The notes beneath the pieces are model-generated. The model did not search any database, was not told the origin of the DNA, and saw only the letters and a program-made list of their open reading frames with translations. 64,000 nt of DNA from NCBI RefSeq assembly GCF_028198145.1, contig NZ_CP116338.1, positions 682,001 to 746,000 on the forward strand. Direction: 5' to 3'. Source of the DNA: Microbacterium sp. nov. GSS16. Lineage in GTDB: Bacteria > Actinomycetota > Actinomycetes > Actinomycetales > Microbacteriaceae. Both the position numbers and the translations under genes were made by a program. Below, piece after piece: positions 1-64,000 of the stretch (positions within the stretch are counted from its first letter, which is position 1; each line of letters starts with the position of its first letter).

Positions 1-219
1 TGTGCCGAAGTGAGTTCGCTCGGTCTTGTGCAGTTGTTCCCAGGAGTAACGCCCGGTTCGCTGGCCGTCGTAGAGCTGATCAAGGGTCCGGCGCATGAGC
101 TTGCCCAGCCGCAGCCCTGTTGGGTCTGCGTTCCTGAAGGCATTGAAGACGCTGATCAGCTCTGTGTCGGTCTCACCCTCCAGCGGGTCAGCCTCCCAGC
201 CGTCGAGCAATGAAGACAT
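1..219 (-). CDS. NaeI-like type II restriction endonuclease (N-terminal part, runs off left edge)
   Basis: The first 73 codons are present, starting at an ATG that directly follows the methyltransferase stop codon (TGAATG). The translation contains LDQLYDGQRTGRY followed by QLHKTERTH, which I recognise as the conserved N-terminal block of restriction enzyme NaeI. NaeI cuts GCCGGC, is dimeric and needs a second effector site. The catalytic residues lie beyond the window edge, so activity cannot be judged. The adjacent m5C methyltransferase and Vsr gene support a complete type II system. Base composition is lower in GC than most of the window, suggesting acquisition by transfer. The family match is from memory of the NaeI sequence; the recognition site is inferred. 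Confidence 0.75.
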   Translation of the reverse strand, partial: MSSLLDGWEADPLEGETDTELISVFNAFRNADPTGLRLGKLMRRTLDQLYDGQRTGRYSWEQLHKTERTHFGT

Positions 220-1479
220 TCAGCTGACTCGGTTCCGAAACCGCGTGACAACATCGTGGCGCCAGTGGTCCGATTGCCCGGTGAACCCCTTGAACTCTCC
301 GAGAAGATATCGCTCGACACCACCGTCATCGATTCGATGAAGCTCGAAATCACGGCCGATGGCCGCAAGCCTCTGCTGGACTGCCGCCTCGCTGCCTTGA
401 TTGTGAGCATCGACTAGCTCAGCAAGACTCAACGCACCTTCACTAGCCGCAAGCGCTCGATACACCGGGTCGTGGACCTCTACGACCCCGGGCTCAGCGG
501 TCCTGGGAAGACTGTCACGCGTCATCGCGGACCTGATGCTCTGTCCTACCGCTTCGGCGACCGGCGGAGGGAAGGCGTTACCGATCTGCCTGTACTGTGA
601 CGTCTTGCGGCCAGAGAATCGGTAGTTGTCCCCCGCTGCCCATCCCTGGATACGAGCCGCCATCTCGATGGTCAGGCGTGGGGGCGTGGTGCGGAAGGAC
701 AGTGACTTTCGGTTGGGAGCCATGTCTGCGATTCCGCGGCCATCGACATGGAGTTTCGCCCAGCCGGCCTTCGCCCGCGTCGGGCCCAGGTCTGCTCCAC
801 CGTGCTTCTTGCTGCCACCGACAAGGGTCGGACCCACATCGTTGGCGGCATGGCGCCAAGCATCTGCGTACTTCCAGCCATCCGCAGCCATGAGGTCGTG
901 CAGGGCATCCCCGACAGTGACCCGAGGGCCCGGATTTGGTTCGGGCCAATGGAAATAGCGCATATCGTCTGCGGGCATTGCGACGAGCACGAAGCGCGGG
1001 CGCAACTGCGGAACGCCGAAGTCAGCCGCGTGGAGCAACTTCCACTCACCTACATAGCCAAGTTCAAGAAGGCGATCAAGCACTCGCTGCCGGTATGCCG
1101 CAAACCGCGGCGCGGACAGACCTCGGACGTTCTCGAGCATCACTGCACGGGGACGAAGCACAGCAACCTGCTCAATGGCCCACGCAAAGAGGTCCCGCTC
1201 GTCGGACGTACCGAGCTGCTTTCCAGCAGCTGAGAACGGCGGGCAAGGCACTCCTCCGGCAAACAGATCGACGCCCGCATAGTCGCGAGGGTTCCACAGT
1301 TCCGGATCAGCAACATCGCCAACGACGACGGGGACCTCGAGGTTGGTGCGCAGGGTGTCGGCCGCGGTCTCGTCGATTTCGACCGCTAGACGATGGGTGA
1401 AACCCGCCTTGTGCAGACCAAGGGACTGCCCACCGGCGCCCGCACACACCTCAACGACGCCGAAGCCCTCATCACTCAC
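220..1479 (-). CDS. DNA (cytosine-5) methyltransferase of the NaeI-like system
   Basis: This protective methylase transfers a methyl group from SAM to cytosine C5. I start it at the GTG at 1479, which has GCAGG just upstream and gives 419 residues, close to M.NaeI. An upstream in-frame ATG at 1617 would add 46 non-conserved residues and overlap the divergent vsr gene. Visible motifs are motif I (VCAGAGGQSLGL, residues 11-22), the catalytic PCPPFS loop with Cys79, ENVRG at 116-120, QLRPR near 158-162, and the C-terminal motif IX-X block ending RQIGNAFPPPVAEAVG. About 90 further C-terminal residues are specific to this group. The stop codon abuts the restriction gene, so the two are probably co-transcribed, methylase first. 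Confidence 0.93.
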   Translation of the reverse strand: MSDEGFGVVEVCAGAGGQSLGLHKAGFTHRLAVEIDETAADTLRTNLEVPVVVGDVADPELWNPRDYAGVDLFAGGVPCPPFSAAGKQLGTSDERDLFAWAIEQVAVLRPRAVMLENVRGLSAPRFAAYRQRVLDRLLELGYVGEWKLLHAADFGVPQLRPRFVLVAMPADDMRYFHWPEPNPGPRVTVGDALHDLMAADGWKYADAWRHAANDVGPTLVGGSKKHGGADLGPTRAKAGWAKLHVDGRGIADMAPNRKSLSFRTTPPRLTIEMAARIQGWAAGDNYRFSGRKTSQYRQIGNAFPPPVAEAVGQSIRSAMTRDSLPRTAEPGVVEVHDPVYRALAASEGALSLAELVDAHNQGSEAAVQQRLAAIGRDFELHRIDDGGVERYLLGEFKGFTGQSDHWRHDVVTRFRNRVS

Positions 1480-1568
1480 CCTGCAATCGTAAGCCTGGCT
1501 ACGGACACTGTTCCGATGGATCGCCGCTCGCTCGCCGAGGCGACGAGTGACCGCTCTAGCATCGATCC

Positions 1569-2018
1569 ATGAATCGATCCGGCCGCCACGATCATGCCAT
1601 CCAGTCACCGTCGGCAACTTCAGAGGGTCGGCGACGGAACATGCAAGCGAATCGTCGGCGCGACACCAAGCCGGAGCTGATTCTCCGGTCCGCGCTCCAC
1701 CGTGCGGGCTACCGGTACCGGTGCGACCTCAGGCTCGACCTCGAGGGCGGGAGGGTGCGGCCGGATATCGTCTTCACCCGCCGACGCATAGCGATTCTTG
1801 TCGACGGATGTTTTTGGCACTGCTGCCCGATTCACGGCAGCCGCCCGTCGGTCAACGAAGACTACTGGTCGCCAAAACTGTTGAGAAACGTTGAACGCGA
1901 TCGGAGGAACGACAGCCTCCTCGAAAGCGCAGGCTGGACAGTCATACGAATCTGGGAGCACGTACCAGTCGCGGATGCATTGGAACGCGTGCGTCTTGTG
2001 CTGAATGCTGAGGACTAA
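1569..2018 (+). CDS. vsr: Very short patch repair endonuclease (Vsr)
   Basis: Vsr nicks DNA 5' of the T in T:G mismatches that arise when 5-methylcytosine deaminates, so it normally accompanies m5C methylases such as its neighbour here. The 149-residue product has the family features: RRDTKPELILRSALHRAG near residues 30-47, the catalytic Asp in VRPDIVF (Asp66), and the FWHCCPIHG zinc/active-site block at 82-90. It is divergent from the methylase with roughly 90 bp between the preferred starts, leaving room for two promoters. An internal ATG at 1641 is possible, but the residues before it (SEGRRRNMQANRRR) look family-like, so I keep 1569. Confidence 0.93.
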   Translation: MNRSGRHDHAIQSPSATSEGRRRNMQANRRRDTKPELILRSALHRAGYRYRCDLRLDLEGGRVRPDIVFTRRRIAILVDGCFWHCCPIHGSRPSVNEDYWSPKLLRNVERDRRNDSLLESAGWTVIRIWEHVPVADALERVRLVLNAED

Positions 2019-2046
2019 GCAGGACCTCCCTGCTACCGTCGCCAGT

Positions 2047-2373
2047 ATGCCGACCCCCGCAACGCTGCAAGCACTCCGCGACTTCGCCGTCGAACGTGAC
2101 TGGGAGCAGTTCCACTCCCCTGAGAACCTCGCGAAGTCGATCTCGATCGAGGCGGCAGAGCTGCTCGAGCTGTTCCAGTGGGGGCAGACGCCCGACCAGA
2201 CGCGAGTAGAAGAAGAGCTCGCTGACGTGCTCACCTACTGCTTCCACATGGCGGCAAGGCTCGGCGTCGACATCGATGAGATCGTGCTGAGCAAACTCGA
2301 GAAGACACGCGCGAAGTACCCAGTCGATCTGTCAAAGGGTCGCATCACCAAGTACACCCATCTGCAGCGATGA
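2047..2373 (+). CDS. MazG-like nucleotide pyrophosphohydrolase
   Basis: This is a compact all-alpha NTP pyrophosphohydrolase of 108 residues. The Mg-binding acidic signature is visible as SIEAAELLELFQW (around residues 33-45) and EELADVLTYCFHMA (around 58-71), as in MazG/RS21-C6-type enzymes. I chose the ATG at 2047 because the family N-terminus (TLQALRDFAVERDW) follows it closely; an upstream ATG at 2005 would add 14 unrelated residues. Its stop overlaps the start of the next gene (ATGA), so the two are translationally coupled. Such enzymes hydrolyse (d)NTPs to monophosphates. In this defence context it may deplete nucleotides or clean up modified ones, which is inference. Confidence 0.88.
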   Translation: MPTPATLQALRDFAVERDWEQFHSPENLAKSISIEAAELLELFQWGQTPDQTRVEEELADVLTYCFHMAARLGVDIDEIVLSKLEKTRAKYPVDLSKGRITKYTHLQR

Positions 2374-4097
2374 GCGAGTTCAGCATCGAACGGCTCCCCT
2401 TCGAACGTCAGCACGTCGACGTGTGGGCGCGCAGCGATGCGCAGCACACCGACTGGCCGGTCGTCTACGTGCTCGACAGCTCGGGTCGCAGCAAAAAGCT
2501 CTATGTCGGCGAGACAGTGAATGCGGCATCGCGGATGCGGCAGCACCTCGCCAGCTCCAAGAAAGACGAAGGCCTCGATTCGATTCGCGTCGTCATCGGC
2601 GAGCGCTTCAACAAGTCGGTCTGCCTCGACCTCGAATCGCACCTGATCCGCTGGTTTCACGGAGACGGTCAGTACAGCATCCTGAACGGCAACGACGGAC
2701 TCAGCGATGCGCGCTACTACGACCGCGACATCTACCGCGAGTCCTTCCGTGATGTCTTCGAGGCGCTGCGGGCCGAAGGACTGTTCAGTCGCAGCATCCC
2801 GCAGATCGAGAACAGCGACCTCTTCAAGCTGTCGCCTTTCAAGGCGCTCACCGACGATCAGGCCATCGCGATCGAAGACATCGTCGAGGGCCTGCTGGCC
2901 GATCTTCAGCATCCGGATGTCCGCTCGACCCTCGTCGTGCAGGGTGATCCCGGCACCGGCAAGACGATCATCGCGATCTTCCTGATGAAGCTGCTCGCCG
3001 ACATCCGCGACTACCAGGATCACGACGACATCGAGCCCGACTCGATGTTCGCCGAGTTCTTCACCGCCGAGAATCGTGAGCTGCTGCGCGATCTGAGGAT
3101 GGCGCTCGTGATTCCGCAGCAGTCGCTGCGCCAATCGGTACGGCAGGTGTTCAAGAAGACCCCGAAGCTCGACCCGGCGATGGTGCTCACGCCGTTTCAG
3201 GTCGGGGAGTCGGATGCCATGTTCGACCTGATCCTCGTCGACGAGACCCACCGGCTCAATCAGCGTGCGAATCAAGCATCCAGTGTGCAGAACAAGAAGT
3301 TCCGCGAGATCAACGAGAAGCTGTTCGGTTGCGACGATCCGTCGCGCACACAGCTCGACTGGATCAAGGCGCGCGGCCGCCACCAGCTGCTACTCGTCGA
3401 CGGGGAGCAGACTGTTCGGCCGCACGACCTCGCGCCGGCGACTCTCGAGCAGGAGCTTCGGGATGCCAAGAACTCGCACCGCCACTTCCGACTGACCACG
3501 CAGATGCGGGTGCGCGCCGGTGCGGACTACGTCGAGTACATCCGTGCGCTTCTGCGCGGCGAGCGTCCGCAACGCCCCGATCTCGGCGACTACGACCTAC
3601 GCTTCTTCGACGACCTCGGCGAGATGCGTCGCGCGATACGAGCTCGCGACCGCGAGATCGGGCTGTCACGCCTTGTCGCCGGATATGCGTGGGACTGGGT
3701 GTCGCGCCGCGATCCCTCGGCGTTCGACATCGAGATCGACGGCGAGCGTATGCGCTGGAACAGCACCGATAAGGACTGGATCAACGCTCCCGGATCACCG
3801 GAGGAGGTCGGCTCTATCCACACCGTGCAGGGCTACGACCTGAACTACGCCGGCGTGATCATCGGTCCGGATCTGCGTCTTTCGTCGCCTGAGGTGATCG
3901 TCGCGGATCGCGAGGCGTACCGCGACAAGAAGGGCAAGGAGAACACCGGGCATCTGAGGGACGCCTTCGGCGACGACGACCTGCTCGTGTTCATCCGGAA
4001 CATCTACGGGGTGCTGCTGACGCGAGGGATGCTGGGGACGTATGTGTATGTGTGCGACGCAGGATTGCGGGAGCGGCTTCAAGGCTGGCTCGAGTAA
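2370..4097 (+). CDS. GIY-YIG domain fused to DUF2075 (Schlafen-like) helicase/ATPase
   Basis: A 575-residue two-domain protein. Residues about 28-115 form a GIY-YIG nuclease-like domain: VVYVL (31-35), LYVGE (44-48), Arg55 and a candidate metal-binding Glu89. Residues about 160-575 form a P-loop DUF2075 domain with Walker A GDPGTGKT (192-199), Walker B LILVDETHRL, a QMR motif after the sensor region and a C-terminal SIHTVQGYDLNYAGVIIG helicase motif. It starts inside the stop codon of the MazG-like gene. Combining a nuclease with a superfamily-1-like motor, next to a restriction system, fits an antiphage role, but no function is established from sequence alone. There is no signal peptide, so it should be cytoplasmic. 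Confidence 0.85.
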   Translation: MSEFSIERLPFERQHVDVWARSDAQHTDWPVVYVLDSSGRSKKLYVGETVNAASRMRQHLASSKKDEGLDSIRVVIGERFNKSVCLDLESHLIRWFHGDGQYSILNGNDGLSDARYYDRDIYRESFRDVFEALRAEGLFSRSIPQIENSDLFKLSPFKALTDDQAIAIEDIVEGLLADLQHPDVRSTLVVQGDPGTGKTIIAIFLMKLLADIRDYQDHDDIEPDSMFAEFFTAENRELLRDLRMALVIPQQSLRQSVRQVFKKTPKLDPAMVLTPFQVGESDAMFDLILVDETHRLNQRANQASSVQNKKFREINEKLFGCDDPSRTQLDWIKARGRHQLLLVDGEQTVRPHDLAPATLEQELRDAKNSHRHFRLTTQMRVRAGADYVEYIRALLRGERPQRPDLGDYDLRFFDDLGEMRRAIRARDREIGLSRLVAGYAWDWVSRRDPSAFDIEIDGERMRWNSTDKDWINAPGSPEEVGSIHTVQGYDLNYAGVIIGPDLRLSSPEVIVADREAYRDKKGKENTGHLRDAFGDDDLLVFIRNIYGVLLTRGMLGTYVYVCDAGLRERLQGWLE

Positions 4098-4135
4098 GGG
4101 TTCTCGGCCACTGCTTCTTATGCCAGAGTGTCGCC

Positions 4136-4609
4136 ATGTGGGACACGTTCCTTCCCGATCTGTTGATCGCGTTCATCGGCGCCATCTTCACCGTGGCCAT
4201 CGCGTACGCCACGTACAAGTTGAATGCGGCCCAAGAAGAAGCGAGAGCGCTCAATTCCTTGATCGCTGAACTGCATCGTCAACGTGCACTCAGACCTAGC
4301 GACGAGCAGCCCATCCGAGGGGCGGCCAGCTCAGACGACTATGACCGTGTGAATCAAAGCGTTCTCAGCATGCGCTCCGAGATTCGGGCAGCGCGAGACC
4401 GGGTCGGGCAACGGGAGTCTATTCAGCTTCCGCTGTCGGAGATGAGACGCGCCTGCAACACATACCTCAGGCGCAGTGCTGCGCAGCCGGAGCTATACGC
4501 GCGATTTGTCGGCGACCTTCGCAGAGAACTCGACCGTCAGGTCGAAAAACTCGCGGCTGCGAGGAAAGGCGTGAATCACCTCGTTCCGGGCGAGGGCGCC
4601 GGGTACTGA
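4136..4609 (+). CDS. Small single-helix membrane protein of unknown function
   Basis: Not recognised. The 157-residue product begins with a hydrophobic helix (about residues 6-25, LLIAFIGAIFTVAIAYATY), followed by a charged, probably helical cytoplasmic tail rich in Arg and Glu. I start at the ATG at 4136 because it places the helix right at the N-terminus. An in-frame ATG at 4052 would overlap the preceding gene and add 28 residues with no membrane character. The base composition is as low in GC as the preceding restriction genes, so it probably arrived with that island. It sits 38 bp after the helicase gene on the same strand and may be co-transcribed. Confidence 0.55.
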   Translation: MWDTFLPDLLIAFIGAIFTVAIAYATYKLNAAQEEARALNSLIAELHRQRALRPSDEQPIRGAASSDDYDRVNQSVLSMRSEIRAARDRVGQRESIQLPLSEMRRACNTYLRRSAAQPELYARFVGDLRRELDRQVEKLAAARKGVNHLVPGEGAGY

Positions 4610-4621
4610 TTTGCGTTGCCG

Positions 4622-4777
4622 TCATTTCCGATACTCGCCCGATCCCATGTTCGTGCGGGCCAGCGTCCTGGTGTCACGCCTCACCACGCGCTGCTCAGCG
4701 ACGAAGCGCACCACAGTCCCAACCACCGCAATCACCAGCGCCACGACAACCGGCAGCACCTCCACCCCGAGCGCCAT
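4622..4777 (-). CDS. Possible 51-residue membrane peptide
   Basis: A short minus-strand frame starting at an ATG at 4777 encodes a peptide with one strong hydrophobic segment (VEVLPVVVALVIAVVGTVV) followed by a basic, polar tail. The hydrophobic-then-basic layout is typical of small actinobacterial membrane proteins. There is no clear ribosome binding site and no family is recognised. It could be the residue of a larger gene or a chance frame in a 276-bp gap. Confidence 0.3.
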   Translation of the reverse strand: MALGVEVLPVVVALVIAVVGTVVRFVAEQRVVRRDTRTLARTNMGSGEYRK

Positions 4778-4805
4778 CGGGAATGCGGGGGTCGCGCTCG
4801 CCTGC

Positions 4806-4870
4806 GAGAAACCACATTCCGCGTGAGGCATCACGGCACCACGCATGTCCCATGCCGAATGTGGTTTCTC
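4806..4870. repeat. Intergenic inverted repeat (14-bp perfect arms)
   Basis: GAGAAACCACATTC at 4806-4819 and its exact reverse complement at 4857-4870 enclose 37 bases that contain a weaker inner pairing (GGCAT/ATGCC). It sits just beyond the 3' end of the minus-strand FAH gene. It could act as a terminator, but it lacks a T-run and the arms are less GC-rich than the genome, which is more like a REP-type intergenic element. Confidence 0.6.
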
Positions 4871-4885
4871 ACGGTCGCGACGCAG

Positions 4886-5914
4886 TCAGCGCATGCGTGA
4901 AAGCTGCCACGGCGGCAGCACACCACTCGGCCCGCGCACGACCGTGCGCTGCGCGCCGAGCCCGGTGATGCTCGCCTCCATCACGTCACCGTCACGCAGG
5001 AACCGCTTCCAATGCGAGCCGTTGCCCGCCGGCGATCCCGTGATCAGCAGGTCGCCCGGTCGCAGAATCGCCACCGACGACGCGTACGAGATGAGGCTCG
5101 GGATGTCGAAGAGCAGATCATCCGTCGTCGCATCCTGCATGACCTCACCATTCAGCGTCAGACGGATTCCCAACGCCGTCGGATCCGCCACGAAACGGGC
5201 GGGAACGAGGTAGGGACCTGTCGGGAAGAACGTCGGCTGATTCTTAGCGCGGAACCAATCCGTGCCGATCAGCGCCATGTCGTTGCGTGGCACGAGCGTC
5301 CGCGACGTGATGTCGTTCACGATCGTGTACCCGGCCACGTAGTCGAATGCGTCTTCGGGAGCCACCCTGTGTGCGGTGCGGCCGATCACCACGCCGAGCT
5401 CGAGCTCCCAGTCGACCTGCTCACCGACATCCGGAAGCTGCACGTCGTCGTAGGCGCCCGACACCGCCGATGGGATGCCGGTCCACACGTACGGGTCGCC
5501 GGACCGCCGACGCTCATCGTTCTCGACCGCCGCCTCGGCCCAGAGCTCGCCGTCCGTCGCGTCGGAGCGCCCCAGACGATGCGCGACGCTCATCTGCAGA
5601 ATGTGCTCGCGATAGTTCGCCCCGGCGGCGAGGATCGGCCCCACCGGCTGCACCGGGGGGAGAGTGCGCACTGCGTCGAGCGGGCGACCCTCGAGACCGG
5701 CGAGCGCAGCCGCATCCGCCGCCACGGCGGCGATCACGTCGAGGGCGGCATCCCACTCAGCGAACAGGTCACCGGTCTGGCGGATGCCGGGCAGCACCGC
5801 CCTGACGTCGTAGACGCGATCCGCGACGACGAACCCCGGGAACGCGCCGCCGTCGGCCTCGAACGTGCCGAACGCGAAGCCATCGCTCACCTGGTCAGTG
5901 GGCGCAGTCGTCAT
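4886..5914 (-). CDS. Fumarylacetoacetate hydrolase (FAH) family protein, copy 1
   Basis: FAH-fold enzymes hydrolyse C-C bonds in beta-diketo acids or hydrate/decarboxylate related ring-cleavage products, using a divalent metal. The 342-residue protein shows the metal-binding WELELGVVIG segment, AGYTIVNDITSR, and the C-terminal LRPGDLLITGSPAGNG block. I chose the ATG at 5914 because GAAGGAAGGACTT lies just upstream; an in-frame ATG at 5956 has no such site. It is separated from the TetR gene upstream by about 150 bp. A second FAH paralog at 9293-10300 has a different length and sequence, so the two probably act on different intermediates of the pathway. The substrate is not predictable. Confidence 0.88.
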   Translation of the reverse strand: MTTAPTDQVSDGFAFGTFEADGGAFPGFVVADRVYDVRAVLPGIRQTGDLFAEWDAALDVIAAVAADAAALAGLEGRPLDAVRTLPPVQPVGPILAAGANYREHILQMSVAHRLGRSDATDGELWAEAAVENDERRRSGDPYVWTGIPSAVSGAYDDVQLPDVGEQVDWELELGVVIGRTAHRVAPEDAFDYVAGYTIVNDITSRTLVPRNDMALIGTDWFRAKNQPTFFPTGPYLVPARFVADPTALGIRLTLNGEVMQDATTDDLLFDIPSLISYASSVAILRPGDLLITGSPAGNGSHWKRFLRDGDVMEASITGLGAQRTVVRGPSGVLPPWQLSRMR

Positions 5915-6062
5915 GGGAAGTCCTTCCTTCAGAGATGGGCGACAGTGCCCACACACTCCACCATCGACGGGGAGCGCTCCTCAGAGGAAGGCGCTTTCGG
6001 TCATGACGATCATCGGATTTCGCGATGACCCGACCCGTGCCTGGCCCCGCGTCACCTGACCG

Positions 6063-6641
6063 TCACGCGGCGGCGAGACCCTCCAGCGCCAGATCGAACG
6101 ACGCACGCATCGACGCCGCGTCGAACGATCCCTCCTGAAACAGGAGTCGGAAATAGATCGGCGCATAGATCCGCTCGGCCAGCTCATCCGCCGTCCGATC
6201 GCCGCGCATCGCGCCTTCCTCGATCGCACGTTCGATCAGCACCTTGACCGCCTCGCGACGCGGCCGCCAGAAGTGTTTCTTGAACTCCTCGAGGGTGGCA
6301 GGGTCGTACTGGCATTCGGCGATCAGCTGCGCCATGAGCCGGCCCTCGTACCCCGCATACACGGCGGCGAGCGATGTCAGGTGCTCGCGCAGCGCGTCGA
6401 TCGCCGGAAGGTCGTCGCGCACCGGGGTCGCGAGAATGTGGTTCTCGAGGAAGGTGTCGATGATCACCGCGGCCTTGTTCGGCCACCAGCGGTAGATCGT
6501 CGTCTTGCTCACCCCGGCCTCGCGCGCGATCCGTTCGATGGACAGCTGCTGGATCGACATCGATTCCGGTTCGCGCTCATCGAGCAGCTTCATGATGGAC
6601 TGCAGGATCGCCTGCCGGCTGTGCTCACTCCGGATCGCCAT
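6063..6641 (-). CDS. TetR-family transcriptional repressor (candidate master regulator of the cluster)
   Basis: A 192-residue TetR protein. The N-terminal helix-turn-helix is clear at about residues 30-58 (SIERIAREAGVSKTTIYRWWPNKAAVI), followed by an all-helical ligand-binding and dimer domain. Its own promoter carries a GATACG-ATA-CGTCCA box 31 bp upstream of the start (6672-6686), one of six similar 15-bp palindromes found upstream of catabolic genes in this window. TetR proteins commonly repress their own gene and nearby operons until a pathway intermediate binds. I therefore infer that this protein, rather than the AraC or LysR regulators, binds those boxes. Confidence 0.92.
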   Translation of the reverse strand: MAIRSEHSRQAILQSIMKLLDEREPESMSIQQLSIERIAREAGVSKTTIYRWWPNKAAVIIDTFLENHILATPVRDDLPAIDALREHLTSLAAVYAGYEGRLMAQLIAECQYDPATLEEFKKHFWRPRREAVKVLIERAIEEGAMRGDRTADELAERIYAPIYFRLLFQEGSFDAASMRASFDLALEGLAAA

Positions 6642-6671
6642 GGACCGGCCCCTTTCAGAGAAGACTCATCC

Positions 6672-6686
6672 GATACGATACGTCCA
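6672..6686. promoter_or_regulatory. Candidate TetR operator, box 1 (upstream of tetR)
   Basis: GATACGATACGTCCA matches the left half of the shared palindrome GATACGnnnCGTATC and keeps CGT of the right half. It lies between the acetoacetyl-CoA synthetase stop and the TetR start, where the TetR promoter must be. Confidence 0.5.
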
Positions 6687-6702
6687 CTTGATTCCTTCTC
6701 CT

Positions 6703-8688
6703 TCAGCGACGGCCCGGTTGGGCAGCCTTCTCTCGCGCGAACTCGGCGTACTCCGCGAGCAGGCCCGCATCGTCGACACTCCCCAGGTCTGCGACGTCCG
6801 CAAGGGCGGCGCCCTGCAGCAGACGCTTCACGGGCACCTCGAGCTTCTTTCCCGTGCGCGTGTGGGGGATGCCGCGCATGACGACGATCTCGTCGGGCAG
6901 ATACCGGGGCGAGAGCTGCTTGCGGATCGCCGCGACGACGGCATCCTTGACCGCCTGCTCATCAGCGCCCGCGCGCAGCGTGAGGAACAACGGCATGTAA
7001 TAGCCCTCGTCACCGATCTCGGCTCCGATGACCATCGCCTCGGCGACCTCGGGCAGCGCCTCGACCACCGCATAGATGTCGGCAGACCCGAGCCGGATGC
7101 CGTTGCGATTGAGCGTGGAGTCGGAGCGCCCGAGAATGCGGATGCCGCGTTCGGAGAACTCGATGAAGTCACCGTGTCGCCAGACGCCCGGGTAGTGGTC
7201 GAAGTAGCTGGCGCGATATCGCGCACCGTCGTCATCGCCCCACAGCCGCAGCGGCATGGACGGAATCGACTCGGTGACGACCAGCTCGCCCGTACCGGTC
7301 GCCGGCCGACCTTCGGCATCCCACGACTCGACCTTCACCCCCAGCGCGGGCGCCTGGATGTATCCCACTCGCACTGGCTCGGTGGGCGCGCCGCCGACGA
7401 AGCATCCGACGATGTCGGTGCCGCCGCTCATCGAGACGAGCCACACATCGCCGACGCCGCGATACACCCAGCGGAAGCCGTCGGACGACAGCGGCGAGCC
7501 TGTCACCTGGATCTCGCGCAGTGCCGACAGATCGTGATCGCGCCCGGGCGACAGACCCTCCTTCGCGCACGCATGCACGAATCCCGCGCCGACGCCGATG
7601 ACCGCGGCACGCGTCTGCGCCGCGACCTGCCACACTCGATCGATCGACGGGAAGGTGGGGTTGCCGTCCACGAGGACGGCGACCGCCCCCGCCCCGATGG
7701 CACTCGCGAGCGTGTTCCAGACGACCCAGCTGGTCGAGGCCACTCCGAAGTAACGATCGCCCTCACGCACGTCGCCGCCCAGGATCAGGAGCTTGAGCTC
7801 CTCGAGCAGCGCGCCGCCGTGACCATGCACGATGCCCTTCGGGATGCCGGTGGTGCCCGACGAGAACAGCACCCAGAGCGGGTCGCTGAACTCGACCTCG
7901 AGGTACACCGGCTCGACGCCGTCACGCACCACGTCAGCCCACATCGCACCCGGCGCGCCCACATCGGGGATCGGGACGGTGGGTGCGCTCTCGCCGACCC
8001 ACACCACCTGCTCGAGGGTCGGAAGTCCTGCCACGACCTCGGCGATCTCGCCGCCGCGGTCGCGGTCGACCCCGCCGAGACGGTAGCCGGGCGCCGCGAT
8101 CAGCACCTTCGGCTCGAGCTGCGCGAACCGAGACACGATTGCTCCCGAACCGAACTCCGGCGAGCAGACGGCCCAGACCGCGCCGATCGACGCGGTCGCG
8201 AGCAGGCCGATCACCGCTGCGGGGATGTTCGGCAGCACCGCCACCACTCGATCGCCAGGGCCGACGCCGAGCGAGCGCAGGTGCGCGGCGAGCGCGCCGA
8301 CGCGCCCGCGGAGCTCGTCGAACGAGATCTCCTCGGTCGAGCCGTCTTCTGCGACGGCGATCAGCGCCTGCCCGTCTCGTCCGTCGAGCAGGTGCCGAGC
8401 GAAGTTCAGGGTGCGCCCGGGGAACCAGCGTGTGTCGGGCATCGGTCGCCCATCGCACACCTCCCCGGCGGATCCGCCCATCCGCACCCCGGCGAAGTCG
8501 GCGAACTCCGACCAGAACAACTCCGGCTGCGAGACGCTCCACTCCCACAGTGCCCGGTATCCCTCGCCGACGGCGATGCCGCGGCCACGCAGGAACGCGG
8601 CGAACCGCTCGGTGCCGCTGCGCTCTGCCTCAGACGGATCAGGGCGCCAGATGATCTCGCCCTCCGCGGCGGACGGGTCGACGATCAC
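6703..8688 (-). CDS. Acetoacetyl-CoA synthetase (acetoacetate-CoA ligase)
   Basis: ATP-dependent ligase of the ANL (AMP-forming) family that turns acetoacetate into acetoacetyl-CoA. The 661-residue length and N-terminal region (ELFWSEFADFAGV, then FPGRTLNFARHLL) match acetoacetyl-CoA synthetases. The AMP-binding motif LFSSGTTGIPKGIVHGHGG and the C-terminal TRTGKKLEVPVKRLL catalytic-lysine region are present. The GTG start at 8688 overlaps the cupin stop codon by four bases (GTGA), so translation is coupled. Together with the FAH hydrolases and the thiolase in the same regulon, it suggests that the pathway releases acetoacetate and channels it to two acetyl-CoA. Confidence 0.9.
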   Translation of the reverse strand: MIVDPSAAEGEIIWRPDPSEAERSGTERFAAFLRGRGIAVGEGYRALWEWSVSQPELFWSEFADFAGVRMGGSAGEVCDGRPMPDTRWFPGRTLNFARHLLDGRDGQALIAVAEDGSTEEISFDELRGRVGALAAHLRSLGVGPGDRVVAVLPNIPAAVIGLLATASIGAVWAVCSPEFGSGAIVSRFAQLEPKVLIAAPGYRLGGVDRDRGGEIAEVVAGLPTLEQVVWVGESAPTVPIPDVGAPGAMWADVVRDGVEPVYLEVEFSDPLWVLFSSGTTGIPKGIVHGHGGALLEELKLLILGGDVREGDRYFGVASTSWVVWNTLASAIGAGAVAVLVDGNPTFPSIDRVWQVAAQTRAAVIGVGAGFVHACAKEGLSPGRDHDLSALREIQVTGSPLSSDGFRWVYRGVGDVWLVSMSGGTDIVGCFVGGAPTEPVRVGYIQAPALGVKVESWDAEGRPATGTGELVVTESIPSMPLRLWGDDDGARYRASYFDHYPGVWRHGDFIEFSERGIRILGRSDSTLNRNGIRLGSADIYAVVEALPEVAEAMVIGAEIGDEGYYMPLFLTLRAGADEQAVKDAVVAAIRKQLSPRYLPDEIVVMRGIPHTRTGKKLEVPVKRLLQGAALADVADLGSVDDAGLLAEYAEFAREKAAQPGRR

Positions 8689-9290
8689 GCCGGTTCCACC
8701 GCTTTCGCCTCCGTGCGCGCCAGGGCGATCTCGCTCGGAGCGATCGGGTCGGTGCCGACCAGCACGAACAGCATCCGTGCCGTGCGGTCGGTGCGGTTCG
8801 ACCAGGCGTGCGCGGTCGCACGCTGCACGGCGACGTCTCCAGCGCGCATGGTGACCTCGCCCTCGTCGACGAGCAGCGTGATCTCGCCTTCGAGCACGAC
8901 GGCGTAGTCGATCGACTCCGTCCGGTGGAACCAGAAGTGCTTGCCGGCGCTGTGCTCCTCACCGGCCTCGCGCTCCTCGTGCGCCCCGATCTCGTCGAAC
9001 ACGGCGTCGCCGGCGTTCTTCGGGTACACGGCATCCGGCGGGAAGTCCGCGATGCGCACGACCGTCTCGCCCACCGCGGGAAAGTCGATCTGAGCGCCGG
9101 CAGGCGCCGGGTCGACGTCGGTCACGTGATCGACCGCACCGGCGGGGGTGAACCAGGCGACGGTCGCCCCGAATCCCGGGATGCTGTCGGAGCTGAAACT
9201 GTTCGGCGCATCGGCATCGTCGAACAGGATCACCGCGCGACCCTGATCATCGTGGCCGGTGACGACCCGGCGGACGGGCTTGCGCGCCAC
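8685..9290 (-). CDS. Cupin-domain protein
   Basis: A 201-residue protein with a C-terminal cupin barrel: EHSAGKHFWFHRTESIDYAVVLEGE gives the first cupin motif, and GDVAVQRATAHAWSNRTDRTARMLFVLVG the second, with a His at the usual metal position. The GTG start at 9290 is preferred because GAGGAGG sits eight bases upstream inside the end of the FAH gene; the longer reading frame from 9332 overlaps that gene by 40 bases. Related proteins accompany aromatic and hydroxy-acid degradation genes, but no reaction is assigned. It lies between FAH copy 2 and acetoacetyl-CoA synthetase in one tightly packed operon. Confidence 0.8.
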   Translation of the reverse strand: MARKPVRRVVTGHDDQGRAVILFDDADAPNSFSSDSIPGFGATVAWFTPAGAVDHVTDVDPAPAGAQIDFPAVGETVVRIADFPPDAVYPKNAGDAVFDEIGAHEEREAGEEHSAGKHFWFHRTESIDYAVVLEGEITLLVDEGEVTMRAGDVAVQRATAHAWSNRTDRTARMLFVLVGTDPIAPSEIALARTEAKAVEPA

Positions 9291-9292
9291 GG

Positions 9293-10300
9293 TCAGGCCT
9301 CCTCGAAGGGGTAGGGCTGCGGGGTCGGCCACCAGGCGGGCGACTCCTTCTCGGCCGCGATGCGGTTGCGCATCGTGCCGACGCCTTCGAGCTCGAGCTC
9401 GAGCACGTCACCCGGCTGCAGGAAGCGACCGAGCTCGACCCCCGCCCCGAACGCCATGGTGCCCGAACCGATCAGGTCGCCGGGCTGGATGCCGTTGAGC
9501 TGCGAGGCGTACGCGACGGTCTCTTCCGGCGTCCAGATGAAGTCCTCCACTCGCGTGTCCGACCACACCTCGCCGTTCACGCGCACCTGACCGGTGAGTC
9601 CGATGATCGAGGGGATCTCGTCCAGCGTCGTGATCCACGGCCCGATCCCGTACGCGAAGTCCTTGGAGTGCTGCGCGCCCATGCCGATCGGCGACTCCAG
9701 CTTCTGCACGTCGCGCAGGCTCCAGTCGTTGAAGATCGTGATGCCGAAGACGTGCTGCCAGGCGTCCTCGGGCGCAAGGTTTCGGCCCGACCGGCCGATG
9801 ACGTATCCGATCTCCAGCTCGTAGTCGAGCTGCTCCGTGAAGCTGGGGAACGGGATGGTCTCGTCATGGCCGAAGATCGTCGATGTGGTGCCCTTGAAAT
9901 AGCCGGGCCGTTCGTAGACCTCGCGAGCAGGCAACGACTTCATCACGTTGCCGAAGAAGTTCTTGATGTGCCCGTTGAACGTCAGCGAGTCGCGGATCAC
10001 GGGCGGCTTGAGCGCCGCGGTCCACGTGACCTCGTCGATCGCGAGGGAGGCGTCGTCTCCGACGTCGAGAGCGTGGTGAGCGGCGTCGAGGAAGAAGTCA
10101 CCGAGCGAGATGCCCTCAGTCAGATCGCCGAACGTGGCACCCGCGAGGCGCCGCGCGGCGTCGACGGTCGCGCCGCCGCGCTGCAGGCGCAGTGCGTGCG
10201 CCTTGCGCAGATCGATGACGCGTCCGGCTTCGGGCTGTGCGGCGACGACGCGGGTCTCACGGCCGTCCGGGCCGTCGACGACGATGCGTCCAAGTTTCAT
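9293..10300 (-). CDS. Fumarylacetoacetate hydrolase family protein, copy 2
   Basis: A 335-residue FAH-fold protein with the metal-site segment YELEIGYVIGRSG, ITIFNDWSLRDVQ, and IQPGDLIGSGTMAFGAG. The start at 10300 follows a strong GAAGGAGGT site; the upstream in-frame extension to 10423 is rejected because it overlaps the promoter and a palindromic operator at 10340-10354. It heads a three-gene operon with the cupin and acetoacetyl-CoA synthetase genes. A likely job is hydrolysis of a beta-diketo or acylpyruvate-type ring-cleavage product. Homology to fumarylacetoacetase leaves open hydratase or decarboxylase activity. Confidence 0.88.
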   Translation of the reverse strand: MKLGRIVVDGPDGRETRVVAAQPEAGRVIDLRKAHALRLQRGGATVDAARRLAGATFGDLTEGISLGDFFLDAAHHALDVGDDASLAIDEVTWTAALKPPVIRDSLTFNGHIKNFFGNVMKSLPAREVYERPGYFKGTTSTIFGHDETIPFPSFTEQLDYELEIGYVIGRSGRNLAPEDAWQHVFGITIFNDWSLRDVQKLESPIGMGAQHSKDFAYGIGPWITTLDEIPSIIGLTGQVRVNGEVWSDTRVEDFIWTPEETVAYASQLNGIQPGDLIGSGTMAFGAGVELGRFLQPGDVLELELEGVGTMRNRIAAEKESPAWWPTPQPYPFEEA

Positions 10301-10339
10301 GGTGGACCTCCTTCGGTTCACTGCTTCCCTCAAGAATAC

Positions 10340-10354
10340 GATACGAACAGTATC
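10340..10354. promoter_or_regulatory. Candidate TetR operator, box 2 (upstream of FAH copy 2 operon)
   Basis: GATACGAACAGTATC has perfect GATAC...GTATC arms around a 5-base centre. It lies 40 bp upstream of the FAH copy 2 start codon, in the 100-bp gap before the SDR gene. Confidence 0.6.
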
Positions 10355-10400
10355 GAATGTCAAGACGGAGGATGCCGACGTGTCGCGCGACCGGGTCGCG

Positions 10401-11174
10401 TCACATGGTCGCGCTCGCCCCACCGTCCACGGAGATGTCGATCCCGGTCACCCAGGCGGACTCGTCGGAGGCCAGGTACAGCCCGGCATACGCGACGGCG
10501 ATGGGCTCGCCGGGCCGCCCGTCGATCGTGCGTGACACGATCGACGCCACCGGAGCATCCGATCCGAGCTCGCGATACATCGCCTGTATCGGGGGAGTTC
10601 CGATGACGCCAGGGCTCACCGAGTTGACGCGGATGCCGACGGCGATCCCCTCGGCGGCGAGCTGACGCGTCATGGCGACCACCGCACCCTTCGCCGCGGC
10701 GTGCGCGGCCTGAGGCAGCGTGCGCACCCCCTGATGGGCCGCCCCGGAGCCGATGTTGACGACCGCCCCGCCCGTGCGCGCCAGATGCGGCCAGGCGATC
10801 TGCGTGGCGTGCCAGACGATGTCGAGCTCGTTGCGGATGGTGAACGCATAGTCTTCGGGAGGCTGGGTGGCGAAGGGCGCGAAACGCGGGGCGCTGGCGT
10901 TGTTGTACAGCACGTCGATGCGGCCGTATCGCTGCGCCGCCGCGTCGATCCAGCGCTGAACCTCGACGCGATCGGCGAGATCGAATGCCGCGACGTCGAT
11001 CTCGCCGCCCTGCTCCTCGACCAGTCGCGCCGTCTCCGCGGCATCCGCAGCGTCCAGCGTGCAGCCGACGACCGTCGCCCCCTCGCGCGCGAAGAGCTGC
11101 GCGGTCACGCGTCCCATCCCACTGCCGACTCCGGTCAGCAGCACCACCTTGCCTGCCAGGCGACCTTCGGTCAT
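10401..11174 (-). CDS. Short-chain dehydrogenase/reductase with atypical active site
   Basis: A 257-residue SDR with the cofactor motif TGVGSGMG (residues about 15-22) and the NNAS motif around residue 90. The usual YxxxK catalytic pair is replaced by HAAAK in the stretch QAAHAAAKGAVVAMTRQ; the Lys is kept but the Tyr is His. NIGSGAAH supplies the Ser region. This may reflect altered chemistry or a subfamily that tolerates His. It is followed closely downstream by the FAH copy 2 operon and is divergent from the VAO-type flavoprotein. GAAGGGAG precedes the start. The likely substrate is a hydroxylated or keto intermediate. Confidence 0.87.
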   Translation of the reverse strand: MTEGRLAGKVVLLTGVGSGMGRVTAQLFAREGATVVGCTLDAADAAETARLVEEQGGEIDVAAFDLADRVEVQRWIDAAAQRYGRIDVLYNNASAPRFAPFATQPPEDYAFTIRNELDIVWHATQIAWPHLARTGGAVVNIGSGAAHQGVRTLPQAAHAAAKGAVVAMTRQLAAEGIAVGIRVNSVSPGVIGTPPIQAMYRELGSDAPVASIVSRTIDGRPGEPIAVAYAGLYLASDESAWVTGIDISVDGGASATM

Positions 11175-11185
11175 CGTCGTCTCCC

Positions 11186-11201
11186 TTCGCTGATCAGCGA
11201 A
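11186..11201. promoter_or_regulatory. 16-bp perfect palindrome in the SDR leader
   Basis: TTCGCTGATCAGCGAA lies just upstream of the SDR ribosome binding site, in the SDR/flavoprotein divergent gap. It could be an operator for a regulator other than the TetR protein, since it does not match the shared box. Confidence 0.4.
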
Positions 11202-11237
11202 GTCAGCACACCACGGGCGTCGGCGTTCACGGCCGGA

Positions 11238-11256
11238 GTGTGCCGTGGATGCACAC
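11238..11256. promoter_or_regulatory. Inverted repeat upstream of the flavoprotein gene
   Basis: GTGTGC and GCACAC arms are separated by seven bases in the SDR/VAO-type divergent gap. It may be a site for the neighbouring AraC regulator, but AraC sites are usually direct repeats, so this is weak. Confidence 0.3.
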
Positions 11257-11351
11257 CCTCGTGCAGGCGCGGCACATTCCGCACGCGCGCGGAGCGGGCC
11301 GGGCTAGAACGGAGCACACCCGACCCCCACTCAAGGAAGAGACGAGGAACC

Positions 11352-12959
11352 ATGTCCATCGACACGTCCACCCATCGGCCCACGCCTCCTGGCGTGACTC
11401 GCGCAGAACTGGATCAGGCCATCGCCGCGTTCGCGGCCGCGATCGGCGACGGGAAGGTGAGCACCGAGGAGGCGGTGCTGCAGGACTTCCAAGACCCGTT
11501 CCAGGTGCCCGGCACCGCGACGACCCTCCCCTCGGCCGTCGTCAGCCCGCGCAGCACCGAGGATGTTCAGGCCGTCGTCCGCATCGCGAACCAGTACCGC
11601 GTTCCGCTCTGGCCGATCGCCCGCGGCAAGAACAACGGCTATGGCGGCGCGGCACCCTGGGTGCCGGGGGCCGTGATGGTGTCGTTCAAGGAGATGACGA
11701 AGGTCGAAATCGATCCCGAACTCGGCTATGCGATGGTCGAACCCGGCGTCAGCTGGTTCGACCTGCACGACGCGATCGAGGCGGGAGGGCACGACCTCGC
11801 GGCATCCATCGTCGACATCGGCTGGGGCGGGGTCGTCTCGAACACCCTCGAGCACGGTCTGACGTACATGCCCAACTCGATCGATCAGGCTGCGCACTGC
11901 GGCTTCGAGGTCGTCCTGCCGAACGGCGAGCTGTACCGCACGGGTTCCGGCGGTATGGACGACAATCCGACCTGGCCGCTGTACAAGCGCGGCCTCGGGC
12001 CGACCACCACCGAGCTGTTCATGCAGTCGAACTTCGGCATCGTCACGAAGATGGGCTACTGGCTGATGCCGAAGCCCGAGGTCTACATGCCGCTGTGGCT
12101 GCAGCTGTGGGATGACGCTCAGATGCCGGCGGTGGTCGATGCGCTGCGCTCCCTGATGCTCGACGGCACGATCGACATGCGCCCGCAGCTGTCGAACACC
12201 CTGTGCATGGCGTCGATGCTCAGCGCACGCTCGGACTGGTACGACGGCGACGGCCAGATTCCCGAAGAGGTCATCGATCGCATCGCGAAGGAGCTCGGTC
12301 TCGGCCGATGGATGATGCGGTTCGCCCTGTACGGCGATGAGGCGGTCGTGGATCACAACTTCGCGAAGCTCAAGAAGCGGTTCGAGTCGATTCCGTCTGT
12401 GTCGGTGTTCGGGGAGAAGCACGGCGCTGATGCGTGGGAGACGCTGCCGAACCCGCACGAACGTGTGCAGATCGGCGTGCCCAGCCTCGATCTGTACAAG
12501 ATGGCCGGCTGGTCAGGAGGCGATGAGGGCGGTCACGTCGACTTCTCGCCCGTGATTCCGCTGACTGCGTCGCACGCGCGCAAGGCGCAGGAACTGTTCC
12601 GGTCGCTGTGCCACGAAGCGGGGCTGGACTACCTCGGCGGGATGCTGCCGATCAACGCGCGATCGACGACCTTCATCAACGTCATCCCGTTCGACACCAA
12701 GAACCCCGACCAGGTGCACCGCGCGTACGAGCACGCCAAGCACATGGTCGAAGTGGCCGGCAAGATGGGCTACGGCGAATACCGTGCGCACCCGTACTTC
12801 GCCGACGTCGCGATGGAGCAGTTCGGGTTCAACGACCACGCGCAGCTGCGCCTGAACGAGACGCTGAAGGACACCCTCGATCCGAACGGGATCATCGCCC
12901 CCGGCAAGTCGGGCATCTGGGGTTCTCGGCTGCGTGCGGAGGGCTATCCGCAGCGGTGA
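11352..12959 (+). CDS. Vanillyl-alcohol oxidase / 4-cresol dehydrogenase family flavoprotein
   Basis: This FAD enzyme family oxidises para-alkylphenols and related 4-hydroxybenzyl compounds. The 535-residue length fits (about 520-560). The N-terminal FAD-binding PCMH domain includes PLWPIARGKNNGYGG and YAMVEPGVSWFDLHDAIE, followed by GWGGVVSNTLEHGLTY. The cap domain has GHVDFSPVIPLT, and near the C-terminus GEYRAHPYFAD aligns with the Tyr-Arg pair that binds the phenolate in vanillyl-alcohol oxidase. Whether FAD is covalently bound cannot be told. The ATG at 11352 follows AAGGAAGAGACGAGG. It is monocistronic and convergent with an AraC gene, with a strong terminator between. It suggests that the pathway substrate carries a para-hydroxyphenyl group. 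Confidence 0.87.
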   Translation: MSIDTSTHRPTPPGVTRAELDQAIAAFAAAIGDGKVSTEEAVLQDFQDPFQVPGTATTLPSAVVSPRSTEDVQAVVRIANQYRVPLWPIARGKNNGYGGAAPWVPGAVMVSFKEMTKVEIDPELGYAMVEPGVSWFDLHDAIEAGGHDLAASIVDIGWGGVVSNTLEHGLTYMPNSIDQAAHCGFEVVLPNGELYRTGSGGMDDNPTWPLYKRGLGPTTTELFMQSNFGIVTKMGYWLMPKPEVYMPLWLQLWDDAQMPAVVDALRSLMLDGTIDMRPQLSNTLCMASMLSARSDWYDGDGQIPEEVIDRIAKELGLGRWMMRFALYGDEAVVDHNFAKLKKRFESIPSVSVFGEKHGADAWETLPNPHERVQIGVPSLDLYKMAGWSGGDEGGHVDFSPVIPLTASHARKAQELFRSLCHEAGLDYLGGMLPINARSTTFINVIPFDTKNPDQVHRAYEHAKHMVEVAGKMGYGEYRAHPYFADVAMEQFGFNDHAQLRLNETLKDTLDPNGIIAPGKSGIWGSRLRAEGYPQR

Positions 12960-12974
12960 ATCTTCGCGACAACT

Positions 12975-13007
12975 GACTGCGCCCGGGGCTGTGCCCGGGG
13001 CGCAGTC
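12975..13007. terminator. Bidirectional hairpin terminator
   Basis: GACTGCGCCC pairs with GGGCGCAGTC across a GC-rich loop. It sits between the convergent VAO-type gene and the AraC gene, 16 bp after the former's stop. Confidence 0.75.
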
Positions 13008-13025
13008 TTGCGGCGACGCAGGCGT

Positions 13026-13955
13026 TCAGCCGGCGGCGCGCATCTGGCCGGGCGACTGCCCCCATGCGCGACGGAAGGCGCGCGCGAAGCTCGCCGGATC
13101 GCGGTAGCCCCATCGCGAAGCGACCTCCGAGACCGGGCGGTCGGTGCTGCGCAGTTCCTCGGCGGCCGATTCCAACCGCTGCTGCCGGATCCAGGCCGAT
13201 ACGCCGCCGGCGGCTGCGAACTGCTTGTGCACGTGCCGGGTCGACACGTGGTGCGCCCCGGCGATGCGCGACGGACCGAGATCGGCGTCGCTCAGGTGCT
13301 CGAGCGCGTAGCGCCGCATCCGGGCGGCAAGGGCATCGGATGCCGCGGCCGCATCGTCGCCACGCCGGAACAGGTTCAGCACGACCGGCAACAGCATGTC
13401 GGCGACCGCGTCGCCGTCGCGGCCGGTCAGTCCGGGCCCCTCGGCCATCATCTCGGCACCAGAGAACAGCGGAACGGCCAGCCGAACCACGGGATCGCGA
13501 CCGCCGTGCACACGCTCTGCGGCACGCGCGGCAATCGCGTCAGCGCGGCCACCCAGCACCCAGCGCGGGAAGCTCAGCACCATCACGTCGAAGCCGACCG
13601 GCGCCTCGAACGACGAGGGCCGCGAGGTGTCCTGCACCGCCAGATCACCGGCACGCAGTTCGCACGACCGCCCGTCCTGCTCGACGATGCAGCATCCGCG
13701 GCGCACCAGGTACAGCAGGATGCTCTCGGGGTCGGCCGACGCGATCATGCCGCGCTTGCGCGCGACGCGATGCGGCGGGCCGCTGATCGACCGCACCAGG
13801 AGAGGCCCCACCGCCCCTCCCGCCAGCCGGGCATCGAACGTCGCCGAGCCGAAGGACTCGACGCGCATCGGGAAGTAGTGCTCCGCGATTCCGGCTGCCC
13901 AGTACTCGGTCCGCTCCGTCGGCGACACCGCTCTGGTGTCGAGTATCATCGACAT
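13026..13955 (-). CDS. AraC-family transcriptional regulator
   Basis: A 309-residue regulator. The N-terminal half resembles the AraC/XylS cupin-like ligand domain (LLVRSISGPPHRVARKRG, then RRGCCIVEQDGRSCELRAGDLAVQDTSRP). The C-terminal about 100 residues form the double helix-turn-helix, including GAHHVSTRHVHKQFAAAGG and VSEVASRWGYRDPASFARAFRRAWGQSPGQMR. I begin at the ATG at 13955; a longer frame to 14174 runs antisense through the end of the binding-protein gene. Its position next to the VAO-type flavoprotein suggests that it activates that gene in response to a phenolic inducer, which is inference. Confidence 0.9.
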   Translation of the reverse strand: MSMILDTRAVSPTERTEYWAAGIAEHYFPMRVESFGSATFDARLAGGAVGPLLVRSISGPPHRVARKRGMIASADPESILLYLVRRGCCIVEQDGRSCELRAGDLAVQDTSRPSSFEAPVGFDVMVLSFPRWVLGGRADAIAARAAERVHGGRDPVVRLAVPLFSGAEMMAEGPGLTGRDGDAVADMLLPVVLNLFRRGDDAAAASDALAARMRRYALEHLSDADLGPSRIAGAHHVSTRHVHKQFAAAGGVSAWIRQQRLESAAEELRSTDRPVSEVASRWGYRDPASFARAFRRAWGQSPGQMRAAG

Positions 13956-14028
13956 CGTCGAGTCCCTTCGACTGCCAACACGCAACGCGAGTGTCGGGGC
14001 GGGCCGCGCGGCGACCCGCCCCCGCGCG

Positions 14029-15285
14029 TCAGTTCGCGCTCTGCGGCCCGTTCGCCGGGTTCGTGAAGAACTCGGCGGTCTGCTCGTCGGTGAAGTACAC
14101 CCCGTCCGGAGCGAGGTCGGTGCCGTCGCTCTCGGACCAGGAGTCATCGACGACCTCGGCGAGGTTGTCGTCATTCACGACGTACGGCGCCCACACGACG
14201 TGGTTCAGCTTGGGCCCCGCCCCCGCGAGCACCTTCACGCCGACCTGCGCGGCCATCTTCGCCATCGCGATCGGAGGGGTCGCCGTGCCGAAGTACGGGT
14301 AGTCGGGGTTGGCTGCGGCATACGCGGCCATGCCCTGCGACGCACCGACGTCCTGGATCGGCGGCACCGGCTGCCCTGCCTGGGCGAACGCATCGCGGAT
14401 CGCCCAGCCCATCGTGCCGGCCTGGATGACGGCATCCACCCCCGCCGGGTTCGAGGCGAGGTACTGCACGACGGCCTGCTGCGCGAGCGGCGGCTGGAAG
14501 AGCCCCTGCACCGAGCCGACGACGTCGATCTCGGGGCATTCGGCGAGCGCGTAGTCGCGACCGGCGTCCCAGAAGGCCTGGTTCGGGATGCCGGGCACTC
14601 CGGTCACCTCGAGCACCGATCCGGAGCCGCCGATAGACTCGAACACGCCCGATGCCGTGGTCATCGACTGCAGCACGGCGTTGTACGTCACCGAGATCGC
14701 GTTGGGGCTGTCGATCGGCACGACGACCGAGACGACTGGGATGCCGGCGTCGTGGGCCTCGTCGACGAGATCGATCGCGGGCTCCGGCGCGGCCGGGTTG
14801 AAGAAGATGATGTCGGGCTTGAGCGAGATCGCCTGGCCGAACTGCTGGAGCTGCCCGGGCACGTCGGTCGGATCATTGGGCGCGACGTTCAGGATCACGT
14901 CGACACCGGCGTCCTCCAGCGCCTTCGCGAGGGTCTCCTGGTACACGGCGATGAACGGGGCCGCGGGCGCCTGCCCCACGATCGCGGCCGTGAAGCCGTC
15001 GGTTTTCTCGGACTTCCAGTCGGCCCATGCCGACTTCTGGAGTTCGAACGGGTAGCCGTTGTATCCGTCCTTGATCTCGGCGGAGAGGTCGTCGAGCAGG
15101 CCGTCGGGGTCGTTCGCACCGACCTGCGGCACGGCACCGCAGCTGCCGGCGGCGGGACTCGCGCCGTTCCCGGCGTTCTGGTCGCCGCCGGCCGGGGCCG
15201 AGCATCCTGCGAGGGTCAGCACTCCGAGAGCGACGAAGGCCACAGCGGTGGCTGCGTAGCGGCGGAAGCGAGTGGGCTTCACCAT
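14029..15285 (-). CDS. ABC transporter substrate-binding lipoprotein (RbsB-like)
   Basis: A 418-residue type I periplasmic binding protein of the sugar family (peripla_BP_4 fold). It opens with a basic n-region and hydrophobic helix ending in the lipobox LAGC (Cys28), so it is anchored outside the membrane. Body motifs include FIAVYQETLAKALEDAGVDVI, PDIIFFNPAAPEPAIDLVDEAHDAGIPVVSV and DAVIQAGTMGWAIRDAF. It is divergent from the matching ATPase and two permease genes. The intergenic region carries one of the GATACG boxes, so both transcripts can be controlled together. The ligand may be the pathway's aromatic substrate or a glycoside of it rather than ribose. Confidence 0.9.
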   Translation of the reverse strand: MVKPTRFRRYAATAVAFVALGVLTLAGCSAPAGGDQNAGNGASPAAGSCGAVPQVGANDPDGLLDDLSAEIKDGYNGYPFELQKSAWADWKSEKTDGFTAAIVGQAPAAPFIAVYQETLAKALEDAGVDVILNVAPNDPTDVPGQLQQFGQAISLKPDIIFFNPAAPEPAIDLVDEAHDAGIPVVSVVVPIDSPNAISVTYNAVLQSMTTASGVFESIGGSGSVLEVTGVPGIPNQAFWDAGRDYALAECPEIDVVGSVQGLFQPPLAQQAVVQYLASNPAGVDAVIQAGTMGWAIRDAFAQAGQPVPPIQDVGASQGMAAYAAANPDYPYFGTATPPIAMAKMAAQVGVKVLAGAGPKLNHVVWAPYVVNDDNLAEVVDDSWSESDGTDLAPDGVYFTDEQTAEFFTNPANGPQSAN

Positions 15286-15343
15286 TTTTCAAGCTCCTCA
15301 TCGGGTAAGCGCATCGTTGCGCAGGGCCAGACTAGACACATTC

Positions 15344-15358
15344 GATACGGTTCGTCTA
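15344..15358. promoter_or_regulatory. Candidate TetR operator, box 3 (ABC transporter divergent promoter)
   Basis: GATACGGTTCGTCTA keeps the left arm and CGT of the right arm of the shared palindrome. It lies in the 128-bp gap between the divergent binding-protein and ATPase genes. A second inverted pair, ACTAGAC (15331-15337) and GTCTAGT (15354-15360), overlaps it. Confidence 0.5.
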
Positions 15359-15413
15359 GTTTTGAATGTGACACGCGATGCTGCGTGCCCCACGCTCACC
15401 GAGGAGATCCGAG

Positions 15414-16919
15414 ATGTCCCATACCCGCGACGGCCTTCATCTGGCCGACGTGAGCAAGAGATTCGGGGCCACCCGCGCCCTTGTCGAGGCCAGGCTCGAC
15501 GTGGCACCCGGCGAGATCCATACGCTTCTCGGCGAGAACGGCTCCGGAAAATCCACCCTCGTCAAGATCATCGGAGGGGCGCACCGTCCCGACAGCGGCG
15601 TGTTCACGTTGGACGGCACCGAGCTCGCCCTGGCGAGCCCGCGGGGCGCCGCCCGCCACGGGATCGCGGTGGTGTTCCAGGAAGTGCTGACCGCCGCCAG
15701 CCAGTCGGTCCTGCAGAACATCTGGCTCGGCTCCGACGGGGTCTTCCGCCGACGTCGCAGCGCCGCCGCGCAGCGCCGAATCGCTGCAGAGACCCTCGGC
15801 AGGCTCGTCGACGGCATCGATCTCGATATGCCCGCAGGCCTGCTCTCGCTGTCCGAGCGCCAGGCGGTCTGCATCACGCGCGCACTCGTGCGCGCCCCCC
15901 GGGTGCTGGTTCTCGACGAATCGACCGCGGCTCTGGATGTTCTCACCCGCGACCGACTGTTCACCGAGATGCGCCGCCTCGCCGACGAAGGTGTCAGCAT
16001 CCTGTTCATCTCGCACCGGATGGACGAAGTCCTCGAGGTGTCCGACCGCGTGAGCGTGCTGCGCTCGGGTCGCACGGTGTCGACGGTGAACCGCGAAGAA
16101 GTCAGCGTCGAGCGCCTCGTCGCCGACATGACCGGCACGTCGGGACAGTTCGAGCGCACGGATCGGCACCGCCAGCTCGGCGACGTCACGCTGCGCACCG
16201 AGGGTGTTCGGCTGTCGACGCACTCCGCACCCATCGACTTCGCCCTGCGCGCCGGCGAGCTCGTCGGCGTGGCCGGACTCGAGGGCCACGGTCAGGACGC
16301 GTTCCTGAAGCGCCTCGCCGGCGTCACCGCAGGCGATGGCACCGTGACACGCGTACTCAGCCCCGACATCGACGTGAGGTCGGGCAACGGCGCGAAGCTG
16401 GGTGTCGCCTACCTGCCCCGTGAGCGCCGCGGGGAATCGCTGTTCGAGCCGATGTCGATCGTCGAGAACTTCGCCCTGGCGACATTCGCTCAGGACCGCC
16501 GGGGTGCGCTGCTGAGCGCCCGACGGATGTCGGCGCGCTTCGCGGAATTCGTGCGCTCCATGAGCATCCGGCTGGGGTCGACGAGAGACCCGATCTCGAG
16601 CCTGTCCGGCGGCAGTCAGCAGAAGGTGATGCTGGCACGCTGGCTCGCCACCGACCCGAAGGTGCTGCTGCTGAACGATCCCACCCGCGGAGTCGACATC
16701 ATGACCAAACGCGAGATCTACGCGACTCTGGAAAGGCTCTGCGCCGACGGGATGAGCGTCGTCATGCTCTCGAGCGAGGTCGACGAGCTCGTCGAGCTCG
16801 TCGACCGCGTCATCGTGTTCCGCGACCAGGAGCTGTTCGCCGAGATCCCCCGTGCGGACCTCACCACCGAGACCGTCGTCGCCGCGTACTTCGGCCAGCG
16901 GATGGGGATGGCGGCATGA
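15414..16919 (+). CDS. Sugar-type ABC transporter ATP-binding protein (RbsA-like, two domains)
   Basis: A 501-residue fused double ATPase. The first domain has a canonical Walker A GENGSGKST (residues 40-48) and Walker B VLVLDEST, with a modified signature LSLSERQAV. The second domain has a degenerate Walker A (GLEGHGQDAF) but a normal signature LSGGSQQKV and Walker B LLLNDPTRGVD. This asymmetry is usual for RbsA-type subunits. Start at the ATG at 15414; an upstream ATG at 15378 would overlap the promoter. The stop overlaps the first permease start (ATGA). It powers the importer formed with the next two genes and the divergent lipoprotein. Confidence 0.93.
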   Translation: MSHTRDGLHLADVSKRFGATRALVEARLDVAPGEIHTLLGENGSGKSTLVKIIGGAHRPDSGVFTLDGTELALASPRGAARHGIAVVFQEVLTAASQSVLQNIWLGSDGVFRRRRSAAAQRRIAAETLGRLVDGIDLDMPAGLLSLSERQAVCITRALVRAPRVLVLDESTAALDVLTRDRLFTEMRRLADEGVSILFISHRMDEVLEVSDRVSVLRSGRTVSTVNREEVSVERLVADMTGTSGQFERTDRHRQLGDVTLRTEGVRLSTHSAPIDFALRAGELVGVAGLEGHGQDAFLKRLAGVTAGDGTVTRVLSPDIDVRSGNGAKLGVAYLPRERRGESLFEPMSIVENFALATFAQDRRGALLSARRMSARFAEFVRSMSIRLGSTRDPISSLSGGSQQKVMLARWLATDPKVLLLNDPTRGVDIMTKREIYATLERLCADGMSVVMLSSEVDELVELVDRVIVFRDQELFAEIPRADLTTETVVAAYFGQRMGMAA

Positions 16920-17875
16920 GCGGGATGCTGCGGATGCTGCAGCGGCACTCCTGGGCGTTCGCGGGAGTGCTCGCGGTCATCCTGCTCGCGGTGAATCTCG
17001 CGGTGAGCCCCGCCTTCCTCGCACCTGATCGACTGCCGGCGACGCTCGCGACGCTCGCACCCTTCGTGCTGGTCGGCTTCGCGTCGACTCCGGCGATCCT
17101 GTCCGGCGGCATCGATATCTCGGTCGGCCCCCTCGCCACCTTCGTGAATTGCCTGTTCGTCGCCGTGCTGCTTCCTGCAGGCCTCGGGGACTGGTACACC
17201 GCCATACCTCTGCTGCTGATCAGCTCTGCTCTGATCGGCACGGCGACCGGTCTGCTGGTGACGGTGGTGCGGCTGCATCCGGTGGTCGCATCGACCGGCA
17301 TGCTGTTCATCCTGATCGGCCTGTCGATCACGATCTCGAAGAACCCCGTCTCGGCGAGCGCGAACTGGTCGACGTCGCTCGCCCGATCCGTCGGATGGGT
17401 GCCTGGAGCAGCCATCACGATCGGCATCGTCGCGGTCGCCTGGTTCCTGCTGCGACGCACGTCGTACGTCAGCAACCTCCTCGCCACCGGCGAGAGCGAC
17501 ATCTCCGCGTACGGCTCTGGTGTGAACATCACCCTCGTGCGCACCCTCGCATACACGCTCGGCGGTCTGTTCGCAGGCGTCGGCGGCGTCGCCCTGTCGG
17601 CGCTGCTGCAGTCGTCGCAGTCATCGCTCGCCAGCACCTACGCGCTTCTCGGACTCGCCGCCGCCGTCCTGGGCGGCACGGCACTGGGCGGTGGCAAGGG
17701 CGGGCTGCTCGGCACCTTCTTCGGCGCCCTGGTGCTCTTCCTGATGCAGCAACTGCTGACCGCGACGGGCGTACAGCCCAGCCTGGTGCAGTTCACCTTC
17801 GGATTCGTCCTCGTCCTCGGCGTCGTGCTCGGCGCCACCATCCTCAGCCCGCGCCGCACAGGGAGTCTGGCATGA
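16916..17875 (+). CDS. ABC transporter permease (RbsC-like), first subunit
   Basis: A 319-residue integral membrane protein with about eight to ten hydrophobic segments and the family motif SGGIDISVGPLATFVN near residue 60, plus the C-terminal LGGTALGGGKGGLLGTFFGAL block. It is coupled to the ATPase upstream and to the second permease downstream by ATGA overlaps. With the second permease it presumably forms a heterodimeric channel, as is common when two unequal RbsC-type genes occur together. Confidence 0.92.
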   Translation: MSGMLRMLQRHSWAFAGVLAVILLAVNLAVSPAFLAPDRLPATLATLAPFVLVGFASTPAILSGGIDISVGPLATFVNCLFVAVLLPAGLGDWYTAIPLLLISSALIGTATGLLVTVVRLHPVVASTGMLFILIGLSITISKNPVSASANWSTSLARSVGWVPGAAITIGIVAVAWFLLRRTSYVSNLLATGESDISAYGSGVNITLVRTLAYTLGGLFAGVGGVALSALLQSSQSSLASTYALLGLAAAVLGGTALGGGKGGLLGTFFGALVLFLMQQLLTATGVQPSLVQFTFGFVLVLGVVLGATILSPRRTGSLA

Positions 17876-18903
17876 CCGACACGCTCACCGACGTCACCCG
17901 CTCGCTCACGCAGCCACCGCCTCCGCCGTCGAGTGGGATGCGGTTCCGCCGCTGGGCTGTCGAGACGCCGCTCATCCAGCTGGTGATCCTCATCGCGCTC
18001 GTCGCCGTGCTCGTCACCCTCATCCCGGCGTTCATCGCGCGGCCGCAGGCGGGCCTGGCGGTGCTCACGCTCGCGGCTCTGCTGGCCCTCGCCGCGATGG
18101 GTCAGACGCTCGTCGTGATCCTCGGCGGCCTCGACCTCGCGATCGCCGGGTACGTGACGTTCGGGGCGATGATCGCGTCCAACGCGACGAGCCGTCTGGG
18201 CTGGCCGGTGCCCGTCGCGCTGCTCGTCGTGCTGGTTGTCTGCGCGGGCGTCGGCGGCGGGGTCGGGTGGCTGTGCCATCGGTTCCGCATCGAACCCCTC
18301 GTGATCACGCTGGGCGTCGGCACCATGCTCACCGGCGGATCGATGTTCATCGCGAACGGCGACTACAACGGACAGCCGCCGCAGGAGCTGCGCTCGCTCG
18401 CACAGCTCAACGGCACCACCTTCGGGCTCCCGGTACCGCCGGTCATCCTGATCGTGCTGATCCTGGGTGTGCTGCTGTGGGTGTTCCTGGCGAAGACGCC
18501 GGCCGGACGACGGCTGTACGCCACGGGCGTGAACCCCCGCGCCGCGCGCCTCACCCGCATCAACACCACTCTCGTGTGGTCTGCCGTGTTCGCGGCATCC
18601 GGGGCGCTGGCGGGAACCGCGGGCATGTTCATCGCCGCCTTCGGCGCCGGCTGGTCGCAGTCCATCGGCGACCCATACCTGTTCTCGGGTCTCGCCGCCG
18701 TGCTCGTCGGCGGCACCACCTTCGGATCGGTGCGCGGCGGCTTCACCCGCACCGCGATCGGCGCGATGATCCTCACTGTGCTGTCGACCATCATCGTGAG
18801 CCAGGGGCTCACCGAGGCGCAGACCCGGATCGTGTACGGCCTGATCATCCTCGGGGTCGTCGCCCTGTACGGGCGCGACCGGCACGTGCGCGACCGGTTC
18901 TGA
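17872..18903 (+). CDS. ABC transporter permease (RbsC-like), second subunit
   Basis: A 343-residue membrane protein starting at the ATG that overlaps the stop of the first permease. A polar, proline-rich N-terminal tail of about 35 residues precedes the first membrane helix. Family motifs are visible: ILGGLDLAIAGYVTFGAMIA and the C-terminal LVGGTTFGSVRGGFTRTAIGAMI. It ends 10 bp before a strong hairpin terminator, closing the three-gene transporter operon. Confidence 0.92.
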   Translation: MTDTLTDVTRSLTQPPPPPSSGMRFRRWAVETPLIQLVILIALVAVLVTLIPAFIARPQAGLAVLTLAALLALAAMGQTLVVILGGLDLAIAGYVTFGAMIASNATSRLGWPVPVALLVVLVVCAGVGGGVGWLCHRFRIEPLVITLGVGTMLTGGSMFIANGDYNGQPPQELRSLAQLNGTTFGLPVPPVILIVLILGVLLWVFLAKTPAGRRLYATGVNPRAARLTRINTTLVWSAVFAASGALAGTAGMFIAAFGAGWSQSIGDPYLFSGLAAVLVGGTTFGSVRGGFTRTAIGAMILTVLSTIIVSQGLTEAQTRIVYGLIILGVVALYGRDRHVRDRF

Positions 18904-18913
18904 AGCACACACG

Positions 18914-18953
18914 AGAAAGGCGGGTCGACCATCGCTGGTCGACCCGCCTTTCT
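18914..18953. terminator. Strong bidirectional terminator hairpin
   Basis: An 18-bp perfect stem (AGAAAGGCGGGTCGACCA and its complement) closes on a 4-base TCGC loop. It separates the convergent permease and EthD-like genes; flanking A and T runs let it work in both directions. Confidence 0.9.
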
Positions 18954-18970
18954 GGTGCGCAGCGACGGAT

Positions 18971-19690
18971 TCAGGTGACGAGCCGGCCGACGAACACGGC
19001 GGACGCCTCGGTGTTGGTGAACCGCTCTTCGTCGGGCGCGAGACGATCGAGATAGTGCTCACTGGAGAACTCCTCCTCGAGCGCCGCGATCGATCGGAAG
19101 GTGATGGATCCCACCCCGTTGTAGTTCGTGCGAGCGAACCGGGTGGGCGCTGGAACCGATGCCGGGGTGTTCTCGAGTCGCAGCAGACGATCCTTCGCGC
19201 CCGCGCCCGAGAGAGCGAGCCCGGCGTGGATCTCGGTCCAGTGCTGCGCGAACTCATCGAAGCGCAGGCCCCGTCGCGCCACCGGAAGCGTGATCACGGT
19301 GATCGCCTCGGCGGCACTCGCGTCGGCTCCAGCGGACTCGCCGTCGCGCTCCCAGGCCAGCACCGGAGCACCGCCCACGGCTGCGGGTCGCCCGGCGAGC
19401 AGCTCGAGGCGCGGCGGCATCCACTCGTCGTCGAACTGCCGCGAGACCACCCAGTTCGCCGCGTCGTTCTTGCGTTCCCACCAGGTCTCGAGCACCGCGT
19501 CGTAGGGCGCCGACGTCGCACCCCGCACAGCCGCGACGCCGGGCAGCGCGATGTGGATCGCGCTGCGCGACAGGCCCTCCGCAGCCAGCGGCCGGGCGCG
19601 CTCGAGCGCGAGCCATGCCGTGGCGAAGTCGTCGAGTCCGAGATCGGGGCGCCTTGTGAACAGCAGCGTCAGCTTGTACGACGGCGCCAT
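18971..19690 (-). CDS. EthD-like (dimeric alpha/beta barrel) protein
   Basis: A 239-residue protein with two similar halves: YKLTLLFTRRPDLGLDDFATAWL...ERARPLAAEG and ITVITLPVARRGLRFDEFAQHWTEIHAGLALSG. This is the usual signature of a tandem EthD/dimeric alpha-beta barrel protein (cf. TxKxxxxLxRRxGLS..EF..HW...H). Members assist or catalyse steps in aromatic and ether degradation, and many lack a defined reaction. Its start overlaps the stop of the OYE-type reductase gene (ATGA), so it is made with that enzyme. It is the last gene of the minus-strand operon that begins with the FAD hydroxylase. Confidence 0.72.
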   Translation of the reverse strand: MAPSYKLTLLFTRRPDLGLDDFATAWLALERARPLAAEGLSRSAIHIALPGVAAVRGATSAPYDAVLETWWERKNDAANWVVSRQFDDEWMPPRLELLAGRPAAVGGAPVLAWERDGESAGADASAAEAITVITLPVARRGLRFDEFAQHWTEIHAGLALSGAGAKDRLLRLENTPASVPAPTRFARTNYNGVGSITFRSIAALEEEFSSEHYLDRLAPDEERFTNTEASAVFVGRLVT

Positions 19691-20985
19691 CAGTGCGCCT
19701 TCGCCGGGCGGGCGCGCGCCGCCTTGTCGGCGATCGTCATCAGGGTGCGATTGCCGGCGGCCCAGATGAACGCGTCCTGCAGGATGTTCGAACGGCGGCT
19801 GCTCTCGTGCTCCTTGCCCATCTCAGGGTTCTTGTGGCACGCCACCGGCACCTGCAGGATGAGGCGCCGCATGCAGGAGTTGGCGTGGTCGCACCACACG
19901 ATCTCGGACTCGCGGCCCTCAAGCACCTTGTTCGGGTAGTCGGGATCGGCCAGCAGCTGTCGCGCGAGCATCGTGGCGTCGACGGTGCCGTCAGTGATCG
20001 CCGCTGCAGCCTGCGCGGGTGCGGGTGTACTGCTCAGCATGAGGACGACCTCCGGTCCGAGCGCCTCACGGAAGATCTGCGGCTCGCCCTCGCGGAGCAT
20101 CTTGCCCGACTCGCTCGTGACGTTGTCGCCCATGGACTCGTAGTTGCCGTCGGTGAGCACGACGAAGTCGAGGCCGGCCTTCGCGATCTCGGCGGTGACC
20201 GCCGCGAACCCCTCCGGCCCCTGCCCACCGGGGACGTGATCGTTCGCGCTCAGCCGCAGGCCGAGGGCGATGTCGGGTCCGACCTCCTGCCGCACCGCGG
20301 CGACGACGTCCTTCAGCGCGCGGGCGCGGTTCTCGACCGAGCCGCCGTACTCGTCGGTGCGGAAGTTCGACAGCGGCGAGAGGAACGACGAGTAGAAGTA
20401 GCACATGTGGGCGGCGATCTCGATGCCGTCGAAGCCTGCGGCCTTGGCGCGTCGAGCCGAATCGACGACGGCCTGCTCGAGTTCCTTGATCTCCGAGACC
20501 GTGGCCTCGTGCGGTTCGGGAAGCACCCGCCCGCCCGGGATGTACACGTTGTCGGGCAGGCCGTGCGCGCCCATGTCGACGTGACGCGGCGACGCGGAAG
20601 TGATCCAGTGCCCATCCCGCGGCACGCCCATCCGCCCGAAAGCGGGGAACAGCTGCGCGAACACGGCGACGCCGGTGCCGGTCGCGTGCACGGCATCCAC
20701 CAGGCGCTTGAGGTCGGGGATGAACTCGTCATCGTCGTAGCGGAGGTTGGGCGAGAACGGCGACTCACGGAACGCGCGGGCCGTGGCGACCGACCCGCCG
20801 ACGAAGATCGCGCCAGCGCCTCCTTCGGCCCTGCGCCGCAGGAACGCGATCGACTGCTCACTCGGCCGGCCGTCTTCGGTCGGCTGCAGCACGGCCATCG
20901 GACCGAGGATGATGCGGTTCTTCAGTGTCAGCTTGTTGATCGTGAGCGGGGCGCCGAGCACCTCGGCGGTCGTGGCGGCAGACAT
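19690..20985 (-). CDS. Old-yellow-enzyme-type NAD(P)H:flavin oxidoreductase
   Basis: A 431-residue FMN-dependent TIM-barrel enzyme: the N-terminus LTINKLTLKNRIILGPMAV, then AKAAGFDGIEIAAHMCYFYSSFLSPLSNFRTDEYGGSVENRARALKDVV (substrate and FMN contacts, with HMCY in place of the usual HGAHGYL), and VDATMLARQLLADPDYPNKV for phosphate binding. It lacks the C-terminal FAD/NAD domain of 2,4-dienoyl-CoA reductases, yet keeps a Cys-containing tail (WCDHANSCMRR...VACHKNP) that resembles a partly lost iron-sulfur loop. GAGGAGTCCC precedes the ATG. It probably reduces an alpha,beta-unsaturated carbonyl intermediate. Confidence 0.85.
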   Translation of the reverse strand: MSAATTAEVLGAPLTINKLTLKNRIILGPMAVLQPTEDGRPSEQSIAFLRRRAEGGAGAIFVGGSVATARAFRESPFSPNLRYDDDEFIPDLKRLVDAVHATGTGVAVFAQLFPAFGRMGVPRDGHWITSASPRHVDMGAHGLPDNVYIPGGRVLPEPHEATVSEIKELEQAVVDSARRAKAAGFDGIEIAAHMCYFYSSFLSPLSNFRTDEYGGSVENRARALKDVVAAVRQEVGPDIALGLRLSANDHVPGGQGPEGFAAVTAEIAKAGLDFVVLTDGNYESMGDNVTSESGKMLREGEPQIFREALGPEVVLMLSSTPAPAQAAAAITDGTVDATMLARQLLADPDYPNKVLEGRESEIVWCDHANSCMRRLILQVPVACHKNPEMGKEHESSRRSNILQDAFIWAAGNRTLMTIADKAARARPAKAH

Positions 20986-20993
20986 GGGACTCC

Positions 20994-21722
20994 TCATCGA
21001 GTGGCGGTGGCAGGAAAGGGATGCACGAGCGCGTGCAGGTCGGAGCCCGGCGGCAGGACGCCGAGATCCGCGCGCATCGCCGTGAGCTGGTCGAGTCCGG
21101 CCGGATCGACCGGGCTCATGCCTGCGGTTCGCAGGGCGGCGAGCAGGTCGTCGAGCTCGGGGGTGCCGATCAGGTCGGCGCGGACGACGAGACCCTGACC
21201 GGGGAAGGCGGGGAATGCGTCCTGCACGCGGGCGACCCGAGGACGGCCTGCGGCGAGTGCTCGGTCGTCGAGCGGTGGGCCGAGAAGCGTGGCATCCACG
21301 GCCCCGGCGATGAGCGCCTCGAACCTCTCGACGACGCCGCCGACCTCGACCCATTCGACGTCGATCCCGGCGGTGCGCAGCATGTGCCGCGCGACCACGG
21401 CGAATCCGCTGTCGGGCGCGTCGACCGCGAAGCGCGCGCCCGCGAGGTCGGCGAGGGTGGTGATCTCCGGCGCCGCATGCACGCTCAGCGGAGTGGTGCG
21501 TTCGACCTGTCCGACAAGACGGACGTCGACGCCCGCCCGGGTCCATTCGAACAGGTTGTCGATGGCTGTCACGGCCAGGTCGAGGTCGCCGCTGCGCAGC
21601 CCGTCGCGCTGCGCCGGACTGCCGGTCGCGCGCACCTCCTCCAGGTGGATGCCGGTGAGCAGGCCGCTTCCTCGGGCGGCGGTCAGTACTGCCGGAGTGA
21701 TGAAACTCGAGAGGATCAGCAT
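20994..21722 (-). CDS. Periplasmic-binding-protein-like (type II) protein without signal peptide
   Basis: A 242-residue protein with the NMT1/SsuA-like bilobed fold pattern: RSGDLDLAVTAIDNLFEWTRAG, LADLAGARFAVDAPDSGFAVVARHMLRTAGI and FEALIAGAVDATLLGPPLDDRAL. It begins directly with MLILSSFITP and has neither a signal sequence nor a lipobox, so it should stay in the cytoplasm unless the start is wrong. No transporter genes of the matching type are adjacent. Embedded between the dioxygenase and the reductase genes, it may be a repurposed binding fold acting as an enzyme or sensor. The name ABC substrate-binding protein would be misleading. Confidence 0.65.
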   Translation of the reverse strand: MLILSSFITPAVLTAARGSGLLTGIHLEEVRATGSPAQRDGLRSGDLDLAVTAIDNLFEWTRAGVDVRLVGQVERTTPLSVHAAPEITTLADLAGARFAVDAPDSGFAVVARHMLRTAGIDVEWVEVGGVVERFEALIAGAVDATLLGPPLDDRALAAGRPRVARVQDAFPAFPGQGLVVRADLIGTPELDDLLAALRTAGMSPVDPAGLDQLTAMRADLGVLPPGSDLHALVHPFPATATR

Positions 21723-21729
21723 TGCCGGC

Positions 21730-22671
21730 TCACACCGGGGGTGCGATGAACAGGTGGCGGTTGTCGGAGTCGTTGAACATCTCCTTGGTGATGAACTCGT
21801 CCATGTCACCGCCGGTGCCCCACTGGTCGGAGGTCTCCGGCTCCTGCACGTCGTAGATGTGCGGGTGCCAGGTGTCTTCGTCGAGCTCTTCGAGCTCGGT
21901 CGTCAACTCCATCGTGTTGCCGTTCGGGTCGACGAAGTAGGTGAAGGTGTTGTCACCCGCCCGGTGCCGGCCGGGACCCCAGATCTTGCGGTATCCGGCG
22001 CGGATGACGCGCCCGCTACCGTACATGTACTCGTCGATGCCGCGCATCTCGAAGGAGGCGTGCTGCAGCGACGCGTGCGGGCCTCGCGCGATCGCCATCG
22101 AGTGGTGCTGGGTGCTGCAGCGCATGAAGTAGAACAGGTCGCCGACGTGCGGGTGGTTGAGGGTGTCGGAGAGACGGAAGCCGAGGTGCTTCTCGTACCA
22201 GGCGCGCATCGCCTCGGGCTGGTTGGAGTTGAGCACGACGTGCGACAGGCGCACCGGGATGGCCTCGCGCTTCTCGATCTTGCGGTGCGTGCGCACGTCG
22301 ACGTCGGTCGACACTTCGACCGTGCGTCCCTCCAGATCGAAGAAGCGGAAGCCGTAGCCCCCTCCCAGGGTCTGCAGCACGTCGGGCTCGCTGACGAGCT
22401 GCACCCCGGCGGTGCCGAGATCCTGCGCGAGCTTGTCAACTGAGGCGCGGTCGGCGGCGCCGAACGCGACGAGATCGAGGCGCTTGTCGTCAGAGCGACG
22501 GACACGGGTGACGTACTGCTCGGGCGAGCCCTCGGCTGCGAAGTAGACGACATCGCCGTCGTCGTGCTGCACGGTGAGGCCCCAGTGGTTCTTGTAGAAC
22601 TCGATCTGCTTCTCGAAGTCGGGAACCGCGATGTCGAAGTGACGGATGTGGGTGATCGGGCTGAAAGTCAT
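21730..22671 (-). CDS. Type I extradiol ring-cleavage dioxygenase (VOC fold)
   Basis: A 313-residue two-domain vicinal-oxygen-chelate protein. The iron ligands of type I extradiol enzymes are in place in the second domain: His144 (LSHVVLNS), His204 (LQHASFEM) and Glu255 (NTMELTTE). The spacing is close to BphC-type enzymes. It would open a catechol- or trihydroxybenzene-type ring next to the hydroxyls. It follows the FAD hydroxylase gene by nine bases, giving the classic hydroxylase then meta-cleavage order. The product would be a candidate for the FAH-type hydrolases in the same regulon. Confidence 0.9.
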   Translation of the reverse strand: MTFSPITHIRHFDIAVPDFEKQIEFYKNHWGLTVQHDDGDVVYFAAEGSPEQYVTRVRRSDDKRLDLVAFGAADRASVDKLAQDLGTAGVQLVSEPDVLQTLGGGYGFRFFDLEGRTVEVSTDVDVRTHRKIEKREAIPVRLSHVVLNSNQPEAMRAWYEKHLGFRLSDTLNHPHVGDLFYFMRCSTQHHSMAIARGPHASLQHASFEMRGIDEYMYGSGRVIRAGYRKIWGPGRHRAGDNTFTYFVDPNGNTMELTTELEELDEDTWHPHIYDVQEPETSDQWGTGGDMDEFITKEMFNDSDNRHLFIAPPV

Positions 22672-22680
22672 GGCGGTCTC

Positions 22681-24192
22681 CTAGCGGTTGTCGGCGGCGA
22701 GGGTCATGGTGCGGGCGATGGAGGGGATCCGAAGCACCAGCCGTTCGAGGTCTTCTGCGGTGTCACCGACACCGAGCACGTAGTGATCCGGACGCATCAC
22801 GACCGAGGTCGCACCGGCAGCGCCGAGGATCTGATCGATCTTGAGCGGGTCGGTCAGCGTGATCGTCTCCGCGTCAGCATCCAGTGCCGCCTTGACGGCG
22901 GTGGGCAGGGCCGAGTGCACCGCACGGTCGGCTGCCACGAGGAAGTGCGCGCCGACCATGTCGTCGAGTCGGATGCCGTCGGCGAGGATCGGCTGAACGC
23001 CGAGCTTTCCGGCCCGCTCGTCGTCAGCGCCCTCGTGGAACCCCGGCCCGAGTGCGGGAGAGGTGGGCACGGCAGAGGCGCCGGGATTGTCGCGGATGTA
23101 CTGGTCGCGCCCCTCGGCGACCTGCGGGTCCAGCGTCTGGACGATCACCGCCTGGTTCGCCGCGGCCTCGACCCAGAACGTGGCGTGCGGCTTGCGCTCG
23201 CTTTCGTACGTGTCGAGCAGCTCCGGGTCGGCGACCCCGCGGGCCACGAGGTCGAGCTTCCACACCAGGTTTGCGACGTCGCGGATGCCGGCGCACAGGC
23301 CCTGCCCGAACAGCGGAGGCGCCTGGTGGGCGGCGTCGCCGGCGAGGAAGATGCCGCCCACGCGCCACTGCTGAGCGATGCGCCCGCGGAACGTGTAGAT
23401 GGCCTGACGGTCGGGGGTGAATCGGGCCGCAGGCAGGATGCCGCGGCTGAGCCGTTCGACGGCCGCCGGCGTGACGATCTCCTCAGGATCGTCGCCGGGA
23501 ACGAGCATGAACTCCATGCGGACGCGGTCGCCGGGCAGGCGCAGCCACAGCGCCGGGCGGCTGTACCGGGCGAGCTGCACCATGTCGGTCTCGTACCCCG
23601 GGGCCCCGACCAGCTGACCGTCGACGACGAGCCACTGGGCGTCCTCGCCGTACTTGTCCCCTTCGATCCCGAGCATCCTGCGGATGTCGGAACGTGCGCC
23701 ATCGGCGGCGATGACCCAGCGCGACCGGAGCACCTGCGGACGGCCGTCGACGTCGAGGGTCGACACCTGCACGCCGTCCGCCGTGTTCGCGATGTCCGTC
23801 ACGGTGACACCGCAGCGCAGCTCGACACCGGGGGTGTCGGCGATCACCTGTCGCAGCAACCGTTCGATGTCGGGCTGGTGGAAGCTGATGTGGTCGTTCC
23901 ACCCCTGGTCTCCGAGCCGATCCGTGGACGCGTGCACCAGCACCTCGTCGGCCTCGTTGACGACGTCCACGTGCCGCATCGGTACGGTGACGCGCACGAA
24001 GTCGTCGGCGACTCCCAGCGACTGCAGCGTGCGCATCGTCTCGCCGTCGAAGTGCACGGCGCGCGCGGTGGGCCACATCTCGCGGTCGCGCTCCAGACCG
24101 ATCGCGCTGAGCCCTGCCCGTCCCAGCATGGCCAGGGCAGTGCCTCCTACGGGGCCTCCCCCGATGACGATGACATCAGCATCGATGCTCAC
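22681..24192 (-). CDS. FAD-dependent aromatic hydroxylase (PHBH/MhpA-like)
   Basis: A class A flavoprotein monooxygenase of 503 residues. The FAD-binding GGGPVG motif is near residue 12, the DG motif appears as AADGARSDIRRMLGI, and the GD motif as FLAGDAAHQAPPLFGQGLCAGIRDVANL. The C-terminal thioredoxin-like region is consistent with MhpA-type enzymes. Of two tandem GTG codons I prefer 24192, because GAAGGAG ends five bases before it and overlaps the one at 24198. It is the first gene of a five-gene operon. It probably adds a hydroxyl to a phenolic ring to prepare it for extradiol cleavage by the next gene product. Confidence 0.92.
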   Translation of the reverse strand: MSIDADVIVIGGGPVGGTALAMLGRAGLSAIGLERDREMWPTARAVHFDGETMRTLQSLGVADDFVRVTVPMRHVDVVNEADEVLVHASTDRLGDQGWNDHISFHQPDIERLLRQVIADTPGVELRCGVTVTDIANTADGVQVSTLDVDGRPQVLRSRWVIAADGARSDIRRMLGIEGDKYGEDAQWLVVDGQLVGAPGYETDMVQLARYSRPALWLRLPGDRVRMEFMLVPGDDPEEIVTPAAVERLSRGILPAARFTPDRQAIYTFRGRIAQQWRVGGIFLAGDAAHQAPPLFGQGLCAGIRDVANLVWKLDLVARGVADPELLDTYESERKPHATFWVEAAANQAVIVQTLDPQVAEGRDQYIRDNPGASAVPTSPALGPGFHEGADDERAGKLGVQPILADGIRLDDMVGAHFLVAADRAVHSALPTAVKAALDADAETITLTDPLKIDQILGAAGATSVVMRPDHYVLGVGDTAEDLERLVLRIPSIARTMTLAADNR

Positions 24193-24210
24193 AGCCACTC
24201 CTTCGTGTAC

Positions 24211-24225
24211 AAGACGTTGCGTATC
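24211..24225. promoter_or_regulatory. Candidate TetR operator, box 4 (hydroxylase-dioxygenase operon)
   Basis: AAGACGTTGCGTATC keeps the full right arm CGTATC and ACG of the left arm of the shared palindrome. It lies 19 bp upstream of the hydroxylase start, in the 57-bp gap after the LysR gene. Confidence 0.5.
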
Positions 24226-24249
24226 GAAACGGGCTGATGCAGCACCGCG

Positions 24250-25221
24250 TCAAGATCGATCCTGCCCGCGCTCCGCTATCCGGGGAAGGCGGACTCCGAT
24301 ATCCCCACCATCCGGATTCCGGATGACCGCGTCGCGGACTCGACGCATCACATCACGCAACCAGAGGTGCTCGGCATCGTGCTCACGGTCGTGATGCCAC
24401 CAGAACGCATCACGCACCGGGTCGAGATCGAGCGGCGGGATGACCACGCGCAGTCGGGGGTACATGCGAGCCGCCATCCGCGCGAACGGCTCAGGCACGA
24501 TCCCGACACGGTCCGTGCCGAGAATCAGCGATGGCACGACGAAGAAGTGCGGCGTGGCCGCGACGACCGCCGGGTCGATCCCTCGAAAGCGCAGCTGCTG
24601 CCTTGCCGGACTCATCCCCTCTCTGGCGGGAAGCGTCTGCACCCACGGACGGGTGAGCAGCTCGTCGCTTGTCGGATGCTCAGAGACCCCGGCGCCGGCG
24701 TCGACGAGGCACGCCCACTGCTCGGGCGCGAAGTCGATGTGCGGCTGCTCCGTCACATACCCGTGCGGCAGGATCGCCCCGTCGATCGTGCGCAGCGTGT
24801 CAGGCATGCCGTCGACCAGTCGCCCGTCCGCCGCAGGCAGCTCGATCCTCACGTTCGGCGCCTCGCGCTCGAGGATGCGCGACAGCTCAGGGGCGATCCG
24901 TGCCGCCATGTAATCCACGGCCGCGATGGAGAACGTTCGGGTGCTCGTCGTCGGATCGAAGCGGGACTGCAGCCGGAACAGATTCTCCGTCTCGGCCAGC
25001 ACTTGCGGCAGCGCCGCAAGCAGCCGCTCGCCGAGCGGCGTCAGCACGTGACTGTTGCCCTGCCTCAGCAGAAGTTCGTCCTCATAGTGCGCCCGCAGCC
25101 GCGACAGGGCCGTCGACATCGCCGGCTGCGACATGTGCATCCGCTCGGCGGCACGCGTGACGGCGCGCTCTTCGAGCAGCGCACGCAGTGGTCGAAGCAG
25201 GTTGTAGTCGATCGCCATCAT
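24250..25221 (-). CDS. LysR-family transcriptional regulator
   Basis: A 323-residue LTTR. The N-terminal winged helix is clear: YNLLRPLRALLEERAVTRAAERMHMSQPAMSTALSRLRAHYEDELLLRQG (residues about 6-55). The effector domain resembles the NodD/NahR group, which responds to phenolic compounds. It lies upstream of, and in the same direction as, the hydroxylase operon, unlike the classic divergent layout. Two adjacent ATG codons (25221 and 25218) could both serve as start. It may add inducer-specific activation on top of the repression inferred for the TetR protein. Confidence 0.92.
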   Translation of the reverse strand: MMAIDYNLLRPLRALLEERAVTRAAERMHMSQPAMSTALSRLRAHYEDELLLRQGNSHVLTPLGERLLAALPQVLAETENLFRLQSRFDPTTSTRTFSIAAVDYMAARIAPELSRILEREAPNVRIELPAADGRLVDGMPDTLRTIDGAILPHGYVTEQPHIDFAPEQWACLVDAGAGVSEHPTSDELLTRPWVQTLPAREGMSPARQQLRFRGIDPAVVAATPHFFVVPSLILGTDRVGIVPEPFARMAARMYPRLRVVIPPLDLDPVRDAFWWHHDREHDAEHLWLRDVMRRVRDAVIRNPDGGDIGVRLPRIAERGQDRS

Positions 25222-25263
25222 GAGCCCTTCGCCCGAGTCCGACCGCTGTCGGCCGGACGGCGA

Positions 25264-26640
25264 CTACGCCTTCCAGACCGTCTTCAGATTACAGAACTCG
25301 CGCTGCCCGACCGCCGCGAGTTCGCGGCCGAACCCCGATCGCTTGATACCGCCGAACGGGAGCTCCTGATACGAGACGGTCATGCCGTTCACGAAGACGG
25401 CGCCGGCGTCGAGGCCGGCGATGAAATACCGCTCTTCGTCGGGGTCGTTCGTCCAGACCGCACTGGAGAGCCCGAAGGTCGTCTGATTCGCGATGCGCAG
25501 CGCATCGGCCGCGTCGCGGGCGCGATAGAGCGAGGCGACCGGCCCGAAAGCCTCTTCTTGCACGAGCCGCGCGTCATCGGGCAGGTCGGCGATCACGGTC
25601 GGCGCGTAGAACCATCCGGGCAGATCGGGCACGGTGCCCCCGGTGAGGATCGTGGCGCCCGCGGCACGAGCATCCTCGACGAGTTCGAGCAGCTCCTGAC
25701 GCCCCGACTCCGTCGCCAGCGGGCCGACCTGGGTCTCGGGCAGCAGCGGATCGCCGACCGCGAGCGCTGCCATCTGCGCCGCGAACTCCGCAGCGAACTC
25801 GTCGTAGACGGCGTCATGCACGATGAACCGCTTGCCTGCGATGCAGGACTGCCCGTTGTTGTTGATCCGCGCGCGCACCGCCGTCGCCGCGGCAGCCTTC
25901 ACATCGGCCGACGGCAGCACGATGAACGGATCGGATCCTCCGAGCTCGAGTACGGCCTTCTTCACATGATCGGCGGCGATCTGAGCGACCGACCGCCCTG
26001 CCGGCTCCGACCCGGTGAGCGTCACGGCCTTGACCCGATCGTCGGCGATCACACCGGCAACGTCGCCTCCGCCGATCAGCAGCGTGCGGAACGACCCCTT
26101 CGGGAATCCGGCACGCTCGAAGAGCGTGTCGAGGAAGAGCGCGGCCTGCGGAACGTTCGATGCGTGCTTGAGCAGCCCGGCGTTGCCCGCCATGAGCGCC
26201 GGGGCCGCGAAGCGGATGACCTGCCACAGCGGGTAGTTCCACGGCATCACAGCGAGAACCACACCCAGTGGCTCGTAGCGCGTCCAGGCCTGCGACGCGC
26301 CGACCGTCGACGGATCCTCGAGAGGGGCATCCGCCAGGAACTCCTCGGAGTGCGAAGCGTAGTAGCGCATCGCCTTGGCGGACTTCTCGACCTCGGCGAC
26401 CGACTGGGCGATCGGCTTGCCCATCTCCACCGTGATCAGCTCGCCGAGGCCGAGGGCCTGATCGTCGAGGATCTCTGCCGCGGCCAGCATCCACTCCGCG
26501 CGCTGGGCGAAGGCCGTCGCGCGGAGGGCGAGCGCGGCGGCATCGGCCTCAGCGATTCGCGACTCGACCTCGGCCGCAGAATGCGACTCGATGATCATCT
26601 CTGTCTTGCCGGTGGTCGGGTTCACTGTGGCGACGGGCAT
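25264..26640 (-). CDS. NAD(P)-dependent aldehyde dehydrogenase (succinate-semialdehyde type)
   Basis: A 458-residue ALDH with the catalytic Cys266 in NNGQSCIAGKRF, the general-base Glu232 in LELGGSDPF, and the Rossmann segments PWNYPLWQVI and VTLTGSEPAGRSVA. Length and the ELPFGGIKRSGFGRELA C-terminus match the GabD/YneI group, which takes succinate semialdehyde and related small aldehydes. Here it may oxidise an aldehyde released by the DapA-family aldolase encoded divergently. Start at the ATG at 26640; an in-frame upstream GTG/ATG would run through the operator. It is divergent from the cyclodeaminase-family gene with box 5 between them. Confidence 0.92.
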   Translation of the reverse strand: MPVATVNPTTGKTEMIIESHSAAEVESRIAEADAAALALRATAFAQRAEWMLAAAEILDDQALGLGELITVEMGKPIAQSVAEVEKSAKAMRYYASHSEEFLADAPLEDPSTVGASQAWTRYEPLGVVLAVMPWNYPLWQVIRFAAPALMAGNAGLLKHASNVPQAALFLDTLFERAGFPKGSFRTLLIGGGDVAGVIADDRVKAVTLTGSEPAGRSVAQIAADHVKKAVLELGGSDPFIVLPSADVKAAAATAVRARINNNGQSCIAGKRFIVHDAVYDEFAAEFAAQMAALAVGDPLLPETQVGPLATESGRQELLELVEDARAAGATILTGGTVPDLPGWFYAPTVIADLPDDARLVQEEAFGPVASLYRARDAADALRIANQTTFGLSSAVWTNDPDEERYFIAGLDAGAVFVNGMTVSYQELPFGGIKRSGFGRELAAVGQREFCNLKTVWKA

Positions 26641-26688
26641 GACCGCTCTCTTCCTCAAGGTGGCTCTTGCAGGAGTATATCCGAAACA

Positions 26689-26703
26689 GATACGGTACGT
26701 ATC
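26689..26703. promoter_or_regulatory. Candidate TetR operator, box 5 (perfect palindrome)
   Basis: GATACGGTACGTATC is a perfect 15-bp palindrome and the best match to the shared consensus. It lies midway in the 107-bp gap between the divergent aldehyde dehydrogenase and cyclodeaminase-family genes, so one site could control both. Confidence 0.7.
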
Positions 26704-26747
26704 GTGTACCACGTTGACCCGCGCCAGATGACCCGAAGGAGCCGCTC

Positions 26748-27758
26748 GTGAGCACCGATTCCACCCCCGGGAAGCTGCCGCTCTTCCTCACCGACGCCGA
26801 CGTGGAGGCCCTCGCCGATCTGCCCTCGGCGATCGATGCGATCCGTGCCGCCTATTCGGCACCCGTCGACGATGCGCGCAATCCCGGTCGGATCTTCGCC
26901 GACAGCGGCCGTGAGTGGATGCGCGTCATGCCGTCCGTGCCGGCGAGCGGGAGACTCTTCGGCGCGAAGTCGATCAACGGCTCCTTCGCCGACGGGCTGC
27001 GCGTCAGCTACCTCATCTCGCTGTTCGACCGCGACACCGCCGACCTCGTCGCCCTGGTCGACGGCAACCGGGTGACCGGACTGAGAACCGCCGCGACGAC
27101 CGCGGTGGGCGCGGCGGCGCTCGTACCGGATCGGCCGCTCACCGTCGGCGTCATCGGATCGGGCTTCGAGGCGCAGTCGCACACTGCCGCCCTGGCGCTG
27201 GTGGCGCGGTTCGCGAGCGTGCGCGTTTTCAGCCCCACCCGCGCGAACCGTGAGGCTTTCGCCGAGCGATTCTCGGCGGAGCTCGGCGTACCGGTGACTG
27301 CGGTGGATTCCGCCGAACAGGCCGCCCGCGATGCTGATCTCGTGCTCTGCGCAGCGCGATCCCGGGATGAATCGCCGACCGTTCAGGCCGACTGGATCGG
27401 GCCGAATACCACCGTCATCTCGATCGGATCGACCACACCGGCGCAGCGCGAGCTGCCGGCCGACCTCATCGCACGCGCGACGCTCGTCGTCGCCGACGGT
27501 GTTGACGAGGTCGTGCACGGCAGCGGTGACATGCGCGCCGCTGCCGCCGCGGGGATCGACGTCGAATCGATCACGGCATCCCTCAACGATGTCCTGCGCG
27601 GCGATCGCGAGGTCGACGTCGAGCGCGGCATCCGCATCTACAAATCGACGGGCTCCGGCCTGCAGGACGTCGTCGTCGCCGAGACGCTCGTCGATCTCGC
27701 ACGGGAACGCGGGGTCGGCACGGAACTGCCCGTCGGAATCGTCACCACACGGAAATGA
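26748..27758 (+). CDS. Ornithine cyclodeaminase / mu-crystallin family protein
   Basis: A 336-residue NAD(P)-binding protein. Family features include LVDGNRVTGLRTAATTAVGAAAL, the nucleotide-binding GVIGSGFEAQSHTAAL, and the closing segment with ITASLNDVLRGDRE and YKSTGSGLQDVVVAETL. Members may deaminate ornithine, reduce ketimines or bind thyroid hormone, so the exact activity is open. In this catabolic setting it may act on an imino or keto acid. Its stop codon overlaps an ATG ten bases before the start of the next gene, giving a tight two-gene operon with the DapA-family aldolase. Confidence 0.87.
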   Translation: MSTDSTPGKLPLFLTDADVEALADLPSAIDAIRAAYSAPVDDARNPGRIFADSGREWMRVMPSVPASGRLFGAKSINGSFADGLRVSYLISLFDRDTADLVALVDGNRVTGLRTAATTAVGAAALVPDRPLTVGVIGSGFEAQSHTAALALVARFASVRVFSPTRANREAFAERFSAELGVPVTAVDSAEQAARDADLVLCAARSRDESPTVQADWIGPNTTVISIGSTTPAQRELPADLIARATLVVADGVDEVVHGSGDMRAAAAAGIDVESITASLNDVLRGDREVDVERGIRIYKSTGSGLQDVVVAETLVDLARERGVGTELPVGIVTTRK

Positions 27759-27766
27759 GGAGCAGC

Positions 27767-28786
27767 ATGGTCGACTACACGAAGGACCAGGCCCGCGCCT
27801 GGGCGCGACAGAACTGGAAGGGCGCCATCGCGGTGACGATGCCGTCATACAGCGCCGATTTCTCGAGGATCAACGAGAACGCGATCAGGCACGACATCCT
27901 GAAGCTGAAGGAGCTCGGGTTCGCCGGAACCCTGCTCGTCACCGAACTGGCGATCACCCCGGAGGAGAACGCTCGAGTCACCGCCGTCGCGCGCGAAGCC
28001 GCGGGCCCCGACTTCCAGCTCTTCTTCCACGCCGCCTTCAACACCCTCGAAGAGAACATCACCGCGCTCAAGCTCGCCGAGAAGGAGGGGGTCGACAGCG
28101 TTCTGATCTCGTACCCGACGGCCTTCTGGGCGACCTCGCACCAGGAGGTCTACGACTACACCAAGGCTCTGGCCGACTCGACCGATCTCGCCGCCATGCT
28201 CTTCGGACTTCCCGCCTGGGGCTTCGAACGGATCGATCCGGCGGGCATGCCGGTGCCGTTCGTGCGCCACGTGCTCGACACGATCCCGAACATCGTCGCC
28301 ATCAAGGCGGAGCAGGGCTACCCCACCATCGGCGGCATCATGGAGATGCAGCACCACTTCGCCGACGAGGTCGTGATCTCGTGCCCGATCGAGAGTGAGA
28401 CCATCCCGCTGATGTCGGTGATCGACTTCCAGTTCTCGGGCACGTCGAACACGAACTGGATGAGCGACTACTTCCCGAAGGCGTTCGGGCTGGCGCAGCA
28501 GGGCCAGTGGGAGGAGGCCATGAAACTCTGGTGGCAGGTCGCCCCCGCCCGCGCCGCGAACACGGCGATCCTCACCGGCTCGGCAGTCGGCACGACGGTG
28601 ATCAATCGCACCGGCTGGAAGTACCAGGAATGGCTCGCGGGATTCAACGGCGGCGCCCTTCGCGCTCCCGCCCCGCGCATCCCCGACCGCCTGATGAAGC
28701 AGGCTCGCGCCGCTCTCGAGGCATCCGGGCTGCCGGTCACCGACCTTCCCGACAGCGAATTCGTGAAGGGCCGCACCCGGGCCTGA
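27767..28786 (+). CDS. DapA-family (dihydrodipicolinate synthase-like) aldolase or hydratase
   Basis: A 339-residue TIM-barrel class I aldolase-type protein. The Schiff-base lysine is Lys180 (NIVAIKAEQGYP) and the catalytic tyrosine about 116 (LISYPTAFW). I choose the ATG at 27767, because AGGAG lies six bases upstream within the preceding stop region; an ATG at 27755 overlaps the stop of the cyclodeaminase-family gene. Besides lysine synthesis, this fold includes aromatic-pathway hydratase-aldolases that split benzylidene-pyruvates to an aldehyde and pyruvate. Its partnership with an aldehyde dehydrogenase under the same operator favours such a catabolic role. Confidence 0.87.
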   Translation: MVDYTKDQARAWARQNWKGAIAVTMPSYSADFSRINENAIRHDILKLKELGFAGTLLVTELAITPEENARVTAVAREAAGPDFQLFFHAAFNTLEENITALKLAEKEGVDSVLISYPTAFWATSHQEVYDYTKALADSTDLAAMLFGLPAWGFERIDPAGMPVPFVRHVLDTIPNIVAIKAEQGYPTIGGIMEMQHHFADEVVISCPIESETIPLMSVIDFQFSGTSNTNWMSDYFPKAFGLAQQGQWEEAMKLWWQVAPARAANTAILTGSAVGTTVINRTGWKYQEWLAGFNGGALRAPAPRIPDRLMKQARAALEASGLPVTDLPDSEFVKGRTRA

Positions 28787-28798
28787 CTCGTCTCGCAG

Positions 28799-28837
28799 CC
28801 AGAGGCGCCGAGCCGCATCGCGGATCGGCGCCTCTGG
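28799..28837. terminator. Hairpin terminator between convergent operons
   Basis: CCAGAGGCGCCGA and its exact complement TCGGCGCCTCTGG pair across a 13-base loop, 12 bp after the DapA-family gene and 35 bp after the thioesterase stop on the other strand. Confidence 0.8.
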
Positions 28838-28872
28838 CGTATCTGCGGTCGGATTCCTCGGCGTCCCGGCGC

Positions 28873-29274
28873 TCAGGCGCGCCGGGTGGCTCGGGCCATG
28901 CCTCGGTAGGTGGCGACGGCCTCGCCGTCAGCCCGCACCGTCACGTCGACGACGGCGCGACGGGCATCCGCCCACGACGTCACGGCGCTCGCCTCGAGCC
29001 GCTGTCCGAGCCTGCTCGGCGCGAGGTAGTGGATCTGCGCGTCGCCGGTGGCGGCGTGCGGGATGAGGGTGTTCGCAGCCATCGCGAATGCCTGGTCGGC
29101 CACCGCGAACACGATCGCACCGTGCGTCACCTCGTTGGCGTTGACGTGCCCGGAGTCGACGATCAGTGAGACCGTCGCGCGTCCCTCGGTGGCCTCGTCG
29201 ATGGCGAACCCGAACCACCGCCAGGACGGCTCGTTCTCGAGCACACCGACGATGAAGGGATCGACGACGCCCAT
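28873..29274 (-). CDS. PaaI-like hotdog-fold acyl-CoA thioesterase
   Basis: A 133-residue hotdog protein. The family core is visible as [28 protein letters not shown], where [10 protein letters not shown] is the hot-dog helix with the catalytic Asp, and [18 protein letters not shown]. Its ATG overlaps the thiolase stop (ATGA), so both are made from one message. Members release CoA from aryl- or hydroxyacyl-CoA and often rescue CoA trapped in dead-end intermediates. It is the last gene of the thiolase operon. Confidence 0.87.
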
Positions 29275-30494
29275 CAGCCGAGCCTCTCGACGACGAGCGC
29301 CATGCCCTGGCCGCCGCCGACGCACAGCGTCGCGAGACCCAGGCGCCCGTCCCGCTCCTCGAGGTCGCGCACGAGCGTCCCCGCGAGGCGCACCCCGGTG
29401 GCGCCGAAGGGATGCCCGACGGCGATCGCACCGCCGTTCACGTTCACCCGCTCCTCATCGAGCCCGAGTCGGTGGACCGTGGGCACGACCTGCGCCGCGA
29501 ACGCCTCGTTCAACTCGACGAGGTCGATATCGGCCACCGTGAGACCCAGCCGGTGAAGGAGCTTCGTCGTCGCCTCTACCGGTCCGAGCCCCATGATCTC
29601 GGGGGAGAGCGCGCTGGCCGTCGCGCCGAGGATCCGTGCACGTGGAGTGAGCCCGAGCTCGCGTGCGCGCTCGGCGCTCATCACGACGGCCGCCGATGCC
29701 CCATCGTTCAGCGGGCTGGCATTGCCGGCTGTGACGGTGCCGCCCTCGCGGAACGCAGGCGTGAGCCCGGCCAGCCCCTCGGCCGTGGTGCCGGGTCTCG
29801 GCGCCTCGTCGTCGGTGACGATCACGCCGTCGGCTCGCGTGTGGGGTGTGATCTCACCCTCGAACCAGCCGCGGGCGGCGGCAGCGGCGGTCCGCTGCTG
29901 CGAGCGCAGCGCCCAGGCGTCCTGATGCTCACGTGTCGTGCCGGTGAGCTTCGCGACGAATTCCGCCGTGGCGCCCATCGGGATGTAGACGTCGGGCTCC
30001 TCGCCGGCCAGGCGCGGATCGGTCCACCCCTCCCCGCTGGCGAAGACGCGTCCGGACCGCGCCGAGGCCGCAGCCGCGCTCGGATGCACGTGAGTGGAGA
30101 TGGGTGGCGTGCTCGACGTGGACTCCATGCCGGCCACGAGGAACGCATCGCCGTCGCCGGAGCGGATGGCGCGGGATGCTGCGGCGAGGGCCTGCAGCGA
30201 TGACGCGCAGAAGCGGTTGATCGTGGCGCCGGGCAGGCCGTCGTACCCGGCATACACCGCGACGCGGCGCGCGACATTGTCTCCCTGCGCACCCTCGGGC
30301 ACGGCGGTGCCGAGGTAGAAGTCGTCGAGAGTGTTCGGATCGATCTGCGGCACATCAGCCAGCGCTGCGCGCACGGCGGTCAGCGCGAGGTCCTCCGGTC
30401 GCTCGTCGACCAGAGCGCCTTTCCGCGCACGGCCGAAAGGCGTACGGCGGTAGGAAACGAGGACGGCGTCTCGGGCGTTGATCTGCGATGTCAT
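29274..30494 (-). CDS. Thiolase (acetyl-CoA C-acyltransferase)
   Basis: A 406-residue degradative-type thiolase. The nucleophile is Cys96 in [13 protein letters not shown], the His motif is [16 protein letters not shown], and the second Cys is in [12 protein letters not shown]. It may split acetoacetyl-CoA made by the cluster's acetoacetyl-CoA synthetase, or a beta-ketoacyl-CoA from a side chain. The promoter carries operator box 6, 23 bp upstream of the ATG. This gene marks the right-hand boundary of the regulon. Confidence 0.93.
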
Positions 30495-30516
30495 GGCGGC
30501 CTCTCTGACGTTAACT

Positions 30517-30531
30517 GATACGAATCGTACC
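30517..30531. promoter_or_regulatory. Candidate TetR operator, box 6 (thiolase operon)
   Basis: GATACGAATCGTACC differs from the palindrome by one base in the right arm. It is placed 23 bp upstream of the thiolase start, where it would block transcription initiation. Confidence 0.6.
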
Positions 30532-30550
30532 GTTTTGTTAGACGATCCGC

Positions 30551-30739
30551 ATGCGCACCCTCGGCGACGACATCACCACCGCCGCCATCAATCTGCACAG
30601 CGGTCCGCGCACCCTCGACGCACTGCACCTCGCCACAGCGCTGCGCCTCGGCACCGCGATCAGCGGCATCCTCACCTACGACGACGAACTCGCCGCCGCC
30701 TCCGTGGCCCGTGGTCTCGCGGTGGTCGCGCCAGGGTGA
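30551..30739 (+). pseudogene. Truncated VapC-type PIN-domain toxin remnant
   Basis: Sixty-two codons match only the C-terminal half of a PIN ribonuclease: GPRTLDALHLATALRLG followed by ISGILTYDDELAAASVARGLAVVAPG, where the D-LH and YD-L acidic positions of VapC toxins are recognisable. About 70 N-terminal residues, including the first catalytic Asp, are missing, and no antitoxin gene is present. It lies directly beside the thiolase promoter, so the catabolic cluster probably joined here and destroyed a resident toxin gene. No product is expected. Confidence 0.7.
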
Positions 30740-30776
30740 CCCCGGCACGCCCCCACGGCATCGTCAGACCGCCGCA

Positions 30777-30782
30777 TAGACT
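30777..30782 (+). promoter_or_regulatory. -10 box, probably leaderless transcript
   Basis: TAGACT ends seven bases before the ATG at 30790, and no ribosome binding site fits between, which suggests leaderless translation. Confidence 0.4.
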
Positions 30783-30789
30783 CCCGCAC

Positions 30790-32455
30790 ATGAACGCCGA
30801 CGTCTCGACTCCGACGCAGGCCGAGGCGCTTGCGGCCCGCATCCTGACGCCCCGCGAGCATCCGCTGCTGCTCGTCTCGAGCACGACCGATGGCGAGTTC
30901 CTGTTCGACATCGACGCATTGCGCGATGAGCTCGACGGTATCGCCGAGGTCGTCACGATCGAGACCGGACCCGCTACCAAGCACCTCGAACTGCTGCTGC
31001 CGCCGAAGGCGCAGGTGTTCAACGGCGCGGCCCGCTCGTACCCGGTCGACTTCCACGCCGACCCCGACTGGCACCGCTCGCACCTGCGGTTTCCGAACCA
31101 CGCCGACACCGGCGATCTCGTCGACGACGCGATGGCGCAGACCGGCCGGCGCACCGTGCAGTCGGCACCGGCGCCCCGCATCCGTCGCGCCGCCGGCATC
31201 GTTCAGGGCTTCTTCGCCCACGACACCTGCGCGATGGTGCGCCTTGACGACGGCACGGTCGTCACCGCCACCTCCGCACTGCTGCCGCCGGACATCCCGC
31301 TGGCGGCGGCGCTCATCCCCGGCGAGCGGGTGAGCGGCATCCTCGAGGGGCGCGAACTGCAGCCCGAGCCCCTCGACGCCGACCTCGCCGCGTTCGTCGA
31401 CGGCGCGCACACGCTCGCCCTGGTCGTGAAGGTCACCGACCTGCGCGCGACCGTGCAACTGCATCCGCGAGTCTCGGTGATCCTTCGCCGCCGCGACGTC
31501 GATCTCGCCGAGGGCCCGGTCAGCGACGTGCTGCAGGTCGGCGACATGATCCGCGTGCGGGTGCATCGCGCCCCCGGTCACGAGGTCGCGCTCAGTCTCG
31601 CGGATGCCGACCCGTCGGCCCCTCGTGCCCTCGCTCGCGCTCGTCGCGGGCGGCGCACCTTGGCTCGGCGAGGGACGGCCGACCGAGCCGAAGCACGAGA
31701 AGACACCGACGGACGCCGCCGAGCAGCCGGCCGCACCCGCAGCATCCACCCCCGTGCCGACCGGAGACCTCGCCACCCGCGCCGATGTCTCCGCGCTCGC
31801 GCACGAGGTCGCCGCGCTGCGCGGTGACCTGCTCGCCGTCACGAACCTGGTCGGCCGCGGCGGCGCGACAGCATCCGACGGCGCCGAGCTGAAGCGCCTG
31901 CGCGCCGAGAACGAGCAGCTGCGCGCCAAGCTCGCCGACGAGCGCGCCGAGCGCGCGAAGGTCGAGGCGAGCCTGTCGGAGGCCTCGCACGATCGCCGCG
32001 AGGCGGGTCGCGCCCTGCGAGATGCCCGTCGCGCCGCGGAGCGCGCGCACGTCGACCCCACGGCCGACGGCATCCGCTTCGAGATCGAACGCACTTGGGG
32101 CAACCGCACGGCCCCCGGCGAGCGCGCCCGCTGGCCGCTGCGGGAATTCACGTTCGGCGCGGCGTTCATCGACTCGCTCGCCGCGCTCGACGAGAACCAG
32201 CTGAGCAAGGCCGTGCGCGCCTGCGTCGACGCCGTCACCGGGCGCGACCGCGAGATCCCCGCACGCGAGCTGCACCGGCTGCGCACCGGCGAGGGTGGCG
32301 ATGACTCGTACGTCGTGCGCGCCGACGGCTCGAAGTGCTGGCGCTCGTCGATCGAGCAGAACACCCCCGGCGCCCGCCGACTGCACTACTGGGAGCTGCC
32401 CGGCGGAGTGATCGAGCTCAGCCGCGTCGTGCACCACGACGACACGAAACCATGA
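30790..32455 (+). pseudogene. Frameshifted gene with S1-like region and coiled coil
   Basis: Two overlapping frames read as one protein if a single base is skipped. The first (from 30790) runs to about 31620 and contains an S1/OB-like region (GIVQGFFAHDTCAMVRLDDGTVV, VGDMIRVRVHRAPGHEVALSLADADPSAP). The second frame continues from there (LVPSLALVAGGAPWLGEG) with a Pro/Ala linker, a charged coiled coil (LKRLRAENEQLRAKLADERAERAKVEASL) and a conserved-looking C-terminal domain ending at 32455. The shift falls at a CCCC run at 31619-31622. This may be an inactivating mutation, a sequence error or programmed +1 frameshifting. The codon bias stays coding-like on both sides, so the event is recent or not real. 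Function is unknown. Confidence 0.65.
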
Positions 32456-32462
32456 GGAGCCC

Positions 32463-32798
32463 ATGACCGATCCGCACACCGTGCTGCTGCACGTCTCCAG
32501 CCGACCCGAAGACGTCGCCCGCTCGATCGGCACCGCGCGCACGCTGCACCGGAGCCGTCCCGATCACCGAATCCGCATCATCGTGAACGGTCCGGCCATC
32601 ACAGGGGTGACCGCGGATGCCACGCCACTCGACCTCTCGCACCTGCCCGCGACCGCGGTGATCGAGGCGTGCGAGGTGGGCATGCGGGCCCACGACATCG
32701 TCGCAGAGCAGCTGCAGCCGGGCGTCACCACGGTTGCGTCGGCCGTGGTCGCGCTGGTCGACGCGCAGTTCGCCGGCGCCGCCTGCGTGCGGATCTGA
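32463..32798 (+). CDS. DsrE-family-like protein
   Basis: A 111-residue protein with an alpha/beta pattern: TVLLHVSSRPEDV, HRIRIIVNGPAITGV and the ending GMRAHDIVAEQLQPGVTTVASAVVALVDAQFAGAACVRI. The middle IVNGPA and the C-terminal LQPGVTTV...AQ..GA..IRI match the DsrE/YchN-like group that includes sulfur-relay and uncharacterised proteins. It lacks an obvious catalytic Cys of the sulfur-transfer type. It starts eight bases after the frameshifted gene. Its last bases lie inside a 28-bp copy of that gene's 3' end, and a truncated paralog lies at 46148-46264. Confidence 0.65.
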   Translation: MTDPHTVLLHVSSRPEDVARSIGTARTLHRSRPDHRIRIIVNGPAITGVTADATPLDLSHLPATAVIEACEVGMRAHDIVAEQLQPGVTTVASAVVALVDAQFAGAACVRI

Positions 32799-32917
32799 GC
32801 TCAGCCGCGTCGAGCACCACGACGGCAATGACGCCCCCCTGCCTCAACCGGGCTACCTGCTGACCACCGGTCGCCGCATTCGACGATCACCGGTCAAGGT
32901 CGACCAGCGGGCGTTCG

Positions 32918-33838
32918 TCAGCCGTCGGCGAGCTCTCTCCGGGTAGGCGGGTTCGCGCCCACCCGCGTGCAGGTGATGGCCGCAGCTCGGGCGGCGAAGC
33001 CGAGGAGCGCGCTCACCTGGTCGGCGGTCAGCTCGGCAGGCAACCGCTCCCCCAGCATCCCGCACGAGTCGCACCACGCGAGCATCGCGGACATGAAGGA
33101 GTCGCCGGCACCCACCGTATCGATCACGCTCACGCTCGGCGCCTGCAGGGCGACTTTCACGCCCCTGGCGTACCCGATCGGTCCGCGCCCGCCGCGCGTC
33201 ACGACGACCAGCCGCGCTCCGGCAGACATCCAGCGCGCCGCCACGGCATCGGCATCCCACCCGGGGTATAGCCACGCGATGTCCTCGTCGCTCGCCTTCA
33301 CCAGATCGGATGCCGCGACGAACGCCTCGACCCGCGCGCGGCTCTGCTCGTGCGGGATCCCGATGTCGGGGCGGCAGTTCGGATCGAAGCTGACCGTGCC
33401 CGACCCGCGCACGGTCTCGGCGGCCGCGAGTACGCCCGCCCATTCCTCATCGCTCGCCGCGGTGAGCGACCCGACATGCAGGTGCGCGAGGTCGTGCTCC
33501 GCCAGCGCGGCGACGGGCGCACTCACCCGGTTCGGCACCCGGAAGACGTACTCCGCGCTGCCATCGGGAGCCAAGGTGGCGATCGCATGGTTGCTTCGAC
33601 CCTCAAGGTTCCCCCGGTTGATCAGCGTCACGCCCTCGCGCTCGATATGCGAGCGCAGGAGAGCGCCGTACTCGTCGTCGCCGACCGCCGTCACGAGGAT
33701 CGCATCGAGCCCGAGGCGCGCGGCCCCGATCGCGACGTTCATCGGCGAACCGCCCGGTCGCGCGGTGCGCGCGCCCGATGGTTCGACGATCACGTCGACG
33801 AGCGATTCGCCGATCACGCCGAGGCGGCCGGCGGTCAC
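32918..33838 (-). CDS. PfkB-family carbohydrate kinase
   Basis: A 306-residue ribokinase-type sugar kinase. The N-terminal GGSPMNVAIGAARLG sugar site and the C-terminal DTVGAGDSFMSAMLAW anion-hole/catalytic-Asp motif are both intact. The GTG start at 33838 overlaps the dehydrogenase stop by four bases (GTGA). It is the last gene of the transporter-sulfatase-dehydrogenase-kinase operon and would phosphorylate the keto-sugar made by the dehydrogenase. Fructokinase-like specificity is plausible if the upstream enzyme makes a ketose. Confidence 0.9.
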   Translation of the reverse strand: MTAGRLGVIGESLVDVIVEPSGARTARPGGSPMNVAIGAARLGLDAILVTAVGDDEYGALLRSHIEREGVTLINRGNLEGRSNHAIATLAPDGSAEYVFRVPNRVSAPVAALAEHDLAHLHVGSLTAASDEEWAGVLAAAETVRGSGTVSFDPNCRPDIGIPHEQSRARVEAFVAASDLVKASDEDIAWLYPGWDADAVAARWMSAGARLVVVTRGGRGPIGYARGVKVALQAPSVSVIDTVGAGDSFMSAMLAWCDSCGMLGERLPAELTADQVSALLGFAARAAAITCTRVGANPPTRRELADG

Positions 33839-34866
33839 CGCCACGGCTCGACGACGGCCTTCAACGCACCGGGCAGACGACCGGCCATCAGCGCGTCCTG
33901 CACCTCGTCCAGACCGAATCGGTGCGTCACGAGCACGTCGAGATCCACGCGCCCGCTGGCGACCAGGTCGATCGCGGTCGGCCAGGTGTTCGCATAGCGG
34001 AACACGCCGGTGAGCCAGAGCTCGCGATTCTGCAGCAGGTTGACGGGCAGCATCAGATCGTCCGCCCCCAGCCCGACGAGCACGACGCGACCACCGGGCT
34101 TCACCGCGGGGATGCCCGCGCGGATGGCCGGCTCGGCACCGGACGCGTCGATGAACGCGTCGAAGTGCGCCTCCGCCGGCCGCGCGCTCGCGTGCTGCAC
34201 TCTCGTGGCGCCATGCGCGAGGGCGAAGGCCAGGCGCTCCTCCGAGACGTCGCTCATGACGATCTCGGTGGCGCCGAAGGCCCGCGCGACCTGAGCGGTG
34301 ATGACGCCGATCGGGCCCGCCCCGGCGATGATCACCCGCGAACCGGCCGTGACCCCCGCCTTGCGGCAGGCCCACACGCCCACCGAGAGCGGCTCCATGA
34401 GGGCCGCCGCGTCGTCGGACACCGATTCGGGCACGGGGTGCGCGAAGTCGGCCTGGATCGTCACGTACTCGCTGAACGCGCCGTCCACCGGCGGCGTCGC
34501 GAAGAACCGCATCTCGGGGCACAGGTTGTATGCGCCGCTCTTGCACTGCTCGCACCGCCGGCAGGGGCGCTGCGGCTCGATCGACACGCGGGATCCGATG
34601 CGGGCGGCATCCACTTCTCCGCCGACGGCGACGATCACGCCGGAGGCTTCGTGGCCGAGCACCAGCGGCTGATCGACGACGAACGGGCCGATCCGACCGT
34701 GGGTGAAGTAGTGCGTGTCAGAACCGCACACCCCGACGGATGCCACACGCACGAGCACCTCGTCGGCGGCCGGCGCCGGAACCGCGCGTTCGCTCAGCCT
34801 GAGCGAATCCTGCGCCAGCAGCTCTGAGGTGCGCATCCGCTCGGGGATCACGTCTCGCGCGTCCAT
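33835..34866 (-). CDS. Zinc-dependent polyol (L-iditol/sorbitol-type) dehydrogenase
   Basis: A 343-residue medium-chain dehydrogenase. The catalytic zinc region shows VGVCGSDTHYFTHGRIGPF and LGHEASGVIVAVG. The structural zinc loop is complete (RPCRRCEQCKSGAYNLCPEM), and GAGPIGVITAQVARAFGA binds NAD(P). This layout matches sorbitol/L-iditol dehydrogenases, which oxidise polyols to ketoses. The ATG at 34866 overlaps the sulfatase stop (ATGA). In the operon it would act after desulfation. Confidence 0.9.
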   Translation of the reverse strand: MDARDVIPERMRTSELLAQDSLRLSERAVPAPAADEVLVRVASVGVCGSDTHYFTHGRIGPFVVDQPLVLGHEASGVIVAVGGEVDAARIGSRVSIEPQRPCRRCEQCKSGAYNLCPEMRFFATPPVDGAFSEYVTIQADFAHPVPESVSDDAAALMEPLSVGVWACRKAGVTAGSRVIIAGAGPIGVITAQVARAFGATEIVMSDVSEERLAFALAHGATRVQHASARPAEAHFDAFIDASGAEPAIRAGIPAVKPGGRVVLVGLGADDLMLPVNLLQNRELWLTGVFRYANTWPTAIDLVASGRVDLDVLVTHRFGLDEVQDALMAGRLPGALKAVVEPWR

Positions 34867-36296
34867 CAGCGCACGTCCTTCGACCAGGTGGCGGTGTGCA
34901 TCGAGCTCTCCGCCCGCCAGCGCGCGATCGCCTTCTCGAGGCGTGCGCGGGTGGCCGCATGAGCAGGGTCGGCCCACAGGCTGACCTCCTCGCGCGGGTC
35001 ATCCTGCAGGTCGAAGAGCTGACCCTCGTCGTGATCGACGAATTCGACGAGCTTGTACCGGGCGTCGCGCACCATCGTCATCAGCGCGGTCTCGGTGAGG
35101 ATGAAGTCGCGTGCGTGCTCGCTGAACACGTACTCGCGCCCCTCCCACGGCTCGCCCTTCAGGGCGGGCACGAGCGAGTCGGCCTCCATCCACACCGGCG
35201 GCGTGACGCCGGCGAGTTCGAGGATCGTGGGCGCGAAGTCCATCAGCGAGATGAGACCCTCGTGCACCTGGCCGGCGCGGATGTAGGGCGGGCCCCAGAT
35301 GATGCCCGGCACGTGCACCGAGCCCTCGTACATGTTCCACTTCTGCGAGTGGCCGTGGTCTCCGAGCGCGTCGCCGTGGTCGGAGGTGAACACGATGACG
35401 GTGTTGTCGAGCACGCCGCGCTCGTCGAGGGCGGTGATCAGATCGCCGATCTTCTCGTCGATCATCGCCACGTTGGCGAAGTAGTGCCGCCGCTGACGCT
35501 GCAGCTGCTCGAGAGTGGGATTCTCGAGCATGACGATCGCGTCGTGATCATTGGCCTGGTGGTGCTTGCGCAGCTCTTTGAGGGGGAAGGGCTGGCTGTC
35601 GAGGTCTTCCTGCGAGCGCGGCACATCGGGCATGTCCTTGTCGCGGAACGGATCGAGGTGCCGCGGGGTCGGGTCGTAGGGCGGGTGCGGCCCGGGGAAC
35701 CCGATCTGCAGGAAGAACGGCTCGTCGTGGTTCGGGTAGGTGCGCAGCCAGTGCTCGGCCAGCCCGCCGACGAAGTTGTCGGCGTGCATGTCTTCGGGCA
35801 GCTCCCACTCGAACGCGCCGAGGCGCTCGGCGTAGTCCGGCAAGTCGCGGTAGGTGACGCGGCTCGGCTTCTGCAGCCCGCGGATCCAGAACGCCTTGTC
35901 CCAGTTGTCGAGGAAGTAGGGCAGGTTCGGGTGCGCCCTGTCCTTGTTCTCGATGACGTGACGCTCTTTGAAGCCGACCGGCGCCTCATAGGGATAGGTG
36001 TGCATCTTGCCGATGCTCGTGGTGCGGTAGCCGGCCTCGGCGAGCAGCTCGACCCAGGAGTGCTTCCACGGGTCGTCGTTTCGGAGCACGCCCGAGCTGT
36101 GCGGGTACAGGCCGGTGAAGAGGCTGGCACGGCTCGGCGCGCACGAGGGGCTTGCCACGTACGTGTTCGTGAACGCGGCGCCCTCGGTGACGAGGCGGTC
36201 GAGGTGCGGGGTGACGGCGTGATCGTGGCCGAGGGCCGCGATCGAGTCGAACCGCTGCTGATCGGTCATGATCAGCACGATGTTGGGACGGGTCAT
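34866..36296 (-). CDS. Type I (formylglycine-dependent) sulfatase, cytoplasmic
   Basis: A 476-residue alkaline-phosphatase-fold sulfatase. The modification motif C-x-P-S-R is present as Cys52-Ala-Pro-Ser-Arg56, followed by ASLFTGLYPH. The metal-binding N-terminus NIVLIMTDQQRFDS and the VFTSDHGDALGDHG metal block are intact. There is no signal peptide, so it acts inside the cell, implying that the sulfate ester is imported whole by the transporter gene next to it. No formylglycine-generating enzyme is encoded in the window. Overlaps of four bases on both sides make it part of a tight operon. The substrate is inferred to be a sulfated sugar or polyol. Confidence 0.9.
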   Translation of the reverse strand: MTRPNIVLIMTDQQRFDSIAALGHDHAVTPHLDRLVTEGAAFTNTYVASPSCAPSRASLFTGLYPHSSGVLRNDDPWKHSWVELLAEAGYRTTSIGKMHTYPYEAPVGFKERHVIENKDRAHPNLPYFLDNWDKAFWIRGLQKPSRVTYRDLPDYAERLGAFEWELPEDMHADNFVGGLAEHWLRTYPNHDEPFFLQIGFPGPHPPYDPTPRHLDPFRDKDMPDVPRSQEDLDSQPFPLKELRKHHQANDHDAIVMLENPTLEQLQRQRRHYFANVAMIDEKIGDLITALDERGVLDNTVIVFTSDHGDALGDHGHSQKWNMYEGSVHVPGIIWGPPYIRAGQVHEGLISLMDFAPTILELAGVTPPVWMEADSLVPALKGEPWEGREYVFSEHARDFILTETALMTMVRDARYKLVEFVDHDEGQLFDLQDDPREEVSLWADPAHAATRARLEKAIARWRAESSMHTATWSKDVR

Positions 36297-37657
36297 GCGT
36301 TCTCCTCCAGAGCGGATGCCGTCTCGGGCGCGCTCGTGGCACGCCGGCGACCGGCATCCTTCAGATCGATCCGGCTGGTCTCACCGGCCAGCACGACGCA
36401 CACCACGCTGACGACGCACATGACCACGAGGTAGATCACGGCCGGCCAGTAGGTGCCGAACGCCAGGCTGAGAGCCAGGGCGATCGCCGGGGTGGGAGCG
36501 CCGCCGAGCAGTGCGGAGCCCTGGTAGACGACGCCCAGGCCCGTGTAGCGCATGCGGGTGCCGAATAGCTCGGCGAAGAAGGCGCCCTGGATGGCGAACA
36601 TGCTGCCGGTGCCGATGGCGTGCAGAAGGATGATCATCAGCCAGGTGAGCACGACGTTGTCGATCTGCAGCACCGGGAAGTAGAACAGCCCGCCGATACC
36701 GCAGATGATGATGCCGGCGATGTAGACGGGGCGGCGGCCGATGCGGTCGGACAGTGCGCCGATGAACGGCAGGATGCACATCTGCACGGCGGCCGAGATG
36801 ATGAAGCCGGTCAGCATGTGGCTGCTGTCGAGGCCCATGTAGTTCGTGGCGTACGAGATCGCGAAGACGTTGATGATGTTGTACGTGACGGCGTCGGTCA
36901 TGCGCGCGCCGATGCCGATGAGAAGGCCACGCCAGTTCTCGCGGATGAGCGCGAAGAACGGGATCTTGCGGGTCGCTTCGGAGTCGTCGGTGAACGACTT
37001 CGTCTCGGGCAGGTGACGGCGGATGTAGAAGGCGAACAGGGTCAGCACGCCCGACAGCAGGAACGGGATGCGCCATCCCCAGTCGAAGAGCGCCTCGGTG
37101 GGCAGCAGCTGAACGAGGCTGAACACGCCGGTCGACACCAGCAGACCGGCCGGGGTGCCCATCTGGTGGAAGCTGCCCATCAGTCCGCGCTTGCCGATGG
37201 GCGCGTTCTCGAGGGCGGCGAGCGATCCGCCACCGAACTCACCGCCGATGCCGACGCCCTGCACCAGCCGCAGGAAGATGAGCAGGATGGCGGCCGTGAT
37301 GCCGATCTGCTCGGCGCTCGGGATCAGGCCGATGCCGAACGTGCCGATGCCGATGAGCAGCACTGTCAGCAGCAGCATCGGCTTGCGGCCGATCTTGTCG
37401 CCGAAGTGACCGAACAGGATCGCGCCGATGGGACGGGTGAGGAACCCGACGGCGAAAGCCGCGAACGACTGGATGAGACCGAGCTCGGGAGAGGTCTCGG
37501 GGAAGAAGACGGCAGGGAAGATCAGGGCGGATGCCGTGCCGTAGAGATAGAAGTCGTACCACTCGATGAAGGCGCCGGCGAAGGCGGCGGTGGTGGCGCG
37601 ACGAGCGGTCTTACCCTCAGCCCGAGCGGCGACTGTGCCACGGGTGGGTGCGGTCAT
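36293..37657 (-). CDS. MFS transporter, metabolite:H+ symporter (MHS) type
   Basis: A 454-residue permease with about twelve membrane helices. The ProP/ShiA-like start AFIEWYDFYLYGTASALIF, the loop GHFGDKIGRKPMLLLTV and the second-half loop GALSDRIGRRPVYIAG place it in the MHS subfamily that imports organic acids and osmolytes with protons. It is the first gene of the sulfatase operon, and its stop overlaps the sulfatase start. The polar C-terminal tail is cytoplasmic. The likely cargo is the sulfated compound. Confidence 0.92.
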   Translation of the reverse strand: MTAPTRGTVAARAEGKTARRATTAAFAGAFIEWYDFYLYGTASALIFPAVFFPETSPELGLIQSFAAFAVGFLTRPIGAILFGHFGDKIGRKPMLLLTVLLIGIGTFGIGLIPSAEQIGITAAILLIFLRLVQGVGIGGEFGGGSLAALENAPIGKRGLMGSFHQMGTPAGLLVSTGVFSLVQLLPTEALFDWGWRIPFLLSGVLTLFAFYIRRHLPETKSFTDDSEATRKIPFFALIRENWRGLLIGIGARMTDAVTYNIINVFAISYATNYMGLDSSHMLTGFIISAAVQMCILPFIGALSDRIGRRPVYIAGIIICGIGGLFYFPVLQIDNVVLTWLMIILLHAIGTGSMFAIQGAFFAELFGTRMRYTGLGVVYQGSALLGGAPTPAIALALSLAFGTYWPAVIYLVVMCVVSVVCVVLAGETSRIDLKDAGRRRATSAPETASALEENA

Positions 37658-37682
37658 GGGTTCCTCCAGGGGTTCTCACTTT

Positions 37683-37700
37683 TGAGCGTACCTGTGCTCA
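37683..37700. promoter_or_regulatory. Candidate SorC-type operator, site A
   Basis: TGAGCGTACCTGTGCTCA is an 18-bp inverted repeat (TGAGC...GCTCA) located 26 bp upstream of the transporter start, within its promoter region. Confidence 0.55.
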
Positions 37701-37753
37701 CGGATGAGCGTTTGCGTGGTCAGCGTAGGAGCATCCCGCACACTTTTCAATTC

Positions 37754-37774
37754 TGAGCGGTAGTATTGCGCTCA
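37754..37774. promoter_or_regulatory. Candidate SorC-type operator, site B
   Basis: TGAGCG and GCGCTCA arms flank eight bases, about 40 bp upstream of the regulator's GTG. Site A shares the TGAGC/GCTCA arms, and further TGAGCG half-sites lie between and just beyond the two. Confidence 0.55.
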
Positions 37775-37813
37775 TATGAGCGGCTCGGGCTTCGCCGGGC
37801 GGATGGGGGCATC

Positions 37814-38767
37814 GTGACATCGCAGGCGAACATGCCGGAGTTCGACGACGAGCTGATGTTGCGCGTGGCGCGTGCGTACTATCTCGATGACCACTCCAAG
37901 GTGCAGATCGCAGCGGAAACCGGACTGTCTCGCTGGCAGGTGGCACGACTGATCACCTCGGCGCGCTCCCGCGGATTCGTTCGGATCGAGGTGGGCGATC
38001 CCAGCGAGGAGAACGAAGAGCTGGGGCGCCGACTGGCGGCCCGTCTGCGCCTGAAGTCCGCGACGGTGATCTCTCGCAGCGACGACTCGACGCACGCGCC
38101 GACGATCGACGGGATCGGGCGCGCGCTGGCCTCGCTGCTGTCGGATGAGATCCACGCCGGGCAGACCATCGGCCTCACCTGGAGTCGCGCGATCGAGGCG
38201 ATGACCCACCACCTCGCCCGCCTCGCGCCCTGCGACGTGGTGCAGCTCGCGGGCGCCCTCACGATGCCGGGCGATCGCCTCGGCTCTGTGGAGGTGATCC
38301 GCCAAGTCGCGCGCATCGCCGAGGGCACCGCGCACCCCATGTACGCGCCGCTGTTCGTCGGCGATCTCGACGCCGCGGCTGCTCTGCGCCTGCAGCCCGA
38401 GATCGCGGACTGCCTGGCTCGGGTCTCGAACCTCGACGTCGCCGTGCTCTCCATCGGCACCTGGGAGGAGACCGGGTCGGCTCTGTATCCGATCGTCCCG
38501 CAGGAGATGGCGGAGGCCGCGCGGCGGGCGGGCGCCGTGGGCGAGGTGTCCGGACGCCTGTTCGACGCCGACGGCCGGCCGGTGAGCCACGACATCGACG
38601 ACCGGGTCATCGGCGCCACTATCGACTCGCTGCGCGACGTGCCGCACATCATCGCCACTTCGTACGGGGGCCACCGGGCCGAGGCGACGATCGCGGCCGC
38701 CAGGTCCGGGCTGATCGATGTGCTCGTCGCCGACGAGCTGCTAGCCCGCGCGATCCTCGCTCCCTGA
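37814..38767 (+). CDS. SorC/DeoR-type sugar-responsive transcriptional regulator
   Basis: A 317-residue SorC-family protein. The N-terminal helix-turn-helix (LMLRVARAYYLDDHSKVQIAAETGLSRWQVARLITSARSRGFVRIEV) is followed by a sugar-phosphate-isomerase-like effector domain containing GQTIGLTWSRAIEAM and LSIGTWEETGSALYP. I prefer the GTG at 37814, which has a GGGGG site; an ATG at 37832 and a TTG at 37766 are alternatives. It is divergent from the transporter-sulfatase operon, with two TGAGCG palindromes in between, and probably responds to a phosphorylated intermediate made by the PfkB kinase. Confidence 0.88.
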   Translation: MTSQANMPEFDDELMLRVARAYYLDDHSKVQIAAETGLSRWQVARLITSARSRGFVRIEVGDPSEENEELGRRLAARLRLKSATVISRSDDSTHAPTIDGIGRALASLLSDEIHAGQTIGLTWSRAIEAMTHHLARLAPCDVVQLAGALTMPGDRLGSVEVIRQVARIAEGTAHPMYAPLFVGDLDAAAALRLQPEIADCLARVSNLDVAVLSIGTWEETGSALYPIVPQEMAEAARRAGAVGEVSGRLFDADGRPVSHDIDDRVIGATIDSLRDVPHIIATSYGGHRAEATIAAARSGLIDVLVADELLARAILAP

Positions 38768-38868
38768 CATCCCTCGACCGGCTCTGTCGGCCCGCATGGG
38801 TCCTTCTCCCCATCGCCCGCATGTCGGACGACCGAATAGCCTGTACCCGTTGAGGTTGTGCTGTGGGG

Positions 38869-39567
38869 ATGATGCTGCCGAATGAGCTGATCTGGGTGAT
38901 GGAGAAGCTGGGCTTCGACTGGCCCGACATCGATGAGGACGAGCTTCGTCGTGCCGGGGTGATGATCTCGAACTTCCGCGGCGACCTCGAGAGCAAGATC
39001 CAGCAGATGGACCGCAAGGTGAACGGCGACCTCGCCGCGGCCATGCGCGGGCAGGCGGGCCCTGCCTATGTCAGCGCGTGGAACACCAACCGCTCGCAGA
39101 ACCTCGAGAAGCTGCTCAGCCTGCTGCAGCCGGTGCCCAGCGGCATCGACATCGCCGCCGACGTCGTCTTCGGACTGAAGATCAAGGTGATCGCCGACGT
39201 CACCACCACGATGATCACGCTCGTCGGCATGCTCACCAACCCGGTCACGGCCCTCGGCGCCGGGCCCATGCTGCTGTTGAAGAAGAAGCTGCTCAACGCA
39301 GCGGTCGACATCGCCGTCGAGCAGCTGCTCGCCCAGCTGCTGCCCCTCGCCATCGAGCCTCTCGCGAACGAGCTGCCCCAGATCATCTCGGCCGCCCTCG
39401 ACTCCCCCATCGTCGAGGCCGTCGCCGGCGATCCCGACGAGTTCTACGCCGACCTGCAGGCTCTCGAGCACGCTGAGGGCGAGATGGAGCAGCACGCGTC
39501 CGACGTCGAGTCATTGACCGCACAGCTGATGGCCGATCTGTCCGGTCTGAACATCACGGGAGGCTGA
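38869..39567 (+). CDS. WXG100/ESX-like helical protein, probable toxin delivery partner
   Basis: Not firmly recognised. The 232-residue product is mostly helical, with an N-terminal block (LPNELIWVMEKLGFDWPDIDEDELRRAG) and a small-residue stretch MRGQAGPAYVSAWN resembling ESX-type substrates, then a hydrophobic alanine/leucine-rich middle (about residues 100-180) and an acidic helical tail. The start is one of GTG 38863, ATG 38869 or ATG 38872; GTGGGG favours 38869. It ends two bases before the next gene. The arrangement resembles actinobacterial loci where an ESX-like protein precedes a separate toxin domain, but no secretion machinery is in the window. Confidence 0.5.
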   Translation: MMLPNELIWVMEKLGFDWPDIDEDELRRAGVMISNFRGDLESKIQQMDRKVNGDLAAAMRGQAGPAYVSAWNTNRSQNLEKLLSLLQPVPSGIDIAADVVFGLKIKVIADVTTTMITLVGMLTNPVTALGAGPMLLLKKKLLNAAVDIAVEQLLAQLLPLAIEPLANELPQIISAALDSPIVEAVAGDPDEFYADLQALEHAEGEMEQHASDVESLTAQLMADLSGLNITGG

Positions 39568-39569
39568 CC

Positions 39570-40292
39570 ATGGGACACCCGCTGAAGAACGCCGTCGAGC
39601 CCCTGCTCAGGGCCCTCGACGACACCCCGATCCACGTCCGTCAGCTCGCGGAGATGTTCCGCAAGCACGGCGACAAGACCAAGCGCAACGGCGTCGACAT
39701 CAAAGACCTCGACGACACGGATGTCGTGCCCGACGCCCTGCAGAACGGCTGGAAGAAGGACGGGCCGACGCCCAACCAGATCGTCGACATCGACAAGGGG
39801 CAGCGCCCCGACCCGTCGGACTACCTGGATCAGGACTACATCGACGCGCACAAGGCCCGGTTCGAAGACGGCGCGGTGCGCTTCTATACGCAGACCAACC
39901 TCGACAAGTACGGCGCCGGCAACGGCGGTGAGACCTTCGTCTTCCCGAAGTCGGAGTTCGACCGCATCCAGGCCGAGGCGAAGACCCCGCAGGAGCTGGG
40001 CGCCGCGCTCGGCCTCGGCGAGAACTTCTTCGTCGACAAGAACGGCAACACCGTCGACATCGTGAAGGCCGAATTCAGCCTGCCGGAACTGCAGAACGGC
40101 AATTTCCATGTGCCGCATGGCAACGAAAACGGCGCCAACGCGCAGTGGATTCCGGGCGGTTACCTCCCCGATGGCACCCCTGAGACCTCGTTCGCGATCC
40201 ATCCGAACTCGACCCCCGACGACCCTTCGGTCGGCGGCACGTGGGGTGACTTCAGCAAGTTCGTGTTCGGCTCGAAGCAGGCATCCGGATGA
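39570..40292 (+). CDS. Putative polymorphic toxin-domain protein
   Basis: A 240-residue, strongly acidic, soluble-looking protein. The N-terminal 30 residues look helical. The C-terminal part has FYTQTNLDKYG, ETFVFPKSEFDRIQAE, ELGAALGLGENFF, and the segment GNENGANAQWIPGGYLPDGTPET, a pattern I associate with C-terminal domains of bacterial polymorphic toxins. That association is from memory and unverified. The stop overlaps the start of the following gene by four bases (ATGA), the usual arrangement for a toxin and its immunity gene. The catalytic chemistry is unknown. Confidence 0.5.
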   Translation: MGHPLKNAVEPLLRALDDTPIHVRQLAEMFRKHGDKTKRNGVDIKDLDDTDVVPDALQNGWKKDGPTPNQIVDIDKGQRPDPSDYLDQDYIDAHKARFEDGAVRFYTQTNLDKYGAGNGGETFVFPKSEFDRIQAEAKTPQELGAALGLGENFFVDKNGNTVDIVKAEFSLPELQNGNFHVPHGNENGANAQWIPGGYLPDGTPETSFAIHPNSTPDDPSVGGTWGDFSKFVFGSKQASG

Positions 40293-41392
40293 CCTCCGTC
40301 CTCTACCCGCGGCGGTTCGAGATCTACCGCCTCGAAGCCCTCGGCGACGATCCCTACCTCAGCGTCGACGAGGCCCGCGAGCAATACGAGCAGGGCGGCG
40401 GCTTGACGGTGGTCCCGGCCGATCAGCCGGTCTCGTGGATGCTCGACGTGTCATCGAACTCGCATCGTTTCACCGTCTCGTTCCACACGGCGCAGAAGAA
40501 GCTGCTGCGCCGTGTGATGTGGGAGCAAACCGATGGGATGCTGTTCTGCCGACGCATCGCCGATCGCTTCTACCCAGCCGGCGAGGAGCAGATCCCGCTC
40601 GTCGACGTCATCACCGTCACGCAGGACATCTCGACCGACGGCGTGCTCGAGCTCACGGTGCAGACCCCGGGTGAGGACGAGGAGTTCACCCAGGTCGACG
40701 GTGTCGATACAAGCGGCCTGCGCGAAGCCGTCCCGCAGTTCGGCCAGTGGCATCCGCTCATCGCGGCGTCTCGGCCTGCCGAGGCGACGCGCGTCGGTGA
40801 CGGTGCGGCCGCCGCTGCGCACGCCCTCGCAGCGCAGGTCAGGCACGCGGGCGGCGATCGTGTGGCGATGTTCGATTCGATGTGGCGGATCCCCGCTGAT
40901 GCGGAGGTCGTCGTCCGCAACGTCGAAGCGGTCCTCACCGGAGCTGCGATCGACAGCCTTCCGCTCATCACGCGCGGTGACGCACGAATCGTGCCGCTGG
41001 CCGCGCAGCTCGGGACGCCGACCGGCGATCCGAGAGAGCTGCGGCATCGCATGCAGCTGCTGGCCGACGGGATCGACGGCGCGTGCGAGTACCGCGCCGG
41101 TCGGGGAATCCGCATCGACCTCGCCCGCACCGGCGACGACGAGGTGGCGGCGTACACGGCGGCACTACGCGAAGCGAACACGACCGAGGCGACCTGGTGG
41201 GAGATCGACCAGGCGCATGGCGTGACCTTGGTCTGGACGGGTGACGAGAACCGCGGTGGCCTCACCTTGGCTCTGCATGTGGTGCCGATCAGCTGGGTGT
41301 CCGAGCGGCGGACGCGCCCCGCGGCCCGCTGGATCGACGTGCGGTGGGATCCGACCGAGTGGCCGGACGAAGGCCGAGGATCGGCTTTCTGA
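40289..41392 (+). CDS. Unknown protein with one copy of a repeated module (possible immunity gene)
   Basis: A 367-residue soluble protein of no recognised family, coupled to the toxin-like gene by ATGA. Residues about 170-350 resemble two modules of the downstream protein at 41466: the shared signature is a Trp-rich strand (WWEIDQAHGVTLVWTG) then LALHVVPISWV and a DVRW ending. The N-terminal 160 residues are a different domain (FEIYRLEALGDDPYLSVDEAREQYEQGGG). Position suggests immunity to, or a partner of, the toxin-like protein. Its stop overlaps the ATG of a 25-codon frame (TGATG). Confidence 0.55.
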   Translation: MTSVLYPRRFEIYRLEALGDDPYLSVDEAREQYEQGGGLTVVPADQPVSWMLDVSSNSHRFTVSFHTAQKKLLRRVMWEQTDGMLFCRRIADRFYPAGEEQIPLVDVITVTQDISTDGVLELTVQTPGEDEEFTQVDGVDTSGLREAVPQFGQWHPLIAASRPAEATRVGDGAAAAAHALAAQVRHAGGDRVAMFDSMWRIPADAEVVVRNVEAVLTGAAIDSLPLITRGDARIVPLAAQLGTPTGDPRELRHRMQLLADGIDGACEYRAGRGIRIDLARTGDDEVAAYTAALREANTTEATWWEIDQAHGVTLVWTGDENRGGLTLALHVVPISWVSERRTRPAARWIDVRWDPTEWPDEGRGSAF

Positions 41393-41469
41393 TGGATCTG
41401 GCATGGCAGTGGGCTGATGTCGTCTACTTCGCCGCCACGACGCCCGGGGAGCGCGAGGTCTGCGAGTGA
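41392..41469 (+). CDS. Tiny coupled frame, remnant of a repeated module
   Basis: Twenty-five codons between two overlapping genes: its ATG overlaps the upstream stop (TGATG) and its stop overlaps the next GTG (GTGA). The peptide includes LAWQWADVVYFAA, resembling the module ends LNWSWDEVVALAA and LRWSWDQVVEL in the next protein. It may be the 3' tail of a lost module, kept because it maintains translational coupling. Confidence 0.4.
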   Translation: MDLAWQWADVVYFAATTPGEREVCE

Positions 41470-42581
41470 TCGTCCCCGTATCGGGCGAAGTGGTGATCGC
41501 CACCCTCGAAGAGATGCTCACCGAGCGGCGTGCTCTGCCGACCGAGAACAGCTGGCTCACGGCCGGTGTCCCTTCGTTGCGCAAGGGGGAGGCCCTGATC
41601 GTCCCGCTCGCGTGGCTGCGCGACGCCGAGCCCGCCGATTCCGCCGAGCTGCGCGCCCAGACGAATTCCCTCTGGTCGGCGATACAAGCTGCGAGCGAGT
41701 ACCGGTGGATCCACACGAACGGCATCGATCTCGATGTTCCCCGGGCCGTCGACTCGCCGACGTACGCGGCCGAGCTGCTGCGCACCGGCGCACGGCGCGC
41801 CGACTCGTGGGGTCCTGGCGACTCGCTCTGGAGGATCGTCCTCGTCACCTACGGCGCACCGCTTCCCGCCCCCGTCGACGCGGTGGCGGTGCACGTCATC
41901 CCCATCGAATGGATCGACGCAGAGATGCCGCCCACCGACCTGAACTGGTCGTGGGATGAGGTCGTCGCCCTCGCCGCCGCGAAGACGTACGACGACGACG
42001 TGGCTCCGCCACGACCTTTCCACCGGTCGACCGTGAACCGCGGGGCACTGCTGCCCTCCGACGCCTGCGACCTGATCGTGCAGCATCACGGGCTGCTCCC
42101 CGGGGCGACCGAAGCGACGGAAGACGGCTGGCTGGCTGAGAACGTGCCCGTGCTCGTGCGCGGTGAGGCGAAGATCATCCCTCTCACCTGGCAGGGCGAC
42201 GTCGATCGCGGCTGGAACCCTTACGCAGACGACGATGACATGCGGACTTTCGTGTCGCGCGTTCGTGATTCGATCATCGACGCCGCCGGTCCAGCCACAT
42301 CGGTCGACTTCACCGACACTTCCGAACCGGTGGACAGCACCGGATCGTACCGACAGGCACTGCAGAAGTCCCGGGCCGACCGAGCTGAGTGGTGGCGCGT
42401 CGTCGACGGAACGACCATCGCGCTGGTCTGGACGCGTGGATGGCCGGCCGTCGCCCTGCACGTCGTCCCCGCGAGCTTGCTCGACGAGTCCCTCGCCTCC
42501 GACCCACTTCCCGACATCGACCTGAGGTGGAGCTGGGACCAGGTGGTCGAACTCGACCATGCGACGACCGACCTGGTGTGA
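41466..42581 (+). CDS. Unknown protein with two tandem copies of the repeated module
   Basis: A 371-residue acidic protein made of two related halves of about 185 residues. Matching landmarks are GEALIVPLAWL / GEAKIIPLTWQ, SLWRIVLVTYG / EWWRVVDGTTIALVWT, AVAVHVIPIEWID / AVALHVVPASLLD, and LNWSWDEVVALAA / LRWSWDQVVELDH. The preceding gene has a third copy. The family is not one I recognise. Duplicated modules next to a toxin-like gene suggest diversified immunity proteins or structural components. No signal peptide or membrane segment is seen. Confidence 0.6.
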   Translation: MIVPVSGEVVIATLEEMLTERRALPTENSWLTAGVPSLRKGEALIVPLAWLRDAEPADSAELRAQTNSLWSAIQAASEYRWIHTNGIDLDVPRAVDSPTYAAELLRTGARRADSWGPGDSLWRIVLVTYGAPLPAPVDAVAVHVIPIEWIDAEMPPTDLNWSWDEVVALAAAKTYDDDVAPPRPFHRSTVNRGALLPSDACDLIVQHHGLLPGATEATEDGWLAENVPVLVRGEAKIIPLTWQGDVDRGWNPYADDDDMRTFVSRVRDSIIDAAGPATSVDFTDTSEPVDSTGSYRQALQKSRADRAEWWRVVDGTTIALVWTRGWPAVALHVVPASLLDESLASDPLPDIDLRWSWDQVVELDHATTDLV

Positions 42582-42662
42582 TGGCGCGCGAAAAGGTCCA
42601 GTCGGACCCGGCCGATAGTGTTGCAGGGCAGGACGAGAACGAACGTGTGGGGAGACTGCGGA

Positions 42663-43502
42663 ATGGACACTGAGGCGCGCATCTATGCAGCCAGCGAACT
42701 CGGCGTGCTGGCGGTCACCGCCCCGGGCGACGCGCATCCCCGCGTCGAGTACGTCGGCGGCGAGCTGTTCGTCGGGCTCACCGATCCGTCCGGAGCGGCG
42801 GTCACGCAGGGGCAGGTCGAGACCTGGTCCCGCCCGTTCGCCGACGTGGTGGCCGATGCCGTGGCATCCGCCCGCCCTGTCCCCGCCGCCGTCGACGGGA
42901 TGATCCTCATCGATGACGAAGCGGTCGCGGCATCCGTGCTGGTCGACCCCAGCCGGATCCCGGCGGATGCCCTGGCGGGCGCGCCGGTGGTGTTCGCGCT
43001 GGCGCGCGACCACGTCGCGATCGTCGGAGCCGACGACGAGGCCGCGGTCGCACGCGTGCTCGACGACGCGGAGCGCCTCTACGACGCGGGCGGGCCGCTG
43101 GTCAGCGTGCATCCGGTCGTGCTTGCCGACCGGCAGTGGGGACGATTCGACTGGCTGCAGCACTTCCCCGACCTCGAGATGCGCATCCAGCGGGTGCTGC
43201 GCCTGTTCGCCGTGCGCGCGTACGAGCGCCAGGGCGAGGCGCTGCAGCGACCCGACGTGCTCTTCCTCGTCCCCAAGATCCGGGTGCTCGAGACCGGGGT
43301 CACCACCACGTTCGCCGCGTGGCCGAAGGGCACCGCGTCGCTGCTGCCCGTGGTCGACAACGTGATCGTCGCCGACCCCGAGGGCACGCTCAGCGTCGCC
43401 ACGTTCGATCAGTTCCTCGACGCCGGCGGCGACGCGATCGTGCGCACCAACCTGTCGCCCGTGCGCTACTTCATCCCCGGCGAGGCGCCGAAACCGGAAT
43501 GA
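42663..43502 (+). CDS. Conserved-looking protein, function unknown
   Basis: A 279-residue soluble protein. Middle motifs include MILIDDEAVAASVLVDPSRI and VHPVVLADRQWGRFDWLQHFPDLEMRIQRVLRLFAVRAYE; the C-terminal part has VLFLVPKIRVLETGVTTTFAAWPKG and SPVRYFIPGE. The segmental pattern is vaguely like DUF1444 (YtpQ)-type proteins, which I cannot confirm. It begins 81 bp after the module-repeat gene, on the same strand, with its own possible start site, and may still be part of the toxin-like locus. Confidence 0.5.
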   Translation: MDTEARIYAASELGVLAVTAPGDAHPRVEYVGGELFVGLTDPSGAAVTQGQVETWSRPFADVVADAVASARPVPAAVDGMILIDDEAVAASVLVDPSRIPADALAGAPVVFALARDHVAIVGADDEAAVARVLDDAERLYDAGGPLVSVHPVVLADRQWGRFDWLQHFPDLEMRIQRVLRLFAVRAYERQGEALQRPDVLFLVPKIRVLETGVTTTFAAWPKGTASLLPVVDNVIVADPEGTLSVATFDQFLDAGGDAIVRTNLSPVRYFIPGEAPKPE

Positions 43503-43582
43503 CCGGGCGCGCTCGCGCGGGCGGCGCTGCGCTGAGGCTCCAGAACCTGACTCCGCGCTCAGACCCCCTGATGCGCGCTCAC

Positions 43583-43588
43583 TAGACT
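43583..43588 (+). promoter_or_regulatory. -10 box of the uvrA-like gene, probably leaderless
   Basis: TAGACT ends seven bases before the ATG at 43596. No Shine-Dalgarno sequence fits, which suggests a leaderless transcript. Confidence 0.45.
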
Positions 43589-43595
43589 CGTTCGG

Positions 43596-46223
43596 ATGCT
43601 CGACACGTCACCGGCCGCCGATCCGTTCGTCCGCGTCCGCGGCGCCCACGAGAACAACCTGCGCGGCGTCGACGTCGACATGCCACGCGACCGCATCGTC
43701 GCCTTCACCGGCGTCTCGGGCTCGGGCAAGTCGTCGCTCGCATTCGGCACGATCTTCACCGAGGCGCAGCGCCGCTATCTCGAATCCGTCGCCCCGTACG
43801 CACGTCGGCTGATCCAGCAGGGCCACGACCCGCACGTCGACTCGATCACCGGACTGCCGCCCGCGGTCGCGCTGCAGCAGCGGCGCGGCGCGCCCAGCTC
43901 GCGCTCCAGCGTCGGCACGGTCACCACGCTGTCGAACTCGCTGCGCATGCTGTTCTCGCGCGCCGGCACCTACCCCGAAGGCGTCACCGAGCGCCTCGAC
44001 TCCGACGCCTTCTCGCCCAACACGGCCGCCGGCGCCTGCCCGCGTTGCCACGGCGTGGGCGTCGTGCACGACGTCACCGAGGATTCGCTCGTGCCCGACC
44101 CCTCGCTCAGCATCCGCGACGGCGCGATCGCCGCCTGGCCCGGCGCATGGCAGGGCAAGAACCTGCGCGACATCGCCATCACCCTCGGCTACGACGTCGA
44201 CCGCCCCTGGCGTGATCTGCCGCAGGCCGACCGCGACTGGCTGCTGTTCACCGACGAGCAGCCGGTCGTGCAGATCATCCCGCAGCGCGACCGCATCGAG
44301 AAGCCCTACAACGGCCGCTTCTGGAGCGCGAAGAAGTACGTCTTCCACACCCTCGCCGACTCGCAGAGCGCCATGATGCGCGCCAAGGTGCTGCGCTTCA
44401 TGCGCTCCGGCCCGTGCCCGCTGTGCCACGGCACCGGGCTGCGCCGCGAAGCCCTCGCAGTCACCTTCGCGGGGCGCTCGATCGCCGAGCTGAACGCTCT
44501 GCCGATGACCGAGCTCGCCGAGGTGCTGCGCCCCACCACCGAGATCACCGACCCCGGCGCGGCGCTGCCCACCGCGGCCAGCGGCGAGCGCACCGACGTC
44601 GCCGTCGCGATCGCCGCCGACCTGCGCGCCCGCATCGGGGTGCTCTGCGACCTGGGCCTCGGCTACCTCGGCCTCGGCCGGGTGACCACCACGCTCTCCC
44701 CCGGCGAGATGCAGCGCCTGCGCCTGGCCACCCAGCTGCGGTCGGGACTGTTCGGCGTCGTCTACGTGCTCGACGAGCCCTCGGCAGGCCTGCACCCGGC
44801 CGACGCCGAGCCGCTGCTCGAGGTGCTCGAGCAGCTCAAGCGCTCGGGCAACTCGGTGTTCGTCGTCGAGCACAACATGGACGTCGTCCGCCGCGCCGAC
44901 TGGGTCGTCGACGTCGGCCCCGCCGCAGGCGAGGGCGGCGGCGAGGTGCTCTACAGCGGCCCCGTCGACGGCCTCGAGAAGGTGGATGCCAGCCTCACCC
45001 GGCCCTTCCTCTTCCCCTCCGCGCAGGGCGAGCGTGAGGCCGCACGCGAGCGCCGTGAAGCGGCCGGGTGGCTGCGCGTCGACGGCATCCGGCTGCACAA
45101 CCTCCACGACGTCGACGTGGCGATCCCGCTGCAGACCCTCGTCGCCGTGACCGGCGTCTCGGGCTCGGGCAAGTCGACCCTCGTCAGCCGGGTGCTGCAC
45201 CAGGTGGTGCGCGATCACCTGCATCCGGATGCCGAGGCCGCCGACCCCACAGAAGACGAGACCGACTCCGATGAACCGGGGATCGCGGAGGCGACCGCAC
45301 CGTCCGACATCGACGTGCTCACCGTGCGATCGACCGACGGGCTCGAGCTCGTCGACCGACTCGTGCGGGTCGACCAGAAGCCCATCGGCCGCACGCCGCG
45401 CTCGAACCTCGCCACCTACACCGGGCTGTTCGATGCGGTGCGCACGGCTTTCGCGCGCACCGACCTCGCCCGCGAACGCGGCTACACCGCCGGGCGCTTC
45501 TCGTTCAACGTGCCCGGCGGGCGCTGCGAGACCTGCCAGGGCGAGGGCTTCGTCGCCGTCGAGCTGCTCTTCCTGCCCGGCAGCTACGGCCGCTGCCCCA
45601 CCTGCCACGGCGCCAGGTACAACGACGAGACCCTCGAGGTGCGCTGGCACGGGCACTCGATCGCCGACGTGCTCGCGCTCACCGTCACGCAGGCTGCGGA
45701 CGTGCTCGCCGAGATCCCCGCGGCGGCGCGCAGCCTGCGCGCGCTGCTCGACGTCGGGCTCGGGTATCTGCGCCTCGGCCAGCCTGCCACCGAGCTGTCG
45801 GGCGGCGAGGCGCAGCGCATCAAACTCGCCACCGAGCTGCAGCGAGTGCGCCGCGGGTACACGCTCTACCTGCTCGACGAGCCGACGACCGGACTGCACC
45901 CCGCCGACGTGCGCCTGCTGCTCGCGCAGCTGCACGCCCTCGTCGACGCGGGCGACACGGTGGTCGTGGTCGAACACGACATGAACGTCGTCGCCGACGC
46001 CGACTGGGTCATCGACCTCGGGCCGTCCGGCGGCGACGCGGGCGGGCGGATCGTCGCGACGGGAACCCCGGATGCCGTCGCCGCAGCGTCCGGGAGTCGC
46101 ACGGCTCCCTATCTCGCGGCCGCGCTCGCGCGCCGTGCGAGGGCGGCATGCGCGCGCACGAGATCACCGAAGACGACCTGCAGCCCGGCATCCGCACCGT
46201 CGCCGCCGCGATCGTCGCCCTGA
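43596..46223 (+). CDS. UvrA-like ABC ATPase (excinuclease A paralog)
   Basis: An 875-residue UvrA-family protein with two ATPase halves: GVSGSGKSS near residue 40 and GVSGSGKST near residue 525, each followed by an LSGGE/LSPGE signature and a DEP box ([30 protein letters not shown]). Zinc-binding CxxC pairs are [24 protein letters not shown] and CPTCHGARY. It is shorter than housekeeping UvrA, like paralogs linked to drug resistance or accessory repair. The last about 25 residues (from [11 protein letters not shown]) are Arg/Ser-rich and unlike UvrA, because the frame continues into a truncated DsrE-like gene in another frame, so the natural stop has been lost. Confidence 0.9.
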
Positions 46224-46264
46224 CCGATGCGCAGTTCGAGGGCGCGGCGTACATCCGGCTCTGA
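46148..46264 (+). pseudogene. C-terminal remnant of a DsrE-like gene
   Basis: A 38-codon frame ([18 protein letters not shown], ending DAQFEGAAYIRL) matches the last third of the DsrE-like protein at 32463-32798 (MRAHDIVAEQLQPGVTTV, DAQFAGAACVRI). The first two thirds are absent and are replaced by the 3' end of the UvrA-like gene, which overlaps it in another frame. This marks a deletion or recombination junction at about 46143. Confidence 0.75.
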
Positions 46265-46285
46265 GCCGGGATCGGCCCGGCGCGG

Positions 46286-47608
46286 TCACGCGGAGGCGGG
46301 CACCACTTCAGCGAGATGCCGCGGCAGACGAGCGACGAACTCGTCGGCCATCTCGATCGGGTCCTTGTAGTCGACGAGCTCCGAGATCAGCGGACCGACC
46401 GACTGACGCTCGGCGCGCTCTCTCCACTCCTCCACGAAGTCGATGACGGCCGGCATCCGATTCGTGTTGCCTGAGAGCCACAGCACTGTCGGTGCGTCGG
46501 GCGAATCGCTCTCGTAGAACGCGATGCCCTGGCCTGCACGGCTGATCCGAAGCGCCCCGATCCCCACTCCGCGGAGCGGCTCCGCGGTCGCGTAGCGGAC
46601 GTTCCGGGAGATGTCGTCCGCATTCCGGCCCGTCAGGCGTGCCGCGAACTGCGAGATGAAGCTCTGCACGCCCGGGTCTTTTCGGTGGATCTGCTTCGGG
46701 CCCTCGGACGGAGGCCGAGGAACCGAGGCGAGCGGCGAGAATTCGCTCTCCCAGTTCGCCGTCCGCGCCGCCTCGGCCTGCGGGATGCTGCGGCTGAGCC
46801 GGCCTCCGCCGTCGCGCCACCACTGCGCGCCGTCGAGAGTGAAGCGCAGCAGCTGAATCTCGTAGTAGGGACGCTTCTGACCGTCCACCGTGATCGGCAG
46901 ATGCACGCCGAGCACGTGCGAGGTCAGCGGCGCCCGCGGCCGGTCGTCATCCGGCAGATCGACCCGCAGGTGGCCGCTCGTGTCGACGGCCACTGCTGCG
47001 GCCCAATCGCTGCTCGGCTCCGACCCGGGCGTCGGCGACATGGCCTCACCGCGGTCTTCGGCATGAGCGCGGTTGATGGGCAGAAACCATGTGCCGGGTG
47101 GGATGACCGCTTCTCGATTGCGCAGTTCGAGGGGGGATTCGCCATTTTTCACGGTGACCACCAGGTCGACATCGCGCACCAATGTCGACCCGTTGTTGAT
47201 GACCACCACGCCCAGATAGCTCCCCCGCTGATCGGAGTGAGCGGTTTCCGCGACCCAGGCAGTCACCTGTTCAGCGCGAGCGCGATCCGCGACCTCGAGA
47301 TTCGCCTCCCGCTCGGCGACCACATGCCGACGCTGCCCGAGCGCCACTGAGATGGTCACGACCAGCACGAGGGTGTTGAGTATGGGGCCGAGCAGACCTC
47401 CGAAGGTGTCGCCGACGGCGCCGAGGGGAACGGTTTGCTCGATGGCCGGGGGCAGCGGCAGACCGGCGAGGGTGTGCAGGCCGATCCACACCAGCACGAC
47501 CAGCGACCAGACCAGCATCGCCGCGACGGGAGACAGCAGCACCACCAGCCCCCAGAACCACGGGCGACGCCACCAGGCCGATCCCCCGTCGACCGAACGC
47601 CCCCTCAC
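46286..47608 (-). CDS. Two-helix membrane protein, last gene of the nuclease operon
   Basis: A 440-residue protein not assigned to a family. Two hydrophobic helices near the N-terminus (about residues 17-50 and 70-93: FWGLVVLLSPVAAMLVWSLV and LLGPILNTLVLVVTISVAL) are followed by a basic heptad-like linker and a large soluble region with a beta-rich stretch (GVVVINNGSTLVRDVDLVVTV) and a C-terminal alpha/beta part. Its GTG start overlaps the nuclease stop by four bases. A membrane-anchored partner to a nuclease operon could sense infection or act as the membrane-damaging effector, which is inference. Confidence 0.6.
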   Translation of the reverse strand: MRGRSVDGGSAWWRRPWFWGLVVLLSPVAAMLVWSLVVLVWIGLHTLAGLPLPPAIEQTVPLGAVGDTFGGLLGPILNTLVLVVTISVALGQRRHVVAEREANLEVADRARAEQVTAWVAETAHSDQRGSYLGVVVINNGSTLVRDVDLVVTVKNGESPLELRNREAVIPPGTWFLPINRAHAEDRGEAMSPTPGSEPSSDWAAAVAVDTSGHLRVDLPDDDRPRAPLTSHVLGVHLPITVDGQKRPYYEIQLLRFTLDGAQWWRDGGGRLSRSIPQAEAARTANWESEFSPLASVPRPPSEGPKQIHRKDPGVQSFISQFAARLTGRNADDISRNVRYATAEPLRGVGIGALRISRAGQGIAFYESDSPDAPTVLWLSGNTNRMPAVIDFVEEWRERAERQSVGPLISELVDYKDPIEMADEFVARLPRHLAEVVPASA

Positions 47609-49077
47609 GAGGCGTCCGCGATCGGATAGACCTGGGGATCGCCCGTCTGCTGGAAGTGACGGATGACAGGCAGGTGCGCGATCACGCCGACCCGGCCGGG
47701 GCGTCGGTGTCCGAGGTTCCAGTGCACGCGGTAGCGCTTGCCGTCATCGAAGGTGATGGCTCCGATGCGCTCGCGCATGTCGATCTCGGTCCTCTTATAC
47801 CGCTTCGCGTCGGATGCGCTGTAGGGGTGATGGTCCGGGTCGTACAGCAGCGCCGTGCCGTCGTACGGATTGGCGGGATCGGGGAGGATCACGGTGCCGA
47901 CGACCGCACCGAACTTCTCCTCGAACTCGCCGATCGACGTGATCCCGTGCTCGACGACGAAGGCCTGCGCGATCTTCTGCAGCGTCTCCGTCTTCGAGAA
48001 CCTGCCGTTGCGCTTGTCACCCCAGTGGAACTTCGACGTGTCGTTCGCGAAGGAGCTCGGCCGGCTCTGCCACACGTGGGCGACGAGGCGTCGCAGTTCG
48101 ATCTCCGTGATCGGGCGTCCGAGCTCTTGATCGAGGTGCACCCGCAGCTCTTCAGGATCGATCTTCTTCGTGCGGGCGGCCTTGAAGTACTGCTTGTCAC
48201 CGCTACGCGTGTCCTCGGCGTTGACCACACCCATCTGCTGGGCCACCGAAGCGAGCTCCGCGCCGAGATCGGGGTACTCATCGAACGCGTGCGTGATCTG
48301 CTCGCCGAGCCTTCTGTCGAATCGGCGGTGGATCGTGCGGCGGAAGTCGAGCACGATCTTCGCCGCGTCCGCGTCACCCCGATCGGTGAGCAGCTGGATC
48401 ACCTCATCGAGCAGCCCCTCGAGCTGCTCGTAGGTGACGGTGCGGAACTCCGGATCCTCTGCGTGCTCGTCCTGACGGGGCGTGAGGTAGACGAAGTGGC
48501 GGCCGGCATCGTCGATGCCGCGGTAGTCGCCGGTGTCGGTCCTCCATCGGCGGATCTGCTTGCGCAGGCGAGCAGCCTGCGTCGGCTCGAGGTCCGCTGA
48601 TGCCACCGACTGCTCCATGCTCTCGAAATCACCGCGGATGACCCAGTTGTACCAGGTGGTCTGCGCTGTCAGCAGTCCGCTGCGGGTGTGCTCGCTCGTG
48701 TCGGTCTTGTTCTCGATCACCAGGGTGCGCACCGGCATCCCCTCCTCGTCGTAGTCGACGAGGAGGACGTCGATGTTGCGCCACTCCCTCGGGTGCACGC
48801 GGGCGCGCTCGGAGATCTCCGGCGCACCCTCGCCGAGGGCCGTCTGCACGAAGCGGGAGGCGAAGAACGTGCCCAGTCCGTGGTCCTCCTGCGGGTCGAG
48901 CAGCCAGCCCACCATCTTGCTGTACCGGGTCTCACCCGCGCTCGCGCCGTAGTCGACGATGTCCCAGAAATTGGGCACTGGACGCAGGATCTCGCCGACC
49001 AGGCGACTGCTGTCGCCGGTGATGAGATCTGCGAGTACCCGTGCGATGACGGTGTCATCCTGATTGAAGCTGCTCAT
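47605..49077 (-). CDS. PD-(D/E)XK nuclease superfamily protein
   Basis: A 490-residue protein. The nuclease core is at residues about 40-145: the conserved ETRYSKMVGWLLDPQEDHGLG entry, Asp103 in NIDVLLVD, and Glu122-x-Lys124 in LVIENKTDTSEH, then the YNWV helix, as in the PDDEXK_4 group. The remaining 340 residues form an unrecognised helical region and a beta-rich C-terminal domain (SASDAKRYKRTEID, ITFDDGKRYRVHWNLGH). It overlaps the genes on both sides by four bases. Such nucleases occur in anti-mobile-element systems; the target (DNA or RNA) is unknown. Confidence 0.78.
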   Translation of the reverse strand: MSSFNQDDTVIARVLADLITGDSSRLVGEILRPVPNFWDIVDYGASAGETRYSKMVGWLLDPQEDHGLGTFFASRFVQTALGEGAPEISERARVHPREWRNIDVLLVDYDEEGMPVRTLVIENKTDTSEHTRSGLLTAQTTWYNWVIRGDFESMEQSVASADLEPTQAARLRKQIRRWRTDTGDYRGIDDAGRHFVYLTPRQDEHAEDPEFRTVTYEQLEGLLDEVIQLLTDRGDADAAKIVLDFRRTIHRRFDRRLGEQITHAFDEYPDLGAELASVAQQMGVVNAEDTRSGDKQYFKAARTKKIDPEELRVHLDQELGRPITEIELRRLVAHVWQSRPSSFANDTSKFHWGDKRNGRFSKTETLQKIAQAFVVEHGITSIGEFEEKFGAVVGTVILPDPANPYDGTALLYDPDHHPYSASDAKRYKRTEIDMRERIGAITFDDGKRYRVHWNLGHRRPGRVGVIAHLPVIRHFQQTGDPQVYPIADAS

Positions 49078-49364
49078 GCAACCCTCCCGTAGTGCGAAAC
49101 ATGATGAGAAGCGGGCGCAGCGCAGTCGTGCAGATGCACCTCGGTGAGTCGCGCGAGTTCCAGCGCGTAGTGGCGTCCGCAGTAGACCTGAACCTCGGGC
49201 TCGAGGGGCTCGTCGTCTTCTCCGACGTGGCCGCCCCGCCCGATGCGGTACTCCGGCGTGGTGGTGCAGACGCTCTCATCCCATGCGCACCCGCGTGGAC
49301 GGTCTTCACCGTCGCTGTCGTCGATGCCGATGACGTCGTCTTCCACGGTCGAGCGCGTGGCCAT
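49074..49364 (-). CDS. Small acidic Cys/His-rich protein
   Basis: A 96-residue protein that overlaps the genes on both sides by four bases (ATGA each), so it is certainly translated with them. Candidate metal ligands are Cys26, Cys33, Cys62, His65, His77, His79 and Cys81 (CAWDESVC, YCGRHYALE, HLHDC). The N-terminus is rich in Asp and Glu and looks disordered. It could be a zinc-binding adaptor between the nuclease and the first protein of the operon, or a nuclease inhibitor. No family is recognised. Confidence 0.6.
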   Translation of the reverse strand: MATRSTVEDDVIGIDDSDGEDRPRGCAWDESVCTTTPEYRIGRGGHVGEDDEPLEPEVQVYCGRHYALELARLTEVHLHDCAAPASHHVSHYGRVA

Positions 49365-50455
49365 CAGTCCTCCTCGATCGCGAGCACGGCACGCAGTCCG
49401 GCTTCGGCGCGCCGGATGCCGGCCTCGAGCTCTTCCCGCGTGAGGTTCTGCTCCTCGTCGAGCCATCGCCCCCACCTGTCTTCGAACTCTGCGCGGCGGC
49501 GATGGTGCTGCTCGCGCCTCGCAGTCGACGGTGCTGAGATCTCGACCAGCGCCCCGTCGTCGTCGGTCTCGATGAGCAGATTCGAACTGCCCCACGGCAC
49601 CGGCAGAGCTATGTCGGTTCCTTCGACCCCGAGCAGAACCCAGTCGCCTGCCGCGGGGCGTGCGTCGCCGTCGCGACTCAGCGTGCTGTTGCGGGCCACC
49701 GCAGACCACGAGAGCACGGCGTCCGCCCACCAGCGGATACGCGTGCCGCCCGACATCCGGACAGTCGCCGAGGGTCGTGGGGGCAGGTGCCCCTCCCGTT
49801 CAGCGAGCGCGACCGCTGAATCCTGATTGGTCGCGACCACGATCGGAAGATATGCGACCGCTTCGTCGCCGTCCATCTTCTGCAACAGCTGCCCATCCCG
49901 CATCTCGTCGCGAAAATAGGGGTAGTCCGCGAGCACGAGCGCGATCACACGCACCCGAGTGCCCGAGAGCGCTTCATCGATCCAGGCTTGCAGGGCGGAC
50001 ACGGTCGGGAAGGAGTCGACGGCGACCTCGTGGGCGCCGTAGGCCGAGATCCCCAAGGATGAGCGCTTCACCATGCTCGAGAGCTCGTCCTGTCCCCACC
50101 GTCGTACGCTGCGCGCGCTCGCTTCTCGCTGGGCCTCTTCGAACAGGATCGCGTCGTACCAGTCCTGCAGGGCGGCCTTGCGCCTCAAGGACCTTCGGTA
50201 GGGGTGCGGCAGAGGGGTTTCCCGGCCGTCGACCCGGATGCTGCCCTGCATCGCAGCTGTGTCCGGCGAGTCCCGTCTGTGCCCATCGGTGTCCCAGATC
50301 TCGTACAGGACGTCCTCTGCGCCGGCGACCGTGGATGCGACGCGCCAGCCGAGCCGTCCGTCGACTCGGAAGAACACGAAATCGTCCGGCGTCAGAGCGC
50401 AGCCGTGCCGCGTTCGGGCGCGCTCGAGGTGCGCTTGGAGAGAGGTGGAGAACAC
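49364..50455 (-). CDS. Unknown 363-residue protein, first gene of the nuclease operon
   Basis: Not recognised. The N-terminal region (residues about 20-80) is beta-rich (DFVFFRVDGRLGWRVAS, EDVLYEIWDTDGH). The middle is alpha/beta with VDSFPTVSALQAWIDEAL and RVRVIALVLADYPYFRDEM, which could be a small nucleotide- or NAD-handling fold. A late segment GDWVLLGVEGTDIALPVPWGSSNLLIE precedes an acidic/basic helical tail. It has no membrane segment. As the first gene of a four-gene overlapping operon it may be the sensor or the regulator of the nuclease. Confidence 0.55.
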   Translation of the reverse strand: MFSTSLQAHLERARTRHGCALTPDDFVFFRVDGRLGWRVASTVAGAEDVLYEIWDTDGHRRDSPDTAAMQGSIRVDGRETPLPHPYRRSLRRKAALQDWYDAILFEEAQREASARSVRRWGQDELSSMVKRSSLGISAYGAHEVAVDSFPTVSALQAWIDEALSGTRVRVIALVLADYPYFRDEMRDGQLLQKMDGDEAVAYLPIVVATNQDSAVALAEREGHLPPRPSATVRMSGGTRIRWWADAVLSWSAVARNSTLSRDGDARPAAGDWVLLGVEGTDIALPVPWGSSNLLIETDDDGALVEISAPSTARREQHHRRRAEFEDRWGRWLDEEQNLTREELEAGIRRAEAGLRAVLAIEED

Positions 50456-50697
50456 GCTCTCAGTTTCGGGAACTTCCGTGTCCGCGAGGAGCGAACCGCT
50501 GTCCGGGATCGTCCGGTTTCGTGCGGGATCTCGGTTCCGGGCACGAGGTTCGAGGGGCCTCGCACCTCCGGCTCTGAGCTCCGACGGCGTAACCCAGCGC
50601 GCTCGGCATCACAACCCCCTCGTCGCGCGTGCGCGCGGCGGGCATCGTGAGGGTCACACGCCATCCGCATCCCGCGGGCGGCAGGAAGGGACAGGCG
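50456..50697. other. Divergent promoter region of the nuclease operon
   Basis: This 242-bp gap separates the minus-strand nuclease operon from the plus-strand oxidase-like gene. It holds no supported gene. The first 100 bases carry several GGATC/CCGG-rich short inverted motifs but no clear operator. AGGAAGGGACAGG just before 50698 is the ribosome binding site for the oxidase-like gene. Confidence 0.4.
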
Positions 50698-51183
50698 ATG
50701 ACCGACACCACCGAAGACCGCAAGAAGGTCGCCGAGCTGATCAAAGACTTCCGCTTCGCGATGCTGACGACGCGCAAGGGCGACGGCAAGCTCGTCGCCC
50801 GGCCGTTCACCGTGCAGGAGGCCGAGTTCGACGGCGACCTGTGGTTCCTGATCTCGAAGAGCTCATCCCCTGCGGAAGAGCTCGCCGCCGACGCCGACGT
50901 GAACGTCTCGATGAGCTCGAACGACGCGTGGGTCTCGCTCTCCGGAACGGCGTGGCTGGTCGACGACCGCGCCAAGATCGATGAACTGTGGAACCCGATG
51001 GTCGAGGCGTGGTTCCCCGACGGACCCGACGACCCCGACGTGGGCCTCGTGCGCTTCACGGCGGAATCGGCGGAGTACTGGGACTCCCCGGGCGGGCGCA
51101 TCGCAACGGTGTTCAGCTTCGTGAAGTCGAAGCTGACGGGAGAGCAGTACGACGGCGGCGAGAGCGGCAAGGTCGACCTCTGA
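50698..51183 (+). CDS. Pyridoxamine 5'-phosphate oxidase-like (general stress) protein
   Basis: A 161-residue split-barrel flavin- or F420-binding protein of the COG3871 type. Visible features are FRFAMLTTRKGDGKLVARPFTVQEAEFDGDLWFLI, the NVSMSSNDAWVSLSGTAWLVDD strand pair and the C-terminal WDSPGGRIATVFSFVKSKL. True PNPOx catalytic residues cannot be confirmed. ATG at 50698 follows AGGAAGGGACAGGCG. It stands alone and is probably a housekeeping or stress gene. Confidence 0.85.
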   Translation: MTDTTEDRKKVAELIKDFRFAMLTTRKGDGKLVARPFTVQEAEFDGDLWFLISKSSSPAEELAADADVNVSMSSNDAWVSLSGTAWLVDDRAKIDELWNPMVEAWFPDGPDDPDVGLVRFTAESAEYWDSPGGRIATVFSFVKSKLTGEQYDGGESGKVDL

Positions 51184-51263
51184 CCTCGGTCCAACATCGG
51201 CTCTTGCCGGTGTCGGTGGGCAGGACTAATGTCTGATCACCGACACCGGCAAAGGAGCCGACC

Positions 51264-51572
51264 ATGAGCGACACGACTTCCTCCTCTTCCTCCTCCGACC
51301 TGTTCGGATCGAGCAGCGGGCCCGAGGGCCGCTCGATCGGCGACTGGACCGACCTGGGCCGCGAGATGTGGTCTTTCCTCACCGGTCGCGGTGCGGTGGT
51401 CAACTACGCGTTCGACGACATGACGGTCGAGGTGCCGCGTGACATCGGCCCCGACGCGCCGCGCGCGACGTGGAAGATCAACGGCACACTGCGCGTCACC
51501 ACCAGCGACAACACCCTCACCTCCGACGCCGGCACGTACACCGACCGGGACTCCGGCCCCGCCGCGGGCTGA
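51264..51572 (+). CDS. Small hypothetical protein with Ser-rich start
   Basis: A 102-residue acidic protein. The first 25 residues are Ser/Gly/Asp-rich and probably disordered. The rest contains WTDLGREMWSFLTGRGAVVNYAFDDMTVEVPRDIGPDAPRATWKINGTLRV, which looks like a small beta-sheet domain. No family is recognised. AAAGGAGCCGACC precedes the ATG. The FHA-protein gene follows after 20 bp on the same strand, so they may work together. Confidence 0.65.
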   Translation: MSDTTSSSSSSDLFGSSSGPEGRSIGDWTDLGREMWSFLTGRGAVVNYAFDDMTVEVPRDIGPDAPRATWKINGTLRVTTSDNTLTSDAGTYTDRDSGPAAG

Positions 51573-51592
51573 AGCCTCAGTGGGGCACGGCC

Positions 51593-52540
51593 ATGATCAC
51601 CGTCGACGCCGATCTCACGGTCGCGCTGCTCGGAACCGATGACGAGCCGCCCTTCTCGGTGAAGATCACCGGCCAGGGCCGGCGCGTGAACGTGTTCATC
51701 AGCGATCCCGAGCGTCTTCCGAGCGTGAGCCGCGCGCAGCTGCACGAAGTCGACGCCCTCGCCAAGCAGCTCGCCGCGCAAGGGCTGACCGTGCGCATCG
51801 ACGGCCCGCAGGGGCCGCTCGTCGAGGTGGGCGATGTGCGGCGCAGCGTGCTCGCACGCCTGCTCACCGGGTCATCGCACGTGCGCCTCGGCTCGTTGAG
51901 CGCGCTGACCAGCGTGCGGCGCATCCAGTCCACCCGCTCTCTGCCGCCCATCCCCCAGGTCGCCGGTGTGCTGCTGCCACTGGCGCCGACGTTCCAGCGC
52001 TACCGCCCACGGCGGGTCACCACGACTCACTACGCGTGGGGTGCCGGGCATCCGCGACTCATCTTCACCGTCGACGCCGAGCAGTGGGACGGCGTGGCAC
52101 CGAAGGTGTTCGACCTCACCGCCGACCGCGTCGCCATCGGCTCGTCGCCGACGTGCGACCTCGTTCTGCCCGGCCTCGAATCGGTGCACGCCGAGATCCG
52201 CCACGAGCAGGGCGACGAGTACGTGCTCTACGCGAAGGGCGCGGTCGGCGGCGGAGCGTACCGCGAACGCATCGGCGACGAAGAGCAGGGGCGCATCCTG
52301 CGCACCGGCGCTCTCATCACGATGGGTCGGTGGCGGCTGGCATTCTTCCGCGAGGAGTACGCCGACCACGGACGCCCGTACGGAGGACGCCAGGGCGGCG
52401 AGTACGCGTATCAGCGCCCGCAGCCGCCGCGCGAGCAGCTGATGCGCGATCACGGCTCAACGGCCGGGCAGCCCCTGCGCACCGAGCCGGGCGCCGACCC
52501 GGAGCAGTCAGGCGGCGAGGGCGTCGTCGCCATCGAGTGA
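51593..52540 (+). CDS. FHA-domain protein
   Basis: A 315-residue cytoplasmic protein. The C-terminal half holds an FHA domain: DLTADRVAIGSSPTCDLVLPGLESVHAEIRHEQGDEYVLYAKGA, with the Arg, Ser and His phosphothreonine contacts in place, followed by TGALITMGRWRLAFFREEY. The N-terminal part (about 1-150) is unrecognised and alpha/beta. The Tyr/Gln/Arg-rich tail is probably disordered. FHA proteins bind phosphothreonine made by Ser/Thr kinases. I use the ATG at 51593; the longer frame from 51470 overlaps the preceding gene. Confidence 0.85.
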   Translation: MITVDADLTVALLGTDDEPPFSVKITGQGRRVNVFISDPERLPSVSRAQLHEVDALAKQLAAQGLTVRIDGPQGPLVEVGDVRRSVLARLLTGSSHVRLGSLSALTSVRRIQSTRSLPPIPQVAGVLLPLAPTFQRYRPRRVTTTHYAWGAGHPRLIFTVDAEQWDGVAPKVFDLTADRVAIGSSPTCDLVLPGLESVHAEIRHEQGDEYVLYAKGAVGGGAYRERIGDEEQGRILRTGALITMGRWRLAFFREEYADHGRPYGGRQGGEYAYQRPQPPREQLMRDHGSTAGQPLRTEPGADPEQSGGEGVVAIE

Positions 52541-52571
52541 CCAACGGGCTGAGGGCGTCGGGACGCGCCGG

Positions 52572-52577
52572 TAGACT
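52572..52577 (+). promoter_or_regulatory. -10 box of purL
   Basis: TAGACT lies 36 bases before the GTG start of purL, the expected distance for a leadered transcript. No convincing -35 or PurR-type box was seen. Confidence 0.4.
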
Positions 52578-52613
52578 GGACACGCCCCGCCTCCCTCTTC
52601 TTCTGGAGCCCGC

Positions 52614-54935
52614 GTGACCACTCCTGCCTCTCGTCAGCATGTTCCCGACTCGGTCGAGAACGCCATCGCGACTCCTGAGAAGGAGCAGCCGTACGGTGCG
52701 CTCGGTCTCAAGCCCGAGGAGTACGAGCAGATCAAGACCATCCTCGGCCGCCGCCCCACCTCGGGCGAGCTGGCCATGTACTCGGTGATGTGGTCTGAGC
52801 ACTGCTCGTACAAGTCGTCGAAGAACTACCTGCGCCGCTTCGGTCAGAAGGTCTCCGACGAGATGCGCGAGCGCCTCATGGTCGGCATGGGTCAGAACGC
52901 CGGCGTCGTCGACGTGGGTGAGGGCTGGGCCGTCACGTTCAAGGCCGAGTCGCACAACCACCCCTCGTTCATCGAGCCGTTCCAGGGAGCCGCGACTGGC
53001 GTCGGCGGCATCGTGCGCGACATCATCTCGATGGGCGCCCGCCCGGTCGCGGTGATGGATGCCCTGCGCTTCGGCGCCATCGACCACCCCGACACCCCGC
53101 GCGTCGTGCACGGCGTCACCAGCGGCATCAGCTTCTACGGCAACTGCCTGGGGCTTCCGAACATCGGCGGTGAGACGGTGTTCGACGCCGTCTATCAGGC
53201 CAACCCGCTCGTGAACGCGCTCGCCGTCGGCGTCCTTCGCCACGAAGACCTCAAGCTCGCCAACGCCACCGGCGTGGGCAACAAGGTCGTGCTGTTCGGC
53301 GCCCGCACGGGCGGCGACGGCATCGGTGGCGCGTCGATCCTGGCATCCGACTCCTTCGACGAGGCCGGCCCGACCAAACGACCCGCCGTACAGGTCGGCG
53401 ACCCGTTCGCCGAGAAGGTGCTCATCGAGTGCTGCCTCGAGCTGTACCAGCGCGAGCTGGTCGAGGCGATTCAGGACCTCGGTGCCGCCGGCATCTCCTG
53501 CGCAACCAGCGAGCTGGCCGCCAACGGCAACAGCGGCATGCACGTCTCGCTCGACAATGTGCTGCTGCGCGACCCGTCGCTCACCGCCGAAGAGATCCTG
53601 ATGAGCGAGTCGCAGGAGCGCATGATGGCGATCGTCGCGCCCGAGAAGCTCGACGCCTTCCTCGAGGTGGTCGGCAAGTGGGAGGTCGAGACCAGCGTGC
53701 TCGGCGAGGTGACGGGAGACGGACGCCTCGTCATCGACTGGCAGGGCGAGCGCATCGTCGACGTCGACCCGTCGACCGTCGCCGTCGACGGCCCGGTCTA
53801 CGACCGTCCCGTCGCGTATCCGACGTGGATCGACGCGCTGCAGGCGGATGCCGCTGAAGACCTTCCGCGCACCGATGACCCGGCTGTGCTGCGCACTCAG
53901 TTCCTGCAGCTGCTCGGCTCGCCCAACCTCGCCGACACCAGCTGGATCACCAACCAGTACGACTACTACGTCGGCGGCAACACCGCCCTCGCCTTCCCCG
54001 ACGACGCCGGCATGGTGCGCGTCGACGAGGAGTCGGGTCTCGGCTTCGCGGTCTCGACCGACGCCAACGGCCGCTACTGCCAGCTCGACCCGTACGCGGG
54101 CGCGCAGCTCGCCCTCGCCGAGGCGTACCGCAACGTCGCCGTCACCGGCGCGACCCCCACGGCGATCACCGACTGCCTCAACTTCGGCTCACCCGAGAAC
54201 CCCGAGGTGATGTGGCAGTTCGGTCAGACCGTCGACGGTCTGGCAGACGGATGCTACGAGCTGGGCACCCCCGTCACCGGCGGCAACGTGTCGTTCTACA
54301 ACCAGACCGGCGACGTGCCGATCCACCCGACCCCGCTGGTCGGCGTGCTCGGCATCATCGACGACGTCTCGCGTCGCATCCCGTCGGGCTGGCAGGATGC
54401 CGGCGACAACATCTACCTGCTCGGCGTGACCTCGACCGAGCTGTCGGGCTCGGCCTGGGCCGACGTCGTGCACGACCACCTCGGCGGCCTGCCGCCGAAG
54501 GTAGACCTCGCCGCCGAGCGGCGGCTCGCCGGGCTCCTCGGCGCCGCTCGCGAGGAGTGGCTGATCTCGTCGGCGCACGACCTGTCGGAGGGTGGCCTCG
54601 GCCAGGCCCTCGCCGAGGGCGTCATGCGCTTCGGCGTCGGCGCGCGCGTCTGGCTCACCGAGCTGATGGAGCGCGACGGAGTGGATGCCGCCACCGCGCT
54701 CTTCTCGGAGTCGGCCGGCCGCGTGATCGTGACCGTGCCCCGCGAAGAGGACGTGAAGTTCCGCGGTCTGTGCGAAGGGCGCGATTACCCGGTGCTGCGC
54801 ATCGGCGTAACCGACACCGAGCCGACCCTCGAGGTGCAGGACGTGTTCACCGTGTCGGTCGACGAGCTGCGCGAGACCTCGCGCGGCACGCTGCCGGCCG
54901 TGTTCGGGCCGACCGTCACCGAGCTCTCCGCATGA
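52614..54935 (+). CDS. purL: Phosphoribosylformylglycinamidine synthase subunit PurL
   Basis: The 773-residue small-type PurL, which with PurS and PurQ converts FGAR to FGAM in purine synthesis using ATP and glutamine-derived ammonia. Typical segments include [46 protein letters not shown], the ATP/metal site [26 protein letters not shown], and the second-half repeats [41 protein letters not shown] and [17 protein letters not shown]. The length and all conserved blocks are intact. PurS and PurQ genes are not adjacent. The stop overlaps the next small gene by four bases. Confidence 0.97.
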
Positions 54936-55075
54936 CCGGGCCGCAGACCGACGAGGACTACGGCGATCTCGGCGAGCGCCGCAGCCGCCGCATCCGCATC
55001 GTCGCGTGGGTCACGATCGTCGCGCTCATCGTCGGCGGCGGCGGGGTGACCGCGCTCACGCTGCTGTTCGGCTGA
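54932..55075 (+). CDS. Small single-pass membrane protein coupled to purL
   Basis: A 47-residue protein whose ATG overlaps the purL stop codon. It has an acidic N-terminus ([20 protein letters not shown]) and one hydrophobic helix ([24 protein letters not shown]). The membrane helix and the overlap with purL support a real gene. Function is unknown. Confidence 0.7.
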
Positions 55076-55265
55076 GTCCGCCCGGGGTTCGTGCGCGCCT
55101 TGGCATCCGCAGGTCCCGAAGGGTCGTCCCCTCGCGCCTGACGCGACCATAGGGGCCCAGTCGACGAAGGGCAGGCGCCCTCGTCGATGCACCACGGGCT
55201 GTCAAGCCTCTCGACTCCCTCGCAGAGCACGCCGATCGTGGACTCCACCGATTGAAGGAGTGAGT

Positions 55266-55460
55266 ATGAGCGACAGCACACCCGCACACGAGCCGACCGA
55301 CGAGGAACTGCTCGAGAACGGCATGGACGACGGCACCGGCGACCCGAACGACGACCGCACCTACCTGCAGGACACACCGCCCGCCCAGGTCGACGACGCT
55401 GCGGTACGCGAGCACGCCGACGAAGAAGGGGCAGCGAAAGACGGAGACCGATTCGCCTGA
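55266..55460 (+). CDS. Small acidic protein
   Basis: A 64-residue, very acidic protein (DEELLENGMDDGTGDPNDD). The ATG at 55266 follows GAAGGAGTGAGT; a GTG at 55260 overlaps that site and is not used. No membrane segment or family is recognised. It looks intrinsically disordered. A strong hairpin terminator lies 28 bp downstream. Confidence 0.6.
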   Translation: MSDSTPAHEPTDEELLENGMDDGTGDPNDDRTYLQDTPPAQVDDAAVREHADEEGAAKDGDRFA

Positions 55461-55487
55461 GCCGACGGGACGCATTCCCGCACATCA

Positions 55488-55528
55488 CGAAGACGTCGGT
55501 CGAGAAATCATCTCGACCGACGTCTTCG
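55488..55528. terminator. Strong bidirectional terminator hairpin
   Basis: An 18-bp perfect stem (CGAAGACGTCGGTCGAGA and its complement) encloses the five-base loop AATCA. It lies between the convergent small acidic gene and the 6-phosphogluconate dehydrogenase gene. Confidence 0.9.
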
Positions 55529-55545
55529 ATGAGCGCCGGGGTCGA

Positions 55546-56628
55546 TCACGCGCTGTCGGACTGCCCGCGGTCGCTCGACTCCGACTTGCGGCCACCGGCC
55601 TCGAGAACGTCACCCGCGGGAAGCTCTTTGTGCCCGCCGAACTGCAGCCGCATCGCCGAGAGCACCTGGTTCGCGAAGTGATCCTCACCGCGCGAGGCGA
55701 AGCGCTCGAAGAGGGCAGACGAGAGCACAGGCACGGGCACACCCACGTCGACCGCGGCCTTGACCGTCCAGCGCCCCTCGCCGGAGTCTGAGACACGGCC
55801 GGCGAGATCGTGGAGGGTTGGGTTCTCGTTCAGTGCGGTCGCGGTGAGGTCGAGCAGCCACGACGAGATCACCGACCCGCGGCGCCACAGCTCGGTGACC
55901 TTCGCGGTGTCGATGGGGAACTGGTAGAACTCCGGCTCTTCGAGAGGTGCGACCTCGGCCGAGTGCTCGGCCTCGCGCACACCCGCGTCGGCGTTCTCGA
56001 GCAGGTTCAGGCCCTCGGCGATCGCGGCCATGATGCCGTACTCGATGCCGTTGTGCACCATCTTCACGAAGTGGCCGGCCCCCGCGGGACCGCAGTGCAG
56101 GTAGCCCTGCTCTTCCGGCGCGAGGTCGCCGGTGCGTCCTGGCGTGCGTTCGATCTCGCCGACGCCCGGGGCGATGGTCTTCAGCAGCGGCTCGATGTGC
56201 TGCACTGCGGCATCCGATCCGCCGACCATGAGGCAGTACCCGCGCTCGAGACCGAACACGCCGCCGCTCGTGCCGGCGTCGACGTACTCGATGCCGCGCT
56301 CGCGCATCGCGGCCGCGCGACGCACGTCGTCTCGGTAGTTGGAGTTGCCGCCGTCGATGACGATGTCGCCCTCGTCGAGCAGGTCGGCGACCTGCTCGAG
56401 GATCGACCCGGTGAGTCCGGCCGGCACCATCAGCCAGATCACGCGCGGAGTCTGCAGCTTCGACACGAAGTCCTCCAGGTCGGCGGCTCCCGTCGCGCCG
56501 TCCGCCTCGAGCGCCTTGACGGCCTCCTGGTTGACGTCGAAACCGACGCATTCGTGTCCGTCCCGCATCAGTCGGCGCACGATGTTCGCGCCCATGCGTC
56601 CGAGTCCGATCATTCCCAGCTGCATCAT
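55546..56628 (-). CDS. gnd: 6-phosphogluconate dehydrogenase, short decarboxylating (NAD-type)
   Basis: A 360-residue enzyme that oxidatively decarboxylates 6-phosphogluconate to ribulose 5-phosphate. The N-terminus MMQLGMIGLGRMGANIVRRL binds NAD(P), and GTSGGVFGLERGYCLMVGGSDAAV, GAGHFVKMVHNGIEYG and RWTVKAAVDVGVPVPVLSSALFERF form the substrate site. It belongs to the shorter, often NAD-preferring form (about 300-350 residues) rather than the 470-residue form. A Ser/Asp-rich extension of about 20 residues ends the protein. A cofactor assignment from sequence alone is tentative. Confidence 0.93.
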   Translation of the reverse strand: MMQLGMIGLGRMGANIVRRLMRDGHECVGFDVNQEAVKALEADGATGAADLEDFVSKLQTPRVIWLMVPAGLTGSILEQVADLLDEGDIVIDGGNSNYRDDVRRAAAMRERGIEYVDAGTSGGVFGLERGYCLMVGGSDAAVQHIEPLLKTIAPGVGEIERTPGRTGDLAPEEQGYLHCGPAGAGHFVKMVHNGIEYGIMAAIAEGLNLLENADAGVREAEHSAEVAPLEEPEFYQFPIDTAKVTELWRRGSVISSWLLDLTATALNENPTLHDLAGRVSDSGEGRWTVKAAVDVGVPVPVLSSALFERFASRGEDHFANQVLSAMRLQFGGHKELPAGDVLEAGGRKSESSDRGQSDSA

Positions 56629-57159
56629 GTCTCCCGTCGATTGGCGTTCCCATCGTCACGCACCCTCCCGAAGGTGGCAAGGCCTGTGCGAGGCTCGTGC
56701 GGATGTGGCATCCTTCGCCGTCGCGGTGCGGGTCGGCGGCGTCGGGCTCGGCCCGGGGAGCGGCAGCGCCTCGGGAGGAGCCGAATGCCGGGCATCCGCA
56801 GCCGTTGACCGACGTTCGGCTCCCGGCCGACGTCCACCGAACCGGAGCGGGGGCGGTAGCGCATCGGAGCGGGGGGCGCGACCGTCGGGAGGAGCCGGAT
56901 GCCGGTCATCCGTACCCCTTGCGCGACGTTCGGCTCCTCGTCCGACTGCCACCGAACCACGGTCGCGTCGCAACCCGTCAGGAGGAGACGAATGCCGGGC
57001 ATCCGCACGCCGTAGCCGACATTCGGCTCCCGGCCGACTGCCACCGAACCACGGTCGCGTCGCAACCCGTCAGGAGGAGACGAATGCCGGGCATCAGCAC
57101 CCCTTACCCGACATTCGGCTCCCGGCCGACGACGGCCGAACCAGGGCTAGGGTGGCGGG
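56629..57159. repeat. Gap with about four tandem palindromic repeat units (~92 bp)
   Basis: A 531-bp gap with no supported gene. From about 56770 to 57145 it holds roughly four imperfect copies of a unit of about 92 bp (the first spacing is about 114 bp). Each copy contains GAGGAG(A/C)CGAATGCCGGGCATC, then about 15 variable bases, then GACRTTCGGCTCC. The ends form an inverted pair (CCGAAT...ATTCGG). The last two units are almost identical, which implies recent tandem duplication. Minus-strand frames here are repeat artefacts. Confidence 0.75.
57148..57153 (+). promoter_or_regulatory. -10 box of the DksA/TraR-type gene, probably leaderless
   Basis: TAGGGT ends six bases before the ATG at 57160. 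No ribosome binding site fits in between. Confidence 0.35.
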
Positions 57160-57507
57160 ATGGCCGGGATCAATCGTGAGTCGCTCGCCGCGCAGCGGGC
57201 GGATGCGGTCGCGCGCGCCGAGCACGCGGCATCCGCCTTGGCCGAGCTCGTGCACGACCGTCAGGGGTCGAACGACGACGACGAGCACGATCCCGAGGGT
57301 GTGACGCTGTCGTCAGAGTGGTCGCGGCTGTCGGCGCTGGCGGATGCTGCGGCCGACGAGGTGCGGCAGTACGACGATGCGCTGGCGCGGTGGGATGCCG
57401 GCGACTACGGCATCTGCGCGAACTGCGGCCGGCCCATCCCCGAGGGGCGGCTCGAGGTGCGCCCCTTCGCGCGACTGTGCGTGCCGTGCGCCGAAAAGCT
57501 CGGGTGA
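57160..57507 (+). CDS. DksA/TraR-type C4 zinc-finger protein
   Basis: A 115-residue protein with an N-terminal helical coiled coil (SLAAQRADAVARAEHAASALAELV) and a C-terminal four-cysteine zinc finger (CANCGRPIPEGRLEVRPFARLCVPC). The two CxxC pairs are intact, and the YDDALARWDAGDYGICANCG lead-in is typical. Members bind RNA polymerase in the secondary channel and modulate initiation, often with ppGpp. The acidic tip residues of DksA are not clearly identifiable, so activity may differ. Confidence 0.88.
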   Translation: MAGINRESLAAQRADAVARAEHAASALAELVHDRQGSNDDDEHDPEGVTLSSEWSRLSALADAAADEVRQYDDALARWDAGDYGICANCGRPIPEGRLEVRPFARLCVPCAEKLG

Positions 57508-57615
57508 GCGGGACGCGATTGACCGGGACGCGGGTGATTCCGGTGCGCGCGCCCGCGTGCAGCCTCGCCCGCCGCGTGCCGAGACCAGCCACCACGAAGA
57601 AAGACGAGACGAAAC

Positions 57616-57682
57616 GGGGGCCGACACTCCAGATGTAGGACGGACCCCGTGACCACGTCCGACATCTGGCGTGTCGGCCCCC
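57616..57682. repeat. 67-bp dispersed palindrome, copy 1
   Basis: Two 27-bp arms (25 of 27 positions pair) flank a 13-base loop. The left arm starts GGGGGCCGACAC and the right arm ends GTGTCGGCCCCC. A second copy with the same 27+13+27 layout lies at 63267-63333, so this is a repeated element and not just a local terminator. Confidence 0.85.
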
Positions 57683-57842
57683 GAAACGTAACGAGTCCGC
57701 GCGGCACGAGTCGGCCCCCGAAACGTAACGAGTCCGCACGGCACGAGTCGGCCCCCGAAACGTAACGAGTCCGCACGGCACGAGTCGGCCCCCGAAACGT
57801 AACGAGTCCGCACGGCACGAGTCGGCCCCGAAACGTCACCGA
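57675..57842. repeat. 37-bp tandem repeat array (four full copies plus a partial one)
   Basis: Units begin CGGCCCCCGAAACGTAACGA and run for 37 bp; copies start at 57675, 57712, 57749 and 57786, and a partial, diverged fifth at 57823. Copies 2-4 are identical, and copy 1 differs by one base. The first unit overlaps the right arm of the palindrome. There are no spacers, so it is not a CRISPR array. Confidence 0.9.
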
Positions 57843-57884
57843 CGCACGCCCGCTCCGGTCCGGACGTGACCGCAACCGCCCGCG

Positions 57885-58157
57885 TCAGGCGAGCGTGAGG
57901 AACAGCTTTTCGAGCTCCGCCATGCTGGGGGCGCCGTCCTCGGCGTCGTCGCCGTCGATCACGCAGTGCTTGAGCGCCGTGCTGATCACCGCGAAGCCGG
58001 CGCGATCGATGGCTTTGCCCACGGCGGCGAGCTGGATGACGACGTCACGGCAATCGGCATCCGTCTCCATCGCGTCGATCACGGCGCTCAACTGCCCTCG
58101 GGCGCGCTTGAGGCGGTTGACGACCTTGCGGATCTCGTCATCGGGTGCGGCGCTCAT
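57885..58157 (-). CDS. CsoR/CstR-family repressor, probably persulfide-sensing
   Basis: A 90-residue all-helical repressor of the CsoR family (DUF156). Cys36 and Cys65 occur at the family positions, but position 61, which is His in the copper sensor CsoR, is Ala (TALKHC). This lack of the copper-binding His, with both cysteines kept, matches CstR-type per- and polysulfide sensors. The start overlaps the stop of a CoA-disulfide reductase-rhodanese gene (ATGA), which supports a sulfur-species role. A matching operator lies at 60051-60066 upstream of the operon. Confidence 0.87.
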   Translation of the reverse strand: MSAAPDDEIRKVVNRLKRARGQLSAVIDAMETDADCRDVVIQLAAVGKAIDRAGFAVISTALKHCVIDGDDAEDGAPSMAELEKLFLTLA

Positions 58158-59845
58158 ACTGACTCCTTCTCGAGAATGCGATCGGCGGCGAGCATGCGGG
58201 TGCCCGCGGCCCAGGTCAGGTATCCGCCGTCGAGGTTGCGCGCCGCGCGGCCGTGCTGACGCAGCAGGCGCACCGCGGTGTGCCCGCGCTGACCCACCTG
58301 ACAGTGCACGATCAGCTCGCCAGCGGGCAGCTCGTCGAGACGACCCCGCAACTCGTCGACCGAGATGTTCACGCTGCCGGGAATCGCTCCGGCCTCGTGC
58401 TCCCGGGGGCTGCGTACGTCGAGCACCGTGGCACCGGAAGCCACCGCGGCCGAGAGCCCGTGCCACTGCACCCCGTCGGTCAGACCGGTCGCCGCGTTGT
58501 CGGCGATGTAGCCGAGCATGTTCACCGGATCCTTCGCCGAGCCGAACTGCGGCGCGTACGCCAGCTCGAGCCTGCTCAGCTGCGACGCTGTGAGGCCGGC
58601 CTGCATGGCCGTCGCGATCACATCGATGCGCTTGTCGACGCCGCGACGCCCGACGACCTGCGCGCCGAGGATGAGGTCGGTCGACGGATCGACGAGCAGC
58701 TTCATGGTCAGCCGCTCGGCACCCGGGTAGTAGCCGGCGTGGTCGGACGGATGCGCGTGGATCACGCGGTGGGCGCGACCGGCATCCCGCAGCCGCTTCT
58801 CGCTCCAGCCGGTCATGGCGACGGCGAGGTCGAAGACGCCGACGATCGCCGTGCCCAGTGCCGGCAGGGCGTCGGCGGGTGGAGCGTCGAGCAGCCCCGC
58901 GTCGGCGGCGATCGCGTCGGCGGCCGTGCGGCCGTGCCGGTTGGCGAGACCGGCCATCGTGACCAGGGTCGGCTCGGCCGAGATGGCGTCGACCTTCTCG
59001 ACACCGTCGCCGACGGCGAAGATGCGCGGGTCGCTGGTGCGCTGCAGCGCGTCGACGGCGATGCCGCCAGTCGATCCCGTGACGAGTCCGGCGGAGACGG
59101 CGAGGGATGCCGCAGGGCGCACACCCCGCGCATCGATGACGATGTCGGCGGTGACTGTGGTGCCGTCGTCGAGGTGAACGCCCTCGGCATCCATCGACTC
59201 GACCGATGCACGCAGCCGCAGGTCGACGCCGTGCGCCTGCAGCTCGTCGACGACGAGCGCGGCCATCTCGACGTCAAGAGGGCTGAGCGGGTGCGGACCG
59301 TGCTGCACGAGCGTGACCGCGAGGCCGCGGTGGACGAGGTTCTCGACCGCCTCGATGCCGATGAATCCGCCGCCGACGACGACCGCGCGGCCCGCGTCGG
59401 GGAGGCCCGCGAGGGCGAGCGTGATGCGGTCGACGTCGTCGATCGTGCGCAGGGTCGAGACGACGGGGCCGCCCAGCGTCTTCTCGAACACGTCGCGTGA
59501 GGCAGCGCCGGTCGCGAGCACGACGTGGTCGTACGGCTCGTCGACGACCGTGCCGGTGTGCACATCGCGGATGCTGACGGTGCGGGCATCCCGATCGATC
59601 GCGACTGCCTCGGACCCGGTGCGCACGTCGAGTGCGAACCGGGCGCGCAGCGATTCGGGAGTCTGCAGCAGCAGCGACTCGCGCTCGGCGATCACGCCGC
59701 CGACGTAGTACGGCAGCCCGCAGTTGGCGAAGCTGACGTGCTCGCCCTGCTCGACGACGATGATCTCGGCGTGCTCGTCGAGTCGGCGCAGCCGGGTCGC
59801 GGCCGACATCCCGCCGGCGACCCCTCCGATGATGACGACGCGCAC
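58154..59845 (-). CDS. CoA-disulfide reductase fused to rhodanese
   Basis: A 563-residue FAD/NAD(P)-dependent disulfide reductase with a C-terminal rhodanese. It starts with IIGGVAGGMSAATRLRRL for FAD binding. The single active cysteine is Cys42 in SFANCGLPYY, as in CoA-disulfide and persulfide reductases. VVVGGGFIGIEAVENLVHRG is the NAD(P) site. The rhodanese domain (about residues 470-555) has Cys515 in IVHCQVGQRGHTA. Such fusions reduce CoA persulfides or polysulfides. The stop is coupled to the CstR-like gene and the start lies one base after the small Cys protein gene, giving a three-gene sulfide-response operon. Confidence 0.92.
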   Translation of the reverse strand: MRVVIIGGVAGGMSAATRLRRLDEHAEIIVVEQGEHVSFANCGLPYYVGGVIAERESLLLQTPESLRARFALDVRTGSEAVAIDRDARTVSIRDVHTGTVVDEPYDHVVLATGAASRDVFEKTLGGPVVSTLRTIDDVDRITLALAGLPDAGRAVVVGGGFIGIEAVENLVHRGLAVTLVQHGPHPLSPLDVEMAALVVDELQAHGVDLRLRASVESMDAEGVHLDDGTTVTADIVIDARGVRPAASLAVSAGLVTGSTGGIAVDALQRTSDPRIFAVGDGVEKVDAISAEPTLVTMAGLANRHGRTAADAIAADAGLLDAPPADALPALGTAIVGVFDLAVAMTGWSEKRLRDAGRAHRVIHAHPSDHAGYYPGAERLTMKLLVDPSTDLILGAQVVGRRGVDKRIDVIATAMQAGLTASQLSRLELAYAPQFGSAKDPVNMLGYIADNAATGLTDGVQWHGLSAAVASGATVLDVRSPREHEAGAIPGSVNISVDELRGRLDELPAGELIVHCQVGQRGHTAVRLLRQHGRAARNLDGGYLTWAAGTRMLAADRILEKESV

Positions 59846-59846
59846 G

Positions 59847-60011
59847 TCAGCTGCGTCCGAACAGCTTCGCGAAGAAGCCCGTGCGCGGCTCGCTCTCGTG
59901 CCCGCGGCACCGGTCGCTCGAGGGCACTCCGGCCATCACGCTGTCGACGTGCTGGCCGCAGCCGGCCCACGTCGTCTTGCCACAGGTTCGGCAGGTCACT
60001 GCTCGGCACAT
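59847..60011 (-). CDS. Small conserved cysteine-rich protein
   Basis: A 54-residue protein starting MCRAVTCRTCGKTTWAGCGQHVDSV, with C-x4-C-x2-C-x7-C and a later Cys-x-x-His (RCRGH), so it probably binds zinc. A basic Phe-containing tail (GFFAKLFGRS) ends it. I choose the ATG at 60011, since AGGAG lies at a suitable distance and the conserved sequence begins there; an ATG at 60038 would add nine residues. It is the first gene of the sulfide-response operon, with the CsoR-type operator about 40 bp upstream. Confidence 0.75.
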   Translation of the reverse strand: MCRAVTCRTCGKTTWAGCGQHVDSVMAGVPSSDRCRGHESEPRTGFFAKLFGRS

Positions 60012-60050
60012 CTCGCACTCCTCGGTTCGGGTATGCATAGATCGTAACCG

Positions 60051-60066
60051 ATACCCCTGGGGGTAT
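60051..60066. promoter_or_regulatory. CsoR/CstR-type operator
   Basis: ATACCCCTGGGGGTAT is an almost perfect palindrome of the form recognised by CsoR/CstR repressors (AT-rich ends flanking C-runs and G-runs). It sits about 40 bp upstream of the small cysteine-rich protein, in front of the operon that ends with the CstR-like gene, so autoregulation is likely. Confidence 0.75.
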
Positions 60067-60144
60067 AACTGTATGCGCGCTGAGTGCGCCGGAATGCGCC
60101 CTGAGTGCGCCGGCATGCACCCTCGCCCGCGGGAGGTGCAGAAG

Positions 60145-60150
60145 TAGGCT
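60145..60150 (+). promoter_or_regulatory. -10 box upstream of the membrane-anchored protein gene, probably leaderless
   Basis: TAGGCT ends nine bases before the ATG at 60160. Confidence 0.35.
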
Positions 60151-60159
60151 GGCAACATC

Positions 60160-61158
60160 ATGAACGACGTGTTGACGTGGCTCGGCCACTACTGGTGGCT
60201 GGCCTTCCCGCTGATGGGCATCGCCGGCGGCATCGGCAAGTCGTGGGAGCGCGCGTCGAAGCGCCGCCACGAGCGACGCCTCGAGACGCTGCGCCTGAAG
60301 GGCGAGATCAAGGCTGCCCAGCTCGCCGCCCGCGGGATCGCGCCGCAGCAGACGCGGAAGCAGGTGCGCGACGCCGCCGCCGAAGAGCGCGCCTCGACCG
60401 TGCAGCTGCTCGAGCGGCTCTTCAGCGAGCACGACGAGATCACCGCGCGATGGCTCGACTACGAGCTCGACGTCGCGAAGCTCATCGCCTTTCCGGCGAT
60501 GAGCGATGGGCGCCAGCCCCTGACCGCCGCGTTCCTGCGGGCGAAGAAGATCGCCGACACCCTGCGACCCGCCTCAGCCGACGCCAAGCTCAGCGAGGGG
60601 GAGATCGCCGAATACGTCGACGCAGTGGGAGATTACGCCGTCGCCTTCGACATCGCCGAGCGCGATGCCCGGCGCCTGCGCGACGCGAACTTCAGCGAAA
60701 TGGAGCGCAAGCGCCTCGACCGCGCGCGGCACCTGCTCACCGTCGCCCTCGACGACGCCGCCACGCAGGCGGAGCGCAACCTCGCATACAAGCGCGTGCG
60801 CGAGGAGCTCGACGGACTGATTCTGCTCTCGGACGAGGCGGTGGAGGTGCTCGAGCAGAAGGTCGCGGGGCAGCTCGGGTCGGGATCGACGGCGGGTGCG
60901 CCCGCTGCCGCCGCGGCTTCGATCGGTGCGCCGGCTGCCGCAGATGTCGCCGGTGCGGATGCGTCAGGTGCGCCGACGACCGATGCATCCGCGAGCGGCA
61001 CGGCGACTGGTGCGCCGACGACCGATGCATCCGCGAGCGGCACGGCGACTGCCGCGCCGACGACCGATGCACCTGCGTCCGGTACGCGCAGACCCGCTCC
61101 TTCGCCGGAGCCATCCCCCGAGCCCGAGCGCATGCCGCTGCCCAGGGAGGAGCGGTGA
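60160..61158 (+). CDS. Membrane-anchored helical protein with Ala/Thr-rich repeats
   Basis: A 332-residue protein of unknown function. Residues 1-27 form a weak hydrophobic anchor (LGHYWWLAFPLMGIAGGIG). The middle (about 30-245) is charged and helical. Residues about 250-310 are low-complexity with two near-identical TTDASASGTAT repeats and several GAP/AAP variants, and the tail is proline/glutamate-rich (PSPEPSPEPERM). The design suggests an anchored coiled-coil protein with a flexible linker. The stop overlaps the GTG of the lactonase gene. Confidence 0.6.
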   Translation: MNDVLTWLGHYWWLAFPLMGIAGGIGKSWERASKRRHERRLETLRLKGEIKAAQLAARGIAPQQTRKQVRDAAAEERASTVQLLERLFSEHDEITARWLDYELDVAKLIAFPAMSDGRQPLTAAFLRAKKIADTLRPASADAKLSEGEIAEYVDAVGDYAVAFDIAERDARRLRDANFSEMERKRLDRARHLLTVALDDAATQAERNLAYKRVREELDGLILLSDEAVEVLEQKVAGQLGSGSTAGAPAAAAASIGAPAAADVAGADASGAPTTDASASGTATGAPTTDASASGTATAAPTTDAPASGTRRPAPSPEPSPEPERMPLPREER

Positions 61159-62003
61159 GGGTTGAGAACGTCACCGGCCCGATCGCCGGTCACGCCGAGG
61201 GGCCGGTCTGGGCTGCCGCCTGGGGCGGGCTGCGGTGGGTCGACGGGGCCGCGGGCGATCTGCTCACCCTGCGCGACGACGGCGTGACGCGCCAGCACGT
61301 CGACGACGAGTTCATGGCCTTCGTGCGGCCCCGGCGTGACGGCGGCTTCGTCGCCGTCGGCGCGCGCACGCTCTACCTCGCTGACGAGGCCGACGGCGAG
61401 GCGCGTGCGGTCGCGCAACTCGGTGACGACCGCGGTGTGCGGATGAACGACGGATGCTGCGACCCCCACGGCCGACTGCTCGCCGGCTCGATGGCGTACG
61501 ACTCCGCGCCGGGGCGGGGCTCGCTGCGCCGGATCGACGCGGACCTGTCGATCAGCGTCGTGCTGCCCGAGGTCGGCATCTCGAACGGAATCGCGTTCAC
61601 CTCCGAGGGCTCGCACGCGTACTACGCCGACACGGCGACCGGCCGAGTCGACGTGTTCGACGTGTCGGACGGCGACCTCGTGAACCGGCGCCCGTTCGTG
61701 TCGATCCCCTCCGATGCCGGGGCCCCCGACGGGCTCTGCGTCGCCGCTGACGGCAGCGTGTGGGTGGCTCTCTGGGGAGGGTCGGCCGTGCACGGATACG
61801 ACAGCTCAGGTGCGCTGATCGAGAGCATCCGGCTGCCGGTGCCGCAGGTGAGCGCCTGCACCTTCGGCGGGCACGGGCTGAGCACCCTGTTCATCACCAC
61901 CTCGGCACAGGGCCTCGACGCCGATCGCGGCACCGAGGCCGGGTCGCTGTTCGCGGTCGACCTCGGCATTCGCGGCCTGCCCACCTTGCCCTTCGCCGGC
62001 TGA
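61155..62003 (+). CDS. SMP-30/gluconolactonase family protein
   Basis: A 282-residue six-bladed beta-propeller lactonase. The metal and substrate positions are visible as the N-terminal Glu in HAEGPVW, VRMNDGCCDPHGRLLAGSM, ISNGIAFTSEGSHAYYADT and APDGLCVAADGSVWVALWGG. The GTG at 61155 overlaps the preceding stop (GTGA) and has AGGGAGGAG six bases upstream. It probably hydrolyses an aldonolactone from sugar oxidation. Gluconolactone is only the family default. Confidence 0.9.
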   Translation: MRVENVTGPIAGHAEGPVWAAAWGGLRWVDGAAGDLLTLRDDGVTRQHVDDEFMAFVRPRRDGGFVAVGARTLYLADEADGEARAVAQLGDDRGVRMNDGCCDPHGRLLAGSMAYDSAPGRGSLRRIDADLSISVVLPEVGISNGIAFTSEGSHAYYADTATGRVDVFDVSDGDLVNRRPFVSIPSDAGAPDGLCVAADGSVWVALWGGSAVHGYDSSGALIESIRLPVPQVSACTFGGHGLSTLFITTSAQGLDADRGTEAGSLFAVDLGIRGLPTLPFAG

Positions 62004-62011
62004 GGCGGGTC

Positions 62012-62093
62012 GCCGACACCCCCACTTCGCATCGACACCCCCAGCTAGGGGCGCCCGCAGGTGGGGGTCTCGGCGCCAAATGGGGGTGTCGGC
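62012..62093. repeat. Inverted repeat after the lactonase gene
   Basis: GCCGACACCCCCA at 62012-62024 and its exact complement at 62081-62093 enclose further CGACACCCCC and GGTGGGGG segments, so alternative foldings are possible. It may act as terminator of the lactonase transcript. Its CCGACAC core is also seen in the 67-bp palindromes. Confidence 0.6.
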
Positions 62094-62159
62094 AAAACGG
62101 GGACGGCGGCTCGCGGCGGCAGGAGGGGCCGCGGATAACGGCCGGGCAGGGGCCCGGCG

Positions 62160-62165
62160 TAGAGT
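62160..62165 (+). promoter_or_regulatory. -10 box of the oxidoreductase gene, probably leaderless
   Basis: TAGAGT ends six bases before the ATG at 62172. Confidence 0.4.
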
Positions 62166-62171
62166 CGGGCC

Positions 62172-63083
62172 ATGGAGAGCACGCTGAGGGTGGGGATCGT
62201 AGGGGCGGGCGGCATCGCGCCGATGCACATCGAGGGCTGGCTGGCCCTGGGCGCCGAGGTCGCGATACTGCGGAGGACGGATGCTGATGTGCTCGCCAGT
62301 CGCTACGGCATCCGGGTCATCGGCGGTCTCGACGAGCTGATCGACGCGGTCGACGTCGTCGACACCATCAGCCCCACCTCGACGCACCTCGACATCGCCC
62401 GTGCCGCCTTCGCCCGCGGACGGCACGTCGTGTGCGAGAAGCCGCTCGCTGGCAGCACCGCGGACGCCCAGGAGATCATCGACGCCGCCGATCGGGCTGG
62501 AATGCGCCTGTTCCCCGCGCACGTCGTGCGGTACTTCGAGGGATACCGCGACCTGCACGACCTCGTCGGCACGATCGGCACGCTCACCGAGCTCACGTTC
62601 CGTCGCACGGTCGCGGCGCCCGATTCGGCGTGGTTCTACGCCGAGGATGCCGGCGGCGGGGTCATCCGAGACCTGATGATCCACGACATCGACCAAGCGC
62701 TGTGGCTGGCCGGATCCGTCGTCGAGGTCTCGGCGACGCAGGACCCACCCGCGGTCGGGGATCGGGTCTCGCCTCCGGTCTCGGCGCACGTCACCCTCAC
62801 GCATGCGAACGGGGCGATCAGCCACCTGCGCGCCGACTGGCTCGAGCCGGGCACGCCGTTCCGGTCGATGGTCGAGGTGGCCGGTTCCGAGGGCATCCTG
62901 CGTTTCGACACCGACCTCGACCCCGCCGGTGCCGATCCGTATCGCGCTCAGCTCGCGGACTTCGCCGAGGCCATCCGCACCGGGGGCGCGGCGCGTGTCA
63001 CCGCCGTCGACGGACTGGCGGCGGTCGCCGTGGTGGATGCCGCGTATGCATCACTCGCGGGAAAGCGTCCGATCATGTTCTGA
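62172..63083 (+). CDS. Gfo/Idh/MocA-family NAD(P)-dependent oxidoreductase
   Basis: A 303-residue dehydrogenase. The N-terminal Rossmann fold has LRVGIVGAGGIAPMHIEGW. The EKP motif (HVVCEKPLAGS) and the catalytic region GGGVIRDLMIHDIDQALWL are intact. The C-terminal beta-sheet domain follows. Members oxidise sugars, inositols or sugar-derived acids, and the exact substrate is open. A lactonase gene just upstream on the same strand suggests shared sugar metabolism, although the two are separated by a 168-bp gap with a palindrome. Confidence 0.9.
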   Translation: MESTLRVGIVGAGGIAPMHIEGWLALGAEVAILRRTDADVLASRYGIRVIGGLDELIDAVDVVDTISPTSTHLDIARAAFARGRHVVCEKPLAGSTADAQEIIDAADRAGMRLFPAHVVRYFEGYRDLHDLVGTIGTLTELTFRRTVAAPDSAWFYAEDAGGGVIRDLMIHDIDQALWLAGSVVEVSATQDPPAVGDRVSPPVSAHVTLTHANGAISHLRADWLEPGTPFRSMVEVAGSEGILRFDTDLDPAGADPYRAQLADFAEAIRTGGAARVTAVDGLAAVAVVDAAYASLAGKRPIMF

Positions 63084-63266
63084 CCGCCCCGCGACAGCCG
63101 GCCCGCGGGAGGCCGGCGGGCCGCGAGAGGCAGCCGGCCTGCGGGAGACGCCCGGCCTGCGGGAGGCAGGCGGGCCGCGGGAGCCAGCCGGCCCGGCCTG
63201 GGGCCGGAGCCGACCCGGAGCCCGGCCTGCGAAGCCCGCGCTTGCACCGGGACCCCGTTACGTTCT

Positions 63267-63333
63267 GGGGGCCGACACGCCAGATGTCGGACGGATGCCG
63301 CGAAAGCGTCCGACATGTGGCGTGTCGGCCCCC
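63267..63333. repeat. 67-bp dispersed palindrome, copy 2
   Basis: Same layout as copy 1 at 57616-57682: two 27-bp arms starting GGGGGCCGACAC and ending GTGTCGGCCCCC, with a 13-base loop. The arms are closely similar between copies while the loops differ. The flank CGTTACGTTCTGGGGGCC resembles the reverse complement of the 37-bp unit start. Confidence 0.85.
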
Positions 63334-63365
63334 GAAGTGCACCGGCGAATCGGCACCGCGGGCAC

Positions 63366-63442
63366 GATGCGGGCCGGATGCGGGCCGGATGCGGGCCGGA
63401 TGCGGGCCGGATGCGGGCCGGATGCGGGCCGGATACGGGCCG
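63366..63442. repeat. 11-bp tandem repeat, seven copies
   Basis: GATGCGGGCCG is repeated six times without change and a seventh time with one substitution (GATACGGGCCG). The period is not a multiple of three and no gene spans it. Confidence 0.9.
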
Positions 63443-63527
63443 CATGCGCGCCCGATGTGTGGCCCCTCCGGCACGTGCGGGCCGGATGCGGGCATCTCGG
63501 CACGTTCGGGACGGGGGTCTGGTGCCC

Positions 63528-64000
63528 TCAGCGGCCGAAGCCGAGCGGACGCACCAGGACGTGTCGCCGGTCACGAACCCAGACGACACCCGCATCGCGG
63601 TGCTCGGCGCGGGTCGCGAAGCGGTAGCGATACGAGACGACGCGCACCCACACCGGTCGCTCCCCGTCGAACGGATCGCGATGCAGCATCCGCAGTGTCG
63701 GTCGGTCGGCCTCGAGAAGACGCACGAGGAACACCGTGAACCAGTCGTCGAGCGAGCGGCCCAGCGGCAGAAACCACATCAGCCAGTCGAGCCGCAGGTG
63801 GTACGGCGCGAACTGCCGTGGGATCCGGCGCAGGGCGCCGGGCTTGCCCTTGAACTCGTACTCGCGCCAGTCCGCGGCATCCGGATCGGCATCGGTGGTT
63901 CCCTCCACGACGTACTCGATGCGCTGCTTCGTCACCGTGCCGAACGCGCCATAGGCGTTGCCGAGCTGCCACCGGTTGAAGCTCGCGTTCATCAGCTGGC
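63528..64000 (-). CDS. Lipase maturation factor family protein (C-terminal part, runs off right edge)
   Basis: At least 154 residues of the C-terminus, reading in from the window edge. The segments LGNAYGAFGTVTKQRIEYVVEGT, WREYEFKGKPGALRRIPRQFAPYHLRLDWLMWFLPLG, LLEADRPTLRMLHRDPFDGE and VWVRVVSYRYRF match the conserved C-terminal domain of LMF1-type proteins. These have N-terminal membrane helices, which would lie outside the window. The frame stays open to the edge beyond the ATG at 63992, so that codon is probably internal. Confidence 0.88.
   Translation of the reverse strand, partial: QLMNASFNRWQLGNAYGAFGTVTKQRIEYVVEGTTDADPDAADWREYEFKGKPGALRRIPRQFAPYHLRLDWLMWFLPLGRSLDDWFTVFLVRLLEADRPTLRMLHRDPFDGERPVWVRVVSYRYRFATRAEHRDAGVVWVRDRRHVLVRPLGFGR

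Follow-up and report, generated by a model that had tools for sequence, protein, structure and literature searches.

Four consecutive genes of Microbacterium sp. nov. GSS16, here called A, B, C and D, form one overlapping unit that has been kept together in two divergent lineages, and the third of them codes for a predicted PD-(D/E)XK nuclease. They lie in a window of 64,000 nucleotides (positions 682,001 to 746,000 of contig NZ_CP116338.1), which is the whole stretch of DNA analyzed here. With a probability of roughly 0.55, the operon can be explained as a nuclease-effector system acting against phages (or plasmids) and placed at the membrane. This defence reading is favored because C matches a family of defence candidates (PDC-S26/PF14281), because its partners have been kept along with it, and because one of its domains is common to a restriction operon in 3/3 loci.

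All four genes are read from the minus strand: A (50455-49364, 363 aa, GTG start), B (49364-49074, 96 aa), C (49077-47605, 490 aa) and D (47608-46286, 440 aa, GTG start). A preliminary description of this DNA had given them as four consecutive open reading frames, which was confirmed from the reading frames and their translations, and had every junction overlapping by exactly four bases. The latter holds for B/C (ATGA, 49077-49074) and C/D (GTGA, 47608-47605) but not for A/B, where a single base is common to both genes (TGATG at 49366-49362). In the divergent relative found in genome G232 (locus L026), all three junctions overlap by four bases. A ribosome-binding-like GAGGAGG is located upstream of the start of B and a plausible ribosome-binding sequence, GGGAGGG, upstream of that of C. 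Such tight coupling may imply a fixed stoichiometry of the products, as had been supposed. No promoter or terminator was predicted in a search around the operon, and a repeat search returned nothing notable.

The genes travel together, as the preliminary description required of a true system. A profile of A matched 5/366 genomes of the genus at E 0.01, of which three were kept (the genome itself, G036 and G232), and B, C and D adjoin A in 3/3 of these. Two further matches were dropped, that in G061 (E 0.004) being a reading frame on the opposite strand of a longer called gene and that in G055 (E 0.008) being spurious; the latter looks, in our estimation, like an IclR-type regulator. The distribution of the operon is thus patchy, and it is rare within the genus. 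C was found in 6/247 genomes of the genus, three of them (G070, G171, G236) by its C-terminal domain only, and D in 11/247, comprising three operons, six other transmembrane (TM) proteins with the middle region of D, and two matches (G148, G094) that look spurious. At the family level, the C profile matched 2/398 genomes, namely its own and one weakly (9.9e-4). At the order level, D matched 5/297 genomes at E 0.01, its own and four partially; none of the three partial matches inspected adjoins A, B or C. No relative of any of the four proteins was found on viral contigs; plasmids and phages yielded one short nuclease match in each set and no match for D, for the G232 D or for the TM protein of locus L029 described below.

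In G232, the gene order is the same as in the window, while identity over aligned codons is only 36% for A, 47% for B, 34% for C and 32% for D. The neighbors differ from those in the window, with a DnaJ-domain protein upstream and a PemK-like toxin further along. The unit has therefore persisted despite deep divergence and in two chromosomal locations, as seen in two lineages of one genus. A closer comparison is provided by Microbacterium commune Re1 (L007), which carries the operon at the same place as the window. The dN/dS values are about 0.24 for A (0.053/0.224), 0.37 for B (0.023/0.062), 0.23 for C (0.017/0.074) and 0.13 for D (0.008/0.066), and all four genes are therefore under purifying selection. 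Since these values are low for A to D and both gene order and junction overlaps are retained at 32-47% identity, the operon is more than a chance arrangement; A to D make up a genuine operon.

Divergence from M. commune Re1 is uneven: per 250 bases, the mismatch is lowest within part of the nuclease gene (0.4%) and highest where A begins (22.8% at its 5' end). The mismatch amounts to only 0.4-1.2% across window positions 48251-49250 and to 12.8-22.8% across 50001-50750, which cover the 5' end of A together with the gap preceding it. This mosaic perhaps reflects recombination; synonymous divergence in A is also high, which makes an exchange of DNA a more probable cause than selection confined to A.

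The nuclease assignment of C comes from its sequence, with modest backing from the predicted fold. C matches PF14281 (PDDEXK_4; E 5.1e-8, 33.5 bits against a curated cut-off of 22.3) and the PADLOC defence candidate PDC-S26 (PDLC04972; E 2.9e-21), both matches spanning about residues 36-154 of 490 and hence the N-terminal domain only. The putative active-site residues D103 and E122-x-K124 are as the preliminary description gave them and are invariant in 12/12 aligned sequences, including that of the window. The nuclease of G232 also matches PDC-S26 (9e-30) and PF14281 (2.2e-13). The fold-search list for C is headed by nucleases, LmuA, McrBC and Shedu among them, with NucC lower, and PDB sequence searches with the profiles of C, D and A gave one match in all (E 0.57). 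Further alleles can be found in protein databases, P0007-P0016 and P0020 among the matches listed, for which the records carry no gene context. Of these, P0012-P0016 are nucleases of 48-54% identity, one being from Frigoribacterium sp. PvP054.

PADLOC lists PDC-S26 as single-gene candidates, and it could be argued that C alone is the defence unit, with A, B and D only regulating it or limiting its toxicity. In line with this, L008-L012 are distant PF14281 homologues with no relatives of A, B or D by tblastn in the flanking sequence retrieved, several of these contigs being short. However, A, B and D are all under purifying selection and have kept their order relative to C at identities of 32-47%, which makes a self-sufficient C unlikely.

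Beyond the nuclease domain, C harbors a C-terminal domain (about residues 340-490; 47608..48060, minus strand), delimited by BLASTP and alignment. Residues 346-487 have BLASTP matches (3e-10 to 1e-8) in G070, G171 and G236, in each case to a one-TM protein and there to its C-terminal half. In 3/3 of these loci, the gene of the one-TM protein is directly followed by that of a PvuRts1I-like SRA enzyme, the pair spanning 8696-10455 in L027, 8928-10687 in L028 and 8919-10687 in L029. The L029 enzyme, with its PF21598 and SRA domains, matches the PADLOC model mREase_II (2.6e-105); those of L027 and L028 are 70-72% identical to it, while the one-TM partner is 93-95% identical between the three loci. 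According to the coordinates, the domain common to C and these loci sits in the TM partner and not in the SRA enzyme. It was seen in all 10 rows of the C alignment and was absent from P0017-P0019 as well as the G232 nuclease; a sample of 189 genomes of the order yielded the genome itself and one marginal match (E 0.006). A defence link is thereby strengthened, since the domain is common to a membrane protein standing beside a modification-dependent restriction enzyme. Nuclease, C-terminal domain and TM segment are accordingly found combined in two ways, in the operon and in the PvuRts1I-like loci, and the three may act together at the membrane. Because the C-terminal domain of C is also found joined to a TM segment, with a nuclease of another kind encoded next to it, placement of the nuclease at the membrane would seem to be part of the design.

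The three partners of C are less readily assigned. D had been described as a two-helix membrane protein and indeed has two hydrophobic stretches by hydropathy (residues 16-54 and 68-92); it is proposed to be a membrane anchor with a soluble domain. It has no accepted family match in Pfam, PADLOC, NCBIfam or PHROG, and a profile comparison with the L029 TM protein gave no match. Its middle region is common to other TM-anchored actinobacterial proteins, such as those in L031, L032, L033 and L037, each of which is followed by two small genes that we take to be a DUF433/PIN-type toxin-antitoxin pair. B was expected to be a small Cys/His-rich protein, and C26, C33, C62, H65, H77, C81 and H88, seven Cys/His positions, are invariant in the three sequences compared; these probably constitute a metal site. 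No family match was found for B in Pfam, PADLOC, NCBIfam or PHROG.

A had no match in Pfam, PADLOC or NCBIfam at E up to 1, and one match among the PHROGs, to a PHROG of unknown function (E 0.094). Its homologues fall into at least four protein clusters among the matches listed in a protein database search, and profile comparisons of A with D and with C gave no match. With a pLDDT of 49, the AF2 model of A was not good enough for a structure search. A, for which the family libraries contain no relatives, is proposed to be a sensor.

With regard to its surroundings, the operon sits among ordinary genes. It is flanked on the D side by a UvrA-like ABC gene (43596-46223) and on the A side by a pyridoxamine-oxidase-like gene (50629-51183), beyond which are genes that, judging from their sequence, we would name FHA-like and PurL-like. 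Between the ABC gene and D, M. commune Re1 has a small, presumably DsrE-like gene (L007 12814-13248) that is mostly missing at window positions 46001-46250, where the alignment to L007 shows a 242-base gap; a relative of this gene is located at 32463-32798 of the window. Closeness to known defence genes, which the preliminary description proposed to look for, was not found: the nearest recognized ones belong to an island ending about 42 kb before the operon. This island, at and to the left of the window edge (L119, G000:C1:663500-682400, and window positions 1-4097), contains DruK, DruE, DruL and DruF of Druantia (best models mostly type IV), together with a Type II restriction enzyme and a C5 methyltransferase; next come a MazG-like gene and one for a Schlafen-type helicase that carries a GIY-YIG domain.

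These ordinary neighbors, the pairing of a nuclease with a membrane protein, and the occurrence of the middle region of D in TM proteins with no nuclease beside them would all suit a role outside defence, either in membrane-linked DNA processing (uptake, exclusion or repair) or as a toxin-like stress module. Such a role is nevertheless improbable given that only 3/366 genomes of the genus carry the operon, that C matches a defence-candidate family and that its C-terminal domain is common to a restriction operon. It is more doubtful still that the operon performs modification-dependent (Type IV-like) restriction, with A or the C-terminal domain of C reading modified bases and C cutting, as no SRA or other base-reading domain is found in A to D, and in L027-L029 the common domain lies in the TM protein while the enzyme has an SRA domain of its own.

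For the membrane-placed nuclease system, the following course can be hypothesized. A would detect either the invader or something that infection produces, and B would link A to C via its metal site. D would tether the complex to the inner membrane, the site of phage DNA entry, and C, once triggered, would cut either the DNA of the invader or all DNA of the cell (abortive infection). More specifically, and only tentatively, the operon might be a four-component anti-phage system not described before, in which a PDDEXK_4 nuclease held by D is licensed by B and switched on by A, a protein with no known relatives, and in which the C-terminal domain has been exchanged with modification-dependent restriction operons. 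If true, this would add an actinobacterial nuclease system of rare occurrence whose three partners are uncharacterized, and PDC-S26, a candidate family present in catalogues only, would gain a testable multi-gene setting. The domain common to two kinds of nuclease operons may then be a general way of placing nucleases at the membrane.

Compared with known systems, the operon displays partial likenesses. From Type IV (SRA) restriction it differs in that Pfam reveals no SRA or other modified-base-reading domain in A to D. As to Lamassu, its nuclease LmuA is among those in the fold list for C; however, Lamassu needs an SMC-type ATPase, and none is found among A, B and D, which have no Pfam or PADLOC family above the cut-off. 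In D, a hydrophobic helix comes after GDTFGGLLGPILN, an arrangement reminiscent of an AbiC-type motif, but neither D nor the G232 D matches putAbiC (PF16872) at E up to 1; a PF16872 search of 80 genomes of the family and 14 controls gave no match anywhere, controls included. More generally, A, B and D matched no family among the PADLOC 2.0.0 models (library of 2023) at E up to 1, and neither did the corresponding proteins of G232 (E up to 0.1). The PvuRts1I-like loci are similar in having a nuclease and a TM protein in adjacent genes, the latter carrying the C-terminal domain of C, whereas their enzyme has an SRA domain and belongs to a different nuclease family (PF21598, PF18491), and neither A nor B is present. 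In the open-licence literature, no paper was found on the four-gene operon or under the names PDC-S26 and PF14281. The claim of a candidate new defence system is upheld in part: the genes are patchy and co-travelling and C matches a PADLOC defence-candidate family, but this nuclease family has already been catalogued. The likeness to PDC-S26/PF14281 itself lies in the nuclease domain of C (about residues 36-154); this family is listed as a single-gene candidate, whereas here the nuclease has an extra C-terminal domain and is part of a conserved four-gene unit.
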